Source of the DNA: Anaerolineaceae bacterium oral taxon 439
GTDB taxonomy: Bacteria; Chloroflexota; Anaerolineae; Anaerolineales; Anaerolineaceae
Reading direction: 5' to 3'
Assembly (NCBI GenBank): GCA_001717545.1
Contig: CP017039.1
Location: 806,001-870,000 of the forward strand
DNA length: 64,000 bases
Shown: in pieces, positions 1 to 64,000 of the stretch
Layout: every line of letters begins with the position of its first letter
Position numbering within the stretch: position 1 is the stretch's first letter
The notes under the pieces: generated by a model
The model's input: only the letters and a program-made list of their open reading frames with translations
What the model was told of the DNA's origin: nothing
Databases searched by the model: none
Program-made: the position numbers and the translations under genes

Positions 1-579
1 AAAGGGGTTTTAGACGTTCTTTTAACGTTGCCGCTGGTTCTCCCGCCGACGGTTGTCGGTTACCTGCTCCTCCGCGTTTTGGGTCCGAAGCGCCTGATCG
101 GGGCATGGTTCTTATCGGAATTCGGATTGAAGCTGACGATGACCTGGTGGTCGGCGATTTTCGCGACGACGGTCGTCATTTTTCCGCTGATGTACCGGAC
201 GGCGCGCGGCGCGTTCGAATCGTTTGACGAAACGCTCGCCTATTCGGGCCAGTCGATCGGCTTATCCAACACGTATATTTTCTGGCGGATCCGGATGCCC
301 TGCTGCCGGCAGGGGATTCTGGCGGGAACGGTCCTGGCTTTCGCCCGCGCGCTCGGGGAGTATGGCGCGACGAGCATGATTACCGGGTATACCCCCGGGC
401 GGACGTCGACGATTTCGACGACGGTTTATCAGCTCTGGCGGACGAACGACGACGCGCTGGCGTTCCGGTGGGTCCTGGTGAACATGGCGATTTCGTTCGT
501 CGTCCTGATGACGGTGAACATGCTGGAGCGCAAGGCGGGCAAAACGACGGGTGTCCGGCAAAACGCGGCGGAGGAATAG
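1..579 (+). CDS. modB: Molybdate ABC transporter permease, 5' truncated by window edge
   Basis: The frame is open from base 1, so this is the C-terminal part of a longer permease; an apparent start at base 28 is only an internal leucine codon. Hydrophobic segments alternate with a cytoplasmic loop of the EAA type (a Gly-Leu-Ser segment, then Arg-Met-Pro, then FARALGEYGAT), as in ModB/CysT permeases. That loop docks onto the ATPase. The next gene is a ModC-like ATPase three bases downstream, and its Shine-Dalgarno (GGAGGA) lies inside the end of this gene, so the two are probably translated together. The molybdate-specific assignment rests on the neighbouring molybdopterin-binding genes; a related oxyanion such as tungstate is possible. 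The binding protein would lie outside the window. Confidence 0.85.
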   Translation, partial: KGVLDVLLTLPLVLPPTVVGYLLLRVLGPKRLIGAWFLSEFGLKLTMTWWSAIFATTVVIFPLMYRTARGAFESFDETLAYSGQSIGLSNTYIFWRIRMPCCRQGILAGTVLAFARALGEYGATSMITGYTPGRTSTISTTVYQLWRTNDDALAFRWVLVNMAISFVVLMTVNMLERKAGKTTGVRQNAAEE

Positions 580-582
580 CGC

Positions 583-1626
583 ATGTCCATTTTCGCGGAT
601 ATCCGCAAGAACTTTGGCGATTTCCGCCTCGACGTCCAATTTTCCGGCGGGAACGAGATCATCGCGCTGTTGGGGGCGTCCGGCTGCGGAAAGAGCATGA
701 CGCTGAAATCGATTGCGGGGATCGAGAAGCCGGACAGCGGAAAGATTATGGTCGACGGCGTGGATCTGTTCGATTCCGGGGCGCGGATCCATCTCACGCC
801 GCAGCAGCGTCGGACCGGGCTGCTTTTTCAGAGCTACGCGCTCTTTCCGAATATGACCGTCCAGCAGAATATTCAGGCTGGGGCGCGGCGCGAAAAAAAC
901 AGTGCCCAACGCGCCAGACTGACCGAATCTGTGATCGAAAGCTTCGGGCTGCGCAGGCTGGTTAACCGGTATCCGAGCCAGCTTTCCGGCGGGCAGCAGC
1001 AGCGCGTCGCGTTGGCGCGGATCCTGGTCTCCGGACCGAGGATCCTGCTGCTGGACGAGCCGTTTTCTGCGCTGGACAGTCATTTACGCTTTCAGCTCGA
1101 ACGCGAGGTCGGCGAGGTTTTACGCGGGTTTGGGAAAACGGTGATCCTCGTTTCGCATGACCAGGAGGAGGTTTATCGTTTGGCGGATAAAATCGCGGTT
1201 ATGAACGCGGGGCGGATCGAGCGGTTCGGGTTGAAGGACGAGGTTTTTTCGGACCCGCGGACGAAAAGCGCGGCGCGGCTGACCGGGTACAAGAATCTTT
1301 CGCGGGGAGAGCGGCTCGGCGAGACGCGGTTTTACGCGGCGGACTGGGGCGCGGAGCTGACGGTCCGGGGCGAAAGCTCGGACGGGACGTACGCCGCGAT
1401 CCGCGCCCGCGATCTCCGGCCGGCCGGGGACGGAGACGGGATCGATTGCCGAGTGGAACGGGCGGTCGAGAATCCGTTTACGTACACGCTGGTTTTGAAG
1501 GCGGCTGAAACGGCGGGGACGAAGGCGCTGCTTTGGGAGGTCGATAAAACGTGGTGGGAGGCGAACCGATCGGAACGCATCCGCGTCGAGCTTCCGCCGG
1601 AGCGTGTCGCGATCGTTGGCGATTAG
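583..1626 (+). CDS. modC: Molybdate-type ABC transporter ATPase
   Basis: A 347-residue ABC ATPase that powers import through the preceding permease. Walker A is GASGCGKS at residues 31-38, the signature is LSGGQQQR, Walker B is ILLLDEP, and the switch histidine is in LVSHDQEE. After the nucleotide-binding domain about 110 residues remain, compatible with a TOBE/MOP-like oxyanion-sensing regulatory domain, although I see no clear motif there. It starts three bases after modB and is followed by an 86-bp gap containing a short inverted repeat (CCTTCCG near 1635, CGGAAGG near 1660). ModC is preferred over CysA or PotA because of the molybdopterin genes downstream. Confidence 0.85.
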   Translation: MSIFADIRKNFGDFRLDVQFSGGNEIIALLGASGCGKSMTLKSIAGIEKPDSGKIMVDGVDLFDSGARIHLTPQQRRTGLLFQSYALFPNMTVQQNIQAGARREKNSAQRARLTESVIESFGLRRLVNRYPSQLSGGQQQRVALARILVSGPRILLLDEPFSALDSHLRFQLEREVGEVLRGFGKTVILVSHDQEEVYRLADKIAVMNAGRIERFGLKDEVFSDPRTKSAARLTGYKNLSRGERLGETRFYAADWGAELTVRGESSDGTYAAIRARDLRPAGDGDGIDCRVERAVENPFTYTLVLKAAETAGTKALLWEVDKTWWEANRSERIRVELPPERVAIVGD

Positions 1627-1712
1627 AAGCTCTTCCTTCCGGATCGGTATTCAGGATCGGAAGGCCCCGGCGTTGAGGCGGGGGATCAGGAAGGGCAGGA
1701 AAGGGGAAAGTT

Positions 1713-2729
1713 ATGAAAAAGGTCAGGGTAGAAGAAGCGGTCGGGATGGCGATTTGCCATGATATCACCGCGATGCGCGATGGGTTCAAGGGCGCGGCGT
1801 TTAAACGGGGGCACGTTATCCGTAAGGAGGATATTCCGAGCTTACTGGATATCGGGAAGCGTACGGTTTTCGTCTGGGAGGAGAACGCGGGCGAAATTCA
1901 TGAGGAGGACGCCGCCCGGCGCATGGCGGCGATGGCGCCGGTCGAGGGCGCGGTTTACGAGGGCCCATCCGAGGGAAAAATGACGCTGATCGCGGAGCGC
2001 CGCGGGATGTTCCGGGTTGACCGGGAGCTGCTGCGGTTGATAAATCTGATCGGCGATCTGACGATTTGCACCCTCCCGGACCATTATCCGGTCGAGGCCG
2101 GGATGAAGCTCGCGTCGATGCGAATCGTGCCGCTGGTTACGAAGGAAACGCAGCTGATTCAGGCGGAAGAGCTCTGCGCAGGGAGGAAGCTGTTGAATCT
2201 CCGCCCGTATCGGGAATTGAAGGTTGGGGTCCTGATTACCGGGTCGGAGGTGTATTCCGGACGAATTCAGGACAGGTTTGAGGGGGTTGTTCGCGCGAAG
2301 CTGAGCCGGTATCCGGCGGAGATCGCCGGCGTTTCGATCTGCGACGACGATTTGGAGATGATTACGGCGGAGGCGGAGAAGTACCTGGCTCAGGGCGCGG
2401 ATTTCCTGATTTTTACCGGCGGGATGTCGGTCGATCCTGACGACCTGACGCCGGGCGCGATCCGCCGGCTCGGCGCGGAAATCGTGACGCATGGCGTTCC
2501 GGCGCAGCCGGGGAACATGACGCTGATCGCGTATCGGGACGGCGTGACGATGATGGGCGTTCCCGGCTCGGCGATCAGCGTGCCGGTAACGATGTTTGAC
2601 GTGCTGCTGCCTCAGGTTTTCACCGGCGACCGCTTTACGAAGGAGACGCTCGTCGGTTTAGGGGAAGGCGGCCTCTGTCAGCCCGGCTCGGGGGCTCATT
2701 TCCCCGACTGCACGTTTGGACGGTATTAA
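1713..2729 (+). CDS. Molybdopterin-binding protein, MoeA-like domain
   Basis: A 338-residue protein whose residues of about 168-310 form a MoCF/MoeA-type molybdopterin-binding domain: LITGSEVYSG, then FTGGMSVDPDDLTPGA, then a GVPGS loop. The N-terminal half resembles the divergent molybdopterin-binding proteins that accompany molybdenum enzymes rather than canonical MoeA, which is longer. The C-terminus ends in a Cys-rich tail with HFPDCTFGRY, typical of that subgroup. The Shine-Dalgarno GGAAAGGGG sits just before the ATG. It lies between molybdate uptake genes and a MogA-like gene, so a role in inserting or sensing molybdopterin/Mo cofactor is inferred. Whether it is a true molybdotransferase cannot be told from sequence alone. 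Confidence 0.8.
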   Translation: MKKVRVEEAVGMAICHDITAMRDGFKGAAFKRGHVIRKEDIPSLLDIGKRTVFVWEENAGEIHEEDAARRMAAMAPVEGAVYEGPSEGKMTLIAERRGMFRVDRELLRLINLIGDLTICTLPDHYPVEAGMKLASMRIVPLVTKETQLIQAEELCAGRKLLNLRPYRELKVGVLITGSEVYSGRIQDRFEGVVRAKLSRYPAEIAGVSICDDDLEMITAEAEKYLAQGADFLIFTGGMSVDPDDLTPGAIRRLGAEIVTHGVPAQPGNMTLIAYRDGVTMMGVPGSAISVPVTMFDVLLPQVFTGDRFTKETLVGLGEGGLCQPGSGAHFPDCTFGRY

Positions 2730-3091
2730 TGAAGCGAAGGGCGGAGGAGATGAGGAAGACGGCGGCGGTAATTACGATCAGCGATAAGGCTTCGCGCGGC
2801 GAACGGGTCGATACGAGCGGTCCGGCGCTTTGCGCGCTGCTGGAGGCGGACGGATGGGAGATTGCCGCGCGGACGCTGGTCCCGGACGACGCGGCGCGGA
2901 TCCGTTCGGAGCTGGTCCGCTGTTCCGACGAGTCAGGCGTTGACCTGATCCTGACGACGGGCGGAACGCTGATCATCAACCTGCCGGGAAGCGAGCGGGC
3001 GGCGCGGGAAAACTTCGCCGCAATTCGCGGCGTATTGGATCATGCGGTTGAGATGCTGCGATCGAGGGGATCGGCGGACTGCGCCGGGTGA
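2729..3091 (+). CDS. mogA: MogA/MoaB-like protein with internal deletion of the catalytic core
   Basis: The N-terminus (AAVITISDKASRGERVDTSG) and C-terminus (TLIINLPGSERAARENF) are those of the MogA family, which adenylylates molybdopterin. In the family, TTGGTG continues into a conserved RD..PEAT segment and about 45-50 further residues before GRTLIINLPGS. Here TTGG is joined directly to TLIINLPGS near 2960-2971, so the molybdopterin-binding catalytic segment is missing while the frame stays open. At 120 residues (113 from the alternative ATG at 2750) it is well short of the usual 160 or so. The ATG overlaps the preceding stop (TAATG). It is probably non-functional unless this is an assembly collapse between short repeats. 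Confidence 0.75.
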   Translation: MKRRAEEMRKTAAVITISDKASRGERVDTSGPALCALLEADGWEIAARTLVPDDAARIRSELVRCSDESGVDLILTTGGTLIINLPGSERAARENFAAIRGVLDHAVEMLRSRGSADCAG

Positions 3092-3122
3092 AGAGGTGGA
3101 GAAAAACTGCGGCAAAGAAGTC

Positions 3123-3151
3123 TTGACAAGGCGCTCAGATTCGGATAAGAT
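3123..3151 (+). promoter_or_regulatory. Sigma70-type promoter for the FtsX-peptidase gene
   Basis: A perfect -35 hexamer TTGACA (3123-3128) and a -10 hexamer TAAGAT (3146-3151) are separated by exactly 17 bases. The next start codon is about 165 bases downstream, giving a long 5' leader. This is the strongest promoter match seen in the window. Confidence 0.75.
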
Positions 3152-3255
3152 CATTGAAAATGACGGTTGTCGAAATGTTCGGAAATACCTATTTCTCTGT
3201 AGTCTGAGTGGCACGGTGGATTCTGCTTCGATGAAAGTAAACCGGCAGATTTTTT

Positions 3256-3289
3256 GAATTGGCGCGGCAGAGACCCGCCGCGCCAATTC
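3256..3289. other. 13-bp perfect hairpin in the 5' leader
   Basis: GAATTGGCGCGGC (3256-3268) pairs perfectly with 3277-3289 around an 8-base loop. No T-run follows on either strand, and it lies between the promoter at 3123 and the ATG at 3318, so it is more likely a leader structure (mRNA stability or attenuation) than a plain terminator. Confidence 0.55.
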
Positions 3290-3317
3290 TCTTAGCTGGA
3301 TGGCTCTTTAAGGAAGT

Positions 3318-6300
3318 ATGAAACGAAGCTTTCTTTTCCGGCGTTTTCCTCTTTCTTTCGCGATGCGGTTCCTGCTGGTCGCGATCGGGGCGGCCGCGTT
3401 CTCGATCCTCTTCAATACATTTCATACCGCAATTACGGAAACGGTCTCGAATCACTGGCGCGGCGGATATGATCTGCTGATCCGCGGGAATGATTCGCAA
3501 TCCGCGACCGAAAAATCGAACGGGTTGATGGATGGGAATTTTTTAGGCGAGGCGACGTATGGGATTACGCTGGACCAGCTGCGCCTGATTCAATCGCTCG
3601 ATGGCGTGGAGATCGCCGCGCCGCTGGCGCCGATCGGATACGCGCTGAACGATACGCAGGGAATCGTTTTTCAGCTCGCCGATCCGGAGCCCGATACGAT
3701 TTATCGATTTTCATACCGGATTTCCGGGGATCAGAATCAGCTGATTGCCGAAAACGACGTAATCTGTCTGGATAGCGACGGACCGGTCGGTATTGATTGC
3801 CTTGGCGCCGACAGCCTGATTGGCGGGGGTCAGGAACCATTCCTGATATTAACCGGGTATCTTCCGGTCGGCTGGAAGCTGATCGCCGGGATCGATCCGG
3901 TTCAGGAAGACCTGCTGACCGGGCTGTCGGTCTCGGTTCCGCGGTCGCGCGGGAACCGGTATTTATCCGAGAACGAGAAGCTCCTGAACGTTCGATCGCA
4001 TACGGCCCTGAAATCATTGGAGATTCCGCTGATCGTGAATCAGACGGCGTACGTCGATCAGACGTTAACCTGGTCCGCTTCGGCCCGCGAGACTCCGATT
4101 GAGCGGTTCGTGGAGAACGGCGCCGTCGATTGGGACGCGGTGGAGGAAATTTTTGCCGATTCGGACGCGGCTCCGTCCGCGTCTTATTCGGTCGATCTGG
4201 CTGACAATATTACCGCTCTGAATACAAGGAACGTTTTCCTTGATCCCGACGGGAATGTTTCCTTTTCAGCGAACGGGTTCAGTTTTTATTCGGATACGCA
4301 GCTTCTCCTTCTTCCGGATCCTTTCGAATACGAGGCGGATGCCGGCGGTTCGGTCTTTCGGGTCCGCCCCGTTGGAAGCTGGGGCGCGGACGTGGTCCCA
4401 TATTTACATGAGCTGAAATTAAATCCGAATTATCAGGATCAGCCGTGCGATCTTCCCCCCGAGACGCTTTTATATCGAAAGCTCGCCGTCGTCCGTCCGT
4501 CCGGCTTCCGGCTGAACGTGATCGGGACGTACGATTTTGAGAAGTTGAATTCGTACGCCGATCCGCTGACGTACGTTCCGCTCGGAATTTACCAGCCGCC
4601 GCGCGCGCGCGGCGAGGACGGAACGGAAGTTCGTCCCGACCTGAATCCGGCGGGGTTCATTCCGCAGCCGGCTTTCGGGCTGACGAATTTGACGGCGGCG
4701 AAGTACCTGATCGGGCGCGAGGATTTTATTTCTTCGATTCGGGTCCGCGTCGGCGGGATCGATTCGTATACGCCGGAGAACGTCGCCCGGATCCAGCGCG
4801 TCGCGTCGCAGGTTCGGAGTCTGACGGGATTGCGCGTCGACGTCGTCGCCGGTTCCTCTCCGCGCGAAGTCCGGGTCGAGGTTCCCGACGCGGGCGCGGT
4901 TTGGGAGAATTGGACGACGCTGGGCGAGGCCGCGCGGATTACGTCCGGATTCAACCGGATTAACGCCGTCTTCTTTTTCTTATTTGCGCTGACCGCGGTT
5001 TCCTTCCAGATGACGATGGCGCGGCTGGAGGTTCAGAACAGCCGGATCCTTGTCGGCGTATTGAAATCCGTCGGCTGGCGCCGGCGCGATATCATTTCCG
5101 CCCTGCTCCGCGCTCAAATCGTGCCGTTCCTGATCGGGGTTACGGTTGCGACGCTGTTCGGCTTGATTTTCTCGGCGAGGCAGGGCGTTCGCTTCAACCC
5201 GGTCGGTTCGCTTCTGATTTTATTCGCGTTTGGCGTGATCCTGTTTCTTTCCGCTTATCTGGCGATCCGAAAGGCCGCCGTCCGGCCGCCGGCCGCCGAT
5301 TTCGCGGTCGGGAGCGGCGTCGAAGATCCTGCGGCGGATCGATCGGCTCGTTTCGGCGATTCGCCGTCGAAAAATGTCTTCCGTCTGGCGCTGAGTCAGA
5401 TCCTCCGGAGACCGCGGCGAATCGCGCTTTCGATTCTGGCTCTGGCGCTGAGCGTTTTCTGCGCCGTGTTTACCGGTTTTGCGATTTTGAATTATCACCG
5501 GCAGCTGACGGTCAGCCTCCTGGGGGCCCGGATCGGGATTGAGATCGGCGATGCGCATTTGCTGATCGTTCTGGCGATGAGCCTGATGAGCGCGCTGATC
5601 GTGTACGCGGTTTTGTGGATGAACGTTTCCGAGCGCGCCGACGAATACGCGCTGTTCCGGGCGTTTGGGTGGAGGCGGAGAACGATTCTTTCTGAAATCC
5701 TGATCGAGGGCGGCGCGGCCGGCGCGGCGGGGGGCGTGATTGGAAGCGTCGCCGGATTCGCCGCGTTTATCTTTCTGACCGGATCGGCGCTGAAGGTTTC
5801 GATGCTGCTGACTGCGTTGGCTGCTGCTGCGGCGGCGATCGCGGCGTCCCTCTGCGTCGCCGGGGTGATCGCGAACAGGATGATTTTCCGGACGAGCGCG
5901 AACCGATCGGCGGAACGCTCGATTCATGTTCAATTTCCGTGGATGGTTCCGCCGCGGAGAAACGGGATCGTCCTGTCGCTGCTGGCGGCGGTTTTTGCGA
6001 TCGGATTCTCGTTTTTTCTGACGAGCTCCGACGCGCCGTTAAACGAACGCATCCCCTGGGTCAGGGAAGAGATTCACCGGCGCGCGGTTACGGACGAAAA
6101 CATCTCCGGCTATCGAATCCTGAATCACCTGAACGCGCTGACGCGGTTGGGGGAGCGCAACGGCGGAAACGAGGCGGAGGCGAGCGCGGCGGATTATATT
6201 CAGGCTGCGCTGGAGAGATTGGGGTTCGACGTTTCCCGCGATGCGGTTCCGACGAATACGCTTCAGGTTCAGGTCGGGAACCGAATCGTGGAATTGTGGA

Positions 6301-7322
6301 CGACGGGAAGTTTTGTTCATGAAAGCCGCTTGAAGCCCGGCGGGTCGATTATTGGCGAAGCTGTCTTTCTGACGGAGGATGACGGTTTCCCGGCGAAAGA
6401 AACGCTCAAGGGCAAAATCATTCTGTTCGGCGTCGAGCTGAATTCAGGTTCTACGTTCGAGACTTTTACGAAGCGTTTCTTCGAGGAATACGGACCGGAA
6501 GATCTGAAGGCCGTTTTCTTCTTCGAGCTGTCCCCGCCGCTGCGGCAGGTTTTAGCGCAGAATTCGACGGATCTGTTTGCGGAGATGCGCCTGGGTACGA
6601 ATATCAGCGCCGCGCTCGCGGGAGAGGACGCTTCCGCTCCTGGGGTGATGCTGTACGCGCATTACGATTCGAATCCGGGCAGTCCCGGGGCGAATTCGGG
6701 AACGGGCGCGGCCGTGCTGCTCGACGTTGCGCGCCGTCTGGCTGAAAGAAGGACGGATCGATCTGTCCGGCTTGTATTTCTGACCTCGACGGAAAGAAAG
6801 TTTGCTTGGGGAGTTCCGTTCGGTCCGGAAGGCATGATCCGTTACGTGAAAAAGCATGACGCTGAATTTCGCGCGTACGGGACGATCGTGTCCGTCGACC
6901 ACCTTGGCGTCTGGAAAAAGCTGCTGATCGGTTCGGCGGCGGAGCCCGCGGACCTGGCCGTGAAAGAAGATTTTTACAGCTTCTATTTTGAACGGGAATT
7001 GAGTTATCAGGACCTGGACGCTCTGCGTATTTTGAAAAAAGAGGTTCCGCCGCTCACGGCTGATCTGGAAACGGTTGAACGCTTTGTTTCGATCGGCGAA
7101 GGCCGTGGAATAGACGTAACGCCCGCCTCTGGCTATGGGGCCTGTCTGACGGATGGATTCCATGCCGCCGGGATTCCGGCGATCGGTTTTTGCGGCGATG
7201 GGGACGAGCTCGCCGATACGGCTTTAGACGACATGGCGAATATCCAGGTCGAACAATTGTATCAGGCGGCGGCGATCCTTTACGACGCGCTGTTTGGTCA
7301 GGGGGCGACGAATGAAAAATAA
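3318..7322 (+). CDS. FtsX-family permease fused to a degenerate M28 peptidase domain
   Basis: A 1334-residue protein. An N-terminal membrane anchor (about 14-35) is followed by a large extracytoplasmic region, then an FtsX-type four-helix core in two parts (about 545-660 and 695-855, each with a WRRR loop of the kind ...GWRRRDI / GWRRRTI), another helix (about 885-905), and an M28 aminopeptidase-like domain (about 950-1330). In the M28 domain AHYD is kept (H1115, D1117) and VDHLG (D1194), but GANDN is replaced by GANSG, the EE pair by T1158-E1159, and the C-terminal metal His is absent, so it is probably a pseudoenzyme. AAGGAAG precedes the ATG. The adjacent ATPase completes a MacB/LolCDE-like machine, presumably moving or sensing envelope lipids or peptides; the substrate is unknown. 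Confidence 0.8.
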   Translation: MKRSFLFRRFPLSFAMRFLLVAIGAAAFSILFNTFHTAITETVSNHWRGGYDLLIRGNDSQSATEKSNGLMDGNFLGEATYGITLDQLRLIQSLDGVEIAAPLAPIGYALNDTQGIVFQLADPEPDTIYRFSYRISGDQNQLIAENDVICLDSDGPVGIDCLGADSLIGGGQEPFLILTGYLPVGWKLIAGIDPVQEDLLTGLSVSVPRSRGNRYLSENEKLLNVRSHTALKSLEIPLIVNQTAYVDQTLTWSASARETPIERFVENGAVDWDAVEEIFADSDAAPSASYSVDLADNITALNTRNVFLDPDGNVSFSANGFSFYSDTQLLLLPDPFEYEADAGGSVFRVRPVGSWGADVVPYLHELKLNPNYQDQPCDLPPETLLYRKLAVVRPSGFRLNVIGTYDFEKLNSYADPLTYVPLGIYQPPRARGEDGTEVRPDLNPAGFIPQPAFGLTNLTAAKYLIGREDFISSIRVRVGGIDSYTPENVARIQRVASQVRSLTGLRVDVVAGSSPREVRVEVPDAGAVWENWTTLGEAARITSGFNRINAVFFFLFALTAVSFQMTMARLEVQNSRILVGVLKSVGWRRRDIISALLRAQIVPFLIGVTVATLFGLIFSARQGVRFNPVGSLLILFAFGVILFLSAYLAIRKAAVRPPAADFAVGSGVEDPAADRSARFGDSPSKNVFRLALSQILRRPRRIALSILALALSVFCAVFTGFAILNYHRQLTVSLLGARIGIEIGDAHLLIVLAMSLMSALIVYAVLWMNVSERADEYALFRAFGWRRRTILSEILIEGGAAGAAGGVIGSVAGFAAFIFLTGSALKVSMLLTALAAAAAAIAASLCVAGVIANRMIFRTSANRSAERSIHVQFPWMVPPRRNGIVLSLLAAVFAIGFSFFLTSSDAPLNERIPWVREEIHRRAVTDENISGYRILNHLNALTRLGERNGGNEAEASAADYIQAALERLGFDVSRDAVPTNTLQVQVGNRIVELWTTGSFVHESRLKPGGSIIGEAVFLTEDDGFPAKETLKGKIILFGVELNSGSTFETFTKRFFEEYGPEDLKAVFFFELSPPLRQVLAQNSTDLFAEMRLGTNISAALAGEDASAPGVMLYAHYDSNPGSPGANSGTGAAVLLDVARRLAERRTDRSVRLVFLTSTERKFAWGVPFGPEGMIRYVKKHDAEFRAYGTIVSVDHLGVWKKLLIGSAAEPADLAVKEDFYSFYFERELSYQDLDALRILKKEVPPLTADLETVERFVSIGEGRGIDVTPASGYGACLTDGFHAAGIPAIGFCGDGDELADTALDDMANIQVEQLYQAAAILYDALFGQGATNEK

Positions 7323-7992
7323 ACTGTATGAAATTACCCAGCTTACGAAAATCTATCCGGGCGTGCGGCCCGTTACTGCGCTTTTCGAAATCAGTCTTGA
7401 TATTTATGAAGGCGAATTTCTGCTGATAACCGGGCCTTCCGGCTGCGGTAAGTCTACGCTGCTGAACCTGATCGGGACGCTGGACGTTCCGACGTCGGGC
7501 GAGATTCTTTATCGCGGCGAACCGCTGACGTCAGCGTCGGAGGCGCGTCTAGCGGACTATCGCCGGAACGAGATCGGCGTCGTTTTCCAGCTGTTCCGCC
7601 TGATTCCTGGGTTGACGGTGTTGGAGAATGTCGTGCTGCCGACGCTTCCTTTTCGGAAAGAACTTCGGGAGGCCCCGGAAATCAGGGGCGAAGAGCTGCT
7701 GCGGCTGGTTGGGCTTGACGCGCGCGCGGATCATTATCCTTCTCAGCTCTCCGGCGGCGAGGCCCAGCGGGTCGCGATCGCGCGGGCGTTGATCCAGTCG
7801 CCGAGCGTTGTTCTTGCGGACGAGCCGACGGGAAATCTGGATTCGGAGGCCTCCAAAGAAATTATCCGCTTGTTAAAGAAAATTAATACGGAGGAAGGCA
7901 AAACGATTGTCTTGGTGTCGCATGACTTGAGGAACGAGGCCGTCGCGGATCGGAAAATCGAGCTGGTCGACGGGCGGATATCGGCGGGTTAG
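7312..7992 (+). CDS. LolD/MacB-like ABC transporter ATPase
   Basis: A 226-residue ATPase with Walker A GPSGCGKS (41-48), signature LSGGEAQR, Walker B VVLADEP followed by TGNLDS, and switch His in LVSHD. The TGNLDS sequence after Walker B is characteristic of the LolD/FtsE/MacB group that partners FtsX-fold permeases. The start at 7312 (MKNKLYE) is preferred over a more upstream GTG because a G-rich Shine-Dalgarno precedes it and it overlaps the permease end by 11 bases, as expected for coupled subunits. It should energise the fused permease immediately upstream. Confidence 0.88.
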   Translation: MKNKLYEITQLTKIYPGVRPVTALFEISLDIYEGEFLLITGPSGCGKSTLLNLIGTLDVPTSGEILYRGEPLTSASEARLADYRRNEIGVVFQLFRLIPGLTVLENVVLPTLPFRKELREAPEIRGEELLRLVGLDARADHYPSQLSGGEAQRVAIARALIQSPSVVLADEPTGNLDSEASKEIIRLLKKINTEEGKTIVLVSHDLRNEAVADRKIELVDGRISAG

Positions 7993-8045
7993 CGCGATTT
8001 CTGGTCGTTCCGCGCCGCGGTCATCGCGGGTATGGGACTGATATA

Positions 8046-8078
8046 CAGGAAGGGCCGCGACTCGGGCGGCCCTTCCTG
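8046..8078. terminator. Strong GC hairpin after the FtsX/LolD operon
   Basis: CAGGAAGGGCCGC (8046-8058) pairs perfectly with 8066-8078 around a 7-base loop. Only a short ATTT follows on the + strand. It lies between the + strand operon and the fba 3' fragment on the minus strand and may serve both. If the fragment is the displaced original fba end, this was its original terminator. Confidence 0.6.
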
Positions 8079-8102
8079 ATTTGCCAGCGTTGAAACGGCG
8101 GG

Positions 8103-8291
8103 TTATTTCGCGACGAACCTGCGGACGTCGTCGAGCTGACCGGCGGAGCCGAGGAGCACGTTTTTATTGGCGATGAACTTGGCGTATTCATCCATGAAGA
8201 CCTTCCCGATCGGGCGCAGGTCGAAGTTTCCCGGGTGATCGCGGAAGTATTCGCGATGGACGCGGGTCCAGACGAGGCGGCCGTCGGTATC
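8103..8291 (-). repeat. 189-bp direct repeat, copy 1 (fba 3' end)
   Basis: Matches 12232-12420 with 2 mismatches in 189 bases and in the same orientation. Homology stops abruptly at both ends (inside a codon-aligned GATACC on one side, at the stop codon on the other). Candidate attachment-site or recombination duplicate bounding the island. Confidence 0.92.
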
Positions 8292-8303
8292 AGGAGGCCT
8301 CAA
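8103..8303 (-). pseudogene. Orphan C-terminal fragment of class II fructose-bisphosphate aldolase
   Basis: The 62 C-terminal residues of the aldolase (DTDGRLVW to RRFVAK) plus the stop are repeated here, identical to the intact gene at 12232-13182 except one residue (HPGNF instead of HPENF) and one silent change. The frame continues only four codons upstream of the repeat to an ATG with no convincing ribosome site. It lacks all catalytic and zinc-binding residues, so it is a fragment, not an enzyme. Confidence 0.9.
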
Positions 8304-8953
8304 TGCGCTGACTTTGAATTGTCAGCTTTCTTTATCGGATGCCTGATGACAGTCTTCAGCTTTTCGGGCGTGGCCTTTCTGGCGTCTCCCAGGTAGATTT
8401 CGTGATGATGCCGCCGTTCCGTAATGTCGAGCGCATACCCCTGCTGTTCCATGAAGCTATGCATAAGCTTCACAGTCGCGGGCTCATCATCGTATGGGCC
8501 GATATGCAGACACTGAACGCAGATTCCTTCATCATAAGTCAGGAACTCTACCTTCGAGAAGTCCGCTTTCTTTTTTTTGGCTGCCTCGTTGATCGCCCAG
8601 TCGAGATCAGTCTTTGTGACGAAATCCGGCAGCCGGATGACGGAGATCCATTTGAAGGACTCCTTATGGGAATAGTCGACGCCACGCATACCGTCCTGCC
8701 ACCAGAAACCTTCGAGCGGAGGAATCACATAATCGAAGTAACCGTCTATGCGGCGATCGCTTTTCTTGCTCATTTTAATTGTAAATGCTATGCCGTAGAG
8801 CAAGCCAATCGCCCGCTTGTATTCACCGTCTTCTTCATTCGGATTGCCCTGCCCACGGACGGCAATATAATTCATGCCCGGCACATTTATGATGCCGGGC
8901 GTGTTTTTCGGCATATAGAATTCCTTATACTCTTTTTTGTAGTCAAATGCCAT
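8300..8953 (-). CDS. GyrI-like small-molecule-binding domain protein
   Basis: About 217 residues with the features of the stand-alone GyrI-like family common in Firmicutes: MNYIAVRGQGNPNEEDGEYK near the start, VIPPLEGFWWQ in the middle, and HHEIYLGDARKATPEKLKT at the end. Members bind hydrophobic or cationic small molecules, and some hydrolyse reactive electrophiles; which applies here is not shown. The start at 8953 (MAFDYKK) is chosen because AAAGGAG lies nine bases upstream of it, whereas the earlier ATG at 8962 abuts that site. The start overlaps the end of the upstream VOC gene by 11 bases, so the two are coupled. The stop is nine bases from the island border. Confidence 0.8.
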   Translation of the reverse strand: MAFDYKKEYKEFYMPKNTPGIINVPGMNYIAVRGQGNPNEEDGEYKRAIGLLYGIAFTIKMSKKSDRRIDGYFDYVIPPLEGFWWQDGMRGVDYSHKESFKWISVIRLPDFVTKTDLDWAINEAAKKKKADFSKVEFLTYDEGICVQCLHIGPYDDEPATVKLMHSFMEQQGYALDITERRHHHEIYLGDARKATPEKLKTVIRHPIKKADNSKSAH

Positions 8954-9353
8954 CTTTGCCATCTCCTTTCACGAAAGAACCGATCTCGATCAGGTTCCCT
9001 TCCGGATCGGCAACATAACAAGTTCGCTGCCCCCATTCCTCAGTTGCCGGCGGCATGACAGGTGCTGCCCCTTTTTCAATCACTTCTTTATACGCTCTGT
9101 CGACAGCGGCGTAATCTTTGACGGATAACGCAATTTCATAATGCCCATTGATCTTATCTGCATAGGAAAAACCGCGGCCAGTCATTTTTTCAAAGTCGCT
9201 GCGCCGGAACAGGAGAAAAAGCGTGCCATCCTTTTCCAGATAAACATTGCTGGCATTCTCATCCTCTTGAATTTCAAATCCGAGAACGTCCCGGTAAAAG
9301 CGAACCATCGTTCCCATATCTTTTACAAAAATTCCAAATCCATCTAACCGCAT
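8943..9353 (-). CDS. VOC (glyoxalase/bleomycin-resistance) family protein
   Basis: A 136-residue protein with two beta-alpha-beta-beta-beta modules: FVKDMGTMVRFYRDVLGFEI in the first, and YYVADPEGNLIEI-like CYVADPEGNLIEIGSF closing the second. GHYEIAL contributes a likely metal-facing His and LIEI a Glu; the first canonical His is not evident. Family members are dioxygenases, isomerases or drug-binding resistance proteins. The start at 9353 is preferred because GGAGG lies seven bases upstream, inside the longer frame that begins at 9368. It heads a two-gene unit with the GyrI-like protein, and the palindromic site at 9396-9423 lies just upstream. Confidence 0.82.
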   Translation of the reverse strand: MRLDGFGIFVKDMGTMVRFYRDVLGFEIQEDENASNVYLEKDGTLFLLFRRSDFEKMTGRGFSYADKINGHYEIALSVKDYAAVDRAYKEVIEKGAAPVMPPATEEWGQRTCYVADPEGNLIEIGSFVKGDGKDGI

Positions 9354-9395
9354 TGTTTTATCCTCCATCGTCTTGATATTCTTATCATAGCAGAG

Positions 9396-9423
9396 GAATC
9401 AGGACACCTGTATGTCATGTTTA
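9396..9423. promoter_or_regulatory. Operator-like palindrome A, upstream of VOC-GyrI unit
   Basis: A 28-base element with GACA-N6-TGTC at its centre that matches 24 of 28 bases of the element at 10353-10380, differing only in the central five bases, as expected for a dimer-binding site. It overlaps the last codons of the WYL regulator and lies about 43 bases upstream of the VOC start. A minus-strand TATGAT (9384-9389) lies between it and the gene. Confidence 0.6.
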
Positions 9424-10322
9424 GAATATTTTTCTATTAAATCTTTCCCGAATCTCTTCAAATCTTCCCGTATCTCGCAAGGCTCCAGTAATTCAATTCC
9501 ATCGCCAAATGACAACACCCATGACTTTATGGCGCTAAACTCTGTAAAGCCAAATGAAAACAGAAGTGTGCCGTCTGTCTGCTCTTTGAAGGATTCGGGG
9601 CCAAAGTCCTCCAGTATGCGAAAACGGTATTCAGATTGTATGACTGCCTTTACTATGTAACGATGCGGGAAAACACGCTCATTTGATAAATCGGGATATG
9701 GAACAGCGCGCGGCGTAAATGTTTCGCCGGACGATATTTTTGTTATTCTGTTCAGTTTAAACAATCTGAAATCATTTCGCTCTTTACACCAGCCCCATAC
9801 ATACCAGCTTGACCATTCGAAAATCAAATAGTAAGGTTCAATCTTTCTGTCGCTCTCTCCTGACGGAGATGAATAATGAAAATACAGGCAGCGTTTTCCC
9901 TCGATGGCTCCATGAATCATCTCTACTCGCGCGGACACAGCCGACTTGTTCCACGGCGCAAGGTTGATCAGGATATGACCGTCGCCGGGAAGCACAGTTG
10001 TTGTCCCGGCCGCTAACTTTTCCATCAGCTGCAAATATCGATTCGTTCCGCTTACGCTGTCCAAACTGCGAAGTCCGGCCAAGATAGCCTGCATATCAGC
10101 GTTTGAAAGAATGGTCCGGTCTACTCTGTACCCGTCCATGATCCGAATCCCGCCGTTTATTCCCTGTGTGGTCAGAATAGGAATCCCCGCGGTACAGAGT
10201 GCTTCAATGTCTCGATTAATGGTTCTTCGGGAAACTTCAAACAATTCCGCAAGTTCGGGAGCCGTGACTTTGTCCCTTTGAAGCAGCACGGAAAGAATAC
10301 CGATCAATCTCTCTATCTTCAT
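9399..10322 (-). CDS. WYL-domain transcriptional regulator (YafY-like)
   Basis: A 307-residue DNA-binding regulator. Residues 1-60 form a DeoR-type helix-turn-helix (VTAPELAELFEVSRRTINRD), followed by a GGIRIMDGYRVDR wing. A WYL ligand-sensing domain occupies about 130-235 (SSWYVWGWC holds the motif) and a C-terminal WCX-like extension follows. These regulators usually respond to a small molecule and control a neighbouring detoxification gene. Copies of one palindrome lie just upstream of this gene and of the next unit downstream (VOC-GyrI), pointing to autoregulation and control of that pair; this is inferred, not shown. Codon use is AT-richer than in the flanking chromosome. Confidence 0.87.
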   Translation of the reverse strand: MKIERLIGILSVLLQRDKVTAPELAELFEVSRRTINRDIEALCTAGIPILTTQGINGGIRIMDGYRVDRTILSNADMQAILAGLRSLDSVSGTNRYLQLMEKLAAGTTTVLPGDGHILINLAPWNKSAVSARVEMIHGAIEGKRCLYFHYSSPSGESDRKIEPYYLIFEWSSWYVWGWCKERNDFRLFKLNRITKISSGETFTPRAVPYPDLSNERVFPHRYIVKAVIQSEYRFRILEDFGPESFKEQTDGTLLFSFGFTEFSAIKSWVLSFGDGIELLEPCEIREDLKRFGKDLIEKYSKHDIQVS

Positions 10323-10352
10323 CCAATCCCCTTTACCATAACGATAAGTTCA

Positions 10353-10380
10353 GAATCAGGACATAGGCATGTCATGTTTA
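10353..10380. promoter_or_regulatory. Operator-like palindrome B, upstream of WYL regulator
   Basis: Contains the perfect inverted repeat GACAT-AGGC-ATGTC (10360-10373) and the same flanks as the element at 9396-9423. On the minus strand a TAGAAT hexamer abuts it upstream. It ends 31 bases from the regulator's start codon, a suitable place for repression of its own promoter. Confidence 0.6.
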
Positions 10381-10503
10381 TTCTAATCTGAGCCTTGACG
10401 ATCTAAAAGCCGCCTTTGATAGAATCCTTTTTTTACATTCTGATGGGCTCAACAAAATCGTTCGGATAAGTTCAAAAACTGACATTTCCATAAACAGGAT
10501 AAG

Positions 10504-10534
10504 AAAAAAGCACTCCACATTTTCTGCGGAGTGC
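10504..10534 (-). terminator. Rho-independent terminator after glycosyltransferase remnant
   Basis: On the minus strand a GCACTCC...GGAGTGC stem with a short A-rich loop (10510-10534) is followed by six T (10504-10509). It lies 35 bases past the stop of the remnant at 10569. Confidence 0.75.
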
Positions 10535-10568
10535 GCCTCGAAATCATTCACTTTGTGTTCTTATCTTC

Positions 10569-11145
10569 TCAACCAGGGAAGCGTACTTCTTTTTTTTGTA
10601 TCCTCTTGCCGATCGGCGTGGACAGGATACCTGCGGCGATGCCAATAATCCACACATATTTCCAGCCGATAAGAAATCCAATCAGGTTTATTGCCGCAAT
10701 AACAATTAACCAGTATGTCAATAGGAATTTCCCATTCGCTTTATTCAATTCTCCGATAATATCCATACCATCCGAGGAATAAGGCGCATTTTCTATAAAT
10801 CCCGCCGCTCCCGCGCAGGAACGAAAACCGGAGCGGCATTCTTCAGCGGCGCGTCCGTATGCTCTATTGTTCAGGACTTCCTGGACTGCGGATCGGATGC
10901 CGTTGGCAGAATCATCGTTCAGCATAAGTCCGGCGCCGATCTCTGTAACTCTTCTTGCGACAGCTTTTTGCTCGCTTGTCTGCGGATAGAGAGTCATCGG
11001 TGCGGCCATGTACAGGCTTTCAGAAACGCTGTTCATTCCGCAATGTGTAATAAAAACATCTGCGCAGGATAGAATATCAATCTGAGCGACGTAAGGGCGT
11101 TGAAGTTCTCGCCGGTAAACGCAATCGGCGTAAATATCTTGCGTC
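10569..11145 (-). pseudogene. Remnant of an MGT-family UDP-glycosyltransferase
   Basis: The open frame preserves the donor-binding end of a macrolide-type glycosyltransferase: RPYVAQIDILSCADVFITHCG, then MNSVSESLYMAAPMTLYPQ. Upstream the match breaks: GENFN, which should precede RPYV, is in a different frame, and the N-terminal acceptor domain (some 250 residues) is absent. After the catalytic part there is a tail of about 70 residues with two predicted membrane helices (YWLIVIAAINLIGFLIG and VWIIGIAAGIL). The upstream frameshift and missing N-terminus make this a decayed gene; the 155-codon ORF starting at 11036 begins inside the catalytic motif and is unlikely to be translated as such. A terminator follows at 10504. 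Confidence 0.8.
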
Positions 11146-11337
11146 CCCGGTTATAAATCCGTTGACGGTCACTCGTTCCATCCCTCAATGCGGAAGGCAG
11201 GTCAATTCATGCCAAAATAAAGACAGAGATGACACAACCAAATCTCTAAAACTAAAGATTTTAAGCAAGCAAAAATAGATTACGCTCAATGTTTGCGATA
11301 TAACAATTGATATTGTATTTGCAAAGAAAAGAGGAGT

Positions 11338-11552
11338 ATGATAGCGCTAAACGATAAACCATTATGGGTACAACCTGCAAAAAAGGCTTAAAGAAAACAG
11401 ATGTCATAGCTATGGCGGGACTTACAACCAATGTTATGGCTCAGGTGGATAAGAATAAGCCTATTACAATGAAAAATTTAGAAGGAATTTGCAAGGCACT
11501 TGATTGTACTCCTGATGATGTATTTTCATTTGATGATGAATATGAAGAATGA
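11338..11552 (+). pseudogene. Small Xre-family HTH gene split by a -1 frameshift at A AAA AAG
   Basis: The first frame (ATG at 11338: MIALNDKPLWVQPAKKA, stop at 11391) and the second (GLKKTDVIAMAGLTTNVMAQ ... ALDCTPDDVFSF) together make a typical Xre-type HTH protein of about 70 residues. They join by a -1 shift exactly at GCA AAA AAG, which contains the heptamer A AAA AAG in the slippery phase. Either one A was lost from the A-run, inactivating the gene, or the ribosome or polymerase slips there. GAGGAG precedes the first ATG but is very close to it. No strong stimulatory stem-loop is evident downstream, so simple decay is the default reading. Confidence 0.65.
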
Positions 11553-11580
11553 AGCAAGCTTGAAGTTGCGGAGGTGCGTT

Positions 11581-12048
11581 ATGAATGTAGCGTTAGTAAG
11601 GGTAAGCGTTGACGACACAGAAAAAATATGGGCGATGCAAATCAAAGCGTTCCAAAACTTATTAGAAAAATATCAAGATTTTGAAACAAGTCCAGCAAAT
11701 GAAACAAAAGAAAAAATCAAAACCAAATTGCTGCAAGAATATACTTTCTTTTATTACATTTATAAAGATGGAGATATCGTTGGCGCTGTTCGAGTAATTG
11801 ATAGAAGAGACGGAAGTAGAAAGAGGATAGCGCCAGTTTTTATAATGGAGGAATTCCGTAATAAAGGGATAGCACAAAGAGCCTTTTGTGAAATAGAAAG
11901 AATTCATGGAAAAGATAGATGGGAGCTTGACACAATCTTTCAAGAAAAAGGCAACTGCTACTTATATGAAAAATTAGGATATAACAAGACAGGAGAGATT
12001 GAGAGAATAAATGATAGAATGGATATTGTTCACTATATAAAGAATTGA
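11581..12048 (+). CDS. GNAT-family N-acetyltransferase
   Basis: A 155-residue acetyl-CoA-dependent acyltransferase. Motif A is recognisable as IAPVFIMEEFRNKGIAQRAF (acetyl-CoA pyrophosphate loop), followed by a family-typical LYEKLGYNKTGE near the C-terminus. The start at 11581 has GGAGG eight bases upstream; longer versions reaching 11500 would overlap the HTH gene and lack a ribosome site. Very AT-rich codon use marks it as foreign to the surrounding chromosome. Small GNATs next to Xre-type regulators are common in Firmicutes accessory DNA; the substrate cannot be told. Confidence 0.85.
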   Translation: MNVALVRVSVDDTEKIWAMQIKAFQNLLEKYQDFETSPANETKEKIKTKLLQEYTFFYYIYKDGDIVGAVRVIDRRDGSRKRIAPVFIMEEFRNKGIAQRAFCEIERIHGKDRWELDTIFQEKGNCYLYEKLGYNKTGEIERINDRMDIVHYIKN

Positions 12049-12167
12049 CAAATGTCAGTTTGCCTGGCTCAAACAATTAAATAAAAAGCTGCAACATGGC
12101 AATTTATTAAACAGTATGTCGATCTGTCCGGTCCCTTGTCTCGGATCATGCCAGGGTGTGGGTGTTT

Positions 12168-12205
12168 AAAAAAAACGTCCTCCGCCCTGACCTCAGGGCG
12201 GAGGA
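12168..12205 (-). terminator. Rho-independent terminator of the pfp-fba operon
   Basis: TCCTCCGCCCTGA (12178-12190) pairs perfectly with 12193-12205, and on the minus strand eight T follow (12168-12175). It lies just after the aldolase stop. The orphan fba end at 8103 has an unrelated hairpin downstream, so the two copies differ beyond the repeat. Confidence 0.9.
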
Positions 12206-12231
12206 ATGATAACAGCTGTAAAGCGGATTGT

Positions 12232-12420
12232 TTATTTCGCGACGAACCTGCGGACGTCGTCGAGCTGACCGGCGGAGCCGAGGAGCACGTTTTTATTGGC
12301 GATGAACTTGGCGTATTCGTCCATGAAGACCTTCCCGATCGGGCGCAGGTCGAAGTTTTCCGGGTGATCGCGGAAGTATTCGCGATGGACGCGGGTCCAG
12401 ACGAGGCGGCCGTCGGTATC
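12232..12420 (-). repeat. 189-bp direct repeat, copy 2 (within intact fba)
   Basis: Codons for the last 62 residues and stop of the intact aldolase; pairs with 8103-8291 (2 mismatches). Confidence 0.92.
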
Positions 12421-13182
12421 GATATTGATTTTGGTGACGCCGAGCTTCGCGGCGGGGAGGAACTGGGTCGCGTCGACGCCTTTCGCGCCGAGGAGTTTAC
12501 CGCCGGCGGCGTTGATCCGTTCGACTTCGTCCTGCGGGACGGAAGACGACCCGTGCATGACGAGCGGGAAGCCGGGGACGCGCTTCTGAATTTCGGCGAG
12601 GACGTCGAAATGGAGCGACTGTGACCCTGAGAACTTGAACGCGCCGTGGCTGGTCCCGATCGCGACCGCGAGAGAATCGACGCCGGTTTTATCGACGAAT
12701 TCCTTGACGGAATCGGGGTCGGTGAGCTTGGCGTCGGCTTCGTTAACGGAGACATGCTCCTCGACGCCGCCGAGCTTCCCGAGTTCGGCTTCGACGACGA
12801 GACCTTTCGCGTGCGCCGCGTCGGCGACGCGCTTCGAAATCGCGACGTTCTCGTCGAACGGTTCGGCGGACGCGTCGATCATGACGGAGGAGTAAAAGCC
12901 GCTGTTGATACAGTCATAACAGGTTTTCTCGTCGCCGTGGTCGAGATGAACCGCGAAGATCGCTTCGGGGAACATCGCGTCGGCAGCGCGGATCAGCCCT
13001 TCAAGCATGATGGTGCTGGTGTAGCTGCGCGCGCCCTTGGAGATCTGGACGATAAACGGCGCCTTGGAATCGAGGTTGCCCCGGAAGAGGCCGACGATCT
13101 GTTCCGCGTTGTTGACGTTATAAGCGCCGATCGCGTATTTTCCATACGCATGTTCAAAAAGTTTTTTGGTGGTTACGATCAT
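12232..13182 (-). CDS. fba: Class II fructose-1,6-bisphosphate aldolase
   Basis: A 316-residue zinc-dependent aldolase that splits fructose-1,6-bisphosphate to DHAP and glyceraldehyde-3-phosphate in the cytoplasm. Visible family features are AIGAYNVNN near the N-terminus, HLDHGDEKTC (residues 79-88, zinc His and catalytic Asp), KLGGVEEHVSVNEADAKLTD, and LVMHGSSSVPQDE. AAGGAG precedes the ATG. It follows the phosphofructokinase gene by 42 bases and is transcribed with it, so consecutive glycolytic steps are paired. The spacer between them contains TTAATTAA twice. The 3' end is duplicated 3.9 kb away, which suggests it served as an integration or recombination target. Confidence 0.93.
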   Translation of the reverse strand: MIVTTKKLFEHAYGKYAIGAYNVNNAEQIVGLFRGNLDSKAPFIVQISKGARSYTSTIMLEGLIRAADAMFPEAIFAVHLDHGDEKTCYDCINSGFYSSVMIDASAEPFDENVAISKRVADAAHAKGLVVEAELGKLGGVEEHVSVNEADAKLTDPDSVKEFVDKTGVDSLAVAIGTSHGAFKFSGSQSLHFDVLAEIQKRVPGFPLVMHGSSSVPQDEVERINAAGGKLLGAKGVDATQFLPAAKLGVTKINIDTDGRLVWTRVHREYFRDHPENFDLRPIGKVFMDEYAKFIANKNVLLGSAGQLDDVRRFVAK

Positions 13183-13224
13183 GAGAACACTCCTTTATGT
13201 TATTAATTAAGATCGACAGTTTAA

Positions 13225-14388
13225 TTAACTGAGGAACATCGGCACGCCGAGGAAATCCTTAATCAGCGGCCGATAGTTTACGATATCATAAAACGCCGGA
13301 ACGTCGACGATCTTCTTTCCGGCAAGGACCATCGAGACCGGAACGGTCGTGTATTTCCCGCCGTGGAGCGCGACCATGCGGCCGAAATCGTTACGCATGA
13401 GCGACTGCGCCGCGAGGTGGCCGAAGGAGGTGGCGACCATGCGGTCGAGGGAATCCGGCGCGCCGGAGCGCATCATATAACCAACCTGCTGGTACATGAT
13501 GTTGATATTGGAGCGGCGCTTGATCGCTTCCGCGACGATCATGCCGATCCCGCCGAGCTTGCGATGCCCGTATGCGTCCATTTCGCCGGTTTCGATGACG
13601 TCTCCGCCTTCCATGATTGCGCCTTCGGAGATGGTCATGATCGAGTAGTGCGACGGGTTGCGTTTTTTATCATGAACGAGGAAATCGGTCAGCGTATCGA
13701 TATTGAAATGGACTTCGGGAATGACCGCGCGGTCCGCTCCGGAGAGATACGCGGCGATCAGGCTGGTTTCTCCGGAGTTGCGGCCGAAGAGTTCGACGAC
13801 GCCGATGCGCTCGTGCGAACCGAGCGAGGTCCGCATGTTGGTAATGACTTCAATCGAGCGGGTAATCGCGGTCGAGAATCCGATACAGTAATCGGTTCCG
13901 TAAACGTCGTTATCCATCGTTTTCGGGATGGCGATGACGGGGAAGCCTTCGTTATGCAGCCGGACAGTGAAGCTCAGCGTATCGTCGCCGCCGATCGTGA
14001 CGAGGGCGCTGATACCTTTCTTCTCGAGGACTTCGAGAACGTGCGGCGTGTAATCGTAGGTATCTTCGTTGACCTTATGCCCCTGCGGCGAGTTCTTCAG
14101 GAATTCGGGAATGACGTTAGCCTTGACGCGCTGCGGGTTGGTTCGGGAAGTATGCAGGAACGTTCCGCCGGTCCGGTCGATCTTGCGGATTTCGTCTTCG
14201 GTGATTTCGAAGATCAGCGAATGCGACTCCGGGTCGTTAAAATCATATTCCAGCAGGCCCGCCCAGCCACGGCGGACGCCGTAGACTTTATAGCCGCTGT
14301 TGAGCGCGACGGCGATAAACGCTTTCATCGCGGGGTTCAATCCCGGGACGTCGCCGCCGCCGGTTAAAATGCCGATTGTTTTACTCAT
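13225..14388 (-). CDS. pfp: 6-phosphofructokinase, probably pyrophosphate-dependent
   Basis: A 387-residue PfkA-family enzyme phosphorylating fructose-6-phosphate. ILTGGGDVPGLN near the N-terminus binds the phosphoryl donor. The key selectivity residues are GGDD (133-136) instead of GGDG and PKTMDND (155-161) instead of PGTIDND. Asp136 and Lys156 are the pair known from PPi-dependent enzymes, so pyrophosphate rather than ATP is the likely donor and the reaction reversible. ATG at 14388 has AGGAG eight bases upstream; a TTG six bases earlier is less likely. It leads the operon with the aldolase; a minus-strand TATAAT lies about 100 bases upstream. Confidence 0.88.
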   Translation of the reverse strand: MSKTIGILTGGGDVPGLNPAMKAFIAVALNSGYKVYGVRRGWAGLLEYDFNDPESHSLIFEITEDEIRKIDRTGGTFLHTSRTNPQRVKANVIPEFLKNSPQGHKVNEDTYDYTPHVLEVLEKKGISALVTIGGDDTLSFTVRLHNEGFPVIAIPKTMDNDVYGTDYCIGFSTAITRSIEVITNMRTSLGSHERIGVVELFGRNSGETSLIAAYLSGADRAVIPEVHFNIDTLTDFLVHDKKRNPSHYSIMTISEGAIMEGGDVIETGEMDAYGHRKLGGIGMIVAEAIKRRSNINIMYQQVGYMMRSGAPDSLDRMVATSFGHLAAQSLMRNDFGRMVALHGGKYTTVPVSMVLAGKKIVDVPAFYDIVNYRPLIKDFLGVPMFLS

Positions 14389-14820
14389 GGACAAGCTCCT
14401 TACAGTTTACGAATAAAAAGTTGCGATCGGTCCCTGTCGCTTTTCAGTGATCGAATACGTGAGCATCTCGCTGATACGAGTATTTGAATTATACTTGATG
14501 AGACGAGCATCCGCGAAAATACAGTGGAAAAATGGACGCGGTTTTTATGGATCCGGCCGCGTCGATGGCTTGGCTCGTCAATTTATCCGCTCGAATTCAT
14601 GAATTTTCAAAAAAAGTCTGGAAAAATGAAAAAGGGTTGCGGTATAATTGGCTCAATTAAAATTGTACGTTATGTTGCTATATTTTTTACTTACGGCACG
14701 CTCTTTCAATTTCAGGTTCCAACAGTTGGTCGTCTTACGATGGTCGTCTTGCGAAAAATTGACTTTTGTAAAAAATGAAAGCGGCATCGATGAATTTCTT
14801 TGGAGTGAAGGGAACGAGTC
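14389..14820. promoter_or_regulatory. Divergent intergenic region between pfp and the peptide importer
   Basis: No gene is visible in these 432 bases. The left part holds a minus-strand TATAAT (14488-14493) pointing to pfp, with no good -35. The right half (about 14590-14770) is AT-rich and holds a plus-strand TATAAT (14643-14648) pointing to the importer operon, 178 bases before its start, giving a long leader. Neither promoter has a clear -35 hexamer, so activator dependence is possible. A GAAGGGA ribosome site precedes 14821. Confidence 0.5.
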
Positions 14821-15813
14821 ATGGATGATATTTTGCGGGTAAGAGGACTCGAAACGCAGTTTCGCACCCGGAACGGAACGATTCACGCGGTAAACGGCGT
14901 TTCGTTTTCGATTCGCGAGGGAGAGACGCTGGGGATCGTCGGAGAGAGCGGCTGCGGCAAGACGGTATCGATGATGTCGATGCTGGGGCTGATTCCGACG
15001 CCGCCGGGAAAAGTTGTCGCCGGCGAAGCGCAGTTTGAAGGCGTCGACCTGCTGAAACTGAGCAACGACCAGATGCGGATGTATCGCGGGTCAAAGCTCA
15101 GCGTCGTCTTTCAGGATCCGATGACGTCGTTTAACCCGGTCCTGACGATCGGTCAGCAGACCGCGGAACCGTACATGATTCATCATAAATGCAGCAAGGC
15201 GGAGGCGTACGAGCGGGCGATTAAATATCTCGAGCTCGTCGGGATCCCGAAAGCGAAGGACCGGATCCATGAATATCCGCATCAATTTTCCGGCGGGATG
15301 CGCCAGCGGGTCATGATCGCGATGGGGCTGATCTGCGAACCGAAGATCCTGATCGCGGACGAGCCAACGACGGCGCTCGACGTCACGATTCAGGCGCAGA
15401 TCGTCGAGCTGGTCAAGCGGCTTCGCGACGAGCTGGGGATGGCGATTATCTGGATCACGCATGATCTCGGGATTATCGCCGGGCTTGCGGATCGGGTGAA
15501 CGTCATGTATGGCGGGTATATTATCGAGACCGCGCCGGTTAAGAGCCTTTACGCCAATCCGAAACATCCATACACGATCGGGCTGCTTGGATCGCTCCCA
15601 CGGATGGACGAGCAGTCGTACCGCCGATTGACCTCGATCGACGGACTCCCGCCGACGCTTCTCGAAAAGCCGACATATTGTCCGTTTGAACCGCGCTGTA
15701 CGCATGCGATTGAACGCTGCCGGAGGGAAAATCCAACGCTGGTAAAACGCGCGGACGACGATCATTTCGTCGCCTGCTGGCTCGATCCTACGACCTGGAA
15801 GGAGTACGAATAA
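14821..15813 (+). CDS. dppD: Peptide ABC importer ATPase, DppD/OppD type
   Basis: A 330-residue ATPase of the oligopeptide/nickel family. Walker A is GESGCGKT (41-48), signature FSGGMRQR (156-163), Walker B ILIADEP (176-182), switch His in WITHDLGI. The C-terminal oligo_HPY extension contains the conserved cysteine cluster [14 protein letters not shown], which in this family can carry an iron-sulfur cluster. It pairs with the next gene, which it overlaps by one base (TAATG). Together with the permeases at 19537 and 20609 it forms a five-part importer. Confidence 0.92.
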
Positions 15814-16832
15814 TGGCTGAAAGGGAAGTTCTTCTCCATGTTGAGCATCTGGTAAAGCATTTTCCGATCAAAAAAGGTATTATTTTCCAGCGCGCGGCCG
15901 GCGCTGTCCACGCGGTCGACGACGTGACGTTCGATATTTATTCCGGCGAGACGCTGGGATTGGTTGGAGAGAGCGGCTGCGGAAAGTCGACGACGGGCAG
16001 AACGATTTTGCAGCTGTATCGTCCGACGTCGGGAAAAGTCATTTTTGAGGGCGAGGATTTAGCGGCGCTCAAGGGCGAGACGCTCCGGCGCAAGCGCCGG
16101 GATATCCAGATGATTTTCCAGGATCCGTATGCGAGCCTGAATCCGCGGATGACGGTCGGGCGGATTATCGGCGAGCCGATGGAGATTCATGGAACGTACC
16201 GGGGCGCGGCGCGCGAGCGGCGGGTAGCGGAGCTGCTGTCGCTGGTCGGGCTGAACCCCGCGTTTGTGAACCGTTATCCGCATGAATTTTCCGGCGGTCA
16301 GCGGCAGCGGATCGGCGTGGCGCGCGCGTTGGCGCTGGAGCCGAAGCTGATAGTCTGCGACGAGCCGATTTCGGCGCTCGACGTCTCGATCCAGGCGCAG
16401 GTGGTCAACCTGCTGGAAGACTTGCAGAAGGAATTGAACCTGACGTATCTCTTTATCGCGCACGACTTGTCGATGGTCCGGCATATCAGCGACCGGATTG
16501 CGGTCATGTATCTGGGGATTATTGTCGAGCTGGCGGATCGGAATACGCTGTACAATAATCCGACGCATCCGTACAGTCAGGCGCTGCTGTCGGCGGTCCC
16601 GTTCCCGGATCCGTTCGTCGAAGAGACGCGCGAGCGGATTATTCTTGAAGGGGACGTTCCGTCGCCGATTAATCCGCCGTCCGGCTGCCGTTTCCGGACG
16701 CGCTGCCGCTATGCTGAGGAGATCTGCGCGGCGGAGCGGCCGGCGCTGAGCGAGGTCGCGTCGGGTCATTATTGCGCCTGCCATTTTCGCGATCGCTTCG
16801 CGAAGAAAGCGGACGCTCGGGCGTTTTTATAA
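15813..16832 (+). CDS. dppF: Peptide ABC importer ATPase, DppF/OppF type
   Basis: A 339-residue partner ATPase. Walker A is GESGCGKS (52-59), signature FSGGQRQR, Walker B LIVCDEP followed by [11 protein letters not shown], switch His in FIAHDLSM. The C-terminal extension has the same type of cysteine cluster ([15 protein letters not shown]). One-base overlap with dppD makes translational coupling very likely. A hairpin with a T-run follows at 16843, which would limit read-through into the binding-protein gene. Confidence 0.92.
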
Positions 16833-16842
16833 GATGTGGATA

Positions 16843-16891
16843 ACAGCAGTTCATTAAGATGATAATAAGGATGCTGCTGTAAAGTTTTTTT
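16843..16891 (+). terminator. Probable terminator between ATPase and binding-protein genes
   Basis: ACAGCAG (16843-16849) pairs with CTGCTGT (16874-16880) across a 24-base AT-rich loop and is followed by seven T (16885-16891). The loop is large, so it may be a weak terminator or attenuator. Confidence 0.5.
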
Positions 16892-16913
16892 GAGCCTTAA
16901 TTCAGGAGGAATG

Positions 16914-19307
16914 ATGGGAAACAAAAGATTATCCGTATTATTGAGCCTTGTGCTCGTGCTGGGTCTGCTCATGGGAGCTTGCGCCCCCGCTGAGCCGACA
17001 AAGGAAGCGGCTGCCGAGCCTGCGGCTGAAGAAGTTGTCGAAGAAGCTGCCGCCGATGCGGACGCTGACGCTGACGCGAAGGTTGAAGAAGCGATCGAAG
17101 TCCCGGTTACCGACGCGGGTTCCGCGGTCGGAGAGGCTGTCGCTGCCGATGCGGCCGTTGACGCGGGAGCGAAGGTTGAAGAAGCTGCTATCGCTGTTGG
17201 CGATGCCGCTGCGGTTCTTGCCGACGCTGCGAAGGATATGGCTGCCGACGCTGCCGCCGATGCGGGCGCAGAGGTTGAAGAAGCCGTTGCCGTTGTCGGC
17301 GAAGCCGTTGAGGAGGCGATGAAAGCCGCGAAGGAAGCCGCCGACGCCGCCGCCGACGCTGCCGATACCGCGAAGGAAACGGCCGTCGATGCGGCCGCCG
17401 ATGCGGGTGCGAAGGTTGAAGAAGCCGTCGCCGCCGCCGCCGAAGCCGTTGAGGAGGCGATGGACGCCGCGAAGGAGGCCGCCGACGCCGCGAAAGAGAC
17501 GACCGGAGAAGCTGTCGCCGACGCCGCTGAGAAGGTTAAAGAAGCTGCGGATGCGGTCGCTGATGCCATGGCGTCCGCTGAGGCCGTGAAACCGGAAGAT
17601 TTATACAAGGCCGAAGACGACGGTTCGTTCGAGACGATGTCCTGGTCGCTCGGCGCAAGCGACATCCCGACGATCGACCCGGCGCTGTCGACGGATACGA
17701 GCTCGAATCAGATTATTCAGCTGATTTACATGGGCTTAACGATGCAGAACGAAGTGACCGCCGAGGTTGAGAACGGGGTCGCGACGAAGATCGAAAAGAG
17801 CGAAGTCGCCGACGACGGATCGATTAAATATACGTATACGATCCGTACGGATATCCCCTGGGTCCGTTACAACGCGGAAACCGAAGAGGTTGAACCGGTT
17901 GTCGACTGCGACGGGAACGTCCGTTTCCTGACGGCGCATGACTTCGAATACGCGATCAAACGGTCGGCCGCTCCGGAGACCGCCTCGGATTACGCGTACA
18001 TGGTCGGCGATTATGTCGTCGGGGCCGCCGATTATTTCGCCGGCGTTGAAGGCGTGACCGCGGACGACGTCATGGTCAAGGCCGTCGACGACGCGACGCT
18101 CGAAATTACCTGGGTCGCGGAATTTGCGGCGAATAACATGATCGCCGGTATCTGGACGTACAACGCGGTCCCGTCCTGGGTCATTGACGGCGACGAGGCC
18201 TGCGATCTTGAAGGCGCCGGCGATCTTTGGTCGTCGATCGAAACCGTTCAGACGTACGGTCCGTACGCCGCGAAGGAATGGATCCATGACGATTCGTTCA
18301 CGGTCATTAAGAATCCGTACTGGCCGGCGGATATCGAAGCCGTTCCCCAGCCGAAAATTGAAGAGGTCGTCTTCCGTATCCTCGACAGCTCGGCCGCGTT
18401 AGCCGAATTCGAATCCGGGAACCTGACCGGCATGTCCGAGGTCCCGACCTCCGAGCTTGACCGGCTTAAGGCGGATCCGGAGCTGAGCGAGGCGCTTTCC
18501 ATCGGCGAAGACATGTGCACCTATTATTATGGGTTCAACACGACGGCGCAGTTTGTGAACGACGCCCGCGTCCGCCGCGCGCTGTCGATGGCGATCGACC
18601 GGCAGTCGCTCGTCGATAACGTCACGAAGGCCGGACAGGTCCCGGCGCAGTGGTTCTCGCGCCCTGGCCTCCTCGCCGCGCCGACGCTCGAAGATCATCC
18701 GGACCTCGGCGTCAAGTTTGATCCGGAAGGCGCGAAGGCGCTGATCGAAGAGTACATGGCGGACGAGGGGATCGAAGACCCGATGGATATCACGGTCGAG
18801 ATCGTTCATAACTCGAACGAAAATCATCAGCGGATCGCCGTGGCGGTTCAGCAGATGTGGAAGGATAATCTCGGAATCAACGCGCTGATCAGCAATCAGG
18901 AATGGGCCGTTTACCTGAAGACGATCCGCTCGCTCGATACGCCGCAGGTTTACCGGCTGGGCTGGTGCCAGGATTACATGGACGCCGCCAACTTCCTGAA
19001 CGATTCCGTTTCTTCTGGCGGCTCGGCCAACCCGACCGTCGACGGTATCCCGGGGGCGAAGCCGACCGGCGGGCTGATGTGGTACAACGAGGAATATGAA
19101 AAACTCGTCGACACGGCTCAGACGCTGACGGACACGGCGGAGCGCCTCGATCTGTATGCGCAGGCGGAAGAAATCCTCGTTTACGAAGACGCCGCGATGG
19201 CGCCGCTGTACTGGTATACGCGCGCGGAGATGAGCAGTCCGGAGCTCGATCGGACTTACTCGATCCTCGGCGGTAAAGAAAACTTCTACAAGTGGTCTTA
19301 TAAATAA
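16914..19307 (+). CDS. Peptide-binding lipoprotein with a long Ala-rich stalk (SBP family 5)
   Basis: About 797 residues. A lipoprotein signal (LLMGAC, lipidated Cys23) is followed by about 200 residues (24-225) made almost only of Ala, Asp, Glu, Lys and Val, predicted to be a continuous charged helix or coiled coil, and then an SBP_bac_5 domain from EDLYKAEDDG (229) to the C-terminus (ENFYKWSYK). The usual family length is 500-600, so the stalk is the addition. It contains a 47-residue repeat (see 17261-17520). GGAGGA lies just before two adjacent ATGs (16911, 16914). It delivers substrate, probably peptides, to the DppBCDF proteins around it. The stalk presumably lifts the domain away from the membrane. 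Confidence 0.88.
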   Translation: MGNKRLSVLLSLVLVLGLLMGACAPAEPTKEAAAEPAAEEVVEEAAADADADADAKVEEAIEVPVTDAGSAVGEAVAADAAVDAGAKVEEAAIAVGDAAAVLADAAKDMAADAAADAGAEVEEAVAVVGEAVEEAMKAAKEAADAAADAADTAKETAVDAAADAGAKVEEAVAAAAEAVEEAMDAAKEAADAAKETTGEAVADAAEKVKEAADAVADAMASAEAVKPEDLYKAEDDGSFETMSWSLGASDIPTIDPALSTDTSSNQIIQLIYMGLTMQNEVTAEVENGVATKIEKSEVADDGSIKYTYTIRTDIPWVRYNAETEEVEPVVDCDGNVRFLTAHDFEYAIKRSAAPETASDYAYMVGDYVVGAADYFAGVEGVTADDVMVKAVDDATLEITWVAEFAANNMIAGIWTYNAVPSWVIDGDEACDLEGAGDLWSSIETVQTYGPYAAKEWIHDDSFTVIKNPYWPADIEAVPQPKIEEVVFRILDSSAALAEFESGNLTGMSEVPTSELDRLKADPELSEALSIGEDMCTYYYGFNTTAQFVNDARVRRALSMAIDRQSLVDNVTKAGQVPAQWFSRPGLLAAPTLEDHPDLGVKFDPEGAKALIEEYMADEGIEDPMDITVEIVHNSNENHQRIAVAVQQMWKDNLGINALISNQEWAVYLKTIRSLDTPQVYRLGWCQDYMDAANFLNDSVSSGGSANPTVDGIPGAKPTGGLMWYNEEYEKLVDTAQTLTDTAERLDLYAQAEEILVYEDAAMAPLYWYTRAEMSSPELDRTYSILGGKENFYKWSYK
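17261..17520 (+). repeat. Imperfect 141-bp tandem repeat coding the SBP stalk
   Basis: TGCGGGCGCAGAGGTTGAAG at 17261 recurs as TGCGGGTGCGAAGGTTGAAG at 17402, 141 bases (47 codons) later, and the following GTTGAGGAGGCGATG segment recurs at the same spacing. An earlier, more diverged unit starts near 17162. The region could change length by slippage while staying in frame. Confidence 0.75.
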
Positions 19308-19394
19308 ATTGAGTTGACCCGGGGGTAGTCCGGCGAAGGCGTTCAGCCGCCTTCGCCGGCGCCCGCGGGCGTACTGCGTTCAAAGGCTGCCGTT

Positions 19395-19424
19395 CGCCGG
19401 TTGGGCCGGCGGTCGGGATTTTTT
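19395..19424 (+). terminator. Hairpin plus T-run between SBP and permease genes
   Basis: CGCCGG (19395-19400) pairs with CCGGCG (19406-19411), extendable by wobble pairs, with six T at 19419-19424. Partial termination here would let the binding protein be made in excess over the permeases, a common arrangement. Confidence 0.5.
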
Positions 19425-19536
19425 GAATCACGCGGCATGCGGCTTTTCGCCTGGGGCCCCGCGACCGGCGTTGCGGTCGGTACCCGGTCCGGAGAACCGC
19501 TGAGGAAAGTCCGCCGCGGAAATTTCGGAGGAAAAC

Positions 19537-20592
19537 ATGGGAAGGTATCTTGTCCAAAGGTTGCTTTACATGCTATTGGTTCTTTTCGTTGTCTCGGTGA
19601 TAACGTTCGGGCTGATGCATCTCGTTCCGGGCGGTCCGTTCGATAAGGAAAAGCCGCTTCCGAAAGAGATTATCGCGAACCTTGAAAAGCGGTATCATCT
19701 GGATCAGCCGTTATCTATTCAGTACCTTGAATATATCAAGGCGCTCCTCGTTCCGCGATTCAGCGAGCAGAAATTCGCGAACAATATCGACAGCGACGCG
19801 CTTTTCAAGTTCAAGATCGGAAAATATCACGTGCGCTGGGTCAATTTCGGCCCGTCGTATACGTCGCGATCGCGGACGGTTAACGACATGCTCCGGGACC
19901 AGCTTCCGATTTCAATTCAGCTTGGTTTCTGGGCATTTTGTATCGCGATTTTGATTGGGATGCCGCTCGGCATTATCGCTGCAATCAAGCAGAATTCCTT
20001 CCTTGATTATTTTTCGATGGCGCTGGCGATTTTCGGGGTTTCGGTCCCGGTTATCGTCCTCGGCCCGATCCTGATCTGGGTTTTCGGGGTGTCGCTGCGA
20101 TGGCTTCCGGTTACCGGCTGGGGCTCGAAGCCGCCGTTTACGTTGGGGATTTTCCCGAATAAATGGGGGTGGGAATATTGGAAGTTCGCGATTATGCCGA
20201 TGTTCGGGTTGGGGCTGTCGTCGTCGGCGTCGATCGCGCGGCTGACGCGCGCGTCGCTCCTTCAGGTCATTCGCGAAGATTATATCCGAACGGCGCGGGC
20301 GAAGGGGCTGAAAGAGCGGCGGATTATCCGGCGGCACGCGCTTAAAAACGCGCTGATCCCGGTGGTGACGATTTTAGGCCCGATGTTCGCCGCGCTGCTG
20401 ACCGGGACGTTCGTAACCGAGACGATTTTCGGGATCCCCGGGATGGGACGATATTTCGTCAACAGTATTACCAACCGCGACTACCCGGTTATCATGGGGA
20501 CGGTCCTGATTTACGCCGTTTTTTTAGTGTTTTCGAACCTGATCGTGGATCTCGTTTACGGCGTGATCGATCCGCGGATTCGCTACGACTGA
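19537..20592 (+). CDS. dppB: Peptide ABC importer permease, DppB/OppB type
   Basis: A 351-residue permease with the expected topology: N-terminal helix (MGRYLVQRLLYMLLVLFVVSV), a long extracytoplasmic loop, and five further helices. The EAA loop near residues 235-275 (ASLLQVIREDYIRTARAKGL) contacts the ATPases, and the C-terminal DLVYGVIDPRIRYD is typical of DppB. GGAGG lies five bases before the ATG. It is 16 bases upstream of its partner permease. The 229-base gap before it holds the hairpin at 19395 and no gene. Confidence 0.92.
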   Translation: MGRYLVQRLLYMLLVLFVVSVITFGLMHLVPGGPFDKEKPLPKEIIANLEKRYHLDQPLSIQYLEYIKALLVPRFSEQKFANNIDSDALFKFKIGKYHVRWVNFGPSYTSRSRTVNDMLRDQLPISIQLGFWAFCIAILIGMPLGIIAAIKQNSFLDYFSMALAIFGVSVPVIVLGPILIWVFGVSLRWLPVTGWGSKPPFTLGIFPNKWGWEYWKFAIMPMFGLGLSSSASIARLTRASLLQVIREDYIRTARAKGLKERRIIRRHALKNALIPVVTILGPMFAALLTGTFVTETIFGIPGMGRYFVNSITNRDYPVIMGTVLIYAVFLVFSNLIVDLVYGVIDPRIRYD

Positions 20593-20608
20593 AAGGCAGG
20601 GGGAATAT

Positions 20609-21649
20609 ATGACAGCGGATTTAAGCAGCACGGTAAAGAACGCGCGCTCGGGTGGAAATCCGATCGCGGTGAAGTCTGAGTCGCTGGGGCAGGACGCGCT
20701 CAGGCGGCTGATGCGCAATCGGGCGGCGGTCATCGGGGCGGTTATTATCGTCCTGTTGTATTTGATGATGGTTTTCGCGGATAAGCTCGCGCCGTTTGAT
20801 TACGCGACGCAGACGCTCGCGGAGCAGAACGCGGTCCCGCCGTGGCTGACGAAGGTTTTTCCGACGATGGCCCCGTACGCGAAAGCGCCGGCGGATAACC
20901 CGAATAAGTATATTTTGGGGGCGGACTACGTCGGGCGCGACCTGCTGTCGCGGCTTATTTACGGGGCGCGCGTTTCGCTGATCATCGCGATTATCGGACC
21001 GTTGATTTCGCTGCTGATCGGGGTCGTGTACGGGTGTATTTCCGGATATATCGGCGGCAGGACGGATAACGTGATGATGCGGATTGTCGACGTGCTGTAC
21101 GCTTTTCCGAGCCTGCTGTTCACGATTCTGCTGATGACGTTTTTCCGGTCGGCGACGGCGAAGGCGGCGCCGGGCTCGTTCGTGTCGCTTATATCCGCGC
21201 TGGATAATTCGTTGGGCGGGCTGATGTTCATCTTTGTAGGGATCGGGATGACAGCGTGGCAGACGAAGGCGCGGCTGACGCGCGGGCAGGTGCTGTCGAC
21301 GAAGGAGAAAGAGTATATCGAGGCGGCGCGTTCGATCGGCGCGACCGACGGGCGCATCCTGTTCGGGCATATCCTGCCGAATATTATCGGGCCGCTCGTC
21401 GTTTCGGAGACGCTGGCGATTCCGGGGTATATCAATACGGAAGCGTTCCTGTCGTTTATCGGGCTGGGCGTGAACCCGCCGACGCCGTCCTGGGGCGCGA
21501 TGATCTCGGACGGGTCGAAGGTGGTTCGGACGTACCCGAACCAGACGATTTTCCCGGCGCTGATGCTGGCGGTTACGATGTTCGCGTTCAACTTCCTCGG
21601 CGACGGGCTGCGCGACGCGCTCGATCCGCAAATGCGCGGACGGACGTAG
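20609..21649 (+). CDS. dppC: Peptide ABC importer permease, DppC/OppC type
   Basis: A 346-residue partner permease. An OppC_N segment (about 30-80: LRRLMRNRAAVIGAVIIVLL) precedes the transport domain; LGADYVGRDLLSRLIYGARVSL and the EAA loop around KEYIEAARSIGATDGRIL are characteristic, and the C-terminus DGLRDALDPQMRGRT closes the family pattern. AGGCAGGGGG lies before the ATG. It ends the importer core; two more binding-protein genes follow after a small minus-strand gene. Confidence 0.92.
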   Translation: MTADLSSTVKNARSGGNPIAVKSESLGQDALRRLMRNRAAVIGAVIIVLLYLMMVFADKLAPFDYATQTLAEQNAVPPWLTKVFPTMAPYAKAPADNPNKYILGADYVGRDLLSRLIYGARVSLIIAIIGPLISLLIGVVYGCISGYIGGRTDNVMMRIVDVLYAFPSLLFTILLMTFFRSATAKAAPGSFVSLISALDNSLGGLMFIFVGIGMTAWQTKARLTRGQVLSTKEKEYIEAARSIGATDGRILFGHILPNIIGPLVVSETLAIPGYINTEAFLSFIGLGVNPPTPSWGAMISDGSKVVRTYPNQTIFPALMLAVTMFAFNFLGDGLRDALDPQMRGRT

Positions 21650-21669
21650 AGGCTTTGAACTATTAATAA

Positions 21670-21731
21670 TTGAGGGATCAGGGCCCTGACCCTGTCCCTC
21701 AAAAACTCCCTTACCCAAGGGTTTATTTTTT
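21670..21731 (+). terminator. Double hairpin terminator after dppC
   Basis: TTGAGGGA (21670-21677) pairs with TCCCTCAA (21695-21702), enclosing a TCAGGGCCCTGA palindrome; a second hairpin CCCTT-ACCC-AAGGG (21708-21721) is followed by TTTATTTTTT. The end of the minus-strand gene at 21730 converges here. Confidence 0.8.
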
Positions 21732-22026
21732 AAAAAATTCCGCCGACGGCGCGCCAGCAGGCTTCTAAATGAGCCGCGCCTTCTTTCGATACCTTCCGGC
21801 GGATCAGTCGGACGCGGTCTTCCATCAGCGGGATCCCGCCGATTTCGAAGAAACGATTGCCGATTTCGCGCGCGCCCTTATGGCGGCAGTTCTGATCAAA
21901 GGGCCCGCCGCTCCGGACCGAGAGGTAATCTTCCTTTTTCCCGATCGAGATCAGGTTCTCGGTTAACCGCTCGACTTCCGCTTTGAATTCGCGGGGATAT
22001 TTTGGAAATAAAAATGAGAAGCACAT
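21730..22026 (-). CDS. Small uncharacterised protein, 98 residues
   Basis: I do not recognise the family. The sequence is rich in charged residues with FPKYPREFKAEVERLTENLI, NCRHKGAREIGNRFFEIGG and EAACWRAVGG-like ACWRAVGGIF. It is not a shadow: no gene lies opposite, it has an AGGGA ribosome site nine bases before ATG, and its composition matches a soluble alpha-helical protein. Two cysteines (N-terminal Cys2 and the one in NCRHK) and His are seen but no zinc motif. It stands alone on the minus strand between the importer permeases and two of its binding proteins. The YPREFKAEVERL part could suggest a short helical adaptor; function unknown. Confidence 0.6.
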   Translation of the reverse strand: MCFSFLFPKYPREFKAEVERLTENLISIGKKEDYLSVRSGGPFDQNCRHKGAREIGNRFFEIGGIPLMEDRVRLIRRKVSKEGAAHLEACWRAVGGIF

Positions 22027-22314
22027 GATCTGAATTCCCTTTTCTCTTTACTGATTCAGCGCGCCATAATAACTTCAGGAAAAATCCACTGAAAACGACG
22101 GCGCATGTTAAAATAGCTCACAATGTCAATACGCTAATCTTATCAGATTTTGACGATCGTTTAACCTGAAACGGTTCGCGGATTAGCGGGAAGCGTTTCT
22201 GATCCGGCTGACAGGCGGATTTCTTTAAACGATTTTTATACTGTGCGTCTCAGCTATTTCCGGGTTCCGGCGATTGCTGTTTTTTTTAGATTTTTATTTT
22301 TATCAGGAGGAACG

Positions 22315-24114
22315 ATGAGTAAGAAGAATAATTTTGTTGTTTCAATCTTTGCGCTTGCGTTGGTTCTTTTCGTCAGCGCGTCCGTCGCTTTCGCGCAGGT
22401 CAGGACGGAAGACCTGTACCGGGCTGAGGACGATGGGTCGTATGATACGATGTCCTGGCTGCTCGGAACGGGGGATATCCCGACGATCGATCCGGGACTG
22501 GCGACGGATACGACCTCGAATCAGGTTATCCAAACGATCTTCATGGGGCTGACGACGATCGACGAGGAAACGGCCGAGGTTCAGGACGGGGTCGCGATCG
22601 AGCTGACGAAGGGCGATATCGCTGAAGACGGTTCGATTACGTATACGTACCGGATCCGGACCGATATTCCATGGGTCCGATACAATCCGGAGACTGAAGC
22701 GGTTGAACCGGTGGTCGACTGCGATGGGAACGTCCGTTTCCTGACGGCGAGGGATTTCGAATACGCGATCAAGCGCGTCGTCGATCCGGCTCTCGCGTCC
22801 GATTACGCGTACATGGTCGCCGACCATGTCGTCGGCGCGACGGAATTCCTGACAGGCGCGGAAGGCGCGACCGCGGACGATATCCTGGTTAAGGCGATCG
22901 ACGACGCGACGCTGGAAATTACCTGGCTGGCGGAGTTCGCAGCGAACAACATGATCGCCGGACGTCCGACCTACTTCGCGGTTCCGTCCTGGGTGATCGA
23001 CGGCGATGCCTGCACGGAGGCGAGCGGGGATCTTTGGGCGACGGTCGAAAATATCCAATCCTACGGCCCTTATACGGCGGTTGAATGGATCCATGACGAT
23101 TCGTTTACCGTGGTCAGGAATCCGTATTGGCCCGCCGATATTGAATCAGTCCCGCAGCCTCAGATCGAGGAAATCGTTTTTCGCTTTTTAGACAGCTCCG
23201 CGGCGCTGGCTGAATATGAGGCGGGAAACCTGACCGGGTCGAACCTCGTTCCGGCGTCGGAAATCGATCGGATCAAGGCGGATCCGGTTTTGAGCGAAGC
23301 GTATCATGCCGGCGAAGATATGTGCACGTATTTTTATGGCTTCAACACGACCGCTCCGTTTGTCGACGACGCCCGCGTGCGGCGCGCGCTGTCGATGGCG
23401 ATCGACCGGCAGTCGCTGATCGATAATGTCGCGAAAGGCGGGCAGATTCCCGCGCAGTGGTGGACGCGTCCGGGGTTGGCCGCCGCGCCGACGCTCGAAG
23501 AATATCCGGATTTAGGCATTAAATATGATCCGGAAGGCGCGAAGGCGCTGATCGAGGCGTACATGGCGGAAAAGGGAATTTCCGATCCGTCCGAGATCAA
23601 GATCGAGCTGATGCATAATACCAGCGAGAATCATGCGAAGATCGCCGTCGCGGTCCAGCAGATGTGGAAGGATACGCTTGGGATTGGTATCACGATCTCG
23701 AATCAGGAATGGGCGGTTTATCTTAAAACGATCCGTTCCGAGAACGCGCCGCAGGTTTTCCGTAATGGCTGGTGCACTGGATACCCAGACGCCGCTTCGT
23801 TCCTGAACGACGGTATTTCGTCGGGCTCGTCGCTGAATCCGACGGTCGACAGCCTGCCCGGATCCAAACCGATCGGGATGGTGATGTGGTACAACGAGCG
23901 ATTCGAAGATCTGATCGATGAAGCGCGGCTGACGCTGGACGTTGCGGAACGGACGAATCTGTACGCCGAAGCGGAGCAGATCCTGGTTTACGAGGACGCG
24001 GCCCTGGCTCCGATCTACTGGTACAAGAGCCTGCAGCTTTCCGATCCTGCGCTGAACCGGACGTACTCGATTCTCGGCGGCGTGGAGAATTTTTATAAGT
24101 GGTCCTATCAATAA
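22315..24114 (+). CDS. Peptide-binding protein paralog 2, secreted type (SBP family 5)
   Basis: 599 residues. A type I signal peptide ends AFA-QVRTEDL; there is no lipobox and no stalk, unlike the paralog at 16914. The mature protein begins EDLYRAEDDGSYDTMSW and is clearly homologous along its length to the other two, ending in ENFYKWSYQ. The start at 22315 is chosen for GGAGG four bases upstream; a longer frame to 22243 has none. Without a lipid anchor it may be released or held in an envelope compartment. Ligand specificity probably differs from the paralogs: the lobe around the ligand (for example WTRPGLAAAP versus WFSRPGLLAAP, and WCTGYPDAASF versus WCQDYMDAANF) is altered. Confidence 0.88.
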   Translation: MSKKNNFVVSIFALALVLFVSASVAFAQVRTEDLYRAEDDGSYDTMSWLLGTGDIPTIDPGLATDTTSNQVIQTIFMGLTTIDEETAEVQDGVAIELTKGDIAEDGSITYTYRIRTDIPWVRYNPETEAVEPVVDCDGNVRFLTARDFEYAIKRVVDPALASDYAYMVADHVVGATEFLTGAEGATADDILVKAIDDATLEITWLAEFAANNMIAGRPTYFAVPSWVIDGDACTEASGDLWATVENIQSYGPYTAVEWIHDDSFTVVRNPYWPADIESVPQPQIEEIVFRFLDSSAALAEYEAGNLTGSNLVPASEIDRIKADPVLSEAYHAGEDMCTYFYGFNTTAPFVDDARVRRALSMAIDRQSLIDNVAKGGQIPAQWWTRPGLAAAPTLEEYPDLGIKYDPEGAKALIEAYMAEKGISDPSEIKIELMHNTSENHAKIAVAVQQMWKDTLGIGITISNQEWAVYLKTIRSENAPQVFRNGWCTGYPDAASFLNDGISSGSSLNPTVDSLPGSKPIGMVMWYNERFEDLIDEARLTLDVAERTNLYAEAEQILVYEDAALAPIYWYKSLQLSDPALNRTYSILGGVENFYKWSYQ

Positions 24115-24126
24115 ATTGGAGAATGT

Positions 24127-25929
24127 ATGAAAAAGGAAAAACTGTTTATTTGGGTAAGCCTGGCGCTTTTGTCGCTTCTCTTTCTTTCCGTTCCCGCTGT
24201 CGGTCGCTCCGGGATAAGTCCGGACGAGCTGTACCGCGCGGAGGACGACGGTTCTTACGATTCGATTTCCTGGCTTCTGGGCGCGAGCGACGTTCCGACG
24301 ATCGATCCCGCGCTGGCGACGAATACAAGTTCGAACCAGATTATTCAGCTGATCTTTATGGGTCTGACGATGCAGAACGAGGAGACGGCCGAGGTTCAGA
24401 ACGCGGTCGCGATCGGGCTTGAAAAAAGCGAAGCCGGCGCGGACGGTTCGATTAAATATACGTACAAGATTCGGACGGATATTCCCTGGGTCAAATACAA
24501 TTTGGAAACCGGCGCGGTCGAGCCGGTCGTCGACTGCGACGGGAACGTCCGCTTCGTTACGGCGCGGGATTTCGAATACGCGATTAAGCGGTCGGCCGCC
24601 CCCGCGACCGCTTCGGATTACGCGTTTATCGTAACCGATTATGTCGCCGGCGCGGCGGATTTTTATTCCGGTACGGAAGGCGCGACAAAGGACAGCGTTC
24701 AGGTCAAGGCGCTTGACGACGCGACGCTGGAAATAACCTGGGTCGCGGAGTTCGCGGCGAATAATATGATCGCCGGGCTTTGGACGTATAACGCCGTCCC
24801 GTCCTGGGTCATCGAGGGCGACGCCTGCACGGAGGCAGCGGCGGATTATTGGATTTCGATTGAAAACGTTCAAACGTACGGTCCGTACGCGGCGAAGGAA
24901 TGGATCCACGACGATTCGTTTACGATTGTCAAAAATCCGTACTGGCCGGCCGACGTCGAATCCGTTCCCCAGGCGCAAATCGAAGAAATCGTCTTCCGTT
25001 TCCTCGACAATTCGGCCGCGCTGGCGGAATTCGAAGCCGGAACGCTGACCGGCATGTTCGAGATCCCCACCGCCGAAGTCGACCGGATCAAGAACGATCC
25101 GGCGCTAAGCGAAGCGTATTCGGTCGGCGAAGATATGTGCACGTATTATTACGCCTTTAATACGAACGCGGCGTTCGTAAACGACGCGCGGGTCCGGCGC
25201 GCGCTTTCGATGGCGATCGATCGGCAGGCGCTCGTCGACAATGTTACCAAATCCGGCGAAGTCCCGGCGCAGTGGTTCTCCCGGCCCGGTCTCCTGGCCG
25301 CTCCGACGCTCGAAGCGTATCCGGAATTGGGGATTCGCTACGACGCGGAGGGCGCGCGGGAGCTGATTGCGGCGTACATGGAGGAACAGGGTATCGCCGA
25401 CCCGGGGGAAATAAAGATCGAACTCGTCTATAACGCGAACGAAAACGAAGATAAAATCGCTCTTGCAATTCAGCAGATGTGGAAAGAGGTTCTCGGGATC
25501 GACGCGCTGATTACGAGCCAGGAATTAGCCGTTTACTATAAAACGGTCCGATCGCTCGAAACGCCGCAGGTTTACCGTCTCGGCTGGTGCCAGGATTACA
25601 TGGATGCGGCCAACTTTTTGAACGACGCGGTTTCATCAGGCGGGTCGGCGAATCCGACGGTCGACGGCGTCGCCGGGAGCGAACCGTTGGGCGGAATGAT
25701 GTGGTTCAACGAGGAGTACGAAACGCTCGTCAACCGCGCCCAGACGCTCGAGGATACGGCGGAACGGACGAAGCTTTACGCCGACGCTGAACGGATCCTG
25801 GTCTATGAGGACGCGGCCCTGGCTCCGATTTACTGGTACACCCGTTCGCAGCTCTGCGACCCCGCGGTGAATCGGACGTATTCGATTCTGGGCGGGAAAG
25901 AGAATTTTTATAAGTGGTCCTATAAATAA
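24127..25929 (+). CDS. Peptide-binding protein paralog 3, secreted type (SBP family 5)
   Basis: 600 residues, starting 12 bases after paralog 2. The N-terminus (MKKEKLFIWVSLALLSLLFLSVPAVGRSG) is a signal peptide without a lipobox cysteine. The body resembles the stalked paralog more than paralog 2: WFSRPGLLAAP, WCQDYMDAANF and TMQNE segments are shared. It ends ENFYKWSYK. GGAG lies before the ATG. A strong terminator follows at once. It is likely to feed the same DppBCDF core, since no further permease genes are nearby. Confidence 0.88.
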   Translation: MKKEKLFIWVSLALLSLLFLSVPAVGRSGISPDELYRAEDDGSYDSISWLLGASDVPTIDPALATNTSSNQIIQLIFMGLTMQNEETAEVQNAVAIGLEKSEAGADGSIKYTYKIRTDIPWVKYNLETGAVEPVVDCDGNVRFVTARDFEYAIKRSAAPATASDYAFIVTDYVAGAADFYSGTEGATKDSVQVKALDDATLEITWVAEFAANNMIAGLWTYNAVPSWVIEGDACTEAAADYWISIENVQTYGPYAAKEWIHDDSFTIVKNPYWPADVESVPQAQIEEIVFRFLDNSAALAEFEAGTLTGMFEIPTAEVDRIKNDPALSEAYSVGEDMCTYYYAFNTNAAFVNDARVRRALSMAIDRQALVDNVTKSGEVPAQWFSRPGLLAAPTLEAYPELGIRYDAEGARELIAAYMEEQGIADPGEIKIELVYNANENEDKIALAIQQMWKEVLGIDALITSQELAVYYKTVRSLETPQVYRLGWCQDYMDAANFLNDAVSSGGSANPTVDGVAGSEPLGGMMWFNEEYETLVNRAQTLEDTAERTKLYADAERILVYEDAALAPIYWYTRSQLCDPAVNRTYSILGGKENFYKWSYK

Positions 25930-25951
25930 ACAGGGACGAAGGCCCGTTCAG

Positions 25952-25984
25952 GACCGCTCCTCTGGTTGAGGAGCGGTCTTTTTA
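25952..25984 (+). terminator. Rho-independent terminator after SBP paralog 3
   Basis: GACCGCTCCTC (25952-25962) pairs perfectly with 25968-25978 around a 5-base loop and is followed by six T. One of the clearest terminators in the window. Confidence 0.93.
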
Positions 25985-26131
25985 TGCGGGACAGGTATGA
26001 TGTCGCCGGCGGAAAGGCTTGTAAAACGGAGAACCTGCGCAGACGGGAAAGTATGCATTGAAGCCGCGGGACAGGACGAAAAAATGATATCATATCAGCG
26101 AATATATATGAATCTGAGGAGCGTATAAATT

Positions 26132-26887
26132 GTGAAGGCATATCAGGATATCAATAAAGAAACGATTGATCGATGGGTTGAAGAAGGCTGGGAATGGAGC
26201 AGGCCTGTTTCCCATGAAGAATATCTTCAGGCAAAGCATGGGAATTGGAATGTTCTGCTGACGCCGACTGTTTTTGTTCCCCATGAATGGTTTGGAAATC
26301 TGAAAGGAAAGAAGATCCTGGGATTGGCGTCGGGTGGGGGACAGCAGATGCCGATCTTTATCGCGCTTGGCGCTGAATGCACAGTGCTCGATTATTCATC
26401 CGGGCAAATAGAATCCGAAATCTTCGTCGCGGAAAGGGAGGGATACAAGATAAACGCTATCGAAGGGGACATGACCAAAAAATTTCCTTTCGCTGACGAG
26501 AGCTTTGACCTGATATTTCATCCGGTTTCAAACTGCTTTGTCGAAGATGTACGGCATGTTTTTAATGAGGCTTACAGAGTTTTGAAAAAAGGCGGTATTT
26601 TACTTTCCGGATTGAACAACGAGATAAATTATATTGTCGATAATGAAGAAAAGGAGATCGTGTGGAAAATGCCGTTTAATCCGTTAAAGGACGAAAAAGC
26701 CTGGGAATACATGATCGCGGAGGGTTCCGGAATTCAGTTTTCACATAATATGACCGAGCAGATAGGCGGCCAATTAAAGGCGGGATTCACGCTTCTTGAT
26801 TTATATGAAGATACGAATGGCGCAGGCAGGCTTCATGAAATGAATATTAAAACATATATCGCGACCCAATCCGTCAAATCGGTTTAA
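26132..26887 (+). CDS. Class I SAM-dependent methyltransferase
   Basis: 251 residues, GTG start with GAGGAG ten bases upstream. SAM-binding motif I is ILGLASGGGQQ (about 64-74), the acidic residue after beta-2 is in CTVLDYS, motif II GDMTKKFPFADESFDLIF, and a post-motif YRVLKKGGIL. The acceptor substrate is unknown; the family includes small-molecule and ubiquinone-type methyltransferases. Codon use is clearly AT-richer than in neighbours on both sides (AAA, ATA, AGA codons), as in the 8.3-12 kb island, so recent transfer from a lower-GC donor is likely. The 200 bases before it hold the terminator at 25952 and a palindrome ATGATATCAT (26084-26093). Confidence 0.85.
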   Translation: MKAYQDINKETIDRWVEEGWEWSRPVSHEEYLQAKHGNWNVLLTPTVFVPHEWFGNLKGKKILGLASGGGQQMPIFIALGAECTVLDYSSGQIESEIFVAEREGYKINAIEGDMTKKFPFADESFDLIFHPVSNCFVEDVRHVFNEAYRVLKKGGILLSGLNNEINYIVDNEEKEIVWKMPFNPLKDEKAWEYMIAEGSGIQFSHNMTEQIGGQLKAGFTLLDLYEDTNGAGRLHEMNIKTYIATQSVKSV

Positions 26888-27172
26888 ACGGTCAATTAAA
26901 GCCTGACAGTTCTGTCCGCCCGGCCAGGCTGCTGACGAATCGGGAGGAGGCGGACGATACGGCCCTTTACCGGAAAACGCCGGCGGCGCCGCGCGAAGGC
27001 GGCGCGAATTTTCAGCTGTACGCGGACACATGGTAGAATAGGTAGATAGCTTATTGCGTTAATCATCTCAGGTTTGCGCCGGACTTTTTTCGATTTGATC
27101 GGCCGTTTCTGGCCGCCGACGGCGTTCCGTCCGGGAGGGGCTGGCGCGCAATAACCACGAAGGAGTGAAAAC

Positions 27173-27559
27173 ATGGCAGAGAAAAAAATAATCACAACGA
27201 AGAAAGCCCCGGCGGCGTTAGGTCCCTATTCGGTCGCCGTCGCTTTTGAGAAGCTGGTCTTCGTATCGGGGCAGTTAGGTATCGATCCGGCGACGAATGA
27301 GGTTGCCGGCGACAGCGTCGAAGCGCAGACGCGGCAGGCGCTGACGAACATCGCCGGAATTTTGGAAGACGCGGGGACGAACCTGGAAAACGTGTTAAAA
27401 ACGACCGTCTTTTTATGCGATATGAACGATTTCGCCGCCATGAACGCGGTTTATTCGGAATTTTTCAAGACGGACTGCCCGGCGCGCTCCGCCGTTCAGG
27501 TCGCTAAACTTCCGAAAGGGTTGGCGGTCGAAATTGAAGTCATCGCCGCGATTCCGTAA
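27173..27559 (+). CDS. ridA: RidA family enamine/imine deaminase
   Basis: 128 residues, full length for the family. RidA hydrolyses reactive enamines such as 2-aminoacrylate produced by PLP enzymes. The signature arginine loop is CPARSAVQVAKLPKG with the carboxylate-binding Arg in CPARS, and the C-terminus VEIEVIAAIP is typical. AAGGAG lies eight bases before the ATG. The 285-base gap upstream contains no gene; a TAGAAT hexamer lies near 27036. The next gene is one base away but unrelated in function. Confidence 0.93.
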   Translation: MAEKKIITTKKAPAALGPYSVAVAFEKLVFVSGQLGIDPATNEVAGDSVEAQTRQALTNIAGILEDAGTNLENVLKTTVFLCDMNDFAAMNAVYSEFFKTDCPARSAVQVAKLPKGLAVEIEVIAAIP

Positions 27560-27577
27560 TTGTCTTTGATTGATTGT

Positions 27578-28609
27578 ATGATCCGGGAAACTGTTTCGGT
27601 GATCGTCCCCTGCTTCAACGAAGAGCGGACGATCGGCTTGCTTTTAGACGCGCTGGCGGGTCAGACGTTCCCTGCCGAGGCGACTGAAGTCCTGATCTCT
27701 GACGGAAGGTCGACCGATCGGACGCGCGACGTGATTCGCCGCTGGGCGGAGGCGCGCGCGTTCCCGCGCGTTGCCGTCGTCGATAATCCGGAACGGAATA
27801 TCCCGGCGGCGCTGAACCGCGCGATTGAAGCTTCGTCCGGTTCGATTGTTATCCGACTGGATGCGCATTGCGTCCCGAATCCGGATTATATTGAACGCTG
27901 CGCCGCGACGTTGGACGCGGGAACGGCGGAGAACGTCGGAGGAAGATGGGATATCCGGGCTGACGGAAACGGCTGGCAGGCGCGTTCGATCGCGGCGGCG
28001 GCGGCTTCTCCGATCGGGGCGGGCGACGCAAAATACCGGTATTCCGAGGCGGCAGGGTTCGTCGATACCGTTCCGTTCGGCGCGTTCCGGCGCGAAACGC
28101 TCGACCGGTTCGGCGGATACGACGAATCGCTCCTCAGCAACGAGGATTACGACCTGAACGCGCGGATCCGTTCCGCCGGAGGAAAGGTTTTTTTCGATCC
28201 GGCGATCCGATCCGTTTATTTCGCGCGCCGTTCTTTTTCCTCGCTGGGGAAGCAGTATTTCCGGTACGGTTACTGGAAGGTCGCGATGCTGGAGAAGGCG
28301 CCGAAAAGCCTGCGCTGGCGGCAGCTTCTTCCGCCGCTTTTCGTTCTGGGCGTATTGCTGCTTGCGCTGATGTCGCTGTTCTGGGCGGAGGCGCGGGCGC
28401 TGCTGCTCCTGACGGGGATTTTTTATCTGGGCGCGCTGCTTTTCGTCTCGATCCGCAGCGCTGGGAAAAAGGACGATCTCGGGTTAATCGTGGGAATGCC
28501 GATCGCGGTATCGATTATGCACTTTTGTTGGGGAGGCGGTTTCCTTTTTCATGCTGCCCGGCGGCTTTTTCGTCGGCCGCGCGGCGGAAAGGCGGAAAAC
28601 GCGGGATAA
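27578..28609 (+). CDS. Family 2 glycosyltransferase, ExoA-like
   Basis: About 343 residues. The GT-A domain starts VSVIVPCFNEERTI, has a SDGRSTDRT loop, IRLDAHCVP (metal-binding DXH type), and NEDYDLNARIRSAGGKVFFDP (catalytic ED). C-terminal membrane helices lie at about 253-325. This is the pattern of inverting glycosyltransferases such as succinoglycan ExoA. Neither ATG 27578 nor TTG 27560 has a clear ribosome site; ATG is chosen because the domain begins at once after it. It opens the polysaccharide locus that runs to 35.5 kb, and may be coupled to ridA, whose stop is adjacent. Confidence 0.87.
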   Translation: MIRETVSVIVPCFNEERTIGLLLDALAGQTFPAEATEVLISDGRSTDRTRDVIRRWAEARAFPRVAVVDNPERNIPAALNRAIEASSGSIVIRLDAHCVPNPDYIERCAATLDAGTAENVGGRWDIRADGNGWQARSIAAAAASPIGAGDAKYRYSEAAGFVDTVPFGAFRRETLDRFGGYDESLLSNEDYDLNARIRSAGGKVFFDPAIRSVYFARRSFSSLGKQYFRYGYWKVAMLEKAPKSLRWRQLLPPLFVLGVLLLALMSLFWAEARALLLLTGIFYLGALLFVSIRSAGKKDDLGLIVGMPIAVSIMHFCWGGGFLFHAARRLFRRPRGGKAENAG

Positions 28610-28699
28610 CCGGGACGATCCCGTCCCGCCCGGTGGCCCGGACAGGGCGGAGGGTTCCCCGGCGTTTCGTTTCGGCGGGATCGGCGACACGGATTCGGT

Positions 28700-30136
28700 G
28701 TGAGCGAGGGTATGGCGAATAATGCTTTCAGGCGATCCTTGAGGTCGCGGTTAACGGCGTCGGAACGCCGGACGGTTCTTTTCCTGGGCGACTTGACGGC
28801 GACGAGCATGGCGCTTCTGATCGCGTTGATTACCTGGGCGCGCGGGGATGATTGGTTCGGGTTCTCTCCTGAGTTTTTCGCGGAACGTCCGGAAAACTGG
28901 TTTTACCTGCTGCCGATTTTGTGGCTGCTGCTGATGGTCCCGCTGTACGACGTGAAGCGCGCCGCGTCGGTCCGGTTTTCGATGACGGCGGTTTCGCTCG
29001 TTACCACGATTGGATTCCTGACGTACCTGATTATCTTTTTCGTCGCGCCGCCGAAAGCACTTCCTCGCCGGGGCGTCGCGGTCTTTATCCTGACCTGTTC
29101 GCTGTTTACCTCGGTCTGGCGGATCCTTTATATCCGGTTCCTGACCGGGGCGAACCTGAAAGCGCGGACGCTGGTCGTCGGCGCGGGGAAGGCTGGCTCG
29201 CGCATTGCGCAAATTATCCGCGACGCGAAGGATTCGCCTTACGACCTCGTCGGTTTTATTGACGACGATCCCGAAAAGATCGGGAAGACGATCGAAGGGA
29301 TCCCGGTTCTGGGCGATTCCTATTCGTTTTATAAAATGATCGCGACGTATAACGTCAGCCACGTGATCATGGCGATCAGCAACCGTATGAATAAGGACCT
29401 GTTCGAGTCGCTGACGATCGCGGAGGAAACGGGGCTGACGGTCGTGACGATGCCGCGCGTGTATGAGGATTTATTGAAGCGGGTCCCGGTCTACCTGCTG
29501 GGGACGGACTGGATGGTTCGGGATTTTTACGACCAGGCGCATTCCAGCGTCCTTCAGGACGTCGTGAAGCGGGTTTTCGACCTGACGGGCGCGGGGATCG
29601 GGATGATCCTGACCGGGATCTTTTTCCCGTTTATCGCGCTGGCGATCCTGATCGACTCCGGCCGGCCGGTTTTTTATACGCAGGAGCGGTTGGGGCTGCG
29701 CGGAGAGCCGTTTAAGATCCTGAAGTTCAGGACGATGTTTACCGACGCGGAAGCGGACGGGGTCGCGCGTCCGGCGTCTGAATCGGATTCGCGGATTACG
29801 CGGACGGGAAACTTTTTACGCAGGAGCCATCTCGACGAGCTCCCGCAGTTTATTAATGTGCTCCGCGGCGACGTTTCGCTCGTCGGACCGCGAGCCGAGC
29901 GGAAAGAAATCGTCGAGCAGCTTCAGAAAACGATCCCGTTTTACCGCGGCCGGCTCCTCGTCCGTCCGGGAATTACCGGCTGGGCGCAGATCAACTACGG
30001 CTACGCTTCCGGCGCGGAACAGAACGCCGTCAAACTCGAATACGACCTGTACTATATTAAGCGGCGAAGTCTTCCGCTCGATATTTCGATCCTGTTCAAA
30101 ACGGTCAAATCGGTTTTCGGGCTGAAGGGCAGGTAG
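28700..30136 (+). CDS. Polyprenyl-phosphate sugar-1-phosphate transferase
   Basis: 478 residues of the WbaP/EPS-sugar-transferase superfamily, which starts polymer synthesis by moving a sugar phosphate from a nucleotide sugar to undecaprenyl phosphate. Four N-terminal helices (20-125), a CoA-binding-like Rossmann part (GAGKAGSRIAQII near 160), and a C-terminal catalytic domain from about 285: RVFDLTGAGIG helix, FKILKFRTM, SHLDELPQFINVLRGDVSLVG (catalytic Asp-Glu) and RPGITGWAQI. The start is uncertain: GTG 28700 or ATG 28712, both with weak ribosome sites. The enzyme marks this as a surface-polysaccharide locus. Confidence 0.9.
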   Translation: MSEGMANNAFRRSLRSRLTASERRTVLFLGDLTATSMALLIALITWARGDDWFGFSPEFFAERPENWFYLLPILWLLLMVPLYDVKRAASVRFSMTAVSLVTTIGFLTYLIIFFVAPPKALPRRGVAVFILTCSLFTSVWRILYIRFLTGANLKARTLVVGAGKAGSRIAQIIRDAKDSPYDLVGFIDDDPEKIGKTIEGIPVLGDSYSFYKMIATYNVSHVIMAISNRMNKDLFESLTIAEETGLTVVTMPRVYEDLLKRVPVYLLGTDWMVRDFYDQAHSSVLQDVVKRVFDLTGAGIGMILTGIFFPFIALAILIDSGRPVFYTQERLGLRGEPFKILKFRTMFTDAEADGVARPASESDSRITRTGNFLRRSHLDELPQFINVLRGDVSLVGPRAERKEIVEQLQKTIPFYRGRLLVRPGITGWAQINYGYASGAEQNAVKLEYDLYYIKRRSLPLDISILFKTVKSVFGLKGR

Positions 30137-30145
30137 GAGAGCGGT

Positions 30146-32194
30146 ATGTTTTTTCGGTTTATTAAATCTTTCCGGAATCGGCATGTCATGGCGGTCGATC
30201 TCGTCCTGATCCTGATTGTTGTCAATCTTGCTTTTCTGACCCGTTTCGAGCAATCGTATCTCTATTACAAATTTATCCCGGTGATGCGGCGCATGATGGC
30301 CGTGTCGTTCGTTATCAAACCGATAATTTATTGGAGCTTCGGACTGTACAGCCGTCTCTGGTCGCACGCCGGGATTCAGGAAGGGCTCCTGGTCGCGATC
30401 GCGGTTTTCGTCGCTTCGGGAGTCGTCGGAATTATCATGATTCTGATGAACTGGATGAACTTTCTGGTCGGGTTCCCGCGCTCGGTGATCGCGATCGACG
30501 CGCTGTTATCGCTGATCGCGGTCGGCGGGATCCGCTACCTGATCCGCGTGGCGCATGACAACGAACAGCAGCGCGACTTCGTTAATCGAAAGTTCCACCG
30601 TAAAGGCGTTATCATTGGCGCCGGCGACGCCGGGGTCATGGTCCTGAACGAGATTCTCCGCAATCCGCAGCTGGGGATTACGCCGGTCTGTTTCGTTGAC
30701 GACGACGCGAAAAAGCGGAAGCTGATGATCCGGTCGATCCGCGTCGAAGGGACGATCGTCGACCTTCCGCGGATTATCGAGAAAAACCGGATAACCGACT
30801 GTATTTTCGCGATCCCGAGCGCTCCCGCGAGTATTGTCCGCGCCGTTGCGGATGTCTGCCATGAGCGGAAGGTGTCGTTTATGATCATGCCCGGGATTTA
30901 TAATATCCTGAACGGGACGGTCGCGGTTTCGAAGATCCGCGAGATCGATATTACCGACCTGCTCCGGCGCGACCCGGTCAAGCTCGACGAGCGGAATATC
31001 CGGTCGGTAATCGTGGATCAGGTCGTTCTGGTGACCGGGGGCGGGGGGTCGATCGGGCGCGAGCTCTGTTTCCAGGTCGCGGCGTATCGGCCGAAGGCGC
31101 TGGTCCTGCTGGGGCATGGCGAAAACAGTATTTTCGAAGCGGTTAACGATCTTCACGATCGCTATCCGCAGCTCAACGTCGTCGGGAAGATCGCGGACAT
31201 CCGTGACGCGGGGCGGCTCGACGCGATTTTTTCGGAGCTGAAGCCCGACGTCGTATTTCACGCCGCGGCGCATAAGCACGTTCCGTTGATGGAACAGAAT
31301 ATCGTCGAGGCGGTCACGAATAATATTTTCGGGACGCGGAACGTCGTCCGAACCGCGTCGGCGCACGGGGTCAGGCGATTCGTCATGATTTCGACGGATA
31401 AAGCGGTCCGGCCGGCGAATATCATGGGGGCGTCGAAGCGGATCGCCGAAAATATCGTCCTGAACGAATCGCGTTTCTCGGACGCGACGTTTACCGCGGT
31501 CCGTTTCGGGAACGTTTTAGGGTCGCGCGGGAGCGTCGTCACGATTTTCAAACGTCAGATCGCGAACGGCGGCCCGGTCACGGTTACCCATCCGGAAATC
31601 GAACGCTATTTCATGACGATCCCGGAGGCGGTTTACCTCGTTCTCGAATCGGCGGGCCTGGCGCGGAGCCGCGAGACGTTCGTATTGAATATGGGGATGC
31701 AGGTCCGCGTTTTCACGCTCGCGGAGGACCTGATCAAGCTGTCCGGGCTGGAGGTTGGAAAGGATATCGAGATCGTTTTTACCAGGATGCGCCCCGGGGA
31801 GAAGCTCCGCGAGGACCTCTGGAACGAGGGTCAGACGCTCGACCCGACGATTCATCCCGATATTTTCAAGCTTCAGCGCGACGACCTGCTCCCGCCGGAG
31901 GAGATCGACGAGGCGCTCCGACGGCTGGCGGAGCTGGTTGAGGCGAACGATTCCGATGGGATCCGGGTATATCTGAATCAGGTTATCCCGGACGCGAGCC
32001 TTGAACGTCCGGATATCCCCGCCGAGGCGGCGGACAGCGCGGACGCGCCGCCGGCGGTCCCCGCCTTGAAGGAGGCGGGGACCGCCGGGAAAGGGAAGCC
32101 GGGCGCGAAGAACGGGCGGAAGCCGCTCTTCTTTTCAGCGCGGAAATCGAATCGAAAACTGAACGGGAAAGCGGGGAACGCGGCGCATGGCTGA
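30146..32194 (+). CDS. FlaA1/CapD-type nucleotide-sugar dehydratase, membrane-bound
   Basis: 682 residues. Four N-terminal helices (about 15-135) anchor the protein; a CoA-binding/NAD domain follows (GAGDAGVMVLNEI near 155) and then an extended SDR from about 293: VTGGGGSIGRE (NAD motif), HAAAHKHVP, STDKAVRPANIMGASKR. These match UDP-HexNAc 4,6-dehydratases or epimerases (PglF, CapD, FlaA1), supplying modified sugars for the polymer. The last 60 residues are Ala/Pro/Lys-rich and look disordered, an unusual extension. GGAGAGCG precedes the ATG. It overlaps the following FemAB gene by eight bases. Confidence 0.9.
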   Translation: MFFRFIKSFRNRHVMAVDLVLILIVVNLAFLTRFEQSYLYYKFIPVMRRMMAVSFVIKPIIYWSFGLYSRLWSHAGIQEGLLVAIAVFVASGVVGIIMILMNWMNFLVGFPRSVIAIDALLSLIAVGGIRYLIRVAHDNEQQRDFVNRKFHRKGVIIGAGDAGVMVLNEILRNPQLGITPVCFVDDDAKKRKLMIRSIRVEGTIVDLPRIIEKNRITDCIFAIPSAPASIVRAVADVCHERKVSFMIMPGIYNILNGTVAVSKIREIDITDLLRRDPVKLDERNIRSVIVDQVVLVTGGGGSIGRELCFQVAAYRPKALVLLGHGENSIFEAVNDLHDRYPQLNVVGKIADIRDAGRLDAIFSELKPDVVFHAAAHKHVPLMEQNIVEAVTNNIFGTRNVVRTASAHGVRRFVMISTDKAVRPANIMGASKRIAENIVLNESRFSDATFTAVRFGNVLGSRGSVVTIFKRQIANGGPVTVTHPEIERYFMTIPEAVYLVLESAGLARSRETFVLNMGMQVRVFTLAEDLIKLSGLEVGKDIEIVFTRMRPGEKLREDLWNEGQTLDPTIHPDIFKLQRDDLLPPEEIDEALRRLAELVEANDSDGIRVYLNQVIPDASLERPDIPAEAADSADAPPAVPALKEAGTAGKGKPGAKNGRKPLFFSARKSNRKLNGKAGNAAHG

Positions 32195-33215
32195 AGCAAC
32201 GGCGGAGCGATGGCGGTCGTTCGTGAACGGGGAGCCGAATTGTTCCGTGCTTCAATCGGCTGAATGGGCCGGGGTTAAGGAACGGTTCGGCTGGCGCGCG
32301 CGTTACGTGATCTGCGACGCGGCGGCGGCGGTGATCCTGTTCCGGAGGCTGCCGCGCTGGACGCTGGGAGCGACGATCGCGTATATCCCGCGGGGACCGA
32401 TCCTGCGGCGGAAGAACGTTTACGAGCTGGGCTTGTTCTGGCGTGAGGTGGATGCGATCTGCCGCCGGGAGCGGGCGATTTTTTTACGCGTTGAGCCGGA
32501 GATTGAGGAAAATACGGAGGAGGGCGCGGCGCTGATGGCGTCGATGCGCGCCTTTACGGACGCGTTCGCAACGGTTCAGCCGCCGCGGACGATCCTGCTG
32601 TCGGTCAATACGCCTGAGACGGACTGGCTGTTGCGAATGAATCAGAAGACGCGCTATAATACGAATTTTTCGATGCGCGAGGAGCAGGGGCTGACGCTGG
32701 AAAAGCCGGATGACGTCGGGACGTTTTATTCGCTGTTCGCCGAAACGGGCGCGCGCGATGAATTCGGGGTGCATTCGCAGTCTTATTATCAGGCGGTCTA
32801 CGACGCGTTCCGCCGCGAGAACAGGGGGTTTAACCTGGTCGCAGCCGCGGAGGGGAAACCGATCGCCGCTTTGATGCTCTTTATTCAGGGACGGCGCGGA
32901 TATTACCTGTACGGGGCGTCGGCGAACGCGGAACGAAAGCGCATGCCCAATCATTTTTTGCAGTACCACGCGATGCGGATCTGCGCGGAGTACGGCTGCT
33001 CGGATTACGATCTCTGGGGAATCCCGGACGAGGAACCGGCCGTTTTAGAGGCGCAGTTCCGCGACCGTTCCGACGGACTTTGGGGTGTGTATCGGTTCAA
33101 ACGCGGTTACGGCGGACGAACGGTTCGCATGCTGGGGAGTTTCGATCGGGTTTACGCGCCGCTCGCGTACCGGCTGGCGGCGCTGATCGACCGGTTCCGC
33201 CGGAGGCGGTCGTGA
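32187..33215 (+). CDS. FemAB-like GNAT-fold aminoacyltransferase 1
   Basis: 342 residues. Family landmarks are SVLQSAEWAGVKERFGW at the start, an AYIPRGP loop, LRMNQKTRYNTNFSMREE in the middle, and YYLYGASANAERKRMPNHFLQYHAM then DYDLWGIPDEE near the end. These occur in FemABX proteins that attach amino acids from tRNA to peptidoglycan precursors and in related proteins in exopolysaccharide loci that acylate sugars. It starts eight bases inside the dehydratase gene and its stop overlaps the next FemAB gene by four bases (GTGA), so the three are strongly coupled. Confidence 0.87.
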   Translation: MAEATAERWRSFVNGEPNCSVLQSAEWAGVKERFGWRARYVICDAAAAVILFRRLPRWTLGATIAYIPRGPILRRKNVYELGLFWREVDAICRRERAIFLRVEPEIEENTEEGAALMASMRAFTDAFATVQPPRTILLSVNTPETDWLLRMNQKTRYNTNFSMREEQGLTLEKPDDVGTFYSLFAETGARDEFGVHSQSYYQAVYDAFRRENRGFNLVAAAEGKPIAALMLFIQGRRGYYLYGASANAERKRMPNHFLQYHAMRICAEYGCSDYDLWGIPDEEPAVLEAQFRDRSDGLWGVYRFKRGYGGRTVRMLGSFDRVYAPLAYRLAALIDRFRRRRS

Positions 33216-34342
33216 CCGGGGGGACGATCACGTTCCGGGCTGACGACGCCTGTCCGGCGGATTGGAACGGGACGATTTCCGGTCTTCCCGGCGCGTCGAT
33301 CCTGCAAACGGCGGAATGGGGCGCGTTAAAGGGCGCGCATGGCTGGAGGCCGCGCTGGCTGCGCTGGATCGGGGCCGACGGACGGACCGCCGCCGCGGCG
33401 CTCGTTCTCCGAAAAAAGATCGCCGGACCGTTTGAATTTCGCTACGTTCCGCGCGGTCCGCTGGTCGAGGCTGCCGATTGGGCGTTCTGCGAGCGGGTTT
33501 TCACGGACCTGACGGCGGACGCGCGGGCGGGCGGGGCGATCTTCCTGAAAACGGACCGCGACGTCCCTATCGGGTACGGCGTCCCCGGGAGCGAAACGTA
33601 CCGGGAGGACGCGGATGGGGCCGCATGGCTGAGTTTATTGAAGCGGCGCGGGTTCCGTTATTCCGAAGCGCAGGTCCAGTTCGCGAATTCAGTCTGGATC
33701 GACCTGACGCCGGATGAGGAGACGCTGTTGGCGAACATGAAGCAGCGGGCGCGGTATAAAGCGCGGCTGGCGCTGAAAAAGGGCGTTTCGGTCCGGCGCG
33801 GCGCTGAATCGGAGTTTGAAGAATTTTACGAGCTGTACCGGGTTACGGCGCGGCGCGACGGGTTTATTATCCGTGAAAAGGCGTATTACCTGGACGTGTG
33901 GACCCGGTTTTACAGGGCGGGGATGATGATCCCGCTGGTCGCCGGGGTCGGGAACGAAACCGTCGCGGTGGTCCTGCTGTTCCTGTTCGCCGGGAAAGCC
34001 TGGTACGTTTACGGGATGTCGTCGGGGACGCATCGCGAGAAAATGCCGAATTATGCGCTGCAATGGGAGGCGATCCGGACCGCAAAGGCGGAGGGCGCGC
34101 GCGTATATGATCTCTGGGGCGCGCCGGACGTTTTCGGCGAGGGGGATCGGATGTGGGGCGTGTACCAGTTCAAGCGCGGGCTGGGCGGGTACGAGGTTTT
34201 ATCTCCCGGCGCGTATGACTTGCCGCTGCGCCCGTTCCTGTACCGCGCTTACGCGGCCGGGCTGCGGCTGCTGACCGGGGTGCGGCGATTCCTGTACCGG
34301 GTCCGGGAGCGGGGCGGCGAGAGCGACGGAGGCGAAGCGTGA
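33212..34342 (+). CDS. FemAB-like GNAT-fold aminoacyltransferase 2
   Basis: 376 residues from GTG 33212, chosen because GGAGG lies five bases upstream and it makes a GTGA overlap; a longer frame to 33080 runs inside the previous gene. It has the same landmarks as the previous protein (SILQTAEWGALKGAHGW, FRYVPRGPLVE, NMKQRARYKARLALKKG, YVYGMSSGTHREKMPNYALQW, VYDLWGAPD). Identity between them looks moderate, consistent with an old duplication and different positions or substrates. The C-terminal arginine-rich helix could dock on the membrane. It is coupled to the following membrane protein by another GTGA overlap. Confidence 0.87.
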   Translation: MTGGTITFRADDACPADWNGTISGLPGASILQTAEWGALKGAHGWRPRWLRWIGADGRTAAAALVLRKKIAGPFEFRYVPRGPLVEAADWAFCERVFTDLTADARAGGAIFLKTDRDVPIGYGVPGSETYREDADGAAWLSLLKRRGFRYSEAQVQFANSVWIDLTPDEETLLANMKQRARYKARLALKKGVSVRRGAESEFEEFYELYRVTARRDGFIIREKAYYLDVWTRFYRAGMMIPLVAGVGNETVAVVLLFLFAGKAWYVYGMSSGTHREKMPNYALQWEAIRTAKAEGARVYDLWGAPDVFGEGDRMWGVYQFKRGLGGYEVLSPGAYDLPLRPFLYRAYAAGLRLLTGVRRFLYRVRERGGESDGGEA

Positions 34343-35541
34343 GCGGGACGAAGCGGCGGATCCTGATCCTTGGCGCGATCGGATTGCTGATGATTTACTA
34401 TGGGTTGAAGCTGTATCGCGCGCCGCTGGAGTCGTATACCTGGACGGAGCTGCTGATCAACTATGCGGCGGGGTTCATCCGACGCGGGCTGGTCGGGCGC
34501 GTCGCCTATTATTTTTCGCAGTTTGTATCGCCGGTCTTCTTCCTGACGCTGACGGTAATCCTGGGGTACCTGATCCAGTTGATCCTGTTCTTCGTTCAAA
34601 CGCGGTCGGTCCCCGACCGCGAATGGCTGTTGTTCGCGTTGTCGCCGACGGGGTTTTTATTTACCGCCTATAATTTCGACGCGTACGGGCGGAAGGACGT
34701 ATATCTTGTCGTCCTCTTCCTTCTCGCGTATGAGCTGATTCGTCGGCGCGTAAAGCTGCGGATCGCGTTCCCGCTGATTCTGGTCCTGTATGAAATCGGC
34801 GCGCTGATCCATGAATACGCGCTCTTTTACTTTCCGTTCGTTTTAGCGCTGCTGCTCGTGACGGAGAGCGGGCGATCGCGGCGGAGCCGGGCGCTGATCG
34901 CCGTCGTCGGGATCGTTTTCCTGATCGGGAATCTGGTCTGGCTTTTCGGGCTGTCGAACCAGTATTTCGATCTGGACCGGATCGCTTCGTCCTGGGAAGG
35001 GCTGATCCCGAATTATGAGCTGACGGCGCAGAGCGGCGCGATGGGGTGGCTGGGGATCCCGCTGAAGGACGGGCTTCAGCCGGTTTTCGATAAGCTGACC
35101 TTTCCGCAGACGTTTTTCTCATACCTGACGGCGGCGGCGCTGAGTCTGGTCCCGATGGCGCTGCTCGAACGGCGATTCGGGATCGCGCGGGCCGTTCGTG
35201 CCAGGCTTCAGGGCGAACCGCCGTTCGGCTGGCTGGCCGGCGCTTTCGCGCTGAGTACGGCGGCGATCTCGTTTTTCAGCTCGGACTGGGGGCGGCTGAT
35301 CTACCTGTATGGAATGAACCTGTTCCCGATCGGGACAGTGACGATCGAGCGGTTCGGGCTGACGGACCGCGCCGCGGCCGAGCCGGACGACGGTTATTCG
35401 CGGCTGAGCTTCGCGCTGCTGCTGATCCTGTTTACCTCGACATGGATGGTGAAGATGTATGTTGACGGGGGGCATATCGCGCTTCAGGGCGGGGCGATCT
35501 ATCGTCTGATGGACTGGATCGAACGGATCCAGGCAGGTTAA
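34339..35541 (+). CDS. Polytopic membrane protein of the polysaccharide locus
   Basis: 400 residues, GTG start overlapping the upstream stop by four bases. About nine or ten membrane helices are visible (for example 8-24, 50-90, 95-125, 145-165, 180-205, 290-330, 365-385). No family motif is secure. Charged loop residues after the first helices (TWTELLINYAAGFIRRGLVGR) and HEYALFYFPF resemble membrane glycan enzymes of the EpsG or GT-C type that polymerise or extend lipid-linked sugars, but I cannot assign it. Its position at the end of the operon suits a polymerase or modification enzyme. Confidence 0.75.
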   Translation: MSGTKRRILILGAIGLLMIYYGLKLYRAPLESYTWTELLINYAAGFIRRGLVGRVAYYFSQFVSPVFFLTLTVILGYLIQLILFFVQTRSVPDREWLLFALSPTGFLFTAYNFDAYGRKDVYLVVLFLLAYELIRRRVKLRIAFPLILVLYEIGALIHEYALFYFPFVLALLLVTESGRSRRSRALIAVVGIVFLIGNLVWLFGLSNQYFDLDRIASSWEGLIPNYELTAQSGAMGWLGIPLKDGLQPVFDKLTFPQTFFSYLTAAALSLVPMALLERRFGIARAVRARLQGEPPFGWLAGAFALSTAAISFFSSDWGRLIYLYGMNLFPIGTVTIERFGLTDRAAAEPDDGYSRLSFALLLILFTSTWMVKMYVDGGHIALQGGAIYRLMDWIERIQAG

Positions 35542-35644
35542 AGATCACCTTTTCTCCCGCATATCCATGACAAATTTGACTCTATTTCGCATTCTCCGGC
35601 GGGAACCTATGGTAAGATAAAGACGTGTAATAGGAAAGACAGGC

Positions 35645-35992
35645 ATGAATAACAAGATATCAATCGTAGAAGGACCGCCGCCGACGTTCGAACCTGTTCC
35701 CGGCGACTGGGCCAGCGCCGTGATCAACGGGACGCGCGCGTATGGCGTTGTGATGACGCACCTGCGCACGATGAACGGGACCGGGTTGATCGAACGCTGC
35801 CATCAGACCTGGAACCAGCAGGATACGATGGTTCTCCAGTACCGGAACGAATATGGGGAACATGAGATGCCGATTATTGCGGCGCGGGCGTTCGATACGG
35901 ACGAAGGCCAGAAAATTACGCTCTGGCTCCGCGTTCGCCCGGAGCAGATTAAGTTCGAAGTCAGTTACGGAGACGACGAGACGCAGGATTAA
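35645..35992 (+). CDS. Uncharacterised 115-residue protein
   Basis: Unrecognised family. The sequence NNKISIVEGPPPTFEPVPGDW, then NGTRAYGVVMTHLRTMNGTG and RCHQTWNQQDTMVLQYRNEYG suggests a small beta-rich fold; there is no signal peptide. Its codon use matches native genes and AGGAAAGACAGG precedes the ATG; a TAAGAT -10 (35613-35618) lies 27 bases before it, so it is a real, separately transcribed gene. It is followed after 87 bases by the C39-like peptidase. One cysteine (RCHQT) and no metal motif are seen. Confidence 0.7.
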   Translation: MNNKISIVEGPPPTFEPVPGDWASAVINGTRAYGVVMTHLRTMNGTGLIERCHQTWNQQDTMVLQYRNEYGEHEMPIIAARAFDTDEGQKITLWLRVRPEQIKFEVSYGDDETQD

Positions 35993-36079
35993 TCATCAGG
36001 GCGAACGCCGCGTGAGCGAAGGCCTCCGTCGCGGTTTCGTTCCCGTCCGAAAGACGGATTCAGGATCACTTTTCCCTTT

Positions 36080-37417
36080 ATGCATTCAGATCGAGAATAC
36101 GGACCTCCCATCTTTTTTATCCTCATTGTCATTTTTATCGTCTGCGTGGCGACGGTTACGCCGGCGCGTCTGATCCTGATGGCCAGGATCGACGAGCTGA
36201 AGACGCGGCTGTTTTTCATGACGAATCATCCGGGCGAAAGCGTCTTTATTCCTGTCGAGGCGCGGACGGCTACGGCGAACGCGCTGATCCCGCTGACGGC
36301 TCTCGCGACGCATACGCCGACGCCTTCGCCGACGCCGACGCAGCCGACGTCAACCCCGCGTCCGGAGGATACCGAGGTCCCGACCGCGACCCCTTCGCCA
36401 ACGCCCGCGCCGACCGAAACGCCGTATCCGCTCCCGTCGAGCTACCGGATCGAAGGGATAAAATACGAAACGCAGCATGGTATCTGGAATTACTGCGCGC
36501 CGACAAATCTGTCGATGGCGCTGACGTATTGGGGCTGGCAGGGAGACCGGACGGTCACCGGGAAAGCGCTCAAGCCGTTCGATAAGGATAAGAATGTGAT
36601 GCCGAGCGAGATGATCGAGTACGTGCAGTCGGAAACCGGTTATCGCGCGATCCTGCGGACCGCAGGAACGGACGAGTTGATAAAAAAATTGATCGTCAAC
36701 GATTTCCCGGTCCTGATCGAGAAGGGCGCGTTCATGCATGAAGTCGACGGGACGCTGAGCTGGATGGGGCATTTCAATGTCGTGAGCGGGTATGACGATT
36801 TGAAGCGGCAGTGGATCGTCCAGGATTCCTACTACGAGGCCGATTGGCGCGTCGATTATACTCAGCTGGCGGAAGAATGGATTTCGTTTAATAACGCGTT
36901 TCTGGTCGTTTACCCCGCCGAGCTGGAGAGCGATCTTTACCGGCTCCTCGGACCGTACACGAATAACGATTGGGCGAATAAAAACGCGTATAAATTCGCC
37001 GAAAAGCAGGTCGAAGAGGCCGTTTCCGATGAGCAGAAGTTCTACGCGCTTTTCAACCGCGGCGACGCGCTTGTCGACCTGAACGATTATGCCGGCGGGG
37101 CCGCGTCGTTCGATGAGGCGTTTACCTGCTATAACTCGATTGGCGTGAAACGACGTCCGTACCGGATGATCTGGTATCGGACGGGGCCTTTCCTCGCGTA
37201 TTATTACAGCGGACGGTATCAGGACGTTATCGAGCTGGCGAATCTGGCGATCGCGAGCACGAAAGAGCCCTATCTCGAAGAGGCGTATTATTGGCGGGCG
37301 ATGGCGAACCTGGCGCTTGGGCGGTACGCCGACGCGAATAACGATATCGCGACCTGCCTCGATATCCATCCCGGCTTTGGCGCCTGCGAAACGGTGAAGG
37401 CGAATAACGGGTTTTAG
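36080..37417 (+). CDS. Membrane-anchored C39-like cysteine peptidase with C-terminal repeats
   Basis: 445 residues. An N-terminal helix (10-30) anchors the protein, followed by a Thr/Pro/Ser-rich linker (78-118) that places the rest outside the cell. Residues about 125-260 form a peptidase C39-like (papain-fold) domain: NYCAPTNLSMAL with Cys139 as nucleophile, GHFNVVSGYD with His231, and an Asp in IVQDSY. The remaining 180 residues contain TPR-like helices (AEKQVEEAV, YALFNRGDALVDLNDY, YWRAMANLALGRYADA). No ABC exporter accompanies it, so it is not a bacteriocin-processing C39 but a C39_2-type extracellular peptidase or peptidase-like domain. The ATG has no visible ribosome site. Confidence 0.82.
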   Translation: MHSDREYGPPIFFILIVIFIVCVATVTPARLILMARIDELKTRLFFMTNHPGESVFIPVEARTATANALIPLTALATHTPTPSPTPTQPTSTPRPEDTEVPTATPSPTPAPTETPYPLPSSYRIEGIKYETQHGIWNYCAPTNLSMALTYWGWQGDRTVTGKALKPFDKDKNVMPSEMIEYVQSETGYRAILRTAGTDELIKKLIVNDFPVLIEKGAFMHEVDGTLSWMGHFNVVSGYDDLKRQWIVQDSYYEADWRVDYTQLAEEWISFNNAFLVVYPAELESDLYRLLGPYTNNDWANKNAYKFAEKQVEEAVSDEQKFYALFNRGDALVDLNDYAGGAASFDEAFTCYNSIGVKRRPYRMIWYRTGPFLAYYYSGRYQDVIELANLAIASTKEPYLEEAYYWRAMANLALGRYADANNDIATCLDIHPGFGACETVKANNGF

Positions 37418-37434
37418 ACGGAAATGAAAACGAC

Positions 37435-38667
37435 ATGCCGGTAAGAATCCTTCATTTTGCGGACGCGCATATCGACTGTGTCTCCGGCGGAAAGCGCGAT
37501 CCGGCGACCGGGTTCTCCTATCGGACGCTGGACTTCCTGAAAGCGTTTGATACGATCGTTGACACGGCGATCGACGAAAACGTCGATCTGGTCTTATTCG
37601 CCGGCGACGCTTACCGCGACGCAACGCCGAGCCCGACGTTTCAGAGAGAATGGGACCGGCGCATGATGCGGCTGTCGGCGGCGCGGATCCCGACGCTGAT
37701 GATCCCCGGGAATCATGATCTGACTCCGACGTCGACGAAAGCTGACGCGCTTCAGGAATTTGCCTCGTTCGATATTCCTTACCTGCACCTGGCCAGCGGG
37801 GAGCCGCGGCTTTGGACGCCGGCGGAGCTGGACGGGGCGGCGGTTCAGGTGATTACCGTCCCCTGGATTACTCGTTCGCGCGTGATCCTGAACGCGCTGG
37901 AGCTGGAAACGACGGCGGACGAGCTGACGGACCGGGTCGTCGACGCGTTTGAAGGCTGGATCGAGGCGCTTCTCGCCAAGACCGATCCCGCGCTCCCGAC
38001 CGTCCTCATGGCGCACTATGCGGTCGCGGGCGCGCGTTACCCGAATCAGCAGATGGTCACGCTGGGCGGAGAAATTACGCTTCCGGTCGCGCTGACGCGC
38101 GATCCGCGGATTACGTATACCGCGCTGGGACATATTCATCTTTTTCAGGACCTTAATCCCGGCGCGCAGCCGCCGGTCGTTTATCCCGGCTCGATTGAAC
38201 GCGTGAATTTCGGCGAAGCGGGCGACCCAAAGGGTTTCGTGATTGCCGAGCTTCAGCCCGGTAGCGCGACGTACACGTTCCGCGAGATTCCCGGGCGAAG
38301 GTTCTTCAGCCGGGATATCCGGATCGCCAGCGAGGAGACGTTTCAGGACGAGGTCCTGGCGGCGCTACCGAGCGAAGCCTTCGCTCAGGACGCGATGGTC
38401 CGGCTGACGATCCGTTATCCGGCGGATTGGGAAGCCGCGTTCGATCCTCGCGAAGCGAGGCGGCGAATGCGGGGTGCGCTCGAATTTCATCTTATTCAGC
38501 GCCCCGAGCGTCCCATGCGGCAGCGGATCAGCTCGGATACCCCGGTCAGCAGCCTGTCTCCGGCTGACCTGCTGCGAAAATATTGCGAGACGTTGGGTAT
38601 GGCCGACGCGGATATCGCGGCGCTTCAACGCGGCGCCGCCGAAATCTTCGCCGGGATGGATATTTGA
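37435..38667 (+). CDS. sbcD: DNA repair exonuclease SbcD/Mre11 type
   Basis: 410 residues. The calcineurin-type metal centre is visible: FADAHID (Asp, His), FAGDAYRD, MIPGNHDLT, MAHYAV and ALGHIH. The GDLFD motif of most SbcD is GDAYRD here, which keeps the metal Asp. A C-terminal capping region of about 130 residues binds SbcC. The enzyme forms an ATP-dependent nuclease with SbcC that processes hairpins and blocked DNA ends. The usual partner gene is not adjacent: a CBS-domain gene lies between sbcD and sbcC, though the whole stretch seems to be one transcription unit. Confidence 0.9.
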   Translation: MPVRILHFADAHIDCVSGGKRDPATGFSYRTLDFLKAFDTIVDTAIDENVDLVLFAGDAYRDATPSPTFQREWDRRMMRLSAARIPTLMIPGNHDLTPTSTKADALQEFASFDIPYLHLASGEPRLWTPAELDGAAVQVITVPWITRSRVILNALELETTADELTDRVVDAFEGWIEALLAKTDPALPTVLMAHYAVAGARYPNQQMVTLGGEITLPVALTRDPRITYTALGHIHLFQDLNPGAQPPVVYPGSIERVNFGEAGDPKGFVIAELQPGSATYTFREIPGRRFFSRDIRIASEETFQDEVLAALPSEAFAQDAMVRLTIRYPADWEAAFDPREARRRMRGALEFHLIQRPERPMRQRISSDTPVSSLSPADLLRKYCETLGMADADIAALQRGAAEIFAGMDI

Positions 38668-38712
38668 TTTGGCGCTGCGTCAGGGAAACGGACAAACAGA
38701 GAGTTAAGATAC

Positions 38713-40071
38713 ATGGGTGCGAAAATTCTATTGATGCTCGTTCTGATCGTTATCAACGGGCTTTTTTCGATGACAGAGATGGCGGTCGTGTCGCTTCGAA
38801 AGTCGAAGCTTCAAAGTGAAATCGCTAAGGGGAACCGGAAGGCTCAGGCAGCGCATGATCTTTCGGAGCACCCGTCCGATTTTTTTTCAATGATTCAGAT
38901 TGCGATTACGCTCGCGGGCGTGGTCTCCGGCGCGATCGGTTCGATCGCCTTTTCGGCTCCGATCGAAGCGCAGCTTTGCAAGGTCCGTTTTTTAGCGCCG
39001 GTCGCCGATACGCTTTCGGTCCTGATCGTTTCGATCCTGGTTACTTATTTATCGCTGGTTATCGGCGAGCTCGTCCCCAAGCGGATCGCGATCGCTTATC
39101 CGGAAAAAATCGCGATTCAGGTCGGCGGTTTCATGACCGGGATCGCCAACGTCGCCAAGCCGCTCGTCCGTTTCCTGAGTTTTTCGTCGGATATCGGGAT
39201 CCGTCTTTTGGGCGTCAGGGAGAACAGCGAGCCGCCGGTTTCCGAGGACGAGGTGAAAGCGATGATCGAGCAGGGGAAGCAGTCGGGCGTATTCGAAGAA
39301 ACGGAACAGGATATCGTCGAATCGGTTTTCCGGATGAGCGATCGCGCGGTTCATGCGATGATGACGCCGCGGACCGACGTGACCTGGGTCAATATCGCCG
39401 AACCGATCGAGGATATCCTGGAAGAAATCCGCGCGTCGAACGAGACGTATTTCCCCGTCGTCCGGGACCATCCGGATAACGTCCTCGGAATCGTCAGCGT
39501 CAAGAAAATTCTTGACCGGTATATTTCCGGTCAGGAAATCCGTCTTGAAGAGCTTATCGATACGCCGCTCTTCCTGCCGGAGTCGACCCCGGCGCTCTCC
39601 GCGCTGGATTCGCTCCGCGAGTCCGGGAAGCAGGCGGCGATTATCATTGACGAGTATGGCGGGTTTTCCGGGCTGGTAACGCCGGTCGATATTCTCGAAG
39701 AGCTCGTCGGAGAAATCCCTTCGGCGGACGACGAAACGTATGAGCCGGAGATCGTAACCCGGGAGGACGGGTCGTTCCTGATCGACGGAGGCCTCGATAT
39801 CGAGGATATGAAAGACATGCTGGGAGTGGATCAGCTCGAAGATCAGGAACGCGTCGATTATCAGACGGTCGCCGGGTTCCTTCTTTCGCGCTTCGGGTTT
39901 ATCCCGAAGGCGGGGGACACGATCGAAATGGGCGATTACCGTTTTGAAGTGGTCGACATGGATGGGCGGCGGATCGATAAAGTCCTCGTCGAACGTCTCC
40001 CGGCTCAGGATCCGGATTCGGCGCCGACCGAGGGCGGCGTTCAGCCCGACGCTGAAAAGGAAGACGAATGA
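38713..40071 (+). CDS. CNNM/CorC-like membrane protein with CBS domains
   Basis: 452 residues. A DUF21 membrane domain (about 1-190) with LVINGLFSMTEMAVVSLRKSK and a large helix bundle, two CBS motifs (about 210-330: MTPRTDVTWVN and IDEYGGFSGLVTPVDILEELVGEI), and a CorC/HlyC C-terminal domain (345-430). Members are thought to export or regulate Mg2+/Co2+. It ends with an acidic Asp/Glu-rich tail. Its stop overlaps the sbcC start by four bases (ATGA). The position between sbcD and sbcC is unusual but translationally well coupled. Confidence 0.9.
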   Translation: MGAKILLMLVLIVINGLFSMTEMAVVSLRKSKLQSEIAKGNRKAQAAHDLSEHPSDFFSMIQIAITLAGVVSGAIGSIAFSAPIEAQLCKVRFLAPVADTLSVLIVSILVTYLSLVIGELVPKRIAIAYPEKIAIQVGGFMTGIANVAKPLVRFLSFSSDIGIRLLGVRENSEPPVSEDEVKAMIEQGKQSGVFEETEQDIVESVFRMSDRAVHAMMTPRTDVTWVNIAEPIEDILEEIRASNETYFPVVRDHPDNVLGIVSVKKILDRYISGQEIRLEELIDTPLFLPESTPALSALDSLRESGKQAAIIIDEYGGFSGLVTPVDILEELVGEIPSADDETYEPEIVTREDGSFLIDGGLDIEDMKDMLGVDQLEDQERVDYQTVAGFLLSRFGFIPKAGDTIEMGDYRFEVVDMDGRRIDKVLVERLPAQDPDSAPTEGGVQPDAEKEDE

Positions 40072-42668
40072 TCCCTGTTTGGCTGAAAATTCAGGGCTTC
40101 CTGTCGTACCGCGAGGCGGTCGAAATCGATCTGCGCCCGCTGCGGATCGCCTGTATCACCGGTGAAAACGGCGCGGGAAAATCGTCGCTGCTGGACGCGA
40201 TGACCTGGGCGCTCTTCGGCGAGGCGCGAAAGAACGACGCTTCGGTCGTGAACAGCGTGACCGCCGGGAGCGGCGGCGCGGGCGATAAGCCAACCGCCGA
40301 GGTCGCGTTTGAATTTAAATATGAAGGCGTCCTGTACCGGGTTATCCGGCGGTACGTGATCGGGAAATCCGGCGCGGCGATGAGCGTTGAGTTTCATAGT
40401 TATAATCCGGCGGATGCAAGCTGGACGATCCTGACCGAGAAGACGCGGCGCGAAACGGATAAAAAAATCTGCGGCATGCTCCATCTCTCGTACGATACGT
40501 TCGTTAACGCGTCGTTTTTTCTTCAGGGCAAGGCGGATAATTTCACCCGCGCCAACGCGACCGAACGGAAGCGCATCCTCAGCGATATCCTTAATTTATC
40601 GATTTGGGACGTTTATAAAAAAAAGGCTCAGGCGATCGAGTCGGCGCTCAAAACGGATCAGCGCTCGCTCGTGGATCAGGCGGCGTCGATCGACGCCGAG
40701 CTTTCCGAAGAAGACGCGCGGATCGCGCGGTTCGAGGAGATTCAGGCGGAAGCGAACCGCGCTCAGGAGCGTTTCGAGCTTGCGATCCAGCGGCTTCAGA
40801 ACGCGCGTGACGCCGAGGCGATGTTTACCGGGCGGCAGTCCGCGATCGAGGAGGAAGAGCGCGAGAATAACCGCCGCTTCCGTCAGCTCGAATCCGATCA
40901 GCGGATATTCGACGAGCGGACGGGTGAGCTCGAACGGACGCGGGCGACGCTTTCGAACGCGGACGCCGTTCGCGCCGATTATCAGGAGCTTCAGGCGGTC
41001 CGGGCGCGGCTGGCTGGGCTTCAGGCGTCTTCGCGGCGGTTTTACGAGCTGACGCAGGCGGTTCAAACCGCGGAACACGCGCTGCAGCTCGAAGAAACGC
41101 GGCTGACGAACCGGCTGGACGCGCTGGAGGAACAGCTGGCGCAGTTGGCCGAATTGGGGGCGGCGGTTGAGGCGGAGCGCGAGCGCTTTGTCGAAATCGA
41201 GCGGGATCTCGAAGCCGCGAACCTTCGGATTCAAACCAAAGCGGCGCACGAAAAGGCGCTGGACGAATTGAATGGACGCATGACCGGGAACAGCGTTGAC
41301 AATAAACTGCTGCGCGAGAGGATGAAGCAGATCGAGAAGCATCTGAACGAGGTCCGGGAGGCGGCGGGCGCGGTTTGTCCGTTCTGCGGACGGGAGATGA
41401 ACGAGGATCACTGTAAAAAATATGAAGCTGAGCTGTCCGCCGAGGGGAAGAAGCTCGGCGACGCGTTTCGCGCGAACAAGGCGGAAAACGAGCAGCTCAG
41501 CGCCGAAAAGGCCGCGCTGGACCGGGAGCTTGCGCTGATTCGTTCGTCCGAACGGGAGAAAATCGCGCTCGAAAGCGAACGCGCCCCGCTTGTCGCCCGC
41601 CGCGAAGGGTACGCGGCGGCGAAGGCGTCCTGGGACGGGCGCGAAGCGGAAGAGCGGGACAGGCTCGCGCTCGTTCTCGCCGGGAAATCGTTCGGGCGGG
41701 ACGAACGCGAAGCGATCGCCCGGTTTCAATCCGAGATCGACGCCCTGGGGTACGATCGCGCGGCGCATGAAGCCGCCTCGACGCGCGGTCAGGAACTGGC
41801 CGGCGCGGAAGACGCTTATCGAGCGGTCGAACGGGCGGCGGCGTCGTTCGCGCAGCTCGTTCGTGAGATCGGCGAGCGCGGCGACCGGCTCGAGACCGAC
41901 CGGGCCGATTATCATCGCCGCGTTGAGGCGTTAGCGGGAAAGCGGGCGGAGCTCAACGAGATCCGCAAGGGACTCCCGGATTTACAGCAGGCTCAGAACG
42001 AATATGAACTCGCGCACAGCGCCAGCGCGCAGCTGCAAACGGAGCTGGGCGCGGCGCGGCAGCGGCTCGAAGCGCTTAAAGAACTCAAGCGTCAGCGGGA
42101 TTCTCTTCAGTCCGAATTGGCCGGGCTCCGGAAACGGCTCGGCGTGGTCGAGAAGCTGAACGTCGCCTTTTCGCCGAAGGGGATCCCGGCGCTCCTGATC
42201 GACGAAGCGCTCCCGGAAATCGAGGAAAACGCTAACCGCGTTTTAGGCAGGCTGACGGAGGAACGGATGTCGATTCAGCTTACGACGCAGGGCGAATATA
42301 AAGATAAGAGTCGGACCGACGCACGGGAGACGCTGGATATCCTGATTCAGGATGAGACCGGGACGCGCGACTATGAGCTTTTTTCCGGCGGGGAAGCGTT
42401 CCGCGTCAACTTTGCGATCCGATTGGCGCTGTCGGCGATGCTGACACGCCGCGCCGGGTCGCGGCTCAGCCTTCTCGTTATCGACGAGGGATTCGGGTCG
42501 CAGGACGCCGACGGGCGCCAGCGCCTGATCGAGGCGATTCACGCGATTCAGGACGATTATGAAAAAATCCTGGTTATTACGCATCTCGAAGAGCTTAAAG
42601 ACGCGTTCCAATCGCGGATCGAGGTCGTCAAAGGCGAAAACGGTTCTTCCGTGAAGGTTATTCCGTGA
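40068..42668 (+). CDS. sbcC: SbcC/Rad50-type SMC ATPase
   Basis: 866 residues. N-terminal ATPase half with GENGAGKSSLLDAM (about 30-43), a long coiled coil (about 180-700) and the C-terminal half with LFSGGEAFRVNFAIRLALS (signature) and LLVIDEGFGSQDADG (Walker B and D-loop). The zinc hook lies at CPFC (C437, C440) in the middle of the coil. It is shorter than E. coli SbcC (about 1050), mostly in the coiled coil. It is the partner of the SbcD-like nuclease encoded 1.4 kb upstream. The ATG overlaps the stop of the CBS protein gene. Confidence 0.92.
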   Translation: MIPVWLKIQGFLSYREAVEIDLRPLRIACITGENGAGKSSLLDAMTWALFGEARKNDASVVNSVTAGSGGAGDKPTAEVAFEFKYEGVLYRVIRRYVIGKSGAAMSVEFHSYNPADASWTILTEKTRRETDKKICGMLHLSYDTFVNASFFLQGKADNFTRANATERKRILSDILNLSIWDVYKKKAQAIESALKTDQRSLVDQAASIDAELSEEDARIARFEEIQAEANRAQERFELAIQRLQNARDAEAMFTGRQSAIEEEERENNRRFRQLESDQRIFDERTGELERTRATLSNADAVRADYQELQAVRARLAGLQASSRRFYELTQAVQTAEHALQLEETRLTNRLDALEEQLAQLAELGAAVEAERERFVEIERDLEAANLRIQTKAAHEKALDELNGRMTGNSVDNKLLRERMKQIEKHLNEVREAAGAVCPFCGREMNEDHCKKYEAELSAEGKKLGDAFRANKAENEQLSAEKAALDRELALIRSSEREKIALESERAPLVARREGYAAAKASWDGREAEERDRLALVLAGKSFGRDEREAIARFQSEIDALGYDRAAHEAASTRGQELAGAEDAYRAVERAAASFAQLVREIGERGDRLETDRADYHRRVEALAGKRAELNEIRKGLPDLQQAQNEYELAHSASAQLQTELGAARQRLEALKELKRQRDSLQSELAGLRKRLGVVEKLNVAFSPKGIPALLIDEALPEIEENANRVLGRLTEERMSIQLTTQGEYKDKSRTDARETLDILIQDETGTRDYELFSGGEAFRVNFAIRLALSAMLTRRAGSRLSLLVIDEGFGSQDADGRQRLIEAIHAIQDDYEKILVITHLEELKDAFQSRIEVVKGENGSSVKVIP

Positions 42669-42694
42669 GCGGGACGCCGTTGAAAGGATCGGAC

Positions 42695-43789
42695 ATGAAA
42701 ATCGGGGTGCTCCAGCGCGTTCTCGCCGGTTACCGCGTTCCGTTTTTTGACGAATTGGCGGCGCGCTTCGGAGGCTCGCTGACGCTTTTCGCGGGTCATG
42801 CGCGGCGGGAGGAGATGATCGACGAGTCAAGGCTTCCCGAAATCGCGAAGGTCTATCCGGCGAAAAATCTGTACGTGCTCCCGGGCGTCCTGAACGGGAG
42901 AGCGTATTTTTGCTTCCAGTTGAACGTTCTGGAATGGCTCGGGAGCGGGGACCCTGACGTATTGATCTGCGAGGCGAATCTCCGGTATCCGACGACGCTG
43001 GCCGCGATCGGCTGGATGCGCCGGCGGGGGCGTCCGGTTATCGGCTGGGGGCTGGGGTCGGGGTCCGCGACAGGGCTTTTCAAGCGGGCGTTTATCCGGT
43101 CGTTCGACGCGCTGCTGACGTACGGCGAGCGCGGGGCGGAAACGTACCGGGAGCTGGGGTTTCCCGGCGAACGGATTTTTATCGCGAAGAACGCGGTCGC
43201 GCCGCGGCCGCGGCGCGACCCGCCGGCGCGACCGTCTGGGTTTTCCAGCGAGGGGCCGCTCCTTCTTTCCGTCGGCAGGCTCCAGGCGCGGAAACGGATT
43301 GATCTGCTGATCGAGAGCTGCGCCGCGCTGGAAAGCGAGTTCAGTCCGCGGCTCCGAATCGTCGGCGACGGTCCGGCTCGCGGCGAATTCGAACGGCTCG
43401 CGGCGGAACGCTATCCGCGGACGGAATTTCCCGGCGCGCTTTACGGCGACGAGCTCGCGGCGCAATTCGCCGCGGCGGATCTTTTCGTCCTTCCGGGTAC
43501 CGGCGGTTTAGCGCTGCAGCAGGCAATGGCGAGCGGGCTTCCCGTTATTGCGGCGGAGGCGGACGGGACGCAGTCGGACCTCGTCCGCGCGGATAACGGA
43601 CGGACGATCCAAAGCGGCGACGGCGTGGCGCTGACGGCGGCGATTCGCGAGCTGCTGACCGATCCGGCGCGGCTCCGCGAGATGGGGGCGCGGTCGTTCG
43701 CGATCGTCCGCGACGAAATCAATTTAGAGAAGATGGCCGATCGGTTTGAAGCGGCGATCCGTTTCACGGCTACGGAGAAATCGCGATGA
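42695..43789 (+). CDS. Family 4-type glycosyltransferase A
   Basis: 364 residues from ATG 42695, chosen for AAAGGA seven bases upstream; a GTG at 42665 would overlap sbcC by four bases and is the alternative. GT-B fold: IGVLQRVLAGYRVPFF at the start, GPLLLSVGRLQARKRIDLLIES (donor domain), LRIVGDGPARGEFERLA, FVLPGTGGLALQQAMASGLPVIAAEADG (catalytic region around the Glu position appears as TGGLALQQA, lacking the common EGFG). Acceptor unknown. It is followed immediately by another glycosyltransferase (ATGA overlap), so both extend a surface glycan or glycolipid. Confidence 0.85.
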   Translation: MKIGVLQRVLAGYRVPFFDELAARFGGSLTLFAGHARREEMIDESRLPEIAKVYPAKNLYVLPGVLNGRAYFCFQLNVLEWLGSGDPDVLICEANLRYPTTLAAIGWMRRRGRPVIGWGLGSGSATGLFKRAFIRSFDALLTYGERGAETYRELGFPGERIFIAKNAVAPRPRRDPPARPSGFSSEGPLLLSVGRLQARKRIDLLIESCAALESEFSPRLRIVGDGPARGEFERLAAERYPRTEFPGALYGDELAAQFAAADLFVLPGTGGLALQQAMASGLPVIAAEADGTQSDLVRADNGRTIQSGDGVALTAAIRELLTDPARLREMGARSFAIVRDEINLEKMADRFEAAIRFTATEKSR

Positions 43790-45036
43790 GGATTCTTTTT
43801 TTAGCCGACGGGCGCAGCCCGACGACGGTTCGTTATCTCGCGGCCGTGGCGGCGTTGGGGCATGAGATTCATCTGGTTTCGAGTTATCCTTGCGAAGCTC
43901 CGGATCCGGTCGCGAGTTTCGCGACGCTCCCGATCGCTTTTTCGAATTTCGTTTCCGGAAAAAGCGTCGGGACGCGCGTTGGAATGATTTCGGGCGGAAC
44001 GGACGAGTCTCGCGGGCTCGATCCGGGAAGCCGGATGACCGCGAGCGCGCTCGCGGTTCGGCGGTTCCGCGATTTTTTCCTGACCTTTCGGTACCAGTCG
44101 GCGCCGTTTTCGATCCCGTTCAGCGGCCGGCGTTTCGCGGCGATCGCGAAAAAGATTCGTCCCGACCTGATTCATGCGCTGCGGATCCCGTTCGAGGGAA
44201 TGACGGCGTCGTACGCGCCGGCGCGTTATCCGCTGGCGGTTTCGGTCTGGGGAAACGATCTGACGCTGCATGCGTATGGGTCGGCCGGTATGATGCAGCT
44301 GACGCGGCGGACGCTCGCCCGTACGAACGGGTTAGCCGCGGACACGCGCCGCGATATCCGGCTGGCGCGGGCGTTGGGGCTGGCGGATGGAAAGGCGACG
44401 GCGGTCGTTCCGGGAAACGGCGGGATCGACATCCCGAGCCTGGTCCTTGCGTCGGAGGCGGACGCGCCGATTTTACGGCGCCTCCCGCCGAATCGCGAAT
44501 TCATCCTGAATCCGCGCGGCTTCCGTCCCGGTTCGGTTCGGACCGATACGTTTTTCGGCGCAGTTCCGATCGTCGCGCGGCAGTTCCCGAACATCCTGTT
44601 TGTCTGTCCGGCGATGGCGGATCAGCCAGAGGCGCTGGACTGGGTCCGCGAGCTGAAAATCGAGCGGAACGTCCTGCTCCTCCCGTCGCTCCCGCAGCCC
44701 GATCTCTGGGCGCTCTTCCATCATGCGCTGATGACGATTACGGTCAGTCAGCATGACGGAACGCCGAATTCGCTTTTGGAAGCGATGACGATCGGATGCT
44801 TCCCGGTGGCGGGCGATATTGAATCGCTTCGGGAGTGGATTACGCCGGGCGTGAACGGGCTCCTCGTCGATCCGAATTCGCCGGAAGAGCTGGCGAACGC
44901 GATTCTGAGCGCGATGTATAACGAAGGGATGCGGTCGCGGGCGGCGCGGTTGAACCGCGGGATCGTTCAGGAGCGCGCCGAGGCTTCCCGGGTTCAGACT
45001 GAAATCGAGGTTTTTTATCAGTCGCTCGTCGGCTGA
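43786..45036 (+). CDS. Family 4-type glycosyltransferase B
   Basis: 416 residues, ATG overlapping the previous stop. GT-B fold: FLADGRSPTTVRYLAAVAALGHEIHLVSSYP at the N-terminus, PDLIHALRIPFEGMTAS, then VWGNDLTLHAYGS, donor part with NPRGFRPGSVRTDTFFGAVP and ITVSQHDGTPNSLLEAMTIGCFPV (catalytic Glu in the SLLEAM helix). The last motif is typical of sugar transferases acting on lipid-linked or protein acceptors. No terminator is obvious after it; the converging TPM gene ends 87 bases downstream. Confidence 0.88.
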   Translation: MRILFLADGRSPTTVRYLAAVAALGHEIHLVSSYPCEAPDPVASFATLPIAFSNFVSGKSVGTRVGMISGGTDESRGLDPGSRMTASALAVRRFRDFFLTFRYQSAPFSIPFSGRRFAAIAKKIRPDLIHALRIPFEGMTASYAPARYPLAVSVWGNDLTLHAYGSAGMMQLTRRTLARTNGLAADTRRDIRLARALGLADGKATAVVPGNGGIDIPSLVLASEADAPILRRLPPNREFILNPRGFRPGSVRTDTFFGAVPIVARQFPNILFVCPAMADQPEALDWVRELKIERNVLLLPSLPQPDLWALFHHALMTITVSQHDGTPNSLLEAMTIGCFPVAGDIESLREWITPGVNGLLVDPNSPEELANAILSAMYNEGMRSRAARLNRGIVQERAEASRVQTEIEVFYQSLVG

Positions 45037-45123
45037 CCGCTTTTTGGCTTTACCTTTTCCGCGGGCGACGCTGGATTCGAAGCGCGCGCGTTTCGGCGCT
45101 TTATCGCTTACGCGTCCGGCGGG

Positions 45124-45972
45124 TCAGAATTTACCGCTGCTTCCGCCATGGGTGCGCCCGGATGAACTGGTATGCGTCCCGCTCGTGCCGCCGCTGGACG
45201 AACTGGTTTCGCGTTTTGTTCTCGATTCGCGGGAATACATGAAGAGATCGTTCCCGCCGGTGACCTGAAAGCTCTCGTCGCGGACGTACGTATCGGCATG
45301 GGTTTGGGAGCGGATGGATTTATGGGCGGACGCCAGGAGCGCCAGCGGAATCAAGGCCAGCAGGACGGAGATCGCGGCGCTGATCAGGATCCGGACGGCG
45401 CGTTCTTTCGGGGATATTTCCGGCTTTGGCAGCGTTTCCGCGACGTAGGGGGCGTCGTTTTTCGCCTGTTCAAGGAATCGATCCGTCAGGTCGGAAAATT
45501 TGCTGAACGCCTTGAAGAAGTCGCCTTCGCCGAGGCTCGGGAGAACCTGCTCCATGATGTAGGCCTGTCCCGCGTCGGTAAACGCCGTGATCCCGAAGCC
45601 GTGCGTCGAGATCGCCCAGTCCCGGTCCTCCATGCTGATCATCAGCAGGATCCCATCAGCGTTCGGGCCGATCCCGAAGCCGTTGTAATCAAAAAAATCG
45701 TCGGCGAATTCCGTGGGGGTTTTCCCTCCCAGCCCGTTCGTCGTCACGATGACCACGTCGCAGGCCTGCCGGACGCTGATTTCGTCAAGCTTTCCCAGGA
45801 GTTCTTCATTTTCGACGCTGCTGAGCAACTCGGCGCTGTCGGTCAGACGTTCCTTCTGCCTTTCGGCAGGGATTGAATCAGTCTCGAAGATAATCTGCGC
45901 CGCCGAGGCGGGGAACGCCAGCGCTGGAACGAGCAGCCAGATCAGGAGGAACCACGCAAGCTTTTTTTTCAT
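45124..45972 (-). CDS. TPM-domain (YgcG-like) membrane protein
   Basis: 282 residues. Signal peptide (FPASAAQ cleavage), a TPM domain (about 38-165) with RLTDSAELLSSVENEELLGKL and GIGPNADGILLMISMEDRDWAIST, then a helix (about 193-213) and a Ser/Gly-rich tail ending GGSSGKF. TPM domains occur in photosystem II repair and predicted phosphatase-like proteins; in bacteria they are often paired with small membrane proteins, and the function is poorly known. AAGGA lies before the ATG. It follows the zinc-ribbon gene by 30 bases and is probably cotranscribed. Confidence 0.85.
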   Translation of the reverse strand: MKKKLAWFLLIWLLVPALAFPASAAQIIFETDSIPAERQKERLTDSAELLSSVENEELLGKLDEISVRQACDVVIVTTNGLGGKTPTEFADDFFDYNGFGIGPNADGILLMISMEDRDWAISTHGFGITAFTDAGQAYIMEQVLPSLGEGDFFKAFSKFSDLTDRFLEQAKNDAPYVAETLPKPEISPKERAVRILISAAISVLLALIPLALLASAHKSIRSQTHADTYVRDESFQVTGGNDLFMYSRESRTKRETSSSSGGTSGTHTSSSGRTHGGSSGKF

Positions 45973-46002
45973 TTTTATATCGTCCTTTGCGCTCCGCGTT
46001 GG

Positions 46003-47085
46003 TCAGCTGTTGAGAACATACTGGATCAGGAAGTAAACGATCGGCATGAATACGGCGGCGGAGATCAGCATCCCGATCAGCCAGGCGACCCTGCTGATCG
46101 GAAGATCGTCTCCTGCGAGCGCGCCGGTCTGTCCGTTCATGGCGAACATATAGCGTTTCCCTTTCCAGTTCGTCCCCAGCAGCCAGACAGGAAAAAGCGC
46201 GTAGCGAACGGCTCCGCTTTTCAGCTGAACGCTGCTGCTTTGCAACGTTACCGTATGATAGCCGGTTACCGTAGCGGTAAAGGCGTCTTCGGCGCTTTTT
46301 TTGATGCGCGCGTTGGCGCGCTCGACGCAGCGATCCGCCTCAACGTCATATTTGTCCGCGAGGTACCCCGCAAGATAGGCGGTCTGAAAATCGACCGCAT
46401 CCTGGAGATGGTACGGTTCGATGGACTCCATCAGCGCGTCGGGCATCTTTGAGGCCCCGTCTGCCGGAACGTTTTCAAAACCGATATGGCCCTGACGGGA
46501 CACGTGAAAATAGGATGTTTCCGTGTAATTGTATTCAGAATCGCTCCAGCTCCGGATTTTTGTCGCCTGACAGCGGATATCGACGTCGGAATCCGCGTTA
46601 AACAGCCAGAACGGCACGTACATCCCCTTGATTTCTTGAATATGGTTATCTTCTTTGAATACCCTGGGGAGGAGCGGCTTTCTTTTATAATGCCGTTTGA
46701 GCGCTTCGACCGCCGCGTTCTTATCCAACTTGAACGGGATCACGAGGTTGGGACGCAGCGCGCCGGAGAACTGACCTGCGATGACGACATGGCTTCCGCA
46801 GTAGGGGCAGCTCGTCGCCGCCGTCGTTTCATTGCCGATGATTTCGCCGCCGCAGGACGCGCAGGCGTAAATCCGCATGTTATCCAGCTCGCCTTCGCGC
46901 CAATGATTTTCCGGCGGACGCCATTCCATGCGATCTTCGGTCGTTTTCGAAAGTGCCTCGTCGAGCGATTTCAGCGCTTCGACGTCAGACTTCACGCCGC
47001 AGTAAGGGCATACCATCTGCTGGGTTCCGCTGTCGAAGGAAATTGACCCGCCGCAGGACGGGCATTTATACTCGATGATATCCAT
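46003..47085 (-). CDS. Zinc-ribbon membrane protein, partner of the TPM protein
   Basis: 360 residues. Two zinc ribbons: CPSC...CPYC (8-32 region) and CASC...CPYC (74-98 region). A beta-rich middle (YVPFWLFNADSDVDI, WSDSEYNYTETSYF, RYALFPVWLLGT) follows, and a single C-terminal membrane helix (about 335-358). This architecture is typical of DUF-type proteins that sit beside TPM genes in Firmicutes and Chloroflexota; the ribbons face the cytoplasm. AGAGG precedes the ATG. No enzymatic motif is visible. Confidence 0.8.
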   Translation of the reverse strand: MDIIEYKCPSCGGSISFDSGTQQMVCPYCGVKSDVEALKSLDEALSKTTEDRMEWRPPENHWREGELDNMRIYACASCGGEIIGNETTAATSCPYCGSHVVIAGQFSGALRPNLVIPFKLDKNAAVEALKRHYKRKPLLPRVFKEDNHIQEIKGMYVPFWLFNADSDVDIRCQATKIRSWSDSEYNYTETSYFHVSRQGHIGFENVPADGASKMPDALMESIEPYHLQDAVDFQTAYLAGYLADKYDVEADRCVERANARIKKSAEDAFTATVTGYHTVTLQSSSVQLKSGAVRYALFPVWLLGTNWKGKRYMFAMNGQTGALAGDDLPISRVAWLIGMLISAAVFMPIVYFLIQYVLNS

Positions 47086-47257
47086 CCATACCTCTTTTCA
47101 TGCCGGGCGACAGAGCCGCTTAAAAACTATTTTACTTTATTTTGTTGAAAAACCGGCCCGCTCGATTTATGGGAGGGGGGCTATTCAAATATTAAATATG
47201 GTTTTACAATCGTGCATGATGAGCGGACGGTGGAATTGGATTCCGAGGAAAGGCGGC

Positions 47258-48271
47258 ATGCCTTTCAAGGCTGAAGATCTGATAGGAATGAAAAAAAAGC
47301 GCGGCGCGTTGTGCCTGCTTGTCCTGATCCTGATCGGGACCGCCGCTGCTGCGCTTTGGTCGGGACGTTACCCGAAATTGGGGTGGACGCGATGGCGCGA
47401 TCTGGCGGACGATCCGATCGCGGCGAACCTGTTCTGGCGGCTTCGGTTCCCTCGGGTCGTGATTGCATTGCTGTCTGGCGCGGTTTTAAGCGCGGGCGGC
47501 CTGGTCTGTCAGACTGTCTTCAATAATCCGTTAGCCGGTCCGGATATCGTCGGCGTTTCGCAGGGCGCGGCGATCGGCGCGGCGACGGCGATCATCTTCT
47601 TTCCCGGTTCGGCGGCGGTACGGCAGCTCGCGGCGTTTATCGGCGGCGGTATGGGGTTGATTTTATCGCTGGCGATCGCGCGGCGGCTCCGGTACGGTGG
47701 GTGGACGCTGCGTTTTCTCTTAGCGGGAATAACGGTTTCGGCTTTTTTTACCGGAGCGCTGACGGTTTTAAAGCTGATGGCGGATGGGAGAAATCAGCTG
47801 CATGCGATCGAGTTCTGGATGATGGGGGCATACTGCTACGTGACGGCGAACGGTTTTATCCCGGTCGTCCTCTTAGCGCTCGCGTCGCTGATTTCAGTCG
47901 GGCTTTTTCGCTGGCGAACGAATCTTTTTTCGCTTCCGGACGAGAGCTCGTCGTCGCTGGGCGCGGCGCTGGCTCTCGAACGGACGCTCCTGATCGGCGC
48001 GGCCGTCGTCGGGATATCGGCGGTGACGTCGCTGAGCGGGATTATCGGCTGGGTCGGCCTGATCGTTCCACATCTGGCGCGGATTCTTTTCGGCGCGGAC
48101 AGCCGTTTCGCGCTTCCGGGGTCGATTCTTCTCGGCGCGCTGATTACGCTGTCTTCCGATACGGCGATCCGGCTTCTCAGCCCACGGGAGATTCCGGTCG
48201 GGATCATGACGTCGCTGCTGTGCGTCCTGATCTTCTGTGCCGCGGTTCTGACGCGAAAAATTCGCTTTTAG
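47258..48271 (+). CDS. FecCD-family metal/siderophore importer permease 1
   Basis: 337 residues from ATG 47258, chosen for GAGGAAAGG upstream and a family-typical length; longer frames to 47075 have no site. Ten-helix FecCD/BtuC pattern: RLPR-like WRLRFPRVVIALLSGAVLSAGGLVCQTVFNNPLAGPDIVGVSQGA, a central GAYCYV segment, and GLIVPHLARILFGADSR followed by PREIPVGIMTSLLC. It imports Fe-siderophore, haem, cobalamin or similar. A second, different permease lies downstream, so the pore is probably a heterodimer, as in FepDG. Confidence 0.9.
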   Translation: MPFKAEDLIGMKKKRGALCLLVLILIGTAAAALWSGRYPKLGWTRWRDLADDPIAANLFWRLRFPRVVIALLSGAVLSAGGLVCQTVFNNPLAGPDIVGVSQGAAIGAATAIIFFPGSAAVRQLAAFIGGGMGLILSLAIARRLRYGGWTLRFLLAGITVSAFFTGALTVLKLMADGRNQLHAIEFWMMGAYCYVTANGFIPVVLLALASLISVGLFRWRTNLFSLPDESSSSLGAALALERTLLIGAAVVGISAVTSLSGIIGWVGLIVPHLARILFGADSRFALPGSILLGALITLSSDTAIRLLSPREIPVGIMTSLLCVLIFCAAVLTRKIRF

Positions 48272-48280
48272 GAGGCGCTT

Positions 48281-49072
48281 TTGAAGGGTTCCGGCGAAAG
48301 GGGAAAAGAGCTGGTTTTTGAACGGGTGCGGTTCGCGTACGATTGGGGGACGCCGTTCGCGCTGAACGATTTTACCGTCGGTTTCAGCCCCGGCGAGGTC
48401 ACGGCGCTGCTGGGGCCGAACGGGTCGGGAAAAACGACGATGATGAAGCTGGCGAACCGCCGGCTGGTTCCGGCGTCGGGGCGGGTCCTTTATGGCGGCC
48501 GGCCGCTTGCGGAGCTGACGCGGCGGGAGGTCGGCCGGTCGATCGGCTTCGTTCCGCAGTCGGAACGGATCGCGTTCGATTATTCGATCCTGGATTACGT
48601 CCTGATGGGCCGCGCGCCCTGGCTTTCGCCGTTAGCCGCGCCGGGCCGTGCCGACGCCGGTATCGCCGCGGAGGCGATTGAGGAAGTCGGGCTGACTTCT
48701 CTGATCCGACGGTCGGTCCGGACGCTGAGCGGGGGGCAGGTCCAGCTGGTCCTTCTGGCGCGGGTCCTGGTTCAGTCGACGCAGGTCCTGCTGCTCGACG
48801 AGGCGTCGTCGGCGCTCGATTTAGCCAACAAGCGGCGTTTTCTTGATATTATCCGTTCGCTCGCCCGGCGGGGAAAAACGATTCTCCTCTCGACGCACGA
48901 GCCGGCGGTCGCCGAGGCGGTCGCCGATCGGATGGTCCTGATGAAAGGCGGGCTGGTTCAGGCGGCTGGCCCGGCGTCCGAGGTCTTTACGGAAGCGAAC
49001 CTGACGTCGGTTTACGAGACGCCGATCCGGATTTTTTCGGTCGGAGAGCGAAAAGTCGTCTTATGGACCTGA
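48281..49072 (+). CDS. Iron/siderophore-type ABC importer ATPase
   Basis: 263 residues. TTG start with GGAGG five bases upstream; no in-frame ATG fits. Walker A GPNGSGKT (45-52), signature LSGGQVQL (not the usual LSGGQRQ), Walker B VLLLDEASSALD, and switch His in LSTHEPAVAEAV. The FhuC/FepC/BtuD group is indicated by neighbouring FecCD permeases. It overlaps the second permease by ten bases. Confidence 0.9.
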   Translation: MKGSGERGKELVFERVRFAYDWGTPFALNDFTVGFSPGEVTALLGPNGSGKTTMMKLANRRLVPASGRVLYGGRPLAELTRREVGRSIGFVPQSERIAFDYSILDYVLMGRAPWLSPLAAPGRADAGIAAEAIEEVGLTSLIRRSVRTLSGGQVQLVLLARVLVQSTQVLLLDEASSALDLANKRRFLDIIRSLARRGKTILLSTHEPAVAEAVADRMVLMKGGLVQAAGPASEVFTEANLTSVYETPIRIFSVGERKVVLWT

Positions 49073-50052
49073 CACGGACGAGCCATTGGCGGATGGTGAG
49101 CCTGGCGCTGATCGTTTTGGCCCTGGTCCTGGCGTCGCTCTGCCTGGGGCGGTACCCGGAAGCAGGGCTGCGCAACCCGCTGGTTGGCGACGAGATCGAA
49201 CGGATCGTGTTTTTTAACGTTCGCGCGCCGCGTGTTCTCTTTTCGTTTCTCGTTGGAGCGGCGCTTGGGGTTTCCGGACTGACGCTGCAGACGCTGATGA
49301 ATAACCCGATGGTTGAGCCGGGGTTCATGGGGATTTCGCAGGGCGCGACTTTCGGGGCGGCGTTCGCGATTTTCGCTCTGCCCGGCGGCGTCCGCGTGGT
49401 CCAGCTTTCCGCGATCGCTTTCGCTTTCGCCGCGTTCGCCTTGACGACGGTTTTCGCGGCGCGGATTTCGGGCTTCCACTGGATCCTGCGGCAGGTCTTA
49501 GCCGGAATGGCTTCGTCGGCGATCTTCTCGTCCGCTTTGGGGCTGATGAAGTATGCGCTGGATCCGGACGATCGGCTGTTAGTGCTGTATTATTGGATCT
49601 TAGGCGGGCTGAAGGGGGTGACCTGGGCGGAGATTGGGCCGCTGATCGCGCCGATCCTGATCGTTCTGACGCTGATGTCGATTTTTCGCTGGCGGCTGAA
49701 CCTGCTGTCGCTGGATGACGAGACGGCGGCGTCGATGAGCGTTAATCTGCGGTTGGAACGTCCGCTGTACCTTGCCGGGACGGTCATCATCACGGCGCTC
49801 TGCATGTCGGTCGCGGGGACGATCGGCTGGGTCGGCCTCGCCGCCGCGCATCTCGCGCGGGCCTTTTTCGGGGCGAACGTCGAACGGAGTTTTCCTGCGG
49901 CGGGTCTGATCGGCGCAGGGATGCTGACGGGCTGCGACATGGTCGCGCGGGTCGCGTTTCCGATTGAAATCCCGGTCGGGGTACTGACCGCGGGGTTGGG
50001 CGGCGCGCTTTTCCTGACGCTGATCGTTCGGAAAGAGGGCGCGGAACGCTGA
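49063..50052 (+). CDS. FecCD-family metal/siderophore importer permease 2
   Basis: 329 residues, overlapping the ATPase gene. It has the same landmarks as permease 1 (NVRAPRVLFSFLVGAALGVSGLTLQTLMNNPMVEPGFMGISQGA; GWVGLAAAHLARAFFGANVERSFP; PIEIPVGVLTAGLGGALFL), but PHL is AAHL here and the sequences differ enough to indicate an old heterodimer. No binding protein or exporter lies next to this three-gene unit, which is unusual; it must be supplied from elsewhere. The gene ends 134 bases before the MarR regulator. Confidence 0.9.
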   Translation: MDLTRTSHWRMVSLALIVLALVLASLCLGRYPEAGLRNPLVGDEIERIVFFNVRAPRVLFSFLVGAALGVSGLTLQTLMNNPMVEPGFMGISQGATFGAAFAIFALPGGVRVVQLSAIAFAFAAFALTTVFAARISGFHWILRQVLAGMASSAIFSSALGLMKYALDPDDRLLVLYYWILGGLKGVTWAEIGPLIAPILIVLTLMSIFRWRLNLLSLDDETAASMSVNLRLERPLYLAGTVIITALCMSVAGTIGWVGLAAAHLARAFFGANVERSFPAAGLIGAGMLTGCDMVARVAFPIEIPVGVLTAGLGGALFLTLIVRKEGAER

Positions 50053-50121
50053 ACGGATCCCATGTGAAATACCCGGTTACGGCTGTCACGGATTAAAAAT
50101 TTTTCGAAGCGCTGAAATAAT

Positions 50122-50131
50122 TAATCGATTA
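50122..50131. promoter_or_regulatory. Palindrome upstream of the MarR gene
   Basis: TAATCGATTA is a perfect 10-base palindrome 55 bases before the MarR start, in an AT-rich stretch. A plausible autoregulatory operator, not verified. Confidence 0.35.
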
Positions 50132-50186
50132 TCATTTTCTTCGCGCAAACCCCGACGCGTTTCGCGAGCGGGAGAGAGGACGGAAA

Positions 50187-50645
50187 ATGACCCATTTCCC
50201 GGAAAGTCGTTCCGATTTGGAACCGATGATGAAGCATGCGATGAAGCTGTATCGGTATCGGATGGACGCCGTCGCGCGTCAGCACGGGCTTTTTTTCGGC
50301 CAGGCGCCGATTCTCCATGCGATTGCGAAAAATGAGGGCTGTACTCAGGCCGATATCGCCGGACGGCTGGGCGTCAGCGCGCCGTCGATCGCCGCTTCGG
50401 CGAAACGGCTCGAAAAATCCGGGCTGATCCGGAAAGAGACGGATATGAATAACTTACGCAGGAACAAATTGTACCTGACCGAGGATGGCCGGAAAGCGCT
50501 GAGCGCGGCGAAGGCGGACATGGAACAGGTCAACGCCGAAATCTTTTCGCGGCTCGATGAAGCGGATCGGGCGGCGCTGCCGCGAATCCTGTCAGTCCTG
50601 ATCGACGTTCTGACCGACGGTGAGACGATGGTGGATCTGCGGTAA
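50187..50645 (+). CDS. MarR-family transcriptional regulator
   Basis: 152 residues, full length. The winged helix lies at about 53-115: NEGCTQADIAGRLGVSAPSIAASAKRLEKSGLIRKETD, the wing MNNLRRNKLYLTEDGRKAL. The C-terminal helices dimerise. It sits 24 bases before two exporter genes and most likely represses them, releasing on binding a drug or metabolite; this is inferred from synteny. GAGAGAGGACGGA precedes the ATG. Confidence 0.92.
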   Translation: MTHFPESRSDLEPMMKHAMKLYRYRMDAVARQHGLFFGQAPILHAIAKNEGCTQADIAGRLGVSAPSIAASAKRLEKSGLIRKETDMNNLRRNKLYLTEDGRKALSAAKADMEQVNAEIFSRLDEADRAALPRILSVLIDVLTDGETMVDLR

Positions 50646-50669
50646 AAGGGGAAAGGAAGCGGGTTGCCG

Positions 50670-52424
50670 ATGAATTTGGGAAAAAGGTTCCATATTGCCC
50701 GGATGTTCGGGTATTCGGGCGAATACCGAAAGTACGCGATCCTGACGCCGCTGCTGGTATTGGTCGAATGTTTTTTTGATATTCTGATCCCGTACCTGAT
50801 GGCGATGATGATCGACGTCGGGATCGTCAGGGGCGACGTGGATTACGTCGTTAGAATCGGGCTGCTGATGATCCTGTTCGCGGTTATTTCGATGATTTTC
50901 GGGACGATCGCGGCGCGGACGGCGGTCGTCGGATCGTCCGGCTTCGCGATGAATATCCGGCGGCTGATTTTCGGGAAGATCGAGGATTTCGCGTTCAGGA
51001 ATACTGAAAGGTTTGGGACGGCATCGCTGATAACGCGGCTGACGACGGATATTTCCTTCGTTCAGCAGATGTACCAGATGGTGACGCGGCTGTTCGTACG
51101 CGCACCGGCGATGGCGTTGTTCGCGACGGTTATGGCCGTTCGGATCAATCGAACGTTGTCGTTCGTCTTTTTCATATCTATTCCGCTCCTGCTCTTCGCG
51201 ATCGTTTTTATGATCCGCAAGGCGCATCCGCGCTTTATCTCGTACCTGGATAAGATGGACAGCATGAACGCGAACGTTCAGGAGAACCTGATCGCGATCC
51301 GCGTCGTCAAGGCGTTCGTTCGCGAACGGCACGAGAAAGAGAAATTTGAAATTACGTCGAAGGAAGTCCGCGCGGCTCAGGTTTTAGCGGAAAAGGTGGT
51401 GATTTGGGGAATGCCGATGATGATGTTCATGATGAACGCGTCGATCGTAGCGATTCTCTGGTTCGGCGGGAAGCTGATTGTCGGCGGCGGGATGCTTCCC
51501 GGAGAGCTTTTCAGCTTCCTGACCTATTCGCAGCAGATCATGATCGCGTTGATGATGATTTCGATGGTTTTCGCGATGTACGTTATTTCGCAGGCGTCGG
51601 TCAGGCGGATCCTCGACGTAATCGACGAACCGCTTTCGATGACCGACGAGGCGGGAGACCCGGATCTGAAGGTTCCCGACGGTTCGATCGAGTTCCGGAA
51701 CGTTAATTTCAGTTATGCCGCGGACGCGGAGAAGTTGACGCTGAAGAATATCAACGTCCGGATCGAGTCGGGCGAGACGATCGGGATTATTGGAGGGACC
51801 GGGTCGGGAAAATCGACCTTCGTTCAGCTTATCCCGAGGCTTTACGACGTTTTATCCGGCGAGGTCCTTGTCGGGGGGCATGACGTCCGTTCGTATAAGT
51901 TCAGGGAGCTGCGCGATTCGGTCGCGATCGTGCTGCAGAAAAACGTCCTCTTTTCGGGGACGATCGAATCAAACCTGCGTTGGGGCGATCCGGATGCGAC
52001 CCAGTCGGAGATCGAGCTGGCGGCGAAGACGGCGCAGGCGCATGACTTTATCCTGAGTTTCCCGGAGGGGTACCAGACCGATCTGGGGCAGGGCGGGGTT
52101 AATGTCTCCGGCGGCCAGAAACAGCGGATCAGTATCGCGCGGACGCTGCTCAAGAAGCCGAAGATCATCATTCTGGACGATTCGACGAGCGCGATCGACG
52201 TGGCGACGGAAGCGAAATTCCGGCGTGCGTTCCGCGAAAACTACGCCGATACGACCAACCTGATCATCGCGCAGCGGGTCAGTTCGGTCATGAACGCCGA
52301 TCGGATCCTCGTTATCGACGAGGGGAAGATCGTCGCTTTTGGGAAACATGCAGAGTTGATGGAAAGCTGCGCGATTTATCGGGAAACCTACGAATCACAG
52401 CAGAAAGGGGTTGTGGGCGAATGA
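50670..52424 (+). CDS. ABC exporter half-transporter 1
   Basis: 584 residues from ATG 50670 (AGGAAG upstream; TTG 50664 is an alternative). Six helices (about 20-320) form the transmembrane domain, with EENLIAIRVVKAFVRE-like NVQENLIAIRVVKAFVRERHE as the family's coupling segment. The NBD has GGTGSGKS (375-382), VSGGQKQR, IIILDDSTSAID (Walker B Glu replaced by Asp after the aspartate, LDDS, as in the degenerate site of heterodimeric exporters) and a switch Gln in IAQRVSSV, replacing His. These degenerate residues mark this as the non-catalytic half of a heterodimer with the next protein. Confidence 0.9.
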   Translation: MNLGKRFHIARMFGYSGEYRKYAILTPLLVLVECFFDILIPYLMAMMIDVGIVRGDVDYVVRIGLLMILFAVISMIFGTIAARTAVVGSSGFAMNIRRLIFGKIEDFAFRNTERFGTASLITRLTTDISFVQQMYQMVTRLFVRAPAMALFATVMAVRINRTLSFVFFISIPLLLFAIVFMIRKAHPRFISYLDKMDSMNANVQENLIAIRVVKAFVRERHEKEKFEITSKEVRAAQVLAEKVVIWGMPMMMFMMNASIVAILWFGGKLIVGGGMLPGELFSFLTYSQQIMIALMMISMVFAMYVISQASVRRILDVIDEPLSMTDEAGDPDLKVPDGSIEFRNVNFSYAADAEKLTLKNINVRIESGETIGIIGGTGSGKSTFVQLIPRLYDVLSGEVLVGGHDVRSYKFRELRDSVAIVLQKNVLFSGTIESNLRWGDPDATQSEIELAAKTAQAHDFILSFPEGYQTDLGQGGVNVSGGQKQRISIARTLLKKPKIIILDDSTSAIDVATEAKFRRAFRENYADTTNLIIAQRVSSVMNADRILVIDEGKIVAFGKHAELMESCAIYRETYESQQKGVVGE

Positions 52425-54298
52425 ACCAGGAGAAAGGGACGGCTGAGAAAGAGGCGCTGCGGAACGCCTCGGTATGGAAGACGCTGCTGCGGATCCTGGT
52501 TTACCTGAAGGACTACAGGCTGCAGCTGGTCCTGGCGCTGCTGATGGCGGTTGTGACGGCGGTCGCTTCGGTCGGGGGAACGTACCTGCTCCGGTCGGTT
52601 ATTAACGACGCGATTGTCCCGCTGATTGGAAGCGAATCCCCGGACTTCGCGCCGCTGATCCGGATCCTGACGCGGATGGGAGCGATTTACCTGATGGGGA
52701 TCGCGACGAGTTATTTTTCCGGACTGATTATGGTTTACGTCAGTTCCGGCATGCTGCTGCGGCTGCGGATCGACATGTTTTCCAAGGTCGAGTCGCTTCC
52801 GATCGGCTATTTTGACAGCCGGACGCACGGCGAGATCATGAGCCATTTTACCAACGATGCGCAGACGATGCGCGAGATGGTTGGGAATTCGCTCCCGAAC
52901 CTGATCAACAGCCTGATTTCGATTATCGGCGTGGTCGCGATGATGATCGTCTTGAGCTGGAAGCTTTTCCTGCTGGTCCTGATCCAGGTGGGGTTTATTT
53001 TCCTGGTTGTCCGGATCGTCGGCGGCCGCGGTCAGAAATATTACCGCGCGCAGCAGACAGATCTGGCCGCGGTTAACGGTTACGCCGAGGAATATATCGA
53101 GGGCCAGAAGGTCGTCAAGGTCTTTTCGCACGAGGCGGAGGTCAAGAAGCAGTTTGACGTCCTGAGCCGGGATCTTTTCGATTCAGGTTCAGAATCGCAG
53201 TCGTTTTCGCTGATGGTGATGCCGATCCTGGCGAACGCGTCATACGTTCATTACGCGTTAACCGCGATGGCAGGGGCAGTGCTGACGATTCATGGGATGA
53301 TGGATATCGGGACGATCGGGTCGTTTCTTCAGTATACGCGGAACTTCACCATGCCGATCAATAACATTTCGCAGCAGCTGAACGCGATTTTCGCGGCGGT
53401 CGCGGGGGCGGAACGGATTTTCAGCCTGCTGGACGAGCGTCCTGAGATCGACGATGGCGGAGTCGAGCTGGTCGAGGCGCCGGCGGACGATCCGGCGATG
53501 AGCGAGGCGGTCGGGGGAATGGCCTGGCGAACGGTTCGCGACGGGAAGCCGGCTTTGATTCCGTTCCGCGGGGACGTCCGTTTTCATGACGTCACGTTTT
53601 CTTACGTTCCCGGCGAGCCGATCCTGAAGAACGTCAGCCTCTACGCCAAGCCGGGTCAGAAAATCGCGTTCGTCGGTTCGACGGGCGCGGGGAAAACGAC
53701 GGTGATCAACCTGATTACGCGGTTCTACGACGTCGATTCGGGAATGATTACGATCGATGGGATCGATATCCGTGAAATCCGAAAGGACAGCCTGCGTTCG
53801 TCGCTCGGGATGGTCCTTCAGGATACGCACCTGTTTACCGGGACGGTCATGGAAAATATCCGCTACGGGCGGCTGGCGGCGACGGACGCCGAGGTTATCG
53901 CGGCGGCGAAGGCGGCGAACGCCGATTCGTTCATCCGCCATCTTCCGGACGGGTACCAGACGATGATCGTGAACGATGGGATGAACCTGAGCCAGGGCCA
54001 GCGCCAGCTGCTGGCGATCGCGCGGGCGGCGGTCGCGGATCCGCCGATCCTGATCCTGGACGAGGCGACGTCTTCGATCGATACGCGGACGGAAATGCTG
54101 ATTTCGCGAGCGATGGATCGGTTGATGGAAAACCGGACAGTCTTCGTCATCGCGCACCGGTTATCGACGGTCCGGAATTCGAACGCGATTATTGTCCTGG
54201 AACATGGCGAAATTATTGAGCGCGGGGACCATCAGGCCCTGATCGATTCGCGCGGGCGCTATTATCGCTTATCGACCGGTCAGGCGGAATTAGCTTAG
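52421..54298 (+). CDS. ABC exporter half-transporter 2
   Basis: 625 residues, overlapping the previous stop by four bases (ATGA). Membrane domain about 30-350, with AVNGYAEEYIEGQKVVKVFSHE; NBD with GSTGAGKT (419-426), LSQGQRQLLAIARA, ILILDEATSSID and switch His in IAHRLST. It has the intact catalytic Glu and His, so it should supply the competent residues of the composite ATP site with half 1. A linker of about 45 residues rich in Glu, Ala and Pro joins the two domains. MarR-controlled heterodimers of this kind commonly expel drugs or lipids; the substrate is unknown. Confidence 0.92.
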   Translation: MNQEKGTAEKEALRNASVWKTLLRILVYLKDYRLQLVLALLMAVVTAVASVGGTYLLRSVINDAIVPLIGSESPDFAPLIRILTRMGAIYLMGIATSYFSGLIMVYVSSGMLLRLRIDMFSKVESLPIGYFDSRTHGEIMSHFTNDAQTMREMVGNSLPNLINSLISIIGVVAMMIVLSWKLFLLVLIQVGFIFLVVRIVGGRGQKYYRAQQTDLAAVNGYAEEYIEGQKVVKVFSHEAEVKKQFDVLSRDLFDSGSESQSFSLMVMPILANASYVHYALTAMAGAVLTIHGMMDIGTIGSFLQYTRNFTMPINNISQQLNAIFAAVAGAERIFSLLDERPEIDDGGVELVEAPADDPAMSEAVGGMAWRTVRDGKPALIPFRGDVRFHDVTFSYVPGEPILKNVSLYAKPGQKIAFVGSTGAGKTTVINLITRFYDVDSGMITIDGIDIREIRKDSLRSSLGMVLQDTHLFTGTVMENIRYGRLAATDAEVIAAAKAANADSFIRHLPDGYQTMIVNDGMNLSQGQRQLLAIARAAVADPPILILDEATSSIDTRTEMLISRAMDRLMENRTVFVIAHRLSTVRNSNAIIVLEHGEIIERGDHQALIDSRGRYYRLSTGQAELA

Positions 54299-54317
54299 CG
54301 GCGGACCAGCGGAAACG

Positions 54318-54348
54318 AAAGACCGCGCGATGATGCCGCACGGTCTTT
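54318..54348. terminator. Bidirectional terminator between converging genes
   Basis: AAAGACCG (54318-54325) pairs with CGGTCTTT (54341-54348). A-rich and T-rich ends serve either direction between the exporter (+) and the methyltransferase (-). Confidence 0.6.
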
Positions 54349-54352
54349 GATC

Positions 54353-55009
54353 TTAATTCAGGCTGGCTTCGATGAAATAATGTTTGCTGTTCCTCGGCTT
54401 TCCGTTGAAGAGACAATGATCTACGTGACGGACGTTGATCAGGCTGAACCCGGCGAACAGGCGCGGTATATCGTCGAAATCAACGAAAACATGCGGAATC
54501 CCGTTTTCCGGGCCGTCCTCGATCTTGACGATCGTGTTTGCGTCGATTTTGGGGAACCCCGCGTCCCTGAACGCCCAGGTTTCTTTGGAGCCGAGGGTCA
54601 GGTATAGCTGGCCCTTCGGCTTCAGGACGCGCTTTATTTCGTTGATGATTTTCCGGATCCCGACCGAATCGGTGTGGAACACGGTGTGAAAGGCGAAAAT
54701 TGCGTCGAAAGCGTTATCGCTATACGGAAGATTGAGCATGTCGGCGGTTTCGGTTTTGATCGGCAGGTTTTCGCGTTTGGCCCAGGCGTTGAGATGATCC
54801 ACGGCGTCCTGGGAAAGGTCGAAAGCGCTGACGCGGAAGCCGCGCTGGGCGAAGAAGATAGCGTGCCGCCCCAGGCCGCAGCCGAAATCGAGGACGCTTT
54901 CAACGCCGTGGTTTTTCCAGCGTTCGGCGATCGCGCGACCCTCGTCGGAGGGCTCGAGCCAGGCGGGGTTTTCGGAGAGCGCCCAGTTCCAGGGTTTCGA
55001 TAGAGTCAT
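54353..55009 (-). CDS. Class I SAM-dependent methyltransferase
   Basis: 218 residues. Motif I is VLDFGCGLGRHAIFFA (about 39-54), the acidic residue after beta-2 is in SAFDLS, motif II AFDAIFAFHTVFHTD and IKRVLKPKGQLYLTLG post-motif. The C-terminal half has a typical hydrophobic lid. Family members of this length include tellurite-resistance-like and small-molecule methyltransferases; the acceptor is not evident. AAGGCAG lies before the ATG. Codon use is native, unlike the methyltransferase at 26132. Confidence 0.88.
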   Translation of the reverse strand: MTLSKPWNWALSENPAWLEPSDEGRAIAERWKNHGVESVLDFGCGLGRHAIFFAQRGFRVSAFDLSQDAVDHLNAWAKRENLPIKTETADMLNLPYSDNAFDAIFAFHTVFHTDSVGIRKIINEIKRVLKPKGQLYLTLGSKETWAFRDAGFPKIDANTIVKIEDGPENGIPHVFVDFDDIPRLFAGFSLINVRHVDHCLFNGKPRNSKHYFIEASLN

Positions 55010-55090
55010 AGAGGACTGCCTTTCTTTCGGTACGTCAGGTTTTGGGCCTATTATACTTCTTTAAAAGAGCGGGGGTTCTGCCGTCGAGAA

Positions 55091-55119
55091 TTGCGGGATG
55101 AGGATGATGCGGTTAAGAT
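55091..55119 (+). promoter_or_regulatory. Candidate promoter of nadE
   Basis: TTGCGG (55091-55096) and TAAGAT (55114-55119) are 17 bases apart, and the start codon is 40 bases further on. The same TAAGAT hexamer is seen in the promoter at 3146. Confidence 0.6.
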
Positions 55120-55158
55120 TTAAGCGGGAAGGTTCAGCGGGATACAGGACGGGAATTT

Positions 55159-57066
55159 ATGGACTATGGATTTATTAAGGCCGCGGCCTGTTCGCCCGAG
55201 GTGATCGTGGCGGACCCGGGCGCGAACGCCGAGGCGGTAATCGCCCGGATCGCGGAGTCCGTCACGGCGGGCGCGCGGATCGCGGTTTTTCCGGAATTGG
55301 CGCTGACCGGGAATAGATGCGGCGATCTGCTGCGGCAGCGTGCGCTGTTGGACGCGGCGGAGGCGTCGCTCGCGCGGATCGTTTCGGCGACGGCGGGGTC
55401 GGAAATCTTCGTCGTCGTCGGGCTGCCGCTCCGGCGGGAGGGGCGGATTTACAACGTCGCGGCGGCGGTCGCGAACGGCAGGATTTCAGGCGTCGTCCCG
55501 AAGAGCTGGATTTCCGGAAACGGAGACGTTTTCGCTTCAGGGCAGGGACTGGGCGGAACGGCGAGGATTCTCGGCGAAGAGGTCCCGTTTGGGACGGACC
55601 TGCTGTTCCGTTGCGTCGAGCTGCCGGCGCTGACGATCGGGATCGAAATCGGCGACGATGCGGAGCTTCCGGTCCCGCCGTCGATTGCGGCCGCGGCGGC
55701 GGGCGCGACGGTTCTTGCGAATAGCTCCGCCTGTCCCGAGGTCGTTGGAAAGGCAGGGGCGCGGCGTGCGTTCCTTCGCGCGGTCTCGGCGCGGCTTCAG
55801 GCCGGATATATCTCCGCGGAAGCGGGATTCGGAGAGTCGACGACGGACGCGGTCTTCTCGGGCCAGGATCTTATCGCCGAAAACGGCGAGATCCTCGCGG
55901 AGAGCGAACCGTTCGGCGCCGGATTCGCGGTCAGCGAACTCGATCTGGAGCTGATCCTGAATGAGCGGCGGCGGACGCGGCGGCCCGACGCGGCGGGGGA
56001 GCGCAATTTCCGGATGATCCCGTTTTCGCTGACGAAACGGCGGACGGCGCTGACGCGGCGGTTCAGCGCGACGCCGTTTGTCCCGGACGACGATGCTGAG
56101 CTGGCGGCGCGCTGTGAAACGATTTTCGCGATTCAGCGGACCGGGCTGGCGACGCGGTTGGAACGGGCGCGCGTTCATTCAGCGGTTCTGGGAATTTCCG
56201 GCGGGCTGGATTCAACGCTGGCGCTCCTGGTTGCGGCCCGGGCGATGAAAGCGCTGGACTGGCCGATGAGCCGGATCGTGGCGGTGACGATGCCCGGGTT
56301 TGGGACGACGGCGCGGACAAAGTCGAACGCGGTAAAGATGTGCGAGGCGATCGGCGCGACGGTCCGGGAAATCCCGATTGGGCCTGCCGTGCGGCGGCAT
56401 TTTGAGGACCTGGGGCATGATCCGAACAATTATTCGCTTTTGTACGAAAACGCGCAGGCGCGCGAGCGGACGCAGATCCTGATGGACGTCTGCCATCAGG
56501 TGGACGGGCTGGTCGTTGGAACGGGGGACCTTTCGGAGCTGGCGCTGGGCTGGGCGACGTATAACGGGGATCATATGAGCATGTACGGGGTTAACGGCGG
56601 GGTCCCGAAGACGCTGGTCCGCTGCCTCGTCCGCCATGCCGCGGCGACAACGGAGAATGGGGCGCTGAAAGCGGTCCTGTTCGACGTATTGGATACGCCG
56701 GTCAGTCCGGAGCTGCTTCCGTCCGCGGGCGGAACGACGACGCAGCTGACCGAGTCGATCCTGGGATCGTATGAGCTGCATGACTTCTATCTGTACATGA
56801 CGGTCCGGCGCGGGTTCTCGCCGCGGAAGACGCTGTACCTGGCGGAGCGCGCGTTCGCCGGTCGGGCGGATCGGGCGCGGCTGCGCGGGACGTTGACGAC
56901 GTTCCTGAAGCGGTTTTTCACGAATCAGTTCAAGCGTTCCTGCCTTCCGGACGGTCCGAAGGTCGGATCGGTCGGGCTTTCTCCGCGCGGCGATTGGCGG
57001 ATGCCCTCGGACGCGGCGGTTCAGGTCTGGCTGGACGATCTGGCGCGGGAGGACGAGCTTGATTAG
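55159..57066 (+). CDS. nadE: Glutamine-type NAD synthetase with altered amidase site
   Basis: 635 residues. A nitrilase-type amidase domain (about 1-275) is followed by an NAD synthetase domain (about 310-630) with the ATP pyrophosphatase loop GISGGLDS (345-352), TKSNAVKMCEAIG and GDLSELALGWATYNGDHM. It should convert deamido-NAD to NAD using ammonia made from glutamine. The amidase triad is normally Glu-Lys-Cys: Glu46 (FPELALTG) and Lys115 (VVPKSWI) are present, but the position of the nucleophile (usually in IEICEDLW) reads IEIGDDAE, with Gly165. A Cys in the later SSACPEVVG is not the usual position. So glutamine hydrolysis is doubtful and free ammonia may be used. The promoter at 55091 precedes it. 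Confidence 0.85.
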   Translation: MDYGFIKAAACSPEVIVADPGANAEAVIARIAESVTAGARIAVFPELALTGNRCGDLLRQRALLDAAEASLARIVSATAGSEIFVVVGLPLRREGRIYNVAAAVANGRISGVVPKSWISGNGDVFASGQGLGGTARILGEEVPFGTDLLFRCVELPALTIGIEIGDDAELPVPPSIAAAAAGATVLANSSACPEVVGKAGARRAFLRAVSARLQAGYISAEAGFGESTTDAVFSGQDLIAENGEILAESEPFGAGFAVSELDLELILNERRRTRRPDAAGERNFRMIPFSLTKRRTALTRRFSATPFVPDDDAELAARCETIFAIQRTGLATRLERARVHSAVLGISGGLDSTLALLVAARAMKALDWPMSRIVAVTMPGFGTTARTKSNAVKMCEAIGATVREIPIGPAVRRHFEDLGHDPNNYSLLYENAQARERTQILMDVCHQVDGLVVGTGDLSELALGWATYNGDHMSMYGVNGGVPKTLVRCLVRHAAATTENGALKAVLFDVLDTPVSPELLPSAGGTTTQLTESILGSYELHDFYLYMTVRRGFSPRKTLYLAERAFAGRADRARLRGTLTTFLKRFFTNQFKRSCLPDGPKVGSVGLSPRGDWRMPSDAAVQVWLDDLAREDELD

Positions 57067-58330
57067 ACGGCTGCGCTGGGTTCTTTTGGCGGCGCTGCCG
57101 CTGCTTTGCGGGGCCTGTTCGCTGGTCGAGATTGCGTTGGACGTTACGCCGGCCGCGGCGGATCGGACGGCGACGCCGCTGATCAATATTGCTTCGCTGC
57201 CGACGCTGCCGCGGTTGGCGGCAGAAGCGACGGCGACGCCGGAAGTCAGCGAGGCTCCGGCGAACGGCGAAGGTTCGATCGCTTACGATAACGAACCGGA
57301 TATTTTCCGGAATTACGCCGGCGACGATTATGCGGCGGAAAAGGGAGCTGCGGTCAGGCTCCGGGGCCGGGTCGGAACGATCCTGCCCGATTCGTTCGAG
57401 CTGAGCGAAACCTGGGCGGACGTGACGGTGGAATGCGACGACGGCTGTTTCCTGACGGACGGAGCGAAGCGGCAGCTGGGTTTTTCGAGCCTTCAGCAGG
57501 GCGACGAGACGATCGTTTTCGGCGCGACGGACGGGGACGACGCGGCGATTATTATCGCGGACCTGATCGTCGTCCGCGACCCGAAGCGGACCGCCGCGGT
57601 CCAGTTCGACCCGGAAGCGCTGGCGCTTCCGTACGGGTTCCACTATGCCGAATATGCGCTGGCGGGCGCGCCGGAACTGAGCCCGTTGTCGTTTGAAACG
57701 AAAACGGGCGAGCTCGACGTTCCTGAGACGCTGGCGGGCCGGCTGAAATTGTCGCTTTCGGAGCGGAGCCGGTTCGCGTATGGGGCGTACGGCGAGGTTT
57801 ACAGTACCGGTACGGAGTATACGAATCCGATGAACCGCGCGGCCGGGTATCCGACGCGGGCGCAGCTGAGCGTTTATTCGAACGCGTATGAGTTTTTCAC
57901 GATGTGGTTCCCGTACGCTGCCGCCCCCTTCCCGCAGGTCCTGGGAATTTTAAATTACGGTGGGGACTGGTTCTTACCGCTGCGGCTGACGGTCGATATT
58001 GATCCGGATCCGGCGGTTTCCGAGATCGTCAGCGGCGATCGGACGATCATGAGCCAGCTGAATTTTGACCGTGCCTACGGGTATGTCCGGACGTTCGGCC
58101 TGTCTATTTTGAATTCGACCCTGTTTTATTTTTATGAGCGGGAGAACGGGCTGGGATTCTCGTTGAACCGGACGGATTACGCGCTTGGATTTGACGAAAT
58201 TCTTTTCGGTCAGATCCGCCCGTATGCGGAGCTGAATCCTTTTTATTCGGATTACCTGATCGCGTTTTTCGGGAAGCGCGGCGAGAGCTGGTATTACGCG
58301 GAGGTCACGGCGGATCCGCCGGCGTATTAA
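57059..58330 (+). CDS. Uncharacterised lipoprotein coupled to nadE
   Basis: 423 residues, TTG start inside the nadE end with GGAGG before it. A lipoprotein signal LLCGAC gives a lipidated Cys at about position 20, then a low-complexity Ala/Thr/Pro stretch (26-70). Residues about 95-180 resemble a small beta-barrel (AVRLRGRVGTILPDSFELSETWADVTVECDD; VVFGATDGDDAAIIIADLIVV), maybe OB-like. The remaining 240 residues are aromatic-rich with no recognisable motif (YEFFTMWFPYAAAPFPQVLGI; FYFYERENGLGF). The role is unknown and not obviously related to NAD. Confidence 0.7.
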   Translation: MIRRLRWVLLAALPLLCGACSLVEIALDVTPAAADRTATPLINIASLPTLPRLAAEATATPEVSEAPANGEGSIAYDNEPDIFRNYAGDDYAAEKGAAVRLRGRVGTILPDSFELSETWADVTVECDDGCFLTDGAKRQLGFSSLQQGDETIVFGATDGDDAAIIIADLIVVRDPKRTAAVQFDPEALALPYGFHYAEYALAGAPELSPLSFETKTGELDVPETLAGRLKLSLSERSRFAYGAYGEVYSTGTEYTNPMNRAAGYPTRAQLSVYSNAYEFFTMWFPYAAAPFPQVLGILNYGGDWFLPLRLTVDIDPDPAVSEIVSGDRTIMSQLNFDRAYGYVRTFGLSILNSTLFYFYERENGLGFSLNRTDYALGFDEILFGQIRPYAELNPFYSDYLIAFFGKRGESWYYAEVTADPPAY

Positions 58331-58436
58331 CCGGTTGTATGGGATTCTCAGCGTACCGTTTGGCCTCCCAATCTCGGAAGACGGCGGCGGTTCCGCTTTT
58401 TTTCGCCGGACTTTCGCGGAACTTTTGAAAATGCTG

Positions 58437-58442
58437 TATAAT
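58437..58442 (+). promoter_or_regulatory. -10 element of the tRNA-Ser gene
   Basis: TATAAT lies 17 bases before the tRNA 5' end; no convincing -35 is found, as is often the case for stable RNA promoters with an upstream AT element. Confidence 0.55.
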
Positions 58443-58458
58443 TAGCGACGCTTGATTC

Positions 58459-58545
58459 GGAGAGGTGCCGGAGTGGTTGAACGGGGCGGTCTCGAAAACC
58501 GTTAAAGACGCAAGTCTTTCGAGGGTTCGAATCCCTCCTTCTCCG
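58459..58545 (+). tRNA. tRNA-Ser, anticodon CGA (reads UCG)
   Basis: 87 nt. The acceptor stem GGAGAGG (58459-58465) pairs with CTTCTCC (58538-58544) with one G-U. The anticodon loop CTCGAAA gives CGA at 58493-58495. A long variable arm of class II type follows, and the T arm GAGGG-TTCGAAT-CCCTC is perfect (58521-58537). The discriminator is G and no CCA is encoded. A UCG-reading tRNA fits the GC-rich codon use of the surrounding genes (many tcg codons). Confidence 0.96.
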
Positions 58546-58558
58546 CTAATATCAAAAT

Positions 58559-58585
58559 ACCGCCAACGTGCGGTTTTTTGTTTTT
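58559..58585 (+). terminator. Rho-independent terminator of tRNA-Ser
   Basis: ACCGC (58559-58563) pairs with GCGGT (58570-58574), then TTTTTGTTTTT. A short stem but a very good T-run 14 bases after the tRNA. Confidence 0.85.
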
Positions 58586-58799
58586 ACAGGGTAAGTGTGA
58601 GAGGCCCTTGCGAGGACAGGCGCCGAGGGGAGCGAAGTCCCCTTATTAAGGATAAACGTGAAAGCGCTGCGGTTCGAGACGAATCGCGACGCAGCTTTTC
58701 GAAAGCATTACAATCTATCAGATTTAACATTACATTCTTCCTGAGAAGCTTTGCTAAAATAGAGAGGGCGGTTTTGATTCTTTTTCGTGGAGCGGGCTG

Positions 58800-59630
58800 A
58801 TGAAAAAAAGGCTGAAGGTTTTGAACCTGGTGATTGTTGTCGTTTTACTCGTTTGGACGCTGTTTCCGATTTATTGGATGATTTCGCTGTCGGTTCGCGA
58901 TCAGGATGAGCTGCGTTCTTCGATCCCGCTTCTCCCAAAATCGTTTACCTTATCGCATTTTACGCGCCTGTTCCGGGAACGGAATTTCGCCGTCGCGATT
59001 CGGAACAGCTTGCAGGTAACGCTGATTTCGCTGACGATTTCGCTGATCCTGGGGTTGGGGGTCGCGTATGTATTATCGCGGGCGCGGCTGCGGCTGCGCT
59101 GGGCCGGGACGCTGCAATTCTGGATATTTCTCGTCCGCGTGCTTCCGCCGATCGCGTTCGCCGTGCCGTTGTATCTGATGATGACGCAGGCGCGGCTGAT
59201 CCAGACGAAGATCCCGATTATCTCCGCGCATGTCCTGATTAATCTGACGTTTATTATATGGATGATGATTACGTTTTTCGAGGGATTGCCGATCGAGATG
59301 GAGGAGAGCGCGATGCTGGATGGGGCGACGGAGTGGCAGGTCCTGATCCGGATCGCGCTTCCGCTTGTTGTTCCCGGGATCGCGTCGGTTTCAATTTTAT
59401 CGTTTATGACGTCCTGGAACGAGTATCTTTACGGCGTTATTTTCGTTCAGAAGCCGTCGAATTTTACGATCCCGCTGGTTTTAGCGACGATGAACTCGGA
59501 ACAGGAATTGGCCGAATATGGGCTGATCGCCGCCGGCGGGATCATTTCGCTGCTGCCGGTGCTGATTTTTGTCATCTTTGCGCAGAGCTACCTGATCAGC
59601 GGGTTGTCGAGCGGCGCGGTCAAGGAATAG
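58800..59630 (+). CDS. Sugar ABC importer permease, MalG type
   Basis: 276 residues, six helices. The N-terminal PIYWMISLSVRDQDE and the EAA loop EESAMLDGATEWQVLIRIALPLVVPG are typical of MalG/LacG/UgpE permeases, as is the C-terminal SYLISGLSSGAVKE. GGAG lies eight bases before the ATG; a TAAAAT hexamer (near 58756) may be its -10. It is followed by a binding protein and a MalF-type permease, an order in which the MalG-type gene comes first, the reverse of most clusters. The ATPase is absent from the window. Confidence 0.92.
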   Translation: MKKRLKVLNLVIVVVLLVWTLFPIYWMISLSVRDQDELRSSIPLLPKSFTLSHFTRLFRERNFAVAIRNSLQVTLISLTISLILGLGVAYVLSRARLRLRWAGTLQFWIFLVRVLPPIAFAVPLYLMMTQARLIQTKIPIISAHVLINLTFIIWMMITFFEGLPIEMEESAMLDGATEWQVLIRIALPLVVPGIASVSILSFMTSWNEYLYGVIFVQKPSNFTIPLVLATMNSEQELAEYGLIAAGGIISLLPVLIFVIFAQSYLISGLSSGAVKE

Positions 59631-59699
59631 CGGATGACTTCCAGCGTGGGAAAACGCCGCGGTTTTCGCGGCGAATCATGAGCATAAGGAGAAAGATAA

Positions 59700-60911
59700 A
59701 TGAAAAAATGTAGGGTCGTTTTATGGGTCGTGGTTCTGGCTCTGGTTGGGCTGACCGCCGCCGTCTCGGCGCAGGAGACGTTGGTCGTCGCTGCGCGGGG
59801 CGGGTCGCATGTGGACGCGATGAACGCGGTGAAGGACGCGTTTGAGGCGGAGCATAACGTCAAAATTGAGATTTTAGGGCTTGAGAGCGCCGACCTGAAA
59901 CAGAAAATCGGACTTGATTCGGTGAACGAGGTCGGCGAGCTGGACCTGATCATGGTCGACGATCCGTGGATGCCCGAGTTTGGCGAGAACGGGATCCTGG
60001 CGAACCTGAGCGAGCTTGGGTATGAAGCCGACGCGGATTTCGCGGAAAAGTCGCTGGCGCTTGGACGGGTTCCTTACGCGACCGGGGATATTTACGCGCT
60101 TCCCTATTCCGGGAATGTGATCCTGTTTTTCTATAATAAGGCGCTGTTTGAAAAGTACGACGTAACGGAAGTCCCGGGCGACTGGGCGGCGGTACTGGAG
60201 ATCGCGAAGAAGGTCAGCGAGGGTGGCGAGATCGGGTACGTAATCCGCGGAACGCAGGGCGATCCGATCGTCGCCGATTTCCTTCCGGTTCTTTGGGCGT
60301 TCGGCGGGAACGTTTTCGACGAAGATTTCAACGTGACGATCGATTCAGAGGAAGCGAAGGCGGCGCTGACGCTGTATATGGCGCTGCTGGAGAATGGCGT
60401 TAACTATGAAAAGAACGATATTGTCGCGGCGGTTTCGGAAGGCAAGGCGGCGATGTCGCTGGGCTGGCCGAGCTGGTATATTTCCGGCGAGACGGCGAGC
60501 GCGGCGTACGCGCCGATTCCGGGAAAGGTCGACGGCGGAGCGGAGAAGAACGCGGCGGGCATGATCGGGAACTGGCTGATGGGCGTGACGGCGAATTCGG
60601 GGAAGAAAGAACTGGCGTTGGAATTCCTGAAGTACGTGACCTCCGCAGAGGCTCAGAAGACCGAAGCGCTGCATGGCGGGGTCCCGACGCGCGCGTCGGT
60701 CCTGACGGACGCCGGGCTGACGGCGAAATACGCGTATTTCCCGACGCTGCTTGAAGCGACGAACGAATCGGTCGCCCGCCCGCGGACGCCGCTTTGGGGC
60801 GAGGTCCAAACGGCTCTGGGCGCGGAGCTGTCGGCGGCGATTTCCGGGGTGAAGAGCGTGGAAGACGCGCTGACGACGGCGCGGATGCAAATTGAGATGA
60901 TCATGGAGTAA
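59700..60911 (+). CDS. Sugar-binding protein, SBP family 1
   Basis: 403 residues. A type I signal peptide (AAVSA-QETL) with no lipobox. The mature protein is a family 1 binding protein: LVVAARGGSHVDAMNAVKDAFEAEHNVKIEILG, YNKALFEKYDVTEVPGDWAAVLE, and ANWLMGV-like GNWLMGVTANSGKKELALEFLKYV. Ligand probably an oligosaccharide or sugar alcohol; aromatic residues in the site are few (WPSWYIS). AAGGAGA lies before the ATG. Its neighbours are the two permeases of the same importer. Confidence 0.92.
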   Translation: MKKCRVVLWVVVLALVGLTAAVSAQETLVVAARGGSHVDAMNAVKDAFEAEHNVKIEILGLESADLKQKIGLDSVNEVGELDLIMVDDPWMPEFGENGILANLSELGYEADADFAEKSLALGRVPYATGDIYALPYSGNVILFFYNKALFEKYDVTEVPGDWAAVLEIAKKVSEGGEIGYVIRGTQGDPIVADFLPVLWAFGGNVFDEDFNVTIDSEEAKAALTLYMALLENGVNYEKNDIVAAVSEGKAAMSLGWPSWYISGETASAAYAPIPGKVDGGAEKNAAGMIGNWLMGVTANSGKKELALEFLKYVTSAEAQKTEALHGGVPTRASVLTDAGLTAKYAYFPTLLEATNESVARPRTPLWGEVQTALGAELSAAISGVKSVEDALTTARMQIEMIME

Positions 60912-60984
60912 CCGGATCGAGCGTGCCGGCCGCGGGGCCGCCTGCTGATGCGGGCGGTTCCGCGGCTTTCGTGAGGAAAATTCA

Positions 60985-61860
60985 TTGAAAAAGAACCGAC
61001 TTTTTTCGACCATTCATACGGCGCCCACGATGCTGCTGTTAGCGCTGCTGACGATTTTTCCGCTGATTTTTACAGCGGTTTTCAGCCTGACGAATCTGAA
61101 CATGATTAAGCCGGATCAGATGGCTTTCGTTTCGTTTCGAAATTACGCGCGGATCCTTTCCGACCCGTATTTTCATCAGGCGCTGGGGAACACGTTGAAA
61201 TTCATGGTCTGCGCCGTGCTGATCGAGACCGTTTTTGGGCTGCTGATGGCCGTTTTTGTGCATCAGCTGACCTGGCAAAAGAACCTGATCCGGACGCTGC
61301 TGCTGCTGCCGATGGTGCTCCCGCCGGTTACGGCGGTCCTGATCTGGCGGATCATGCTGTCGAATAATTATGGGATCGTAAATAAGCTGCTGGCGCTGTT
61401 GGGACTGGCGCCGGTGAATTGGCTGAGCGACGTGAAGACAGCGTTCTGGTGCATCCTGGCCATCGACGTCTGGCAGTATACCCCGTTTGCGTTCCTGCTG
61501 ATTTACGCGACGCTTCAGGGCGTTCCACAGCAGCAGTACGAGGCGGCGGAAATCGATGGGGCGGACGCCGCCGCGCGGTTCTTTTTTATCACGCTGCCGA
61601 ATATTCTGGGCGGGGTGATCCTGGTTGTGCTGCTGCGCGCGATCGATTCGATCCGGCTTTTCGATAAAGTGAATATCCTGACGCGCGGGGGCCCGGCGAA
61701 TACGACGGCGACGATTACGCAGTATATCTATAACTATGGGGTCGGGTCATTCAAGATCGGGTACAGCTCGGCGGGATCGGTGGTGATGACGCTGATCGTG
61801 CTGATCATCGGGTCGGGATATATTCTTCGGACGCTGCGGCGCGGGCAGGAAAGTCGTTGA
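60985..61860 (+). CDS. Sugar ABC importer permease, MalF type
   Basis: 291 residues; TTG start with GAGGA eight bases upstream. N-terminal helix LLLALLTIFPLIFTAVFSLTN, the EAA loop QYEAAEIDGADAAARFFFITLPNILG and a C-terminal GSGYILRTLRRGQESR match MalF/LacF/UgpA permeases (short form without the large P2 loop). Pairs with the MalG-type permease at 58800. A large hairpin follows at 61868. The transport ATPase (MsmK/UgpC type) is presumably encoded elsewhere and shared. Confidence 0.92.
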   Translation: MKKNRLFSTIHTAPTMLLLALLTIFPLIFTAVFSLTNLNMIKPDQMAFVSFRNYARILSDPYFHQALGNTLKFMVCAVLIETVFGLLMAVFVHQLTWQKNLIRTLLLLPMVLPPVTAVLIWRIMLSNNYGIVNKLLALLGLAPVNWLSDVKTAFWCILAIDVWQYTPFAFLLIYATLQGVPQQQYEAAEIDGADAAARFFFITLPNILGGVILVVLLRAIDSIRLFDKVNILTRGGPANTTATITQYIYNYGVGSFKIGYSSAGSVVMTLIVLIIGSGYILRTLRRGQESR

Positions 61861-61867
61861 AAGAGGA

Positions 61868-61917
61868 CGACGCCGAAAGGATTCCTTTCCGCTGAAGCGG
61901 GAATCCTCTCGGCGTCG
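61868..61917. terminator. Large hairpin between converging units
   Basis: CGACGCCGA (61868-61876) pairs with TCGGCGTCG (61909-61917) and AGGATTCC (61878-61885) with GGAATCCT (61900-61907), making a stem of about 17 bp with one mismatch. No long T-run follows on either strand. Probably a bidirectional terminator. Confidence 0.7.
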
Positions 61918-61927
61918 GCTGAGCGTC

Positions 61928-62407
61928 TTATCGCTTCTTTACCTGATCTGAGAAAGAGTCATAGTTCGTTTCCGCCTGGTCTTCGAATTTTTCGGAGGCA
62001 GCGTTCAGGATTTCAGCGAGTTCCGGATTTTCCAGCGCCAGAATCCGCGTTTCCAGCGCCATTGCTGTCGAATAGGCGAAGTCATAGACCTTGGTTCGCT
62101 GATCGGTCAGGTCCTCCGAGGTCTGACGCGAGGCTGCATAGCCGCAGTTGATCCCGGCTTCAAGGCGGATTTTCGCGGTCAGCTCGTCCCAATCCGTGCC
62201 GCCGACCATCTTCTTTCCTTCCTGATACGCGCTGAGCTGGCTCGTGTAATCGTCCAGTACGTTTGCGCAGATCTGGACGTAATCATCATATGTCCGTACG
62301 CTCGGACTGCTTTGTTGCTGTTCATCCCGTTTATAGAAGAACCAACTCAGCAACAGTACGATCGCAGCGAGGACCGCGCGTATCAGTAATCTTTTTAATA
62401 CTTTCAT
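61928..62407 (-). CDS. Tandem exported paralog A (unknown family)
   Basis: 159 residues. A short N-terminal helix (about 9-25) with positive flank anchors or exports it. The body is alpha-helical with the motif pattern shared by the next two genes: a Cys (VQICANVL), then WDELTAKIRL, INCGYAASRQ, and ETRILALENPELAEIL. The first Cys and that of CGYA are about 40 residues apart and could form a disulfide outside the cell. No known domain is recognised. AGGGA precedes the ATG. It is the downstream member of three adjacent paralogs; the hairpin at 62427 between it and the middle gene suggests separate transcript ends. Confidence 0.78.
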   Translation of the reverse strand: MKVLKRLLIRAVLAAIVLLLSWFFYKRDEQQQSSPSVRTYDDYVQICANVLDDYTSQLSAYQEGKKMVGGTDWDELTAKIRLEAGINCGYAASRQTSEDLTDQRTKVYDFAYSTAMALETRILALENPELAEILNAASEKFEDQAETNYDSFSDQVKKR

Positions 62408-62426
62408 AATTATTTTCGTTTCCCTG

Positions 62427-62485
62427 AAAAAAACCTTGTGTCCGCGGCGAAGGCCTGACGGTCCTTATCCGCGAACCCAAGGTTT
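62427..62485 (-). terminator. Terminator between paralogs A and B
   Basis: On the minus strand, AAACCTTG (62478-62485) pairs with CAAGGTTT (62431-62438) over an internal CGCGG/CCGCG pairing, followed by T (62427-62430). It follows the stop of the middle paralog and precedes the start of paralog A. Confidence 0.75.
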
Positions 62486-62519
62486 CTATTTTAATAATTT
62501 AATTATAATAGTCGTTCGT

Positions 62520-62975
62520 TTACCAGCCGACGATATCGAGGGCAGTCCCAAAAAGTTCATCCGCCTTCGAGAGCATTTCCTTCGATTTTTTCATAAGAAT
62601 TTCGGAAACTTCGGGATTCTCCAGCGCAAGGATATTCAGTTCGAGTCCCATTTCGACGAAATACGCGGCGTCGTAGATGTCTCTCGCCTGATCGGTTAAT
62701 TCTTCAGGGACACTTCGCGAGGCAATATAGCCGCAGGAGATCCCATTGTCGAACCGGAGCGATTTGACGAGATCGATCCATTCCGCGTCGCCGGGCTTCG
62801 ATTTTCCGGCTGCGTATGGCTTCAGGAACTTATCGTAATGGGTAATGCTGGTTGCGCAGTTGCGCATATGCTTGATGAAGTTTTTATCCTGTTCCTCATC
62901 CCGCGCCAGGGCCGAGGCGGCGGCCGAAACGAAAAGGACAACGGCAGCGAATAAAACGAGGATTCTCTTTGTCAT
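62520..62975 (-). CDS. Tandem exported paralog B (unknown family)
   Basis: 151 residues. A cleavable signal peptide (ASALA-RDEEQ). The mature helical protein shares with its neighbours MRNCATSITHYDKFL, WIDLVKSLRFDNGISCGYIASRSVPEEL, and ELNILALENPEVSEILMKKSKEML. The conserved core is C-x(about 45)-CGYxAS-...-LALENPE. GGAAGGAT precedes the ATG. Gene C ends 22 bases upstream, so B and C are cotranscribed, with the terminator at 62427 after B. Function unknown; the pairing of Cys and the export signal suggest an extracytoplasmic role. Confidence 0.8.
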   Translation of the reverse strand: MTKRILVLFAAVVLFVSAAASALARDEEQDKNFIKHMRNCATSITHYDKFLKPYAAGKSKPGDAEWIDLVKSLRFDNGISCGYIASRSVPEELTDQARDIYDAAYFVEMGLELNILALENPEVSEILMKKSKEMLSKADELFGTALDIVGW

Positions 62976-62996
62976 TTTCCGGCAATCCTTCCTGAT

Positions 62997-63473
62997 TTAT
63001 TTGAATTCGACGACATCGCTGACGGCGACAAAGTATTTCTGATACGCTGTTTCCGCTTCGGCAGCGATTTTATCGGCTAAAGCCCGGATCCCGGCGTTAT
63101 TTTCATTCTCGATTGCGATCAGGCGCAATTCATAGGCTGTCATGAATTTGTACGCCGCGTCGGCGATCTCGTTCTCATACTCGGCGTATTTTTCCGACGC
63201 GACCGTTGAAGTCGCGAATCCGCAGTACAACGTCGAATCGTAGCGGAGATTGTAAACGAACTCCTGCCAGCGGACGCCTTTGATTGAGAAGTCTCCGTTG
63301 CTGAACTGATCCATGTCTTCCCGGTAGATATTGCCGACCATTCTGCAGTTGGTAATGCTGTCGGCGAAGCCATCGTCGGTTTCAACGTATTCGGCGTCTT
63401 GGGCGAAGACGTTCCCGGATAGAGCCAGGAATACGAGCATGATGAATAAAGCGATCTGAAAAGTTTTGTTCAT
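62997..63473 (-). CDS. Tandem exported paralog C (unknown family)
   Basis: 158 residues from ATG 63473, with AAGGA upstream; a longer frame to 63539 lacks a site. A type I signal peptide (NVFA-QDAEY) is followed by the same pattern as A and B in more divergent form: ITNCRMVGNIYREDM, WQEFVYNLRYDSTLYCGFATSTVASEKY, and ELRLIAIENENNAGIRAL. CGFATS replaces CGYxAS and AIENEN replaces ALENPE. It is first in the minus-strand run. The pairs of cysteines are kept. Function unknown. Confidence 0.8.
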   Translation of the reverse strand: MNKTFQIALFIMLVFLALSGNVFAQDAEYVETDDGFADSITNCRMVGNIYREDMDQFSNGDFSIKGVRWQEFVYNLRYDSTLYCGFATSTVASEKYAEYENEIADAAYKFMTAYELRLIAIENENNAGIRALADKIAAEAETAYQKYFVAVSDVVEFK

Positions 63474-63878
63474 GTGTTTATCCGTTCCTTTTTTAATAAT
63501 TAACCCCCTAAACCCCTTGAAATGCAAGGATGTTTGCAAGAGGACTGGCTGGATTTACTGCAAATTTACTGCTTTTGAGGAAAGAGCCTTGATGTGCTGT
63601 ATAAACTCTTGCAAATAGGAACATTTTACCACAGATGCTATAAGGATGCCATAAGACATGTTGTAAGGAACACAATTAAATATGAAATCGTAAAAGCAGT
63701 GATTTTTTAGTCGTGTAAAGTTGTTTCTGTAAAATTAAAAACAAAATAAAAATGTAATCCAGGTTCGCAAACCCTCAATACCGTGGAATTGAAAACTGCT
63801 AAAGAAAAGCGAATATTCTTGAAAAAAGCTTTTGCGGACGCAAAAAATCCCGATTTTAGTGTGGTATTGGAATGACGG
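63474..63878. other. AT-rich noncoding stretch with a 10-bp inverted repeat
   Basis: About 400 bases with no gene of convincing length. TTTGCAAGAG (63533-63542) and CTCTTGCAAA (63606-63615) are a perfect inverted repeat 63 bases apart, and TTTACTGC occurs twice between them (near 63553 and 63564). The composition is far richer in A and T than the rest of the window. It contains the upstream region of paralog C; no clear promoter was identified. Confidence 0.5.
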
Positions 63879-63912
63879 AAAAAATACGGCGATATCCCCC
63901 CCGATACCGCCG
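63879..63912 (-). terminator. Terminator of a gene entering from the right edge
   Basis: On the minus strand a CGGCGGTATC...GATATCGCCG stem (63887-63912, one mismatch) is followed by A and six T (63879-63884). It lies 12 bases past the stop codon at 63925, supporting a real minus-strand gene beyond the right edge. Confidence 0.7.
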
Positions 63913-63924
63913 CGATTTCATACT

Positions 63925-63999
63925 TTATGATTGAATTTGAACTTCCGCTCCTTTATTCATATAGATAAAAACGGAGGTTGCCCTTGATTCTTTAAAATC
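63925..63999 (-). CDS. C-terminal end of an unidentified protein, cut by the window edge
   Basis: The last 24 codons and TAA of a frame open to the edge, ending VFIYMNKGAEVQIQS. Too short to assign to a family. The terminator immediately downstream supports it as a genuine gene end. Its codons are less GC-rich than most of the window. Confidence 0.4.
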   Translation of the reverse strand, partial: DFKESRATSVFIYMNKGAEVQIQS

Positions 64000-64000
64000 T

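Follow-up and report, generated by a model that had tools for sequence, protein, structure and literature searches.

The two-domain NAD synthetase of Anaerolineaceae bacterium oral taxon 439 lacks the glutaminase nucleophile and is probably ammonia-dependent

NAD synthetases have been sorted into fused, clustered, remote and none types (De Ingeniis 2012, PMC3376133). In the portions of that paper available to us, glutamine is the donor for those fused enzymes that have been characterised, a single ancient event of fusion or fission is inferred, with fusion the likelier, and glutamine use follows a rule that takes signature elements and an extended C-terminal loop as "necessary and sufficient", two exceptions apart; none of the types set out there is a fused enzyme whose glutaminase is dead. 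For fused NadE, and in particular that of Mycobacterium tuberculosis (tbNadE), PMC6946656 reports that free ammonia is a substrate, that glutaminase tetramers form the core of the octamer, and that the YRE loop contacts the ligand of the glutaminase, stabilises the catalytic Lys by way of Glu132 and, like Tyr58, is part of the bottleneck between the glutamine and ammonia tunnels. Fused NAD synthetases get named glutamine-dependent from their domain content, and no report of a natural NadE without the catalytic Cys was found in the open literature among the top matches listed.

We analysed a window of 64,000 nucleotides from the genome of taxon 439 that contains a fused nadE (Table 1). The product scored 757.3 bits with NF002730 (NCBIfam cut-off 473; residues 2-631), and Pfam recognised CN_hydrolase (PF00795, 39 bits, residues 8-266) followed by NAD_synthase (PF02540, 92.8 bits, residues 330-546). 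The synthetase (PP-loop) motifs are intact, including SGGLDS, and 103/106 conserved positions are kept. The C-terminal stretch aligns to the very end of tbNadE and is taken to be the extended loop said to mark glutamine users; the rule in PMC3376133 would probably call the taxon 439 enzyme a glutamine user. In the surroundings of the gene, a 423-aa ORF (57059-58330) with no Pfam match and an N terminus that looks lipoprotein-like by eye overlaps the end of nadE by 8 bases, a tRNA-Ser (cga) at 58459-58546 overlaps a mechanical 111-aa ORF, and two adjoining ABC transporter genes (PF00664 and PF00005), then an opposite-strand methyltransferase, occupy 50664-54298.

Table 1. Position of nadE, its domains and the residues of the glutaminase site and tunnels (window coordinates)
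Feature	Coordinates	Strand	Basis
nadE, fused NAD(+) synthase, 635 aa	55159..57066	+	ATG start; NF002730; best PDB match M. tuberculosis NadE
Nitrilase-fold amidase (putative pseudo-glutaminase) domain, about residues 1-283	55159..56007	+	PF00795 39 bits; AF2 model; VIA-align
Glu46 = M. tuberculosis Glu52, kept	55294..55296	+	alignment
Asn52 = M. tuberculosis Tyr58 (constriction 1), lost	55312..55314	+	alignment; Tyr58 role from PMC6946656
Lys115 = M. tuberculosis Lys121, kept	55501..55503	+	alignment
YRE-loop remnant Ser119-Phe125, 5 residues shorter, without M. tuberculosis Tyr131/Glu132/Arg134	55513..55533	+	alignment
Gly165 (codon GGC) at nucleophile Cys176 of M. tuberculosis	55651..55653	+	alignment, codon reading
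Asp166 at M. tuberculosis Glu177	55654..55656	+	alignment
Glu169 at Trp/Phe180 gate of glutamine tunnel	55663..55665	+	alignment; gate role from PMC6946656
Cys192 (of SACPEVVG) at M. tuberculosis Ser203	55732..55734	+	alignment
Synthetase domain, about residues 312-635; SGGLDS at 347-352 intact	56092..57063	+	PF02540 92.8 bits
Lys601 = M. tuberculosis Lys644 (tunnel constriction 2A), kept	56959..56961	+	alignment; role from PMC6946656
Asp612 = M. tuberculosis Asp656, kept	56992..56994	+	alignment

The initial annotation had read this protein as an NAD synthetase with an intact synthetase half and an amidase domain that keeps its fold and the Glu and Lys of the active site, with Gly in place of the expected Cys. 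Alignment with tbNadE, in which these residues correspond to Cys176, Glu52 and Lys121, and the results below confirm that description; the shortened YRE loop and the changes Y58N, E177D, W180E and S203C had gone unnoticed in it. The Cys-Glu-Lys triad is thus incomplete, with Glu46 and Lys115 present and the Cys replaced by Gly165, and the second Glu (Glu132), carried on the YRE loop, is absent. At position 180 Trp is usual, M. tuberculosis itself has Phe, and the taxon 439 enzyme has Glu. For Asp656 a tunnel role is presumed here and was not found in PMC6946656. An AlphaFold2 model from 20 sequences (mean pLDDT 85.1) predicted the amidase fold with confidence, and superposed on tbNadE over 624 residues (Z 46.6, 2.2 Å) and on the solved nitrilases 6ypa (Z 30.3, 251 residues, 2.4 Å) and 3ivz (Z 30.1, 246 residues, 2.3 Å). 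The structure matches also include the engineered C176A mutants of tbNadE 3sdb, 3seq, 3sez and 3szg, three of which, going by their entry titles, crystallised with synthetase ligands.

We assessed the extent of change over 163 aligned rows, of which 140 bear the Cys, after fragments (L007, L009), short sequences (L053, L056, L057, L120) and duplicates (L138, L168) had been dropped. Positions conserved in at least 95% of the Cys-bearing rows were treated as near-invariant, which gave 52 positions in the amidase and 106 in the synthetase domain. Taxon 439 NadE departs at 13/52 of the amidase positions. Among the 140 Cys-bearing rows the median departure is 0, the 95th percentile lies at 3 and the most divergent row reaches 9; these rows are a non-random sample, in which the 80 named loci are the best 80 of 592 and resemble the genus of taxon 439. 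Only 3/106 of the synthetase positions are changed, which indicates that the glutaminase site has decayed and not the whole protein. Pocket residues, listed from PMC6946656 apart from Ser203, were enriched among the changes in taxon 439 NadE with C176 excluded (p = 0.005), and not significantly in three other enzymes without the Cys that are described below (L003, p = 0.30; L061, p = 0.24; L080, p = 0.16). Measured against the synthetase, the amidase of taxon 439 NadE evolves at no higher rate than that of enzymes with the Cys (ratio 1.69 versus a median of 1.75), which is what continued use of the fold would predict. Ser203 was added to the pocket list as a residue that we take to belong there. 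A sequencing or base-calling error was ruled out by the multi-site change, its recurrence and the turnover of Gly codons.

We label the genus of taxon 439 g1, and another genus of the same family g16. The family survey gave matches in 30/147 genomes (E ≤ 1e-30), all within these two genera, and in a wider search of relatives 34/56 matches outside them sit in frames of 265-325 aa, which by their length would be single-domain NadE. Among the seven g1 genomes readable at the nucleophile site, five have Cys (G002, G008, G009, G010, G011), and Gly is found in taxon 439 and G001 (locus L003); G007 is a fragment ending before the site, and six more g1 genomes gave no match in the relatives search. 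Gly165, which had been put forward for checking as a possible clade feature, is therefore not one of the genus. In g16, where the site adjoins a deletion and the column rests on the alignment, Gly was read in 21/22 loci and L050 has a gap. All four Gly codons are in use there (codons read in 18/22 loci), which indicates that Gly itself is kept; a strained nucleophile elbow may favour it. Of the 19 full g16 rows, 8 retain Glu52 and at least 17 lack Lys121; most of the YRE loop has disappeared, and all 19 have other residues at Lys644 and Asp656, with Gly or Ala at the latter.

Of the 80 named loci (best 80 of 592), 78 have the Cys, the exceptions being two clostridial MAGs with an altered YRE loop, L061 (Oscillospiraceae, Ser) and L080 (Lachnospiraceae, Gly, with Gly also at Asp656). 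In the phylum survey 81/400 genomes matched, and the 29 further loci read, out of 80 other matching genomes, all have Cys; 3 more, of g16, were read from the family survey. In the family sample of L080 259/299 genomes matched, and among the best 30 of 259 only L080 itself is without Cys. Fifteen genomes, including those of L003, L061 and L080 and seven of g16, each have one strong PF02540 match (85-109 bits) in a frame of 603-680 aa, any further match scoring at most 37 bits. Some Cys-bearing enzymes are also altered at the site. L006 (G008, g1), the sister of L003 in the tree, carries Y131N and W180G at positions that change also in Cys-less enzymes, and is possibly an intermediate. L129 and L133 (Lachnospiraceae) have Ala in place of the adjacent Glu177 (CADVW) and an altered YRE loop, so that their competence as glutaminases looks doubtful.

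With 109 rows in the synthetase-domain tree, loss of the Cys required five changes, every one of them imposed by well-supported branches; with 50 chosen rows it again required five, four of them forced. A single loss common to taxon 439 NadE and g16 was rejected (AU p = 0.000135; p = 0.007 with L003 added), whereas one common to taxon 439 NadE and L003 was not (p = 0.26), which leaves four or five losses; g1 and g16 as one clade was likewise not rejected (p = 0.30). The four isolated losses (taxon 439 NadE, L003, L061 and L080) share the same five additional changed positions, Tyr58, Pro125, Glu129, Tyr131 and Ser203, each altered in at most 3/140 Cys-bearing rows, and this overlap was reached in 0/200,000 random draws of a permutation that treats the four losses as independent. 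Tyr58 is replaced by a smaller residue in all four (Asn, Ala, Ser, Cys). Glu52 and Lys121 are unchanged throughout. Glu132, absent from taxon 439 NadE, persists in the other three (L003, L061, L080), and Glu177 in L003 and L080. The pattern looks like a signature of lost activity.

Amidase rates in the four isolated losses compared with 34 Cys-keeping terminal branches gave p = 0.06, and in 12 g16 branches p = 0.03; the amidase rate ratio on the g16 stem is 2.96, which is a later stage of decay. A model of one g16 member, L046 (pLDDT 83.9), has nitrilase and synthetase folds; its amidase superposes on a solved amidase over 235 residues (Z 24.8, 3.6 Å), and at whole length it matches tbNadE with Z 38.1 and an rmsd of 21 Å over 560 residues, in the model another arrangement of the two domains. 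The L046 model fits human NadE far better (3.3 Å over 566 residues), and its sequence is nearer tbNadE (31% identity) than human NadE (17%). The decay may have been staged, the pocket going first, the tunnel residues Lys644 and Asp656 next, and Glu and Lys last.

The taxon 439 genome is a single contig of 2,945,494 bases, 99.89% complete. The earlier call for a second nadE to be looked for was followed up, and a protein search of this contig at E ≤ 1 returned only the enzyme itself. PF02540 gave four further weak matches (20-25 bits, above the Pfam cut-off, covering 24-69 of 242 positions), which NCBIfam names as MnmA, LarE, GuaA and a GuaA paralogue. PF00795 matched nadE alone in the genome; since this profile failed to pick up the amidase of some g16 NadE in which that domain has decayed, another nitrilase in a similar state could escape it. 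In a panel of 12 genomes (taxon 439, five congeners and six of g16) matches were absent for the ammonium transporter Amt (PF00909; 0/12, control 14/14), for PF04960 glutaminase (0/12, control 4/14) and for NadA (0/12, control 12/14). The absence of NadA suggests that NAD is probably made by salvage, and salvage from nicotinate still needs NadE. All three absences are common to the Cys-keeping congeners; that of Amt is compatible with the use of free ammonia, although being shared it does not explain which lineages lost the Cys.

Taken as a whole, taxon 439 NadE is very probably an NAD synthetase that depends on ammonia, derives from a fused, glutamine-using ancestor and keeps its dead glutaminase as a scaffold. 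The synthetase half would adenylate nicotinic acid adenine dinucleotide and then amidate it with free NH3, and the N-terminal nitrilase domain would be retained as a fold that no longer hydrolyses glutamine. From these alignments and searches we infer the loss of glutaminase activity, given that the thiol nucleophile is missing along with most of the YRE loop, second Glu included, and the use of free NH3 as donor in vivo. The scaffold role would have its cause, most likely, in the glutaminase domains of this subfamily building the octamer core and carrying the ammonia path. The retention of Glu52 and Lys121 in all four isolated losses, and of Glu132 in three, argues against a mere scaffold, which would not need them.

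Between the two outcomes first proposed for this enzyme, free ammonia or a substitute Cys such as that of SACPEVVG, free ammonia is the better supported, the nucleophile and second Glu being gone and a second NadE, another nitrilase and PF04960 not having been found. The substitute, Cys192, would attack glutamine with Glu46 and Lys115, both of which are kept, and it lies in the stretch after the invariant Asn199 of the glutaminase domain; a nearby Cys also occurs at M. tuberculosis position 201 in L080 and 6/19 g16 rows, where all 140 Cys-bearing rows have Ser. Neither 201 nor 203 is the nucleophile position, however, and L003 and L061 have Cys at neither. At 203 itself L003 and L080 have Gly, L061 has Thr and 0/19 g16 rows have Cys; the g16 enzymes largely lack the Lys (at least 17/19 rows) and often the Glu (11/19) that such a nucleophile would need, and in taxon 439 NadE the loop with the second Glu, which positions the substrate and the Lys, has been cut. 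The changes shared by the isolated losses likewise argue against a moved nucleophile, the Cys at 201 notwithstanding, and we consider the substitution very unlikely. Similarly improbable is a separate glutaminase that gives ammonia in trans, leaving the enzyme glutamine-dependent in the cell. NAD synthetases of two subunits, one of them a nitrilase in its own right, are known (type C/R, PMC3376133), and 5/6 g16 genomes tested have a separate nitrilase-family match (G028, G129, G130, G137, G138), but G120 of g16 has no CN_hydrolase match at all, the taxon 439 genome has neither another such match nor a PF04960 glutaminase, and the enzyme's own amidase domain should still fill the docking place of a trans glutaminase. 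We give little credence to re-use of the domain as a sensor of glutamine or some other bound metabolite that regulates the synthetase, since, although the fold, Glu46 and Lys115 are kept and the amidase evolves no faster than in active enzymes, the residues by which tbNadE contacts or holds its glutamine (Tyr127, the YRE loop, Glu177, Phe/Trp180) are replaced or deleted.

An ammonia-dependent enzyme with a disabled glutaminase may also be seen as one instance of a class of two-domain NAD synthetases, limited to ammonia, that has arisen repeatedly. In such a class the nucleophile would be lost together with an opening of the old glutamine tunnel, the dead glutaminase serving as ammonia porthole and assembly core. 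This extension is speculative and on balance doubtful, the proposed opening through Tyr58 and loop loss depending on the residue roles given in PMC6946656. Several lineages repeat a natural progression in which the glutaminase domain goes from active, through loss of the Cys, to complete decay. This progression lets the domain's role beyond ammonia production be tested, and it suggests that an amidotransferase can give up glutamine for ammonia again when one of its domains is disabled but not deleted.

The same Cys-to-Gly change is seen in the GuaA (GMP synthase) paralogue, L034 (507 aa; NF000848, 633 bits; 718-2241, minus strand; contig C1 2076897-2078420, outside the window), which is 50% identical to the other GuaA of the genome, L033. 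Its class I glutaminase motif reads LGIGLG against LGICYG in L033, and QFFLEA against QFHPEV (His to Phe); the roles of the Cys and His in these motifs are assumed. The N-terminal domain falls below its NCBIfam cut-off (155.7 versus 172.15 bits) and the C-terminal domain above (431.7 versus 338.75 bits). By these motifs and scores L034 is another predicted pseudo-glutaminase amidotransferase of taxon 439, and a return to ammonia among glutamine enzymes may be habitual in the lineage.

Compared with known systems, taxon 439 NadE resembles tbNadE (3dla, 3syt, 6ofc) in its two-domain architecture, whole-length fold (Z about 46), synthetase motifs and glutaminase-site Glu and Lys, and differs in the natural Cys-to-Gly replacement, the cut YRE loop and the changed tunnel gate residues; the Cys-less crystal forms of tbNadE are engineered, whereas the taxon 439 form is natural. 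It scores well within PRK02628/NF002730, type F (757 versus 473 bits), but lacks the catalytic nucleophile and would break the rule that type F uses glutamine. With the single-domain, NH3-dependent type N enzymes of Escherichia coli and Bacillus subtilis it would share free ammonia as its predicted donor; unlike them, it keeps an amidase domain, predicted to fold but disabled. The parallel with carbamoyl-phosphate synthetase 1 lies in the retention of an inactive glutaminase domain whose catalytic Cys is replaced (Ser294 in the human enzyme, according to PMC4655335), although that vertebrate urea-cycle enzyme has another glutaminase fold, with a Cys-His-Glu triad.
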